A DNA stretch of 23,067 bases from a virus, in IMG/VR virus record IMGVR_UViG_3300042292_000892, positions 1-23,067 of that record; one strand, written 5' to 3'. Below the pieces are notes generated by a model that was not told the origin of the DNA, searched no databases, and saw only the letters and a program-made list of their open reading frames with translations. Of this stretch, positions 1 through 23,067 are shown piece by piece (within the stretch, counting starts at the first letter, position 1; each line of letters starts with the position of its first letter). The translations under genes were made by a program, and so were the position numbers.

Positions 1-420
1 CAGATGGTAGATGGTATTGGAATTGCACCAAAAGATTTAATTTTGAGTGGTGTTTCAATGACTACAACAGGAACAACAGGTGTTAAAAAAACAAATTTGG
101 TAAGTAATGTAAGTTTCTCAGGTTATAGTGGGGGTGGATATTACATCTACGGATATGTAATAACATCAACAGCTGCAACTCCAACCATAAGATTTACAAC
201 AAGAAATACAACAGTTGGGTCATATTCAAACTTTGATTCAATGGGTTTTTTCTTAACATCTGCTGGAACCTCATTAGTACCAGCCTCAAAGTCACTACTA
301 CAAGTTAACATGGCCGTTTTGAATACTGTTCAAGAAAGTTATTCCAAATCAGATATACAAAACCAATGGACTGCTACTAACCCTACAAACTGGGGATTTG
401 GATTAAACACAGTTAAATAA
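1..420 (+). CDS. Putative virion protein, probably 5'-truncated by the window edge
   Basis: The reading frame is open from base 1 (a Gln codon precedes the ATG at 4), so the true start may lie outside the window and the 138 residues seen may be only the C-terminal part. The protein is rich in Thr, Ser, Gly and Tyr with alternating hydrophobic residues, as expected of a beta-rich structural protein. No transmembrane helix or catalytic motif is visible. Its TAA shares one base with the ATG of the next gene, so the two are probably translationally coupled. Its place just before a tail-completion candidate and two large tail-type proteins suggests a tail or tail-tube component, but this is inference from position. 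I do not recognise the family. Confidence 0.6.
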   Translation, partial: QMVDGIGIAPKDLILSGVSMTTTGTTGVKKTNLVSNVSFSGYSGGGYYIYGYVITSTAATPTIRFTTRNTTVGSYSNFDSMGFFLTSAGTSLVPASKSLLQVNMAVLNTVQESYSKSDIQNQWTATNPTNWGFGLNTVK

Positions 421-980
421 TGTTTGAACTATCCGAAATAGAATTACAGAGATTAGGGACTCTATTCGTTAACTTCTTCAAACAGAAGTTACAGGAGAAG
501 ATATATCCCTATGGTAATCCTCAAAGAGGTGTTGGAGATAAAGTTGCGTCAGGTCAATTATTGAACTCACTCACAGCAACCGTGATGCCGAGACAGAACG
601 GTGGATTCGAACTTGTAATTACCTATATGGATTACTTCCAAAATGTGAATTTAGGAAGAAGACCAGGAAAGGGGATGGTGCCCATACCAGCACTTCTTGA
701 TTGGATAAAGCTTAGAAGAATTAAAGGGAGAAATGCAAAAGGAAAATTCATATCCAATCTATCATTAGCGTTCGCTATTAGACAGAACATTTTTAAGTTT
801 GGTATCCGTCCAACCAATATTTATGATAAAGCGTATGACTCATTTGAAGCACTTTTGGAAAACCCACCACAAGAATTTCAAGATGAATACAACGCACTCT
901 ATGAAGCAATCGGAAATGATGTAGAGAACTTCATAGCACAAACAGTAAACAAAGAGTTCCCATCAATAATTGACGAATGA
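420..980 (+). CDS. HK97-gp10-like tail-completion / neck protein (candidate)
   Basis: This 186-residue protein resembles the gp10/tail-completion group of head-tail joining proteins. It has an N-terminal helix (about residues 3-27), then a 'SGQLLNSL' segment after a basic Gly-rich loop, a beta hairpin ending in 'YMDYFQNVNLGRRPGKGMVPIP' near residues 69-90 (shown by its key GRRPGKG turn), and a helical 'LLDWIKLR' segment. The combination of a central basic Gly/Pro loop followed by helices is typical of proteins that terminate the tail tube and join it to the neck. The start overlaps the previous stop by one base and the end overlaps the next ATG by four (ATGA), so it belongs to a coupled tail operon. 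The assignment rests on pattern recall, not on an alignment; a different minor tail protein is possible. Confidence 0.5.
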   Translation: MFELSEIELQRLGTLFVNFFKQKLQEKIYPYGNPQRGVGDKVASGQLLNSLTATVMPRQNGGFELVITYMDYFQNVNLGRRPGKGMVPIPALLDWIKLRRIKGRNAKGKFISNLSLAFAIRQNIFKFGIRPTNIYDKAYDSFEALLENPPQEFQDEYNALYEAIGNDVENFIAQTVNKEFPSIIDE

Positions 981-2653
981 GTTTAGATTTAACCATATTA
1001 CAAAAACCATTAGATGTTACTGAATCACATTCAGACCATACTTGGAATGTTTCCCTCAATGACTATTCAGCATATACAGACATTAGATTGGTTGTTGATG
1101 TATACAAGAATCCGTATCAAAATGATATTGGTCCAAATAATCAACAAGGAACAAACCAACAATACGGAAAGTTTGGAAGATTATTAGTTCCATCAAATGA
1201 GTTCGGTAACTGTATCTTCAATGTGGAAACAGTTATTAGAAACTTCGTTCAAGCGAATCCAAGAAATATGGATATGGTTATGACTATGACCGCAGGAACA
1301 GCACAGAACGACCCCTATCTTGTTGAATACTATAACCAAGCAGGTCTAAACTTTACAGCGAACACATCACAAGCCACAATCGTTAATGAGAGACCCTCCA
1401 CAGTATCTTTTTCTAACGGTTTTAACGGGGGTTTTCCTGGTTTTGATAACATATATCACATCAACGAATATCGTTTAATTTTCGGGGTGCAATACACTTC
1501 TGGTGGGACTTCACAAATCATCATCGATACTACAAATTATAATGTCTATTCAGGTTGGACAGGTCAGAGCATTTCGGTATATTCTGCATCCACCCAACCT
1601 TATGGAGTTACAATTTATCCTGGCGTTCAGGACAACAAAAGATTTGCTGTCTCATCGAATCCAAATTTTTCGTATTACTACTCTGGCACAAACTTATCTG
1701 GGCAATACAACTACTGGAATACAAAAGTGTTCGACTTCGCAATGAACACAGGGGTCTCCCCACTCAATCAGCCTGGTAGGTTTATGGGAACATTCGGTAA
1801 TGAAACAATCCCAATGACTTTATTCGGTGGACCAGTTATCCAAACAAGATATAGAACACACTACTACAAGTGTCCAATAGTTCTTGGATTTATGTATGGT
1901 GAAAATCAACTCTATAACAACTCAGTTCCTGTTCAGTCAATTTCTTACTTACAGAAAACACTCAATAACACACAATACAATTATGATGTTTTACAATCTG
2001 TTCCAATTGACTACACAACAAAACCATTTGGTTTGTACTCATGGTTAGGTCAAAGGATTGCTTACGCTGTATGGAAACAAAACCCATTAATCAGAACACA
2101 GAGTGATGTCGCAATCTTCCTATCAAGTGGTGATTGTGACCCTTCATATGTTTCAGGCGTATCTGAGGTTGTTCAATACAAAATGGTTGGTGAAGAATGC
2201 TTTAACGACCCTGTGAATTTTTTATTTCTCAATCGTAACGGCGTTTGGGATACATACACATTCACAAAGAAATACTCCAAGAAATATAATGTAGACAAGA
2301 AAGTTTATTCTCAATTCAAGACACTTAACACACAAGTTTGGAATAGACAATCATACGACTCACAAGAGACAGTATTTTGGGGTAACGCAGATGAGTTAGT
2401 TACTGTGGATTCAAACTTCGTTCAACAAAACGATGTGGATATCATTGAGGAATTATTGATGTCCCCTTATGTTTACATGATAATGGACAACTGGGTTCCT
2501 GAGGGTGACCAACAAAAAAATTATCCTTACTTAATACCTTGTGTAGTTCAAAATAAATCTGTTCAAGAATATATTCAAAAGTATGTTAGAATATTCCAAT
2601 ACACAATTGAACTTAAACAGACACCTTATAGAAGATTTGAATTACCAATATAA
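977..2653 (+). CDS. Large virion structural protein, tail/baseplate-type family of Bacteroidota phages
   Basis: A 558-residue beta-rich protein high in Asn, Tyr, Thr and Gln. The N-terminal part (about residues 12-90) reads 'DHTWNVSLNDYSAYTDIRLVVDVY' in pattern: a short strand-turn-strand region followed by 'GKFGRLLVPSNEFGNCIFNV' and 'VIRNFVQANP'. I associate this layout with virion proteins of uncultured Bacteroidota phages that lie directly upstream of an about 1000-aa tail protein, exactly as here. It contains no PT linker, signal peptide or obvious enzyme motif. It overlaps both neighbours (4 nt upstream, 1 nt downstream), implying co-translation and roughly matched expression. A tail-tip or baseplate role is inferred from the pairing with the next gene; no specific function can be read from the sequence. 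Confidence 0.6.
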   Translation: MSLDLTILQKPLDVTESHSDHTWNVSLNDYSAYTDIRLVVDVYKNPYQNDIGPNNQQGTNQQYGKFGRLLVPSNEFGNCIFNVETVIRNFVQANPRNMDMVMTMTAGTAQNDPYLVEYYNQAGLNFTANTSQATIVNERPSTVSFSNGFNGGFPGFDNIYHINEYRLIFGVQYTSGGTSQIIIDTTNYNVYSGWTGQSISVYSASTQPYGVTIYPGVQDNKRFAVSSNPNFSYYYSGTNLSGQYNYWNTKVFDFAMNTGVSPLNQPGRFMGTFGNETIPMTLFGGPVIQTRYRTHYYKCPIVLGFMYGENQLYNNSVPVQSISYLQKTLNNTQYNYDVLQSVPIDYTTKPFGLYSWLGQRIAYAVWKQNPLIRTQSDVAIFLSSGDCDPSYVSGVSEVVQYKMVGEECFNDPVNFLFLNRNGVWDTYTFTKKYSKKYNVDKKVYSQFKTLNTQVWNRQSYDSQETVFWGNADELVTVDSNFVQQNDVDIIEELLMSPYVYMIMDNWVPEGDQQKNYPYLIPCVVQNKSVQEYIQKYVRIFQYTIELKQTPYRRFELPI

Positions 2654-5600
2654 TGAGTTTACAGATTAGAGCATTTGTTCAGGGAGAACCAAAATTTTTA
2701 GATTTATACAAGGATGAACCAGTCCTATTGTCTTTATCATTCGCAGAAGTACAAGACATTACAAAAAAGAACTCAGCATTCTCAAAGGGATTCTCAGTTC
2801 CTGGTTCACAGAGAAACAATGAGGTATTCAACTTTTTCTATGACCTTAATTCTGTTCCTGTAACATTCGACCCCAACAACAAATTCGATGCTCAACTCTT
2901 ATGGGATGGATATGAAATCCTACAAGGACATATTAGATTAAATGGTGTATCAATATCCAATGATGAAATCATTTATCAGGTTACATTCTATAATCAGGTT
3001 GGGGACTTAGCAGCAAACATTGGAGACAAGTATCTGAGAAACCTTAATCTCTCAGGTATATCACATCCATATCAAGATAGTGTAATCTTAGAATCAATTG
3101 TTGACCCGACATTATGGAATCTAACAGGTTCAACAAACTATTCATATCAGAATGGAAAAACATTTTGGGGTCTATACAACATCGGTTATGACTATCTGAG
3201 TGGAACAACACTTAATAGTGATGTATCACCACTCATTCAATTCTCACCATTGATATCAGGTACAACAGGTAATCAATTCGTTCCTCAATTTGGAAACTTC
3301 GATTTTTCAGGGACTCCTGTTAGAGATTACTATTACAAGCCGACATTACAAATCAAAACTCTATACGAAAAAATCTGTGAAGAAGCAGGTTATGAAATAC
3401 AGTCCAACTTTTTCAACACAGATTACTTCAAGAAGTATTATATGCCATTGAAATTCTTGGATGAAAGTATCTATGCAAAACAATCATTACCTGCTTGTTT
3501 CAGTTATGGTCCACAGGATTTCAATTTAACGAGTGTATTGAATGATGTTTATACAGTTCCAAACTCAGCAACAACTTGTAACGCACTCGGTTTCCCTTTA
3601 ACAAATACAGGGTTTACAATCGAGGAACAATACGCTGGTATCTATACATTTAGATTTACTTGGTCAATGATTGGTCAATGTGATTATTTTAGTTTTAACA
3701 TACCACTCGTTAACCTTATGATTGTTGATGGGACAGGTGGTCAAAACTTTTATACAAACTATTGGTGTGATTCAGAAAGACAGGTAGTGTCGTTGGAACA
3801 GACATTCAATTTCACAGGAACATCAACTGTTGGGTTCGTATTCAAGGGTGAGTATGCACAAATCTCAGGATTTACAGCACAGATTATCAACGCTCCAAGA
3901 TTTATTCCAACAGGTTCAACGATTAACTACGCAGAAGAATTCCCTGATAATGACTACACACAAATTGATTTCCTTACATCAGTTAACAAGTATTTCAATC
4001 TCGTTGTAGTTCCAAATCCTGATAAGCCGAGAAGTTTAATTGTAGAACCAATCATCGATTATATCGGTAAGGGAAGGACACTCGATTGGACAACAAAGGT
4101 TGACTTCAATCAGATACAATCTCTATATCCAACAACATCTCTAATCAATGGAACACTTGATTATGAATTTAAGTTAGACCAAGATTATGCTAACCAAGAT
4201 TTTAATTCTCGTGCAAACAGAATATTTGGAACAGATAAATTCAAACTGAATCTTCAATATAAAGATGAGGTTACCAAATTTACCTATCTATTCTCATCTC
4301 CAATTGATATTACAATTAACAACGCATTCGTTCCCCTAATCACAATTGAGTCAATGTCCAAGTTGAAATCGATTGATAAAGATGGTCAATCACAACAGAC
4401 ATTCGTTCCATTTAAGATATTACCAAAATTAATATTTAGAGGTCTAACATTACCAAATGATAACTATGGATTTGTTGGGGGAACAGGAACAACAACTGGT
4501 TCATCTGTTTGTAAATCAGGAATAACATTCACTTTATCAGCACCAAGAACAGTTGAATATTATGATTGTTTTGGAGACCAAAATTTCTTTATAGGAAATA
4601 CTGGTTCTAATACACTATTGGAATGTGCTGACCCTTCATCTCTTAGAATACCAGCACCACAATTACCTGCAACATTAACAATCACAAGTTCAGGAACAAG
4701 TTGTGGAACGATTGTTCAAGACCCTGTATATCAGACCTATTGGATGGATAACAATCAGATAGATAGATTCACCAACCTTAATAGATTTACAACCTATCCA
4801 TTCGCTTATAATAACTTCTCACACTACATTAATTTTAGAGGTGAGGATAAAACCAATATTACCCCTGCTGAATTCTCATTTGTATCTGAGGACTTATACG
4901 ACATCTATTACAAACCTTATGTTGATGATTTGATTAACGAAGAAAACAAGATTTATTCTTGTAAGATTTATCTGTATCCACAAGAGATTCAACAACTCAG
5001 ATGGAATGAAAGAATCCTAATCAACAACACCTATTTTAGAATCAACAGAATCACCAACTACAATATGACCGAACCAACAATATGTGATGTTGAGTTGGTT
5101 AAGTTAACAAGAGAATATCCAGGTCATAGAGTTTTATATTATGATTTAATACCTTGTACAACAGGTGGAACAGAACTACATTCAAGTTCTGATTATATGT
5201 ATAACTTATACGCATACGCAGGAAACTTCGTAAAACTATTTGATGATAACAACACCTATCTTGGATGTTATAATGTCTCAATAGGAACATACAATTCAGG
5301 TTATACTTACAATCACTATTATATCAATTCAGCATTCACATTTAACAATGTTGGGGTGTATGTTGATTGTGGTTGCACAGGAAGAACACCATTTGATTTA
5401 GTTCAAGAAGAGCCAGGTGAACCAAGATTATTCTGGTATAGAGGAATAGAGTGTAATGGAACAGACGAGTATGTATTTACATCATCAGGTTCATCAATTG
5501 ATTTGAGTGGAGGAACATTCACACTATACAACTCAACAATATTTGATGAGGTTTGTGTGAGTGGTGTTACAGGATATTTTGCACAAGATACTCTGTGGGA

Positions 5601-6135
5601 ACAGGTGGGACAATTCAGTTCATGTACAGAGTGTTCTTGTGTATTCTGTTTCTCATTTTCAATGACCGCTAATACAACAGGTCTTGTATCTTGGTTGGAT
5701 TGTGATGGAATCGTATCAGATACATTCCTATTAGCAGGTCAGACATATACAATCAGTTGTCCTGGTGCAAGACCTGGCACTATTACAGGTGATGTTACAC
5801 TTGATAAAGGACCAGTATGTTTTAATAGTTGTGTTACCCCAACTCCTACTCCGACAATACCAATCACTCCGACACCTACTCCAACATCACCAACACCTAC
5901 TCCAACTGCAACACCTGAAACTACTCCTACACCAACACCATCAACAGGACTTGTCCCTTGTTACAACTACATCAACAATTCTGACTTCGCTTGGTTTGGT
6001 GATTATGTTGATTGCTTGGGTAATGTTGTCCTCAATTGGTATCTACCACCTTATGAATCAATATGTGCTCAGGTTGGTTCACCAATAACTCAAAGTGGAG
6101 AAGATTTAGTCCCAATATTTATTTGTTATGGATAA
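2653..6135 (+). CDS. Large tail-associated structural protein with C-terminal Cys modules and a PT linker
   Basis: This is the largest gene in the window (1160 aa). The N-terminus (about residues 15-130) follows a pattern I recognise from baseplate/distal-tail-type proteins of Bacteroidota phages: an '[21 protein letters not shown]' strand pair, a '[17 protein letters not shown]' loop and a 'GHIRLNGV...[12 protein letters not shown]' sheet ending in 'IGDKYL'. The middle is beta-rich. From about residue 850 it becomes Cys-rich, with modules of the type C-x-Y...(D)C-x-G...L..G....IC, such as the one around SWLDCDGI. A Thr/Pro linker follows (about residues 1060-1098), then a last module containing 'VDCLGNVV' and 'ESICAQVG', and the protein ends in ICYG. 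The stop overlaps the next gene by 8 nt. It is probably an extended tail-tip protein carrying surface-exposed display modules; the exact position on the tail is inferred. Confidence 0.65.
5836..5946 (+). repeat. Thr/Pro-linker coding repeat (TPTPTP)
   Basis: A low-complexity stretch of act/aca-cct/cca codons that encodes mostly alternating Thr and Pro, interrupted by Ile, Ser, Ala and Glu. It separates two Cys modules near the end of the 1160-aa tail protein. Synonymous codons vary, so the DNA repeat is degenerate although the peptide pattern is regular. Confidence 0.85.
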
Positions 6136-7627
6136 TTTTAGTTGCTCACGATATAGTCACAATGAACCTAACTACGGTCCAAAAGTAATCTCAGGAACTA
6201 CTTGTTCAGGAGTTACTGGTTCATTCACATTGGTGTATGGGGAGTCAATCTGTATGTCCAATGCAGAACCATTGAATGCTTGTGATAATTTTGATATTGA
6301 AGAGATATGTGGATTCCCAACACCTACTCCATCAGCAACTCCAATCATTACTCCAACACCAACAATTACTTCTACACAAACTCCTACAAATACTGAAACT
6401 CCTACTCAAACGCCTACAAATACACAAACACCCACTACAACTACAACATTAACATCAACTCCAACTCAAACACCTACTAATACTCTTACATCATCGAACA
6501 CACCAACAAATACTGCTTCACCGACTTATACACCAAGTGTAACACCTACAAACACAAACACACAAACACCTACACATACAACTACTCCAACATATACACC
6601 AACTCAAACTATAACTTCAAGTCAAACCCCAACAGTAACACCAACAATCACAACTGTTTGGTATTATTATGAACAATCTAATGTTAGTGATTCAAATTGT
6701 AATGCATTATTACCAATAAACACAAATAATTGGTATTTAAGAAGTAATATTATTTTAACTGCTAATTTTTATTGTTACGGTGGTTATGGATTTTCAGGTA
6801 GAATTGGAAGCCCTTCGGGATGGATAACATCAACACAACCTGGCAGATATGATTATGAATTAATAAACCCAATACCACAATCAGGTTGCACAAACGGATT
6901 GTGTTGTATAACATATATCAATAATGACGCTAACGGAGTTCCTGTAACAGTATCAGGAACAACTTGTGGTGGTGTGGTCGGGAATTTTATGGTAAATTCT
7001 GGTCAAGCAATCTGTATGGATAATGATTTTGAAATCATTACTTGTGGTAATGCTGATATTGGAGCAGAATGTCTTCCACCAGTAACCCCGACACAAACTC
7101 CAAGTCAAACAACAACTCCAACACCATCTGTAACTGTTGGATTAACACCTACCGCAACACCTCAGTCAACAACAACACCAACCATAACCCCAAGTCCAAC
7201 AAGAACTCCTATATCTACTCAGACGCCAACAAGAACTCCTATATCTACTCAGACGCCAACTGGAAGTTCATCAATTACACCAACTCCAACATCTACAATC
7301 CCTGTAACCCCAACGATAACATCATCACCAACACCTACCGAAAGTTGTCCTAATACAATTTATACTCATGGGGCAATTTTAGGTACTTGTAGTGATTATT
7401 GTAACAACAATTATAATATCACAGTTCAAGATTGTTCAAGTCAACCTTATTCAACTCTAACAATTGGTGATTTCATTTATGGTTATTCGGGTCAAAGTGG
7501 ATATCTCGCATATTCAAATGTATCAACAGACACATCAACTGGTCCGTTCTTGATTGCGGATATAGATGGTTCAGGTGAAATACTTGGAATCTATGTTTGT
7601 TCAGGTGGAAGTTGTATACCTCAATAA
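6128..7627 (+). CDS. Modular appendage protein: Cys modules joined by long PT linkers
   Basis: The 499-residue protein consists only of modules and linkers. Module 1 (about residues 1-62, with SGTTCSGV and GESICMSN) is followed by a Thr/Pro/Asn/Gln linker (about 63-175). A middle segment (about 176-316) ends in a second copy of the module ([16 protein letters not shown]). A second linker (about 317-406) then leads to a different C-terminal module (about 407-499, with [18 protein letters not shown] and STDTSTGPF). The ATG lies inside the end of the previous gene (8-nt overlap, +1 frame), and no separate virion-anchor domain is visible. The protein therefore probably works next to, or attached to, the preceding tail protein, perhaps as a surface-exposed adhesin or glycan-binding appendage. 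The function is inferred; the modular layout is seen directly. Confidence 0.7.
6316..6650 (+). repeat. Long PT-linker coding repeat 1
   Basis: About 110 codons of Thr-Pro-Thr-x pattern with Gln, Asn and Ser at the x positions. The peptide [11 protein letters not shown] occurs here and again in the linker of the appendage gene at 14144-15985, which suggests that the linkers share ancestry or have recombined. Confidence 0.85.
7078..7345 (+). repeat. PT-linker coding repeat 2 with an exact 30-nt tandem duplication
   Basis: Thr/Pro linker between the second and third modules of the 499-aa protein. Bases 7201-7230 and 7231-7260 are identical, giving a 10-residue duplication (peptide [10 protein letters not shown] twice). 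Identity at the DNA level points to a recent slippage or recombination event. Confidence 0.9.
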
Positions 7628-7631
7628 AAAT

Positions 7632-7645
7632 AATATTTATAGATA
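7632..7645 (+). promoter_or_regulatory. A/T-rich start-proximal motif AATATTTATAGATA, copy 1
   Basis: This exact 14-mer also occurs at 10076-10089. Here its final A is the first base of the 40-aa ORF's ATG; in the second copy the ATG follows immediately. A TTG lies at 7612-7614. It may be a phage late promoter with a very short leader or a translation-initiation element; the sequence cannot separate the two. Confidence 0.35.
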
Positions 7646-7767
7646 TGGACTATACACCAAAAAATATTCGTGAGAATCTTAGTGATTTGAGATTAGTGTT
7701 CCCAAGTATCATGAACAACTTAAAGTTCATTAAATTTTTTACCAAGAAATTAGAGAATGGCAAGTAA
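7645..7767 (+). CDS. Small 40-aa protein overlapping the tape-measure start
   Basis: A short ORF that starts at an ATG placed exactly at the conserved AATATTTATAGATA motif and ends 11 nt inside the tape-measure gene. The product begins MDYTPKNIRENLSDLRLVF and ends in a basic helix (NNLKFIKFFTKKLENGK). It has no recognised domain. The position directly upstream of the tape measure is where tail-assembly chaperones usually lie, but 40 residues is far shorter than those proteins, so I do not assign that role. Evidence for it being real is its good start context and the overlap suited to translational coupling with the tape-measure gene. Alternatively it is a leader ORF whose only task is to deliver ribosomes to the next start. 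Confidence 0.5.
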   Translation: MDYTPKNIRENLSDLRLVFPSIMNNLKFIKFFTKKLENGK

Positions 7768-10051
7768 GAAAAAAATAGAAGTTGATGTTGATATAGAAGT
7801 CAACTCCGAACCGTCCCTCAAACAGTTAAGAGAACTCAAAAAACAACTTAAAGAAACTGCCGCTGGTTCAGCAGAGTTCAACAAACTCGTTGCACAAATC
7901 AGAGATGTAGAAGACGCACTTGAAGAAAGTAAGGTAGGTGCTGAGGATTGGGCTGGTTCATTGGAGAAAGCGGGTGGTCCATTGGGACTATTGGGTAAGG
8001 GGATTAGACACGCGGAGAGTACCTTCTCATCATTCAACACTGCTCTAAAAGCGTCGGTGATTGGTCTCGTTGTTGCGGCTATCGGTGGTCTTGTTGCGGC
8101 GTTCAGTCAGAGTGAAGCAGCACAAAAGAAATTACAACCAATCTTCATCGCATTTGAAAAAATCTTAGGTGGTATATTCCGTGCTATGGAGCCGTTACTC
8201 GATATTTTTATTGAGTTAGCGATGACCGCTCTCCCCTATGTTACAAAGGGGATTGGAATGTTTTATTCTGGTCTATTTGGTCTATTCACATTTATCAAAA
8301 ATGTTGGTCAGGGTGTTATCAATATTCTCAAAGGAATATTCACACTTGATTTTGAACAAGCACAAGTAGGTTTTGACCAACTTAAAAACTCTGTTTCAGA
8401 TGCGGCAGGTGCTGCTCAGGAGGCGTACAAAAGATTCACAGATGGAACTAAGGAGTTAACAAAGACAGAGAAGGAAGAAATTGAAAAAAGAAATGCTGCA
8501 AAGAAAACTGAACAAGATGAACAGGACAAGAGGAATAAAGAAGCGTTAGAAAAACAAAAGAAAAATCTTGATGCACAGATACAACTTGAAGTAAACAAAG
8601 ACAATACCTCAAAAGAAAATCTCAAAAAACTTCTTGATGAAAGAATGAATTTGGAGATGAGAAGTCAGACCATGACTGAGGCAGAGAAAGAACTTTTGAG
8701 ACAAGAGTATGCCAAAAAGTTGGATGACGCAATAAAAGAAGATGAGACCAAGAGACAAGAAACCGAAAAGAAAAAACTTGAAAGAAGAAGTAGAGAACTC
8801 GATGCTCTCATCCAACTTGAAATAGAGAAAACAAATACTTCAACATCAGAACTTCAAACACTCCTTGACCAAAGGATGAATATCGAGTTACAGAATGTTG
8901 AACTTACAGAAGCGGAGAAAAATGTAATCCGTGCGAAGTATGCCAAACAACTCGCTGACGCAATCAAGACAGACGAGGACAAAAGAAAAAAAGATAGACA
9001 AGACCAATTACTCAATGAACTCTCATTAGTTAGTGATGACTTCGAGAAACAAATACAATTATACGAACAGTTTCAACAAGAAGTTAGAAACTCTGACCAA
9101 CTGAACGCAGCAGAGAAACTGAAAGTAATTGAGGATACAAACAAAAAAATCCTTGAACTACAACAACAGAGATTTCAACAACAGAGATTACAAGATGAAA
9201 TAGATTCTCAGGAAGGAGAAATAACACAAATAGATTTACTTCAAAAAGAGAAGGCGAGATTAGACCAAGAAGCACTTTATTACCAAGACCTTCACAACAA
9301 GAAAAAAATTACTGATACTCAGTATCTACAATTCGTAAAACAAAACAATCAAGCACAACAAAATGTTGATAAGGCATTGTTGGATGCGAAGATGGCGAAT
9401 TTCCAAGCAGTATCAGGACTATTGTCCGCAACTGCATCACTCGTAGGAGAACAAACAAAGGCGGGTAAGGCACTCGCAATCGCATCTGCAACAATTGATA
9501 CCTATGTATCAGCAAACAAGGTACTCGCTGACCCAACCCCAATGCCGACAGTTCTGAGATTCGCTCTTGCGGCAGCAGCAATTGTTCGTGGTCTCGTATC
9601 CGTTAAGAAAATTGTTGATACAAAATTACCTGTATCAGGTGGTGGGACAGCAGGTCAACCTGGCGGACAACCATCCAACCAACCTCCTGGTATCATCAAT
9701 GTTTCAGCAAAGAAAATGGCGACAGGTGGATTCGTTTCAGGACCAGGAACATCAACATCAGATTCAATCCCTGCACTTCTTAGTGATGGGGAGTTTGTTG
9801 TTAACGCTCGTTCAACTCAGTTATTCAAACCATTATTAACCGCAATTAATGACGCAGGAGCACTACCACAGTTTGCAGTAGGTGGAATGGTTAAAGGTCA
9901 GAATCAACCACAACAAGATAATAGTTCAAGGATTGCGGAAGTAATTCAACAGACATTCCAAAACCAACCAATTAGAACATTCGTAACGGCGACAGATATA
10001 TCAAATCAACAACAATTTGATAGAGTAATTAAATCTCGTTCGTTGATATAA
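7757..10051 (+). CDS. Tail tape-measure protein
   Basis: This 764-residue protein has the classic tape-measure layout. An N-terminal coiled coil (about 20-60) is followed by a very hydrophobic helix at about 100-117 (ASVIGLVVAAIGGLVAAF) and more amphipathic hydrophobic helices to about 195. A long charged coiled coil rich in Lys, Glu, Gln and Asp runs from about 225 to 535. The C-terminal part is Ala/Gly-rich (about 545-630) and has the usual 'MATGGFVSGPGTSTSDSIPA' / 'LLSDGEFVVNA' signature at about 654-690. The protein sets tail length and is expelled or channel-forming during DNA entry. At 764 residues a long, flexible (siphovirus-like) tail fits, although a myovirus cannot be excluded. The rod contains an exact-period 77-residue duplication (residues 271-424). 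The start overlaps a 40-aa ORF. Confidence 0.9.
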   Translation: MASKKKIEVDVDIEVNSEPSLKQLRELKKQLKETAAGSAEFNKLVAQIRDVEDALEESKVGAEDWAGSLEKAGGPLGLLGKGIRHAESTFSSFNTALKASVIGLVVAAIGGLVAAFSQSEAAQKKLQPIFIAFEKILGGIFRAMEPLLDIFIELAMTALPYVTKGIGMFYSGLFGLFTFIKNVGQGVINILKGIFTLDFEQAQVGFDQLKNSVSDAAGAAQEAYKRFTDGTKELTKTEKEEIEKRNAAKKTEQDEQDKRNKEALEKQKKNLDAQIQLEVNKDNTSKENLKKLLDERMNLEMRSQTMTEAEKELLRQEYAKKLDDAIKEDETKRQETEKKKLERRSRELDALIQLEIEKTNTSTSELQTLLDQRMNIELQNVELTEAEKNVIRAKYAKQLADAIKTDEDKRKKDRQDQLLNELSLVSDDFEKQIQLYEQFQQEVRNSDQLNAAEKLKVIEDTNKKILELQQQRFQQQRLQDEIDSQEGEITQIDLLQKEKARLDQEALYYQDLHNKKKITDTQYLQFVKQNNQAQQNVDKALLDAKMANFQAVSGLLSATASLVGEQTKAGKALAIASATIDTYVSANKVLADPTPMPTVLRFALAAAAIVRGLVSVKKIVDTKLPVSGGGTAGQPGGQPSNQPPGIINVSAKKMATGGFVSGPGTSTSDSIPALLSDGEFVVNARSTQLFKPLLTAINDAGALPQFAVGGMVKGQNQPQQDNSSRIAEVIQQTFQNQPIRTFVTATDISNQQQFDRVIKSRSLI
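8567..9028 (+). repeat. 77-codon tandem duplication in the tape-measure coiled coil
   Basis: Copy 1 (8567-8797) begins LDAQIQLEVNKDNTS and copy 2 (8798-9028) begins LDALIQLEIEKTNTS. They align without gaps over about 65 residues, sharing LLD.RMN.E, TEAEK, YAK.L.DAIK and DE.KR, after which similarity fades. The 231-nt period equals 77 residues, exactly eleven heptads, so the coiled-coil register is kept. Confidence 0.85.
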
Positions 10052-10075
10052 AAATTGGAACATTTTAATAAAACA

Positions 10076-10089
10076 AATATTTATAGATA
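10076..10089 (+). promoter_or_regulatory. A/T-rich start-proximal motif AATATTTATAGATA, copy 2
   Basis: Identical to 7632-7645 and directly followed by the ATG of the MuF/protease gene. A TTG lies at 10055-10057, 18 nt upstream. It sits in the only real gap (38 nt) between the tape-measure and head genes, so a promoter or initiation signal for the head block is plausible. Confidence 0.4.
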
Positions 10090-11718
10090 ATGAATCCTAC
10101 TCGTATTATTGAACTTTTTATTGATGATGAGTTCGAGGAAAGTGGTATTGAAGCAATCTCACTTGTATCAAGACCTGCTCACGATGAGCAGTGGATTGCT
10201 TTTGGTCACGATGAAGAAGTTGAAAAGTTAGAACCCAAATACAATATTGTATCAGATGACTTCTGTTCACACAACCCAAAATTAGACCAATTAGGAGAAC
10301 CTTATCATCAATTGATAGATGAGGGTTGGGAAGTAATTAAAGTCGAAAAAATCACACCTATGATGGTTCAGAAGATGAACCAAGAGAGGTTCTCAGAACC
10401 CAACGAACCATCATTCTTAGATAATGACCAATATAGAGTTAGATTCAAATATGTAGGTCCAAGAGACCCGAAGAATAGACAATTCTGTTCTGATATGTTA
10501 TCCATGAATAGAGTTTATAGACAAGAAGATATTGATGAGTTAACTGATTCAGTTGCTAATGAAGAATTTGGTTTCTATAACATCTTTTTGTGGAGAGGTT
10601 CATTTAACTGCCGTCACACTTGGGTTAGATTATTATACGCACCGACTGGTAAAATTAGAAACTCAGGTTCATCAACAAGAGGTGTTGAAGATACAAGTGC
10701 TCAGTCATCAAATCTTCAACCCGATACAAGAACAGAAACAACAATCAACTCACCAAATCCATCTAAACAATGGAAACCTGGTATGCCAAGAACAGGTCCA
10801 AATCTTTTTAAGAAAGATGAAATGGGACTTGAAGATGCTTGTTGGGAAGGATATGAACCAATCGGGACTAAGATTCTTGATGGTAGAGAAGTTCCAAACT
10901 GTGTTCCAATTAAGATGACTGAGGATGATTTTGCAGATACAATATCTGACTACCCTGAGGGTGTTAAGAACGCAGCAAAAAGTGCTGTTGAATATGCAGA
11001 CAAAAACGGATGGGGTTCTTGTGGTACAGGTGTAGGAAAACAGAGAGCATCTCAACTTGCAAAAGGTGAGAACATCTCAGTGGATACATTAAAAAGAATG
11101 TATTCATACCTATCAAGACACAAGACAGATTTAACCAAATCAAAATCATATGATGATGGTTGTGGTAAATTGATGTATGATGCGTGGGGTGGTGAAGCAG
11201 GACTCAAATGGTCAGAAAGAAAACTGAAACAATTGGAGAAGGAAAAAATGACCTTCGCAGTTGCGGATGAAGACAAACAAATCCTTGTGGGTGCAGCGAT
11301 GGTGCCAAACAAAATGATTCACAGATACGATGACTTGGGGAATATGTACTATGTATATTTTTCCAAAGCGTCAATCCGTAAAATGGCAGACCGTTTCCTC
11401 AAACAGAAACGCACTGACGAAACCTCCATAGAACACAACGGCATTAAGTTAGGTTCAGACAAAGTTTACATTACAGAATCTTGGGTTTCAGAAGACCCTA
11501 TCAAAGACAAATCAAATATGTATGGTTTTGAACTACCATCAGGAACATGGTTTGTTCAGATGCGAGTTGAGGACAAGAAGATATGGAAATTAGTAAAAGA
11601 TAATATGTTAACTGGATTTTCCGTAGAAGGATTATTCGGTAACAAATCTGTTTTCTCAAAAGAAGACAAACAAATAAACCAAATAAAGCAAATACTTAAA
11701 TCAATAACAGATGAATAG
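10090..11718 (+). CDS. Multidomain head morphogenesis protein: MuF-like domain fused to an XkdF-like prohead protease
   Basis: Three regions can be seen in 542 residues. At about 115-185, 'RVRFKYVGPRDPKNRQFC' followed by Tyr-Arg-rich helices and the ending 'GSFNCRHTW' fits the MuF (Mu gpF-like, minor head) family, with its conserved Arg-x2-Phe-Cys and Asn-Cys-Arg-His residues. A central region contains 'DACWEGYEPIG...VPNCVP' (about 255-277) and a helical 'GSCGTGVGKQRASQLAKG...RMYSYLSRH' segment (about 299-340), a domain I have met in phage head proteins but cannot name. The C-terminus (about 395-542) fits XkdF-type (Peptidase_S78_2-like) prohead protease: 'MVPNKMIHRYD', a candidate catalytic His in 'TSIEHNG', and a candidate Ser in 'LTGFSVEGLFG'. 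It would cleave scaffold and capsid precursors during head maturation. A scaffold-like gene and the capsid follow immediately, which supports this. Confidence 0.7.
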   Translation: MNPTRIIELFIDDEFEESGIEAISLVSRPAHDEQWIAFGHDEEVEKLEPKYNIVSDDFCSHNPKLDQLGEPYHQLIDEGWEVIKVEKITPMMVQKMNQERFSEPNEPSFLDNDQYRVRFKYVGPRDPKNRQFCSDMLSMNRVYRQEDIDELTDSVANEEFGFYNIFLWRGSFNCRHTWVRLLYAPTGKIRNSGSSTRGVEDTSAQSSNLQPDTRTETTINSPNPSKQWKPGMPRTGPNLFKKDEMGLEDACWEGYEPIGTKILDGREVPNCVPIKMTEDDFADTISDYPEGVKNAAKSAVEYADKNGWGSCGTGVGKQRASQLAKGENISVDTLKRMYSYLSRHKTDLTKSKSYDDGCGKLMYDAWGGEAGLKWSERKLKQLEKEKMTFAVADEDKQILVGAAMVPNKMIHRYDDLGNMYYVYFSKASIRKMADRFLKQKRTDETSIEHNGIKLGSDKVYITESWVSEDPIKDKSNMYGFELPSGTWFVQMRVEDKKIWKLVKDNMLTGFSVEGLFGNKSVFSKEDKQINQIKQILKSITDE

Positions 11719-12499
11719 TAAACAAGCATTAGACAGGATTATGAAAATCCTAAATCTAACTACACAAAAATTTTATGAAGCGAAAACCGACCAGGGAATT
11801 GCAGTTAAAATTGATGGTGAGTTGGAGTTGGGTGCTCCAATCTATGTCGCAACGGATGAGGGTATGATACCCGCTCCCGCTGGAACGCACAAACTCGATG
11901 ATGGTTCTGAAATCGAAGTTGATGAAGAAGGAAAAGTATCCAAAATTAAAATGGGTGCAATGCCTGACGCAAAACTCGAAGACAAGAAAGAAGAAGAATC
12001 AATCAAGGATGAGAATATGTCTGAGAAGTTCGCTGATGTTAAGATGAAAGACGGAAAGGTAGTTAGAGTTGAAGGTGAAGAACCAATGGTTGGTTTGATG
12101 GTGAAACTCGTTAACTATGATGGAACTCTTACAGCAATAACAGATGGAGTTTACGAAGCTGAGAATGGAAAGAAAATCAACATTGTTGGTGGTTCTATTC
12201 AAGGTGTAGACGAAGCAGATGAATCAGCAGCGGAAAAAGAAGTTGAGGATATGGAAGATGATATGATGTCTGCTGAAGAAGTGGCAGAATTATTCTCTCA
12301 AGCACTCAAAAAAATCGAGTCAAAAATTGACCAAATCTCTGCTAAACAAAAAGAACTTGAAGGTAATTTCCAAAAGTTTTCAAGTGAACCAGCAGGTCAA
12401 AAAGTGTTCACACAAAAAACAATAAACGAAAACTTCTCGAAAACAGAAGATAAATTAGAGTCATTCAAGAGATTGAAAGCAGCTCTAAACAGAAACTAA
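11711..12499 (+). CDS. Scaffold-like acidic coiled-coil head protein
   Basis: The 262-residue protein is strongly acidic, with Glu/Asp-rich tracts at about 86-100 and 180-195. Near residues 26-75 and 105-165 it has two similar beta-type segments (GELELGAPIYVATDEG...GTHKLDDGSEIEVDEEGKV and VGLMVKLVNYDG...GVYEAENGKKINIVGG). The C-terminal third is a predicted coiled coil (AEEVAELFSQALKKIESKI and following). Its position between the prohead protease and the major capsid gene, plus acidity and coiled coil, fits an internal scaffold that is cleaved by the protease. The duplicated beta segments are unlike a simple scaffold and may be a separate functional domain. The ATG overlaps the end of the protease gene by 8 nt. 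Confidence 0.55.
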   Translation: MNSKQALDRIMKILNLTTQKFYEAKTDQGIAVKIDGELELGAPIYVATDEGMIPAPAGTHKLDDGSEIEVDEEGKVSKIKMGAMPDAKLEDKKEEESIKDENMSEKFADVKMKDGKVVRVEGEEPMVGLMVKLVNYDGTLTAITDGVYEAENGKKINIVGGSIQGVDEADESAAEKEVEDMEDDMMSAEEVAELFSQALKKIESKIDQISAKQKELEGNFQKFSSEPAGQKVFTQKTINENFSKTEDKLESFKRLKAALNRN

Positions 12500-12523
12500 A
12501 CAAAAAATAAAATAGATAATAAA

Positions 12524-13483
12524 ATGAAAAACAAATTATCCAAAATGAAATTTAACTACGATTTGTCGGGCTTGGCAAATTATGTAGACCAACTTTCATC
12601 TGATATCATTTCTGAGGCAGTCCTTACACCACAGACCATGAAGTATGTAAATACAATTCCTGGCATAAAGGGGACGCAAAATGTTAACTTACTTTCAGAA
12701 ACATTAGTAGTACAAACAGGAACAACTTGTGGTTGGGAAAATTCTGGAACAACAACATTTACTGTTGCTCCATTAACAGTTCAAAGTTTGAAAGTTAACA
12801 CTTCACTTTGTTTACAAACCTTAAATGAAGTATGGTTAGGTCAATATTTGAATGCAGGGTCATACAATGAAAATGCGCCGTTTGAACAGGCGATAATTGA
12901 TTTGCAGACCCGTCAGATAAAGCGTTATAACGAAGATTTGCTTTGGAATGCAACAAGTGGTTCTTCAACTTTCTCAGGATTCATTGAGTTGGTAAATAAC
13001 ACTGCTGGTGTTGTTAAATTAACTGGTCAAACAGCATTATGTTCTGTAACAGGAGCAACAATTCAAAACAAAGCAGAAAGAGTTCTTGAACAAGTAGATA
13101 ACATAATCGAAGCGTTAGATAGAAATATCTATTCTCGTGAAGACATTATAATTTTCATGTCCGAGCAGCAATTCAAATGCTATTTGAAGTCGATTCGTCA
13201 GGTGAATAACTTCCATTTCACTGAACCAACATTAGGTCAAGTGTATGAAACATTCCATCCTCAAACACAGTATAAAGTTGTAGGCGTGCCGGGCTTAAAT
13301 GGTTCGAACTTAATCGCAGCAGCACCGCAGCAATATTGGTTAGTTGGCGTTGACCTTATGAGCGACGAAGATACATATCGTAGTTGGTTTTCACTTGATT
13401 TTCAAGAAGTCCGCGTGATGGCCGCATGGAAACTGGGCACACAAATTGCGTTTCCGCAGTTTTTTGTAACTAACGGTCTTTAA
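12524..13483 (+). CDS. Major capsid protein
   Basis: The 319-residue product lies right after the protease and scaffold genes and is the best candidate for the HK97-fold major capsid protein. The pattern fits: an N-terminal region that would be the arm, then long amphipathic segments (EQAIIDLQTRQIKRYNEDLLW at about 125-145, a candidate spine helix), a middle stretch 'RVLEQVDNIIEALDRNIYSREDIIIFMSEQQF', and a C-terminal P/A-like segment ending in 'RVMAAWKLGTQIAFPQFFV'. The start at 12524 is favoured, though an in-frame ATG at 12545 would remove only seven basic residues. Arginine codons are often CGT/CGC here, whereas most tail genes use AGA, which suggests high expression or another origin. 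A strong hairpin follows the stop codon. The exact family was not confirmed by alignment. Confidence 0.75.
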   Translation: MKNKLSKMKFNYDLSGLANYVDQLSSDIISEAVLTPQTMKYVNTIPGIKGTQNVNLLSETLVVQTGTTCGWENSGTTTFTVAPLTVQSLKVNTSLCLQTLNEVWLGQYLNAGSYNENAPFEQAIIDLQTRQIKRYNEDLLWNATSGSSTFSGFIELVNNTAGVVKLTGQTALCSVTGATIQNKAERVLEQVDNIIEALDRNIYSREDIIIFMSEQQFKCYLKSIRQVNNFHFTEPTLGQVYETFHPQTQYKVVGVPGLNGSNLIAAAPQQYWLVGVDLMSDEDTYRSWFSLDFQEVRVMAAWKLGTQIAFPQFFVTNGL

Positions 13484-13490
13484 TATTCAT

Positions 13491-13517
13491 AATGATTGGG
13501 GTTCGTCCCCAATCATT
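13491..13517 (+). terminator. Perfect 11-bp hairpin directly after the capsid gene
   Basis: AATGATTGGGG (13491-13501) pairs with CCCCAATCATT (13507-13517) around a TTCGT loop, starting 8 nt after the capsid stop. The following T tract is short and broken (att-att-tc), so it may be a partial terminator or an mRNA-stabilising/processing hairpin. Confidence 0.7.
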
Positions 13518-13552
13518 ATTTCAATAAACTAAAAAAATTAAATCAATATAAA

Positions 13553-14083
13553 ATGAGTTGCAATGTAAGTAGTGGAATTGCGTTAGGTTGCCGTGATGTA
13601 GTCGGCGGCGTACAAACCATATGGATTACAGACCAAGACAATCTCGCATCCATCACAAAAAACACAGGCGATACAATTACTCAAATCAGTGGAACTGGAA
13701 GTTATTACGAATTTCAATTAATTCGTACTTCAAGTCAATATACTGAGACGGTAAATGCGTCACTTGAAAATGGAACTGTGTTCTACACACAAGAATTGGT
13801 AACATTTTTCTCTAAGTTAGAACAATCGAAAAGAAATATTTTGAAAACACTTGCTCAATCTCCAAAACTATCAATCGTAATGGAAGATAATACAGGTAAG
13901 TACTTTCTGCTTGGCGAAGTATATGGTTCATTCGTGAGTGCTGGTTCATCAGTTACGGGCAAGGCACTGGGCGACGCTCAGGGGTATAATATTACCTTCC
14001 AAGCGTTGGAACAGAACCCGATGTGTGAACTGAGTGGTCCTTTATCATCAGTTGTTGCAGGTATCACGGTGGTATCCGCTTAA
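13553..14083 (+). CDS. Small virion structural protein (possible tail-tube or head-decoration protein)
   Basis: The start chosen is ATG 13553. A TTG at 13496 in the same frame lies inside the post-capsid hairpin and would add an unlikely leader. The 176-residue product begins MSCNVSSGIALGCRDVVGG and is a compact beta-rich protein with a central helix (FFSKLEQSKRNILKTLAQS, about residues 84-102). It ends with a beta half containing 'MEDNTGKYFLLGEVYGSF' and 'YNITFQALEQNP'. I recognise this pattern (SG...C.D..GG at the N-terminus, helix, then EDN.GKY.LLG) as a widespread structural protein of Bacteroides-type phages and prophages, found near the capsid gene. Whether it is tail tube or decoration is uncertain. 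It is bracketed by two strong hairpins, which would make its transcript a discrete unit and fits a protein needed in many copies. Confidence 0.65.
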   Translation: MSCNVSSGIALGCRDVVGGVQTIWITDQDNLASITKNTGDTITQISGTGSYYEFQLIRTSSQYTETVNASLENGTVFYTQELVTFFSKLEQSKRNILKTLAQSPKLSIVMEDNTGKYFLLGEVYGSFVSAGSSVTGKALGDAQGYNITFQALEQNPMCELSGPLSSVVAGITVVSA

Positions 14084-14097
14084 TAAATTTTCTATAC

Positions 14098-14137
14098 AAT
14101 CACAGGGGGGATTAATACCCCCTTGTGATTATTTTTT
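14098..14137 (+). terminator. Rho-independent terminator (13-bp stem plus T6)
   Basis: AATCACAGGGGGG (14098-14110) pairs with CCCCCTTGTGATT (14118-14130) with a single G.T pair and the loop ATTAATA. An A and a run of six T (14132-14137) follow. It ends only 6 nt before the next ATG, so no promoter fits between them. Confidence 0.85.
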
Positions 14138-14143
14138 ATCGAG

Positions 14144-15985
14144 ATGATTCTTCTAAAAACAAACCAATTAAATAAGATTGTTGTAACCGTTTCTCAGAAC
14201 GCAGAACTTGCGAATCCTGAGTGGTTATTCTCGTTTACACATATCTTCTCAAAAAGAAGAGTAACAATGATTTTATCTAACATCTCAACACATAGAGTTA
14301 GATATGACGAGTTTGAATTTATTGAAGGACAAAATCCTGGTGAGATTGCATTTCCTTACACAGGGCAATACAACTATGGAATTTGGGAGCAGCCCGCTGG
14401 TAGTGGGAATCTTGACCCAGTGTATGCATACAACCTCGTGGAGTCAGGTATTGCGTTGTTGATTGCACAATCTGCAAACACTACGAATGATTACTTTATG
14501 GAATTCATTTCCAATGATGAAGATGATTCCAATATTATATTCGCTCCTGATGAATTAAATCCACCATCACCAACTCCAAGTGTAACTGCGTCTCAAACTG
14601 TTACACCAACAATAACTCCATCGAATACACCGACACAACAATTTACTCCGACACCAACTCAAACACCAACTCAAACACCAACGAGAACAGGAACACCTAC
14701 GCCTACTACAACAACTACATTAACTTCAACGCCAACAAATACTCAAACACCTACACCTACTACTACAACCACATTGACTGCTACCCCTACACAAACTCCT
14801 ACTAATACTGAAACTCCAACTAACACACCAACAAATACTACAACTCAGACCCAAACTCCAACACCATCAATTACAGCAAGTCAAACTCAGACACCAACAC
14901 CGTCTATTACGGCAAGTCAAACACAAACTCCAACTAATACTGAAACCCCTACTCCAACTCCTACAATTACAGCAAGTCAAACACAAACTCCAACACCGTC
15001 TATTACAGCAAGTCAAACTCAGACACCAACTAATACTCAAACTCCAACACAGACACAAACTCCTACAATTACAGCAAGTCAAACTCAGACACCAACACCA
15101 AGTATAACCGCATCACAAACACAAACACCAACTAATACTCAAACTCCAACACAGACACAAACTCCTACAAGAACGGCGTCTGTTACACCAACTCCAACAG
15201 CAACTCCACCAGCAGGTCTTACACAAGCGAATGATTATTTGACCGCTATTGTTAACGCAGGTGCTACAGGTATTACATCAACAGTTTCTGCCGCTACACA
15301 AACATTATTTACAAGTTTATGGTCTAACAGTTTGAACACGAAAATGATTGCGATGTATCCATTCTTGGGTGGTAATAGTAGTGGATGTAAATTCAATGCA
15401 ATTGACCCACAAGACACAAATGGTGCATACAGATTGGTCTTCAATGGTGGTGTTACATTCAATGCTTCAGGTGTTACCTTCAACGGTAATAACGGATACG
15501 CCAACACATATCTATCAGGAAATACAATTACTCCAAACGATAACCACTTGTCTGTCTATATGAGAGATAACACAGCAGTCAACTCGAAGACATATTTGGG
15601 TTATGCTGACGGTTCAACAAACTTCTTGATATCAAATGGTGGTGATAACAATCACTATTATTATTATGGATTAGATACTGCGGGTATTGTTAGCACAACA
15701 TCAGCAACAACAAGTGGATTGAATCTAATTTCCACTACTGCAACAACTTTCCAAAATCTTTATAGAAACGGTAGTATTGTGATAACCAATAGTGGAGCAG
15801 CAACAGGTTCTACAAATCAAGAATTATTAATCGGGGCATTAAACAATGCAGGAACAATTATTCAGTATTATGGAAATGAATATAGATTTGTTACTATTGG
15901 ATATGGATTGAGTGAAGTACAACAATCAACTCTATCTTCAATAATAAACACATTCCAAACAACTCTTGGAAGAAATACATATTAG
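14144..15985 (+). CDS. Appendage protein: conserved N-domain, very long PT linker, C-terminal lectin-like (LamG-type) domain
   Basis: The 613-residue protein has three parts. Residues 1 to about 138 form a beta-rich domain ('[20 protein letters not shown]', '[11 protein letters not shown]', '[13 protein letters not shown]') of a type I recall from structural proteins of Bacteroidota phages; it probably attaches to the virion. Residues about 140-355 are a linker of some 215 Thr/Pro-rich residues, including nested 12-, 10- and 8-residue repeats built from [12 protein letters not shown] and [12 protein letters not shown]. Residues about 357-613 form a C-terminal domain with '[10 protein letters not shown]', '[10 protein letters not shown]', '[12 protein letters not shown]', '[10 protein letters not shown]' and a final '[14 protein letters not shown]'. 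This pattern fits a concanavalin/LamG-like lectin fold common at the ends of phage appendages. It is probably a flexible receptor- or glycan-binding fibre on the head. The start codon directly follows a terminator. Confidence 0.7.
14855..15160 (+). repeat. Nested PT-linker repeat array of 102 codons
   Basis: The array is built from two unit types: [12 protein letters not shown]-like (12 residues, also shortened to [10 protein letters not shown] or TITASQTQ) and [12 protein letters not shown]-like (12 residues). They follow in the order A A B a A B a A B, so a roughly 100-nt higher-order unit recurs. Codon choice differs between copies in places, showing both old and recent duplication. Confidence 0.85.
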
Positions 15986-15987
15986 TT

Positions 15988-16200
15988 ATGACTCAATTGA
16001 TTGCAGTATTAACAGTTGAACAAAAGGATTCTCTAATTGGAAAATTGGTTTGTCCTGATGTTTATTTTAATCCAATACAGGATGTTAATCTCGATTGGTT
16101 TATTTCCGTTGAGGAAATTGATAACTCAATTTATCCTGAGAACGAATGGGTAAAATCTTTACCGTTATCAGAATATCCTGGTCCACTCGAAGATGAATAA
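15988..16200 (+). CDS. Small conserved phage protein, function unknown
   Basis: A 70-residue acidic protein that begins two bases after the stop codon of the appendage gene. It contains the pattern 'DVYFNPIQDVNLDWFISVEEID' (written here up to its key FNPIQD and WFISVEEI motifs) and 'WVKSLPLSEYPG' at the C-terminus. I recall short proteins of this pattern (FNPIQD...W.IS..EI...WLK.LPL) next to lectin-like or fibre proteins in related uncultured phages. They may be fibre-assembly factors or small structural proteins. The conserved neighbourhood supports a real gene; no enzymatic motif or membrane segment is visible. Confidence 0.65.
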   Translation: MTQLIAVLTVEQKDSLIGKLVCPDVYFNPIQDVNLDWFISVEEIDNSIYPENEWVKSLPLSEYPGPLEDE

Positions 16201-16207
16201 AAAAAGA

Positions 16208-16215
16208 TATATTTA
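16208..16215 (+). promoter_or_regulatory. TATATTTA motif upstream of the portal gene
   Basis: One mismatch from the Bacteroidota -7 element TAnnTTTG, and related to the AATATTTATAGATA motif before two other gene blocks. No TTG lies at the expected upstream spacing, so support is weak. Confidence 0.25.
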
Positions 16216-17426
16216 TGAATATGAACGAATCTGTAAATGAAAATAATATCCTAAAAGTTTTCGATTTTGCACCCGCACAGGTGCCTCTAATTGAGGAGAA
16301 CTTAATCGTAAACACAAGAACGCCATGGGTGTACTACGGGGTTGCGAACCTTGCACCTCAGGAACTTATTCGTTTATACAATACTTCTCCAACGCATCGC
16401 GCATGTATTACTTCAAAGTGGTATGGAACGAGAGGAGAAGATATTAAATTAACATCGGGAGAAAATGATAGACTGGTAATGGTTAATTCTCTTGGAGACA
16501 AGATGTATGACCTATGGAATAAGACGATTCTCGACTTCCTGCTCTATGGCTCGTTCGCAATAAATTGTGTATGGCGTCGTGATAGGTCTATGGGATTCGA
16601 AATGTATTACATGGATATGTCTAAATTGAGAGCAGAAAAATCTGATTTTCACGACAGAATAAATAACTGGTACTATTGTGCGGATTGGGCATTCCCGAAG
16701 AAATTCGTTCCTCGTAAATTGCCAGCATTCAATCCAAATACAGAAGAACCAAGTCAGGTTTTTGTATATTCTACTCACTCCGCAGGAAATAACTATTATT
16801 CAACACCAACTTTTTGGGGTGCTGCCACCGCAATTTCTACTCAAATCGAAATATTCAACTGGCATTTCAACAACATTGTTAATGGATTATCTCCATCACT
16901 TTTTGTTGGTATCAATTCAGGCGTGCCAGACCCTGAACAGCGCGAACAAATCTATAATAACCTTCTCGCAAAATATGCGGGAAGTAACACATCGGGCAAA
17001 TTATTTCTTACATTCAGCGACGGAAAGGACCAAGCGCCAACCATAGAACCCATACCACATAACGGTTCTGATTCAATGTGGACAGAACTTAATGATATGG
17101 TTCAACAAGCAATCTTAACTGCACATCAAATTTCATCACCTGAATTATTGGGAATTGTTACTCCTGGTCAGTTGGGCAATCCAGACCACCTTGAAGCTCA
17201 GGACCACTTTTTTAATTTAGTAATCAAACCTTTGCAGCGAGAAGTGAAAAGTGTATACGAAAGATTATTATTACTCCGTGATGGTAAACCTGCGGAGATT
17301 GAAGTAGACCAATTTGAGATGGTTACGATTGCAGACAAAGCACCAATTAAGGTCGAGGAAATCGATGAGAAGAAAGATGTCTCAGTTGATGAGAATAAAA
17401 ATTTGAATGAAAATATAACAGAATGA
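16215..17426 (+). CDS. Portal protein
   Basis: The 403-residue product fits the phage portal family. An N-terminal stretch ('APAQVPLIEENLIVNTRTPW', 'LIRLYNTSPTHRACITSKW') corresponds to the clip/wing lead-in, followed by 'FLLYGSFAINCVWRRDRSM' at about 110-130 and a beta-rich wing. Near residues 285-350 is the stem/crown-like helical part ('WTELNDMVQQAILTAHQISSPELLGI', then 'QDHFFNLVIKPLQREVKSVYERLLL'). The dodecameric portal forms the DNA channel at one capsid vertex. Two in-frame starts are possible (16215 and 16221); the first follows an ATATTTAT motif. The stop overlaps the connector gene by ATGA. The C-terminal tail is acidic/Lys-rich and low in complexity. Its place after the capsid gene instead of before the protease is unusual. 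Confidence 0.75.
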   Translation: MNMNESVNENNILKVFDFAPAQVPLIEENLIVNTRTPWVYYGVANLAPQELIRLYNTSPTHRACITSKWYGTRGEDIKLTSGENDRLVMVNSLGDKMYDLWNKTILDFLLYGSFAINCVWRRDRSMGFEMYYMDMSKLRAEKSDFHDRINNWYYCADWAFPKKFVPRKLPAFNPNTEEPSQVFVYSTHSAGNNYYSTPTFWGAATAISTQIEIFNWHFNNIVNGLSPSLFVGINSGVPDPEQREQIYNNLLAKYAGSNTSGKLFLTFSDGKDQAPTIEPIPHNGSDSMWTELNDMVQQAILTAHQISSPELLGIVTPGQLGNPDHLEAQDHFFNLVIKPLQREVKSVYERLLLLRDGKPAEIEVDQFEMVTIADKAPIKVEEIDEKKDVSVDENKNLNENITE

Positions 17427-18028
17427 GTCAAGCACTAATCCCACAGAACATACTCCTCGTGAGCGAAAACAAGCTGAAAAATTTTAGCGACATTGACCAA
17501 AATGTTACCAGTTCAGTTCTTTTGCCGTTTATTGGCGTTGTGCAACAGACGAAGTTAGAGTATATCATCGGTGCCCGCTATTATAGAACTCTTCTAACAC
17601 AAGTATCAGGTTCAACACTCACAGATATCAACAATAACTTTCTTCAATATTTCGTTCAACCAATGCTCATCTGGGCCGCGTATGCCGAGGCGTTGCCATC
17701 GATTTTCATGCGTATAAAAAATAACGGCATAGTTACGGGTGCTGAGAATACTGTTACCATCAAAGAGATGGAGTATATGCAAACGAGAGCGGATGATAGG
17801 AGTCAATTCTTTGAACAACGAATGATACAAGAATTGATATTCAATTCAAACAATTATCCTGAGGTATATTCTTGGACAACTCGTGATGGTTTACAGCCGC
17901 ACTTGGGCAAGAACTATTATAGTGGCATCCACTTAAATAATGGTCAATGGTATAACTCCATCGAGAATGTAAGATTCCCTGGTATGGTTTACTACGCTGA
18001 CCCAACTTACTATTGTTGTGGATTATAA
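17423..18028 (+). CDS. Head-tail connector / adaptor protein (candidate)
   Basis: A mainly helical 201-residue protein whose ATG overlaps the portal stop by 4 nt. Its N-terminal half ('VLLPFIGVVQQTKLEYIIG', 'YYRTLLTQVSG', 'FVQPMLIWAAYAEALPSIF') gives the helix-turn-helix pattern typical of gp6/gp15-type connector proteins, which dock under the portal. The sequence then runs to 'MEYMQTRADDRSQFFEQRMI' and a Tyr-rich tail ending in 'YYADPTYYCCGL'. I recognise similar proteins directly downstream of portal genes in Bacteroidota phages. The role follows from that pairing and the helical pattern; it was not verified by alignment. Confidence 0.6.
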   Translation: MSQALIPQNILLVSENKLKNFSDIDQNVTSSVLLPFIGVVQQTKLEYIIGARYYRTLLTQVSGSTLTDINNNFLQYFVQPMLIWAAYAEALPSIFMRIKNNGIVTGAENTVTIKEMEYMQTRADDRSQFFEQRMIQELIFNSNNYPEVYSWTTRDGLQPHLGKNYYSGIHLNNGQWYNSIENVRFPGMVYYADPTYYCCGL

Positions 18029-18049
18029 ATAAAATAAAACGAGACAGAT

Positions 18050-18862
18050 ATGCCGATACCAAAACCGAAAGAAGGAGAATTAGAACAGGATTACATTTCA
18101 AGATGTGCGAGAGCAATCTCAGATGAATTTCCTGATAATGCACAGAGAGTTGCGGTATGTTATTCTAAATTAAGAGAGAAAATGTCCAAAGAAGATTTGT
18201 TTGTTCTACAACCAAAAAAGAACGAGAACAGGGGAAACTATTTATCTCGTTGTTCAAAGAACGGAAAGATGAGAAGTCAGTTCCCAAACATGAAAGAGAG
18301 GATGGGATACTGTTTGAATTCGTTCAACAGTTATTATAAATATTGGGCACGACTCGAAGAATTTGGAGACATTCCAAAGGACTCCGCACTCGGTATGTGT
18401 ATCACTAAAAAGAAAGCACAAGGTATTGATTACAAACAAGCGTACAAAGAATGTGCGTCAAAGGTTATTGTTCCCTCAGGTCCAATAGTATTGGCAGAGG
18501 ACCTCAACATATATGGTGTTAGACCTAAACACTTTGATATCTGCCCTGTTGCGGTCGAACTATTCAAACACTTCATCGATATGGGACTGGATGAAGAAAC
18601 AATTGGTATGGTTCGTTCCGCAGCACTTGTTGCAGACAGAGTGTTTGAAATTGAAAAACAAGTTATCGAAAACGAATCGGTGAGTGAAGATGAAATGGTG
18701 GAAGCAATATCACTTGTGGAAGATTTCAAGGACATCATTCACGAAGTGGATGAGGAAACAGGAATGGTTCACGATGTATCATTTATGGATGGTCACATCG
18801 AAAAAATTAAATCATACATAGAAATGGAAGATGATTTAATTGTTGAACCTGTTGAATATTGA
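18050..18862 (+). CDS. Virion-region protein with duplicated Cys-pair 'SRC...FP...R...C' motif
   Basis: The 270-residue protein opens with MPIPKPKEGE, followed by 'DYISRC...EFPDNAQRVAVCYS' (Cys19, Cys37). A second, diverged copy, 'NYLSRC...QFPNMKERMGYCLN', follows at residues 64-90 (Cys68, Cys88). A Lys/Cys-rich segment comes next (GMCITKKKAQGIDYKQAYKEC, about 124-144 in its key residues), and the last third is acidic and helical. The first motif is one I have seen at the N-terminus of phage head proteins and proteases, so a head-associated role is likely, and the paired cysteines could bind metal. This is inference. The gene starts 22 nt after the connector stop behind an A-rich leader. No protease or nuclease residues can be recognised with certainty. 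Confidence 0.6.
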   Translation: MPIPKPKEGELEQDYISRCARAISDEFPDNAQRVAVCYSKLREKMSKEDLFVLQPKKNENRGNYLSRCSKNGKMRSQFPNMKERMGYCLNSFNSYYKYWARLEEFGDIPKDSALGMCITKKKAQGIDYKQAYKECASKVIVPSGPIVLAEDLNIYGVRPKHFDICPVAVELFKHFIDMGLDEETIGMVRSAALVADRVFEIEKQVIENESVSEDEMVEAISLVEDFKDIIHEVDEETGMVHDVSFMDGHIEKIKSYIEMEDDLIVEPVEY

Positions 18863-18894
18863 ATAAATTAAATTAAATAAAAACATAAAAAAAT

Positions 18895-19374
18895 ATGGCG
18901 AATCTATTCACAATAAGTATGAAGAGCGGTGTTGATACAACAATAACAAGTATATCATCAGCACCAAACCAATCAACTACTTTTACAATAACGGGTGGAA
19001 CATTTCCACTTGGTGCGGGAAGTCCCGATATTACAGGAACATATACAACAATAAATGATGGTACTGGTTCTCAAACAGGAACTGTATTTATGTTTCTTGT
19101 TCAAGGTTCTGCTCACATAGATTATTTTGTAGGTGGGTCAAAAGTGTTTGATGGTGATTTTGGTAGTGGATTTGCTGAAATCCCTGGACCAATAGCGACA
19201 AATCAAGATTTAGTTTTTAATATCTATAATATTGTTGAACCAACACCAACTCCGAGTGTAACACCTACCAATACAGGAACACCAACAAACACACCTACCA
19301 ATACAGGAACACCAACAAACACACCTACCAATACAGGAACACCAACAAACACACCTACCCCATCAAGACCTTAA
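18895..19374 (+). CDS. Small virion protein ending in a bare PT linker
   Basis: The 159-residue protein has an N-terminal beta-rich domain (about 1-115; 'TSISSAPNQSTTFTITGGTF', 'GTYTTINDGTGSQTGTVFMF', 'DLVFNIYNIV'). It then runs straight into a Thr/Pro linker that contains three exact 10-residue repeats (TPTNTGTPTN) and stops after TPTPSRP. Unlike the other three PT-linker proteins in the window, no domain follows the linker. The N-domain may be virion-bound, with the linker as an exposed tail, or a distal domain may have been lost. The gene is the last of the structural block and is followed by an inverted repeat and a strong terminator. The function is not known. Confidence 0.65.
   Translation: MANLFTISMKSGVDTTITSISSAPNQSTTFTITGGTFPLGAGSPDITGTYTTINDGTGSQTGTVFMFLVQGSAHIDYFVGGSKVFDGDFGSGFAEIPGPIATNQDLVFNIYNIVEPTPTPSVTPTNTGTPTNTPTNTGTPTNTPTNTGTPTNTPTPSRP
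19261..19350 (+). repeat. Three exact 30-nt tandem repeats in the PT linker
   Basis: Bases 19261-19290, 19291-19320 and 19321-19350 are identical and a fourth partial copy starts at 19351. Each encodes TPTNTGTPTN. Perfect identity, including synonymous positions, indicates very recent expansion. Confidence 0.95.
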
Positions 19375-19389
19375 TTTTCATAAAAATAA

Positions 19390-19419
19390 TTGATTTACCA
19401 AGATACAATAATATATTTA
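19390..19419 (+). promoter_or_regulatory. Possible Bacteroidota-type promoter upstream of the inverted repeat
   Basis: TTG at 19390-19392, a 19-nt spacer and TATATTTA at 19412-19419 (TAnnTTTG with one mismatch). Transcription from here would begin inside or next to the inverted repeat and end at the terminators downstream, giving a short RNA with no ORF. Confidence 0.3.
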
Positions 19420-19481
19420 TAAGTGAGGTGAGTTTGCAGGTTTATCCCATTTAACATCTTTTTTTTTCTCACCTCACTTAT
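19419..19481 (+). other. 14-bp inverted repeat with 35-nt loop at the structural/early boundary
   Basis: ATAAGTGAGGTGAG (19419-19432) is perfectly complementary to CTCACCTCACTTAT (19468-19481). The 35-nt loop contains a run of nine T (19459-19467). A partly T-rich stretch follows. It may be a terminator, an operator-like inverted repeat or part of a small RNA. Confidence 0.75.
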
Positions 19482-19501
19482 TTATTTTTATCCATTATAA
19501 C

Positions 19502-19534
19502 GGGACTTTCTTTTTAGGAAGTCCCTTTTTTTTT
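19502..19534 (+). terminator. Rho-independent terminator closing the structural block
   Basis: GGGACTT (19502-19508) pairs with AAGTCCC (19519-19525) and is directly followed by nine T (19526-19534). This is the clearest terminator in the window and separates the virion operon from the early-type genes. Confidence 0.9.
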
Positions 19535-19544
19535 GTATCTTTAC

Positions 19545-19575
19545 TTGATACTATACTCTACTTCACCTATCTTTG
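19545..19575 (+). promoter_or_regulatory. Bacteroidota-type promoter (TTG - 20 nt - TATCTTTG)
   Basis: The -33 TTG is at 19545-19547 and the -7 element TATCTTTG at 19568-19575, separated by 20 nt: a full match to the Bacteroidota primary-sigma consensus. The first gene downstream starts 20 nt after the motif. Confidence 0.8.
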
Positions 19576-19595
19576 TAGTATAAAAAAAACACATT

Positions 19596-19763
19596 ATGGG
19601 ACAAACAAAAAAACTATTGGACACTATCTTCGAATTGGACTTCGATGATACATCTTATCCTGATGACTTGGATATGGATTATGAGATTTGGTTAGAAGAA
19701 AAAAAAGAAGCTGAAAGAGCAGCATACGAACAACATTTATGTGACCTTTATAAAAACTATTAA
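19596..19763 (+). CDS. Small acidic early protein (55 aa), function unknown
   Basis: A short ORF that starts at the ATG behind the full-consensus promoter and ends just before the next ATG (one base between). The product (MGQTKKLLDTIFELDFDD...) is very acidic in the first two thirds and ends in a charged helix (EEKKEAERAAYEQHLCDLYKNY in pattern). It has no recognised domain. Highly acidic small proteins are common among phage early genes that target host enzymes, but that role would be speculation here. Good promoter spacing, an A-rich leader and tight coupling to the next gene support it as a real gene. Confidence 0.65.
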   Translation: MGQTKKLLDTIFELDFDDTSYPDDLDMDYEIWLEEKKEAERAAYEQHLCDLYKNY

Positions 19764-19764
19764 A

Positions 19765-20010
19765 ATGAGTAACACACAAATCCTGAGGGACTATTCTTCA
19801 ATAGTCATAGCGAGACAAGCAGCACTAAAAGCAACACAATCCCTTATTGAATCACATCAGTTAAAGATTTCTATGAAACAGTATGTAAGAATCTTCGATA
19901 GGTTCTATTCTTTCATAGAGACAGGAGATAGAACTTGGATTGATAAGATGGATGAATACTTCAAGTTAGCGGATGATGAAAACTTTAATAAAATTTTTCC
20001 AAACGAATAA
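19765..20010 (+). CDS. Small helical early protein (81 aa), function unknown
   Basis: The start chosen is ATG 19765; an in-frame GTG at 19741 would overlap the previous gene. The 81-residue product begins MSNTQILRDYSSIVIARQAALKA in pattern and is almost entirely helical, with a basic N-terminal half and an acidic C-terminal half (WIDKMDEYFKLADDENFNKIF). No known domain or motif is apparent. It lies one base after the 55-aa gene and 10 nt before the ATPase gene, so it is presumably in the same transcript from the promoter at 19545-19575. Confidence 0.65.
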   Translation: MSNTQILRDYSSIVIARQAALKATQSLIESHQLKISMKQYVRIFDRFYSFIETGDRTWIDKMDEYFKLADDENFNKIFPNE

Positions 20011-20020
20011 ATAATTTACT

Positions 20021-20701
20021 ATGAAATTTGAAATTGTAAAAGAACACGAATATCAGAAGACCGAGAGAGTAGGTCAGATTATCAAGTATTTTGATTTACA
20101 GGGTGATAAAATCGTTGAGAGTTTTATCGGTGATATTGACTTAGATTTCGATTGGAATGTAGGTCTCATTGTCGGTGACTCAGGAACAGGAAAAACAACA
20201 ATCGCAAAACAATTATTCGGTGATGATATTGTTTCTGATTTGTCTTTTTCTGAGAACTCTGTTATTGATGATTTCCCAAAGAATAAAACTATTGATGAGA
20301 TAATTCAAACTCTCATATCAGTTGGTTTTTCTTCACCACCAAGTTGGTTGAAACCATATTCAGTTTTATCTATGGGTGAGAAAATGAGAGTAGATTTATG
20401 TTATTCTTTATTGATGGATAAAGACCTTATTGTTTATGATGAATTTACTTCTGTTGTTGACCGTGTTACCGCAAAGTATGGTTCTGAATTATTCTCCAAT
20501 AAGGTTAGAAAACTCGGAAAGAAATTTGTTGGTATATCTTGCCATCAGGATATAGTAGAATCTATGAATCCCGATTGGATATTCGATACAAATAAAATGG
20601 AATTTGTTATCCCTCAAAAAAAAAAGTCCAACACAGAATTGAAATCTATAAGTCAACTTATAAAGGACTCTGGAATATTTTTGGAAAGTATCACTATCTA
20701 A
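20021..20701 (+). CDS. ABC-type ATPase, N-terminal half of a probable ATPase-acetyltransferase fusion
   Basis: The 226-residue product has every main ABC-ATPase motif: Walker A GDSGTGKT (residues 52-59), a 'GFSSPPSWLKPYSVLSMGEKMR' stretch with the signature LSMGE (116-120), Walker B LIVYDE (136-141) with catalytic Glu141, the D-loop-like SVVDR, and the switch His175 in SCHQD. No membrane helices are present, so it is a soluble ATPase and not a transporter. It resembles the phage-encoded ATPases normally fused to a GNAT acetyltransferase (COG2401-like). In those proteins the reading continues past the 'DWIF' strand into the acetyltransferase. Here the frame instead runs through an A10 tract at 20616-20625 and stops after 25 further residues. 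The biochemical role of the family is not established to my knowledge; DNA or nucleotide modification is a guess. Confidence 0.85.
   Translation: MKFEIVKEHEYQKTERVGQIIKYFDLQGDKIVESFIGDIDLDFDWNVGLIVGDSGTGKTTIAKQLFGDDIVSDLSFSENSVIDDFPKNKTIDEIIQTLISVGFSSPPSWLKPYSVLSMGEKMRVDLCYSLLMDKDLIVYDEFTSVVDRVTAKYGSELFSNKVRKLGKKFVGISCHQDIVESMNPDWIFDTNKMEFVIPQKKKSNTELKSISQLIKDSGIFLESITI
20616..20626 (+). promoter_or_regulatory. Candidate -1 frameshift / slippage site (A10-G)
   Basis: A run of ten A (20616-20625) ends in G. In the ATPase frame it reads CAA AAA AAA AAG, so the last seven bases form the heptamer A AAA AAG, the best-known bacterial -1 slip site (as in dnaX). A -1 shift moves translation into the GNAT frame. 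A weak hairpin (TATAAG/CTTATA, 20647-20662) lies 20 nt downstream. Confidence 0.6.
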
Positions 20702-20736
20702 GTCATAGGATTAATAACTCATCTGAAAAATTCGTT

Positions 20737-21108
20737 ATGTTCATTGACGGTCATCTTTGTGGTTTCAATGCGTGTTTGAACTTCCCACATCCTACCGTTA
20801 AGAATATGAGAAAGGAACATAGATTGGTTATTCTTCCACAATTTCAAGGACTTGGTCTTGGTTCAATTCTATCTGAGTTCTGTGGTAAATATTATACCAA
20901 TAAGGGATTAAGATTCAGAGGTACAACAACTCATCCATCTCTTATTTATAGAAGGTCTAAAAATCCTAATTGGACCTTTATATCCAAGAAAGAGAATAAG
21001 GATTCTTATGAAAAAGATTTGATTAAAACAAGATGGTTTGCAGGTTATAGAACAACTTATACCTTCGAATACATTCCAAAAAAAGAAGAAAATGGACAGG
21101 AAATATGA
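20737..21108 (+). CDS. GNAT-type acetyltransferase domain, probably the C-terminal half of the ATPase fusion
   Basis: Read from ATG 20737, 123 residues show the acetyl-CoA binding motif of GNAT enzymes: 'HRLVILPQFQGLGLGSIL', with the Q-x-x-G-x-G signature QFQGLGLG, then 'FRGTTTHPSLIYRRSKNP'. In the same frame, upstream of this ATG, the sequence stays open back to 20596. From about 20640 it encodes IEIYKS...GLWNIFGKYHYLSHRI, which contains the conserved W..F..YHYLS segment that opens this domain in related fused proteins. That stretch has no ATG, GTG or TTG, so independent initiation would give a truncated enzyme. I therefore infer expression by a -1 shift from the ATPase gene; a sequencing or natural indel in the A10 run is the alternative. 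The substrate is unknown. Confidence 0.75.
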   Translation: MFIDGHLCGFNACLNFPHPTVKNMRKEHRLVILPQFQGLGLGSILSEFCGKYYTNKGLRFRGTTTHPSLIYRRSKNPNWTFISKKENKDSYEKDLIKTRWFAGYRTTYTFEYIPKKEENGQEI

Positions 21109-21364
21109 AATAGTAATAACCTTTATTTTACCTAATCAACAAGAGATTTATGTTATTTGGGATATAGAGTTATTTTTCAATCTTGTGAATAAAGATACAT
21201 TCCGAGAATTTTTATTGGATGGTGAGAAGACAGGTATCGGAGTCAATCCAATATCTGTTTCTTGTGACCTGTATATCAATCCAAAGATTCAAACATTGGA
21301 TACACCAATGGGTCAAGAAATGATTCTGATTGGAAAAAAAATATTTCATGTTGTTTCACTATAA
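21092..21364 (+). CDS. Hypothetical phage protein (90 aa)
   Basis: The start chosen is ATG 21092, which overlaps the end of the acetyltransferase gene by 17 nt; an in-frame TTG at 21038 lies deeper in that gene. The product (MDRKYEIVITFILPNQQEIYVI...) alternates hydrophobic and polar residues and looks like a small beta-sheet protein with a central helix (FFNLVNKDTFREFLL). No motif is recognised. The overlap indicates co-translation with the acetyltransferase. The promoter of the next gene begins just behind its stop codon. Confidence 0.6.
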   Translation: MDRKYEIVITFILPNQQEIYVIWDIELFFNLVNKDTFREFLLDGEKTGIGVNPISVSCDLYINPKIQTLDTPMGQEMILIGKKIFHVVSL

Positions 21365-21369
21365 TTTAT

Positions 21370-21377
21370 TATCTTTG
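21370..21377 (+). promoter_or_regulatory. Bacteroidota -7 element TATCTTTG
   Basis: A full TAnnTTTG match 13 nt before the next ATG. The nearest TTG (21351-21353) has a 16-nt spacer, shorter than usual, so the -33 element is uncertain. Confidence 0.65.
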
Positions 21378-21390
21378 TAAAAACAAACAA

Positions 21391-21597
21391 ATGGCAAACT
21401 ACAACGACCAAAACACACTCGAAAATCTACAATCCCATGAGGTCCTAAAAACAGCATTCATATCAATTCCTGTCTATTATTCTTTGGACGAATATGGACA
21501 AATCCACCTATGGAGTGATGTGATTGAAGAAGAGTTCCAACGAACTGTATACGGAATCGAGACCCTCGTAGATGAGTACAATGAAAACCTGAAATAA
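21391..21597 (+). CDS. Small acidic hypothetical protein (68 aa)
   Basis: The gene has its own TATCTTTG promoter and terminator, so it is probably a single-gene transcription unit. The 68-residue product (MANYNDQNTLENLQSHEVLK...) is acidic, with two likely strands (AFISIPVYYSL and GQIHLWSD) and a C-terminal helix (EEEFQRTVYGIETLVDEYNEN). No family is recognised. The stop codon lies in the loop of the terminator hairpin that follows, which is compact even for a phage. Confidence 0.65.
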   Translation: MANYNDQNTLENLQSHEVLKTAFISIPVYYSLDEYGQIHLWSDVIEEEFQRTVYGIETLVDEYNENLK

Positions 21598-21614
21598 TTC
21601 AGGTTTTTTTTTTT
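21584..21614 (+). terminator. Rho-independent terminator overlapping the gene end
   Basis: AAAACCTGAA (21584-21593) pairs with TTCAGGTTTT (21598-21607) around ATAA, and the T run spans 21604-21614. The stop codon of the 68-aa gene (21595-21597) falls in the loop. Confidence 0.9.
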
Positions 21615-21642
21615 GTGGGTATGAGAAATAGTTGTATCTTCG
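21613..21642 (+). promoter_or_regulatory. Bacteroidota-type promoter (TTG - 19 nt - TATCTTCG)
   Basis: TTG at 21613-21615 comes directly from the end of the terminator T run. TATCTTCG (one mismatch to TAnnTTTG) is at 21635-21642, 22 nt before the next ATG. Confidence 0.6.
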
Positions 21643-21664
21643 TTTCTCTAAAACATCAAGAACT

Positions 21665-21913
21665 ATGACCAATTTACAATTATTAGATTTCGTATCAAGA
21701 ATATCTGTTTGGATTAACGATGAAGTTGATTCCGTATCAAACACAACGGTTTCATGGATTAACAACAAGGGGGAATTTTATTTGGACTTGGAAACCAACC
21801 ATTTTCAATTTGTTGACTCTAAGTTGGACTCTAAGACCTACTTCGCGATTCTCGCCCTGTGTGCGTCTGTTGATGTAACCACAGGAGATTATTTCAACGA
21901 AAAGAAAAAATAA
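21665..21913 (+). CDS. Small hypothetical protein (82 aa)
   Basis: The start chosen is ATG 21665, behind the promoter at 21613-21642. An in-frame TTG at 21632 would lie inside that promoter. The product (MTNLQLLDFVSRISVWINDE...) is an 82-residue mixed alpha/beta protein with a helical N-terminus, a central beta hairpin (TTVSWINNKGEFYLDLE in pattern) and a C-terminal helix (YFAILALCASVDV). It has no recognised domain. It appears to be a monocistronic unit like its neighbours, since a new promoter follows within 40 nt of its stop. Confidence 0.65.
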   Translation: MTNLQLLDFVSRISVWINDEVDSVSNTTVSWINNKGEFYLDLETNHFQFVDSKLDSKTYFAILALCASVDVTTGDYFNEKKK

Positions 21914-21915
21914 TT

Positions 21916-21945
21916 TTGGTAGTATCAATCAATTCCTTAACTTTG
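21916..21945 (+). promoter_or_regulatory. Bacteroidota-type promoter (TTG - 19 nt - TAACTTTG)
   Basis: TTG at 21916-21918, a 19-nt spacer and a full-consensus TAACTTTG at 21938-21945. The downstream ATG is 14 nt away. Confidence 0.75.
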
Positions 21946-21959
21946 TAAAAAACAACACT

Positions 21960-22133
21960 ATGACTGGTTCAAAACTTCAAGTACCTCTTACACAAAGAGA
22001 AATCGAAATTATCCAAGAATGGATTACATATCTTCGTGATGTCGACCTCAAAAGAGGTTGGTCAGAAGAAGAAAATGACCTCGCAGACAGATTCAATGAG
22101 TCACACAGATTTATCGTAGAACTTAATTCCTAA
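21960..22133 (+). CDS. Small charged early protein (57 aa)
   Basis: A short ORF directly behind a full-consensus promoter. The product (MTGSKLQVPLTQREIEIIQE...) is a 57-residue, highly charged and helical protein with the pattern LTQREIEIIQEWITYLRDVD and a second helix LADRFNESHRFIVEL. 'LT.rE..ii..wi' resembles short phage proteins of unknown function, but I cannot name a family. The next gene starts 19 nt downstream without a new promoter, so the two form one transcription unit. Confidence 0.65.
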   Translation: MTGSKLQVPLTQREIEIIQEWITYLRDVDLKRGWSEEENDLADRFNESHRFIVELNS

Positions 22134-22152
22134 TCATCAAAATCAATAAACA

Positions 22153-22470
22153 ATGAAAACATTAAATGAACTTTGGTCAGAAGTAGTTAATCATCCTGAT
22201 TTCGTGGATGGTAGAATATGGGGTGTAAATGATGTTGTAACCCACATAGAATCAGATGTAGAGGATTATTTGTCTGAATATGATATGGAATACACTGAGG
22301 AATCTCTAACAGAACTTTCAAACAGAATCATAAGATTATGTAAACACGACTTTGCGAAAATCATCGAGCGTTGGGAAAGTTCTTGTTATGAGTATGAAGT
22401 TTGGTCAGGACAAGAAATTTTGGAAAACTATTTCTCCAAAGAAATGAATTTATCTGAAACTATTTCCTAA
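22153..22470 (+). CDS. Acidic helical hypothetical protein (105 aa)
   Basis: The 105-residue product (MKTLNELWSEVVNHPDFVDG...) is acidic and largely helical with several Trp and Tyr. It contains 'SDVEDYLSEYDMEYTEESLTE', given here for its Asp/Glu-rich character, and ends in 'YFSKEMNLSETIS'. No known domain is recognised. It shares the promoter of the 57-aa gene. Its TAA stop codon is also the first part of the TAACTTCG promoter element of the following gene. Confidence 0.65.
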   Translation: MKTLNELWSEVVNHPDFVDGRIWGVNDVVTHIESDVEDYLSEYDMEYTEESLTELSNRIIRLCKHDFAKIIERWESSCYEYEVWSGQEILENYFSKEMNLSETIS

Positions 22471-22475
22471 CTTCG
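22468..22475 (+). promoter_or_regulatory. Bacteroidota -7-like element TAACTTCG
   Basis: One mismatch from TAnnTTTG, 16 nt before the ATG at 22492. It includes the previous gene's stop codon. No clear TTG lies at the standard spacing, so it is the weakest of the five. Confidence 0.5.
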
Positions 22476-22491
22476 TGTAAAATCAATCACA

Positions 22492-23061
22492 ATGGAGACA
22501 TCAAGAGGAATAGTAAAAAATTTAGACAATTTTAAGGGTATTGAACCACTTATCGGTTGGAATACTTGTTTGTATCGTGCTCAGTTTATGGAGAAGGCGT
22601 ATAACTTCACAGCGGAATGTGGAACAGTTCTCTATTGGTCAAATTCTGCTAAATCGTGGAATTGGGGTTACGATTTCCATTACTGGTTAATCGATGAAAA
22701 TGGTGACCTATATGACTCTCACTATGCTTTAACTACTGTAAGTGAAATGTCTCCACATACTTGGAAGTTCAGAGTCCCCAAGACATTCAAATATCTCCTG
22801 ATAAATTGTAATGATTTTAATGTGGGTGGTGATTACGACAAACTTAAAATCAAGGATATTGAGAAATGGGCAACCAAATACATTCCAAAATCAAAGTATG
22901 ATATGATTTATGTGTATGGTGTGGGACAATTGAATGGACAGGTTGCCAGAGAAGAAGAACTTTATGACCATTTGTATAATAACTTTAACGACATAAGGTC
23001 TACCACAATGTTGGACACAGTTCAAAGACAAATAAAATTAATTTTGGAAGAATCGAACTAA
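22492..23061 (+). CDS. Hypothetical protein rich in aromatic residues (189 aa)
   Basis: The product (METSRGIVKNLDNFKGIEPL...) is 189 residues with many Trp and Tyr. A conspicuous stretch runs 'CGTVLYWSNSAKSWNWGYDF', 'HYWLIDENGDLYDSHYAL', then a more helical C-terminal half with 'DKLKIKDIEKWATKYIPKSK', 'YDMIYVYGVGQLNGQ' and a final charged helix. The segment around Cys-Gly, the His-Tyr-Trp and the Asp-Glu-Asn-Gly might suggest a hydrolase-like fold, but there is no convincing catalytic triad and I do not assign a function. It has its own weak promoter and is the last gene; six bases of unassigned sequence follow it. Confidence 0.65.
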   Translation: METSRGIVKNLDNFKGIEPLIGWNTCLYRAQFMEKAYNFTAECGTVLYWSNSAKSWNWGYDFHYWLIDENGDLYDSHYALTTVSEMSPHTWKFRVPKTFKYLLINCNDFNVGGDYDKLKIKDIEKWATKYIPKSKYDMIYVYGVGQLNGQVAREEELYDHLYNNFNDIRSTTMLDTVQRQIKLILEESN

Positions 23062-23067
23062 TCCCCT

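Follow-up and report, generated by a model that had tools for sequence, protein, structure and literature searches.

A candidate programmed frameshift between the two domains of a phage ABC-ATPase/GNAT gene, with recoding signals in its split and fused relatives

We analysed a viral stretch of 23,067 nucleotides (the window; positions 1 to 23,067 of IMG/VR record IMGVR_UViG_3300042292_000892) and found that one of its genes is likely, at a probability of about 0.88, to produce two proteins in a programmed manner, an ABC-type ATPase alone and the same ATPase joined to a GNAT acyltransferase, whether by slippage of the ribosome or of RNA polymerase. In the proposed mechanism most ribosomes would translate the ATPase and its short disordered tail and terminate there, so that a stand-alone ABC-type ATPase is made. 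A programmed fraction would slip back one base at A_AAA_AAG within a run of ten A (A10), and the slipped ribosomes would continue into the GNAT frame to make an ATPase-acyltransferase fusion. The ratio of ATPase to ATPase-GNAT would matter, for instance, for how a DNA-modifying complex is composed. The family seems to make both products throughout, by means of no fewer than three types of recoding signal, as suggested by the -1 split genes with their slip motifs together with the alternative frame and the signals kept in fused genes. A preliminary description had proposed a programmed -1 frameshift with two products for the window; the split in the window stands, with support from the A10, the frames, the stop and the slip motifs of relatives, and its scope is here widened to the family, including fused genes with other recoding signals.

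The ATPase open reading frame (frame 0) lies on the plus strand at 20021..20701, encodes 226 amino acids with a PF00005 domain and ends in the TAA at 20699-20701. The GNAT acyltransferase coding region (PF00583, PHROG 11143) occupies 20626..21108 of the same strand, stop included, in the -1 frame, which is open over 20596-21108, so that the frames overlap across 20596-20701 to the base as had been described. Within the dual-coding overlap (20627..20701, plus strand) frame 0 encodes the ATPase tail and frame -1 encodes beta1 and alpha1 of the GNAT domain and the YHYL residues. The GNAT-frame codons of W..F..YHYLS (20671..20703, plus strand) enclose the ATPase stop. The A10-G run, A10 at 20616-20625 followed by G20626 (20616..20626, plus strand), was located as previously reported. 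The ATPase codons from 20615 read CAA AAA AAA AAG TCC and place the slippery heptamer A_AAA_AAG (20620-20626, plus strand) in frame; it has the X_XXZ_ZZN form of -1 ribosomal frameshift sites, lies in the 0 frame and falls inside the open overlap. Upstream of the ATG at 20737..20739 (plus strand) the GNAT frame has no ATG, GTG or TTG, in agreement with the first reading of the sequence. The two halves matched the single 357-residue chain of PHROG 11143 in order, the ATPase half at 3-198 (E 6.5e-50) and the GNAT half at 205-354 (E 6.4e-26), and W218, F221, H225 and Y226 were invariant in a 10-member alignment. On the strength of this single chain and the invariant W, F, H and Y, the RIEI..W..F..YHYLS segment 5' of ATG 20737 is assigned by sequence to the GNAT domain, and W..F..YHYLS is conserved in one-chain proteins, as the preliminary description had stated.

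The joint is predicted to be the interdomain linker. In the model of a fused relative (L029, pLDDT 85) the ABC domain spans approximately residues 1-198 and is followed by a weaker linker (199-210), beta1 (211-216) and alpha1 (219-226) of the GNAT domain. The window ATPase modelled alone with AF2 was confident to about residue 200, where the domain ends, and the 26-residue tail inside 20021..20701 (plus strand) was disordered (pLDDT ~50). Fold matches were to GNAT enzymes and ABC ATPases, the full-length match being a protein of Leptospira phage LE4, and a sequence search of solved structures returned weak GNAT matches only.

By its sequence, the window gene is assigned to PHROG 11143, the ABC-ATPase/GNAT family of phages, as the Walker A GxSGxGK, the LSxGE signature, DEFTS and the GNAT W..F..YHY are all present as invariant columns. 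Of the 139 testable loci, 116 have a ParB-like gene no more than 1.5 kb upstream; none was found in the window itself or the examined stretches of L002-L008. The phage Mu Mom profile PF25680 gave no match for the window and an E of 0.006, below the cut-off, for one relative (L010). In three loci (L352, L354 and L358) a formyltransferase-like gene, annotated as phosphoribosylglycinamide formyltransferase, lies directly 3' of the family gene, and this neighbour may hint at the transferred group. By count, the promoter motif TAnnTTTG, taken as a host marker, was not enriched in the window. Elsewhere in the window, structural-type reading frames at 2653-6135, 6128-7627, 14144-15985 and 18895-19374 carry tandem Thr/Pro-rich repeats, as does 19261-19359, encoded by nearly identical 30-base DNA units. 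An inverted repeat with perfect 14-base arms and a 35-base spacer (19419-19481) between the structural genes and the ATPase module may be a terminator or a regulatory element. The portal profile PHROG 33693 is divided over two distant reading frames, 16215-17426 (profile positions 20-333) and 10090-11718 (395-537), the latter also having head-protease matches.

The closest relatives keep this arrangement. Over the gene and 1.5 kb upstream, three further IMG/VR contigs (L002-L004) have the same sequence as the window. Two diverged pairs, L005/L006 and L007/L008, share 75/62% and 64/68% amino acid identity with it, so that 25-38% of residues differ, and all four retain GAA AAA AAA AAG with the slippery heptamer, both open frames and a TAA within YHYLS. 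The alignment check suggested in the preliminary description thus found the joint, the A10, the split and the stop kept in both homologue pairs. Nucleotide identity to these relatives was 0.79 and 0.88 in the overlap vs 0.72 and 0.63 in the ATPase body, as is expected of dual coding.

Among the matches listed, to which all gene counts here refer, at least 38 split genes at 90% redundancy from phages and viral contigs carry the GNAT in a different frame, and in all of them it is the -1 frame; as the family rows are mutually related, nominal P values overstate their independence. This two-ORF layout is seen in phages of Oenococcus, Lactococcus, Streptococcus, Enterococcus and Thomasclavelia, which are ~30-50% identical and in which the YHYL codons likewise contain the ATPase stop. 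No viral contigs of the Enterococcus type were found, and the genome scan returned two full family members only. The sole +1-type row, a Javan420-type Streptococcus gene (L013, L109, L228) akin to the split Streptococcus genes, shares with these relatives the ATPase stop and the motif GTT TTT C, has an extra change of GNAT frame downstream and is probably a decaying copy. Some members came from pattern searches, L122-L241 from one that required the YHYL stop without asking for an A run, and L242 onward from one that required an A run and was excluded from motif statistics. Every joint tested (36 split genes, no A-run selection) had an in-frame slip motif, 22 of them A_AAA_AAN, 5 T_TTT_TTN, 1 A_AAT_TTT and 8 T_TTT/C. 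Slippery heptamers in the 0 frame (ZZZ = A or T) were present at 27/36 of these joints, against 30/265 (11%) equal-size windows of the same ATPase domains. In Escherichia coli A_AAA_AAG is a highly efficient motif, and U_UUU-type tetramers shift hardly at all unless a stimulator is present (PMC4066793). The strong downstream stems that are frequent among tetramer-type and T-type members, a few bases 3' of the site (z of -4.5 in L010, -3.0 in L145, -5.1 in L122 and -4.8 in L239), agree with this need of the tetramers (PMC4066793). A downstream stem was sought and not found in L009, L118 and L125.

Fused genes, the majority of family members among the matches listed, have the GNAT domain in frame, and selection appears to act on the alternative C-terminus even there. 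In 77 fused genes not chosen by the YHYL pattern, the +1 frame, which corresponds to the ATPase-tail frame of split genes, was open from the joint in 77/77 vs 41.8 expected (sd 4.0) and its stop fell exactly at the YHYL codons in 76/77 vs 14.7 expected, the latter expectation being obtained by drawing synonymous codons from each gene's own usage; together these counts indicate selection on the alternative C-terminus. After removal of the closely related A10 class the stop was still at the YHYL codons in 36/37 genes vs 7.9 expected. Of nine controls (the -1 frame at the joint and, in each of four further 75-nt segments, both frames) eight were within 1.6 sd, and the ninth, the +1 frame of an ABC segment, showed the largest deviation at ~2 sd. 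Synonymous randomisation and the control segments ruled out that the conserved stop is a by-product of the conserved GNAT residues. Two fused-type genes have an in-frame stop, L021 (Tenacibaculum phage pT24) in the middle of the GNAT domain at ~2242 and L071 two codons before the A10 run at ~1116, each a candidate for an error, decay or another recoding event.

The fused genes were grouped by their recoding signals, with heuristic class boundaries. In the F-A class (46 genes) A10 is followed by T, and 43 read CAA AAA AAA AAT AGA, where a -1 slip meets TAG immediately and a +1 slip runs on as far as the YHYL stop. The A10-TAG of this class was dropped as evidence, with P ~0.35 over five synonymous choices. 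The F-T class comprises 9 genes with T runs. The F-RF2 class (48 genes) has a Shine-Dalgarno hexamer (CGGAGG, AGGGGG or similar), 3 nt, CTT and then mostly TGGC, CGGC, CAGC or AGGC, and the residues encoded by the hexamer vary (RR, RG, GR, WR). Under synonymous shuffling the hexamer, 3 nt and CTT would be expected in 0.8 genes; they occur in 48 of the 75 fused genes lacking a run, and in 18 of the 37 of these that are unbiased vs 0.3 expected. A further 19 fused genes have a Shine-Dalgarno-like element (F-SD) and 8 more fall outside the classes. In five actinophage-type genes (L019, L089, L094, L106, L349) the sequence TGGAGG TCG GTT CAA CCC C keeps the Shine-Dalgarno element and replaces the CTT, with CCCC nearby, and the +1 frame is open as far as the YHYL stop. 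Judged by sequence, the signals of split and fused genes fit the shift direction that each layout needs. Shine-Dalgarno leaders precede 20% and 6% of open reading frames in phages of the homopolymer classes vs 46% in those of the prfB-like class, a difference which offers a lead that host translation may decide which signal works.

As to how the shift would occur in the window, we infer that it is mainly ribosomal, a reading we hold with somewhat better than even confidence. The heptamer A_AAA_AAG favours ribosomal -1 slippage; the A10 also permits RNA polymerase to add an A, so that some mRNAs would encode the fusion and the same two products would result, and possibly both mechanisms operate. 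Transcriptional slippage is the less probable of the two and the one serious competitor, and it draws on the A10 of the window and of the 46 fused relatives and on the window having no stimulatory stem. The downstream stem was not beyond chance there (z = +0.5) and is not obligatory for A_AAA_AAG; without this structure the ribosomal and transcriptional routes are not separable in the window, and as no obvious upstream Shine-Dalgarno element is seen either, the slippage rate could be low. What speaks for the ribosome comes from the family, since many split relatives have runs of just 4-7 bases, only about one split gene in two has a run of 9-10, and fused relatives bear the ribosome-type Shine-Dalgarno and CTT signals.

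Apart from slippage, the GNAT half might be a separate protein, translated either from a start codon of its own or through reinitiation after termination at the ATPase stop. Annotators have called it as an own-start reading frame in some relatives, and TTGA or ATG lies near the stop in L009, L010 and L016. Against this, 14/38 split genes have no GNAT-frame start codon before the ATPase stop, and an independent gene start, which the preliminary description had named as counter-evidence, was not found as a conserved feature among relatives. In the window such a protein would start at ATG 20737 at the earliest and lose beta1, alpha1 and YHYLS with its invariant YHY, and separate proteins leave the slip motifs and the fused relatives unexplained, so we regard this explanation as improbable. 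Phase variation, in which run indels toggle the genome between split and fused, appears equally improbable; A10/T10 runs do mutate easily and both frames stay open, but the layout differs in 0/318 non-identical pairs at >=80% identity, which disfavours it, and short-run and prfB-like members cannot toggle by run indels. The absence of one A, whether through an error of assembly, natural variation or decay of the gene, is largely refuted and the least credible, for although homopolymers are error-prone and A11 would fuse the frames, the same A10 occurs in four identical and four diverged contigs, all 38 split lineages are -1, both frames are under constraint, and conservation across relatives ruled out a mere indel or misassembly. 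Programmed synthesis of the two proteins would account for a pattern recorded in sequence family-wide, namely the split, its direction, the slip motif, their conservation and the selection on both frames.

In a FastTree phylogeny of 168 rows the window groups with L006 and L008 (support 100), and long branches such as L016 are placed uncertainly. The split label needs 13 changes on this tree, at least 8 of them forced by well-supported branches. The signals found in the family comprise -1 heptamers, -1 tetramers followed by a stem, runs of A10/T10 and the prfB-like +1 type. It is fairly likely that the family retains a single decoding decision at a fixed codon position and repeatedly swaps the deciding machinery, split and fused layouts interconverting at least 8 times with the alternative frame and its stop constant, and that the protein ratio is the conserved trait.

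In dnaX (tau/gamma) slippage, which is ribosomal in some bacteria and transcriptional in others, gives rise to a full-length product and a short one. Programmed frameshifts in phages are known mainly from tail and capsid genes. Slippage likewise lets copA yield a short product beside the full-length one (PMC5009743). The ABC-ATPase/GNAT gene would resemble dnaX and copA in giving a long and a short product from one gene; it differs in that its layout itself switches between split and fused and in having a prfB-like +1 class. In IS1/IS3-family elements -1 frameshifting at A_AAA_AAG/A and U_UUU similarly joins an upstream ORF to a catalytic ORF in the -1 frame (PMC4066793), though their proteins are unrelated to ABC-ATPase/GNAT, a family which would also use other mechanisms. 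The +1 site of prfB (RF2) reads AGGGGG nnn CTT TGA C (PMC12421855), and some relatives resemble it in the Shine-Dalgarno hexamer, 3 nt, CTT and NNNC that follow one another. They differ in having a sense codon (mostly TGG, CGG, CAG or AGG) instead of the in-frame TGA and in that the shift would yield the short product rather than the long one; the window bears the A run instead of a prfB-like signal.

The ABC-ATPase/GNAT system has been predicted to acylate DNA bases (Iyer et al. 2013, as restated in PMC7824862), and the proteins studied here are of the same family, often ParB-linked, the example protein QAX98348.1 of PMC7824862 being L351 of our set. PMC7824862 mentions no frameshift; an earlier report of a frameshift in this family was not found in the literature searched, which is not proof of absence. 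If the reading is true, a programmed frameshift would operate in a predicted DNA-modification (anti-restriction) enzyme, and it would make a testable claim on enzyme assembly. ATPase supplied both alone and as fusion would, we infer, build a complex whose acyltransferase heads are limited in number. The frameshift would also explain why separate or truncated GNAT or hypothetical proteins are annotated in phages of Streptococcus, Lactococcus and Oenococcus. The family would further offer a natural experiment in which one gene is served by different recoding mechanisms in different hosts.
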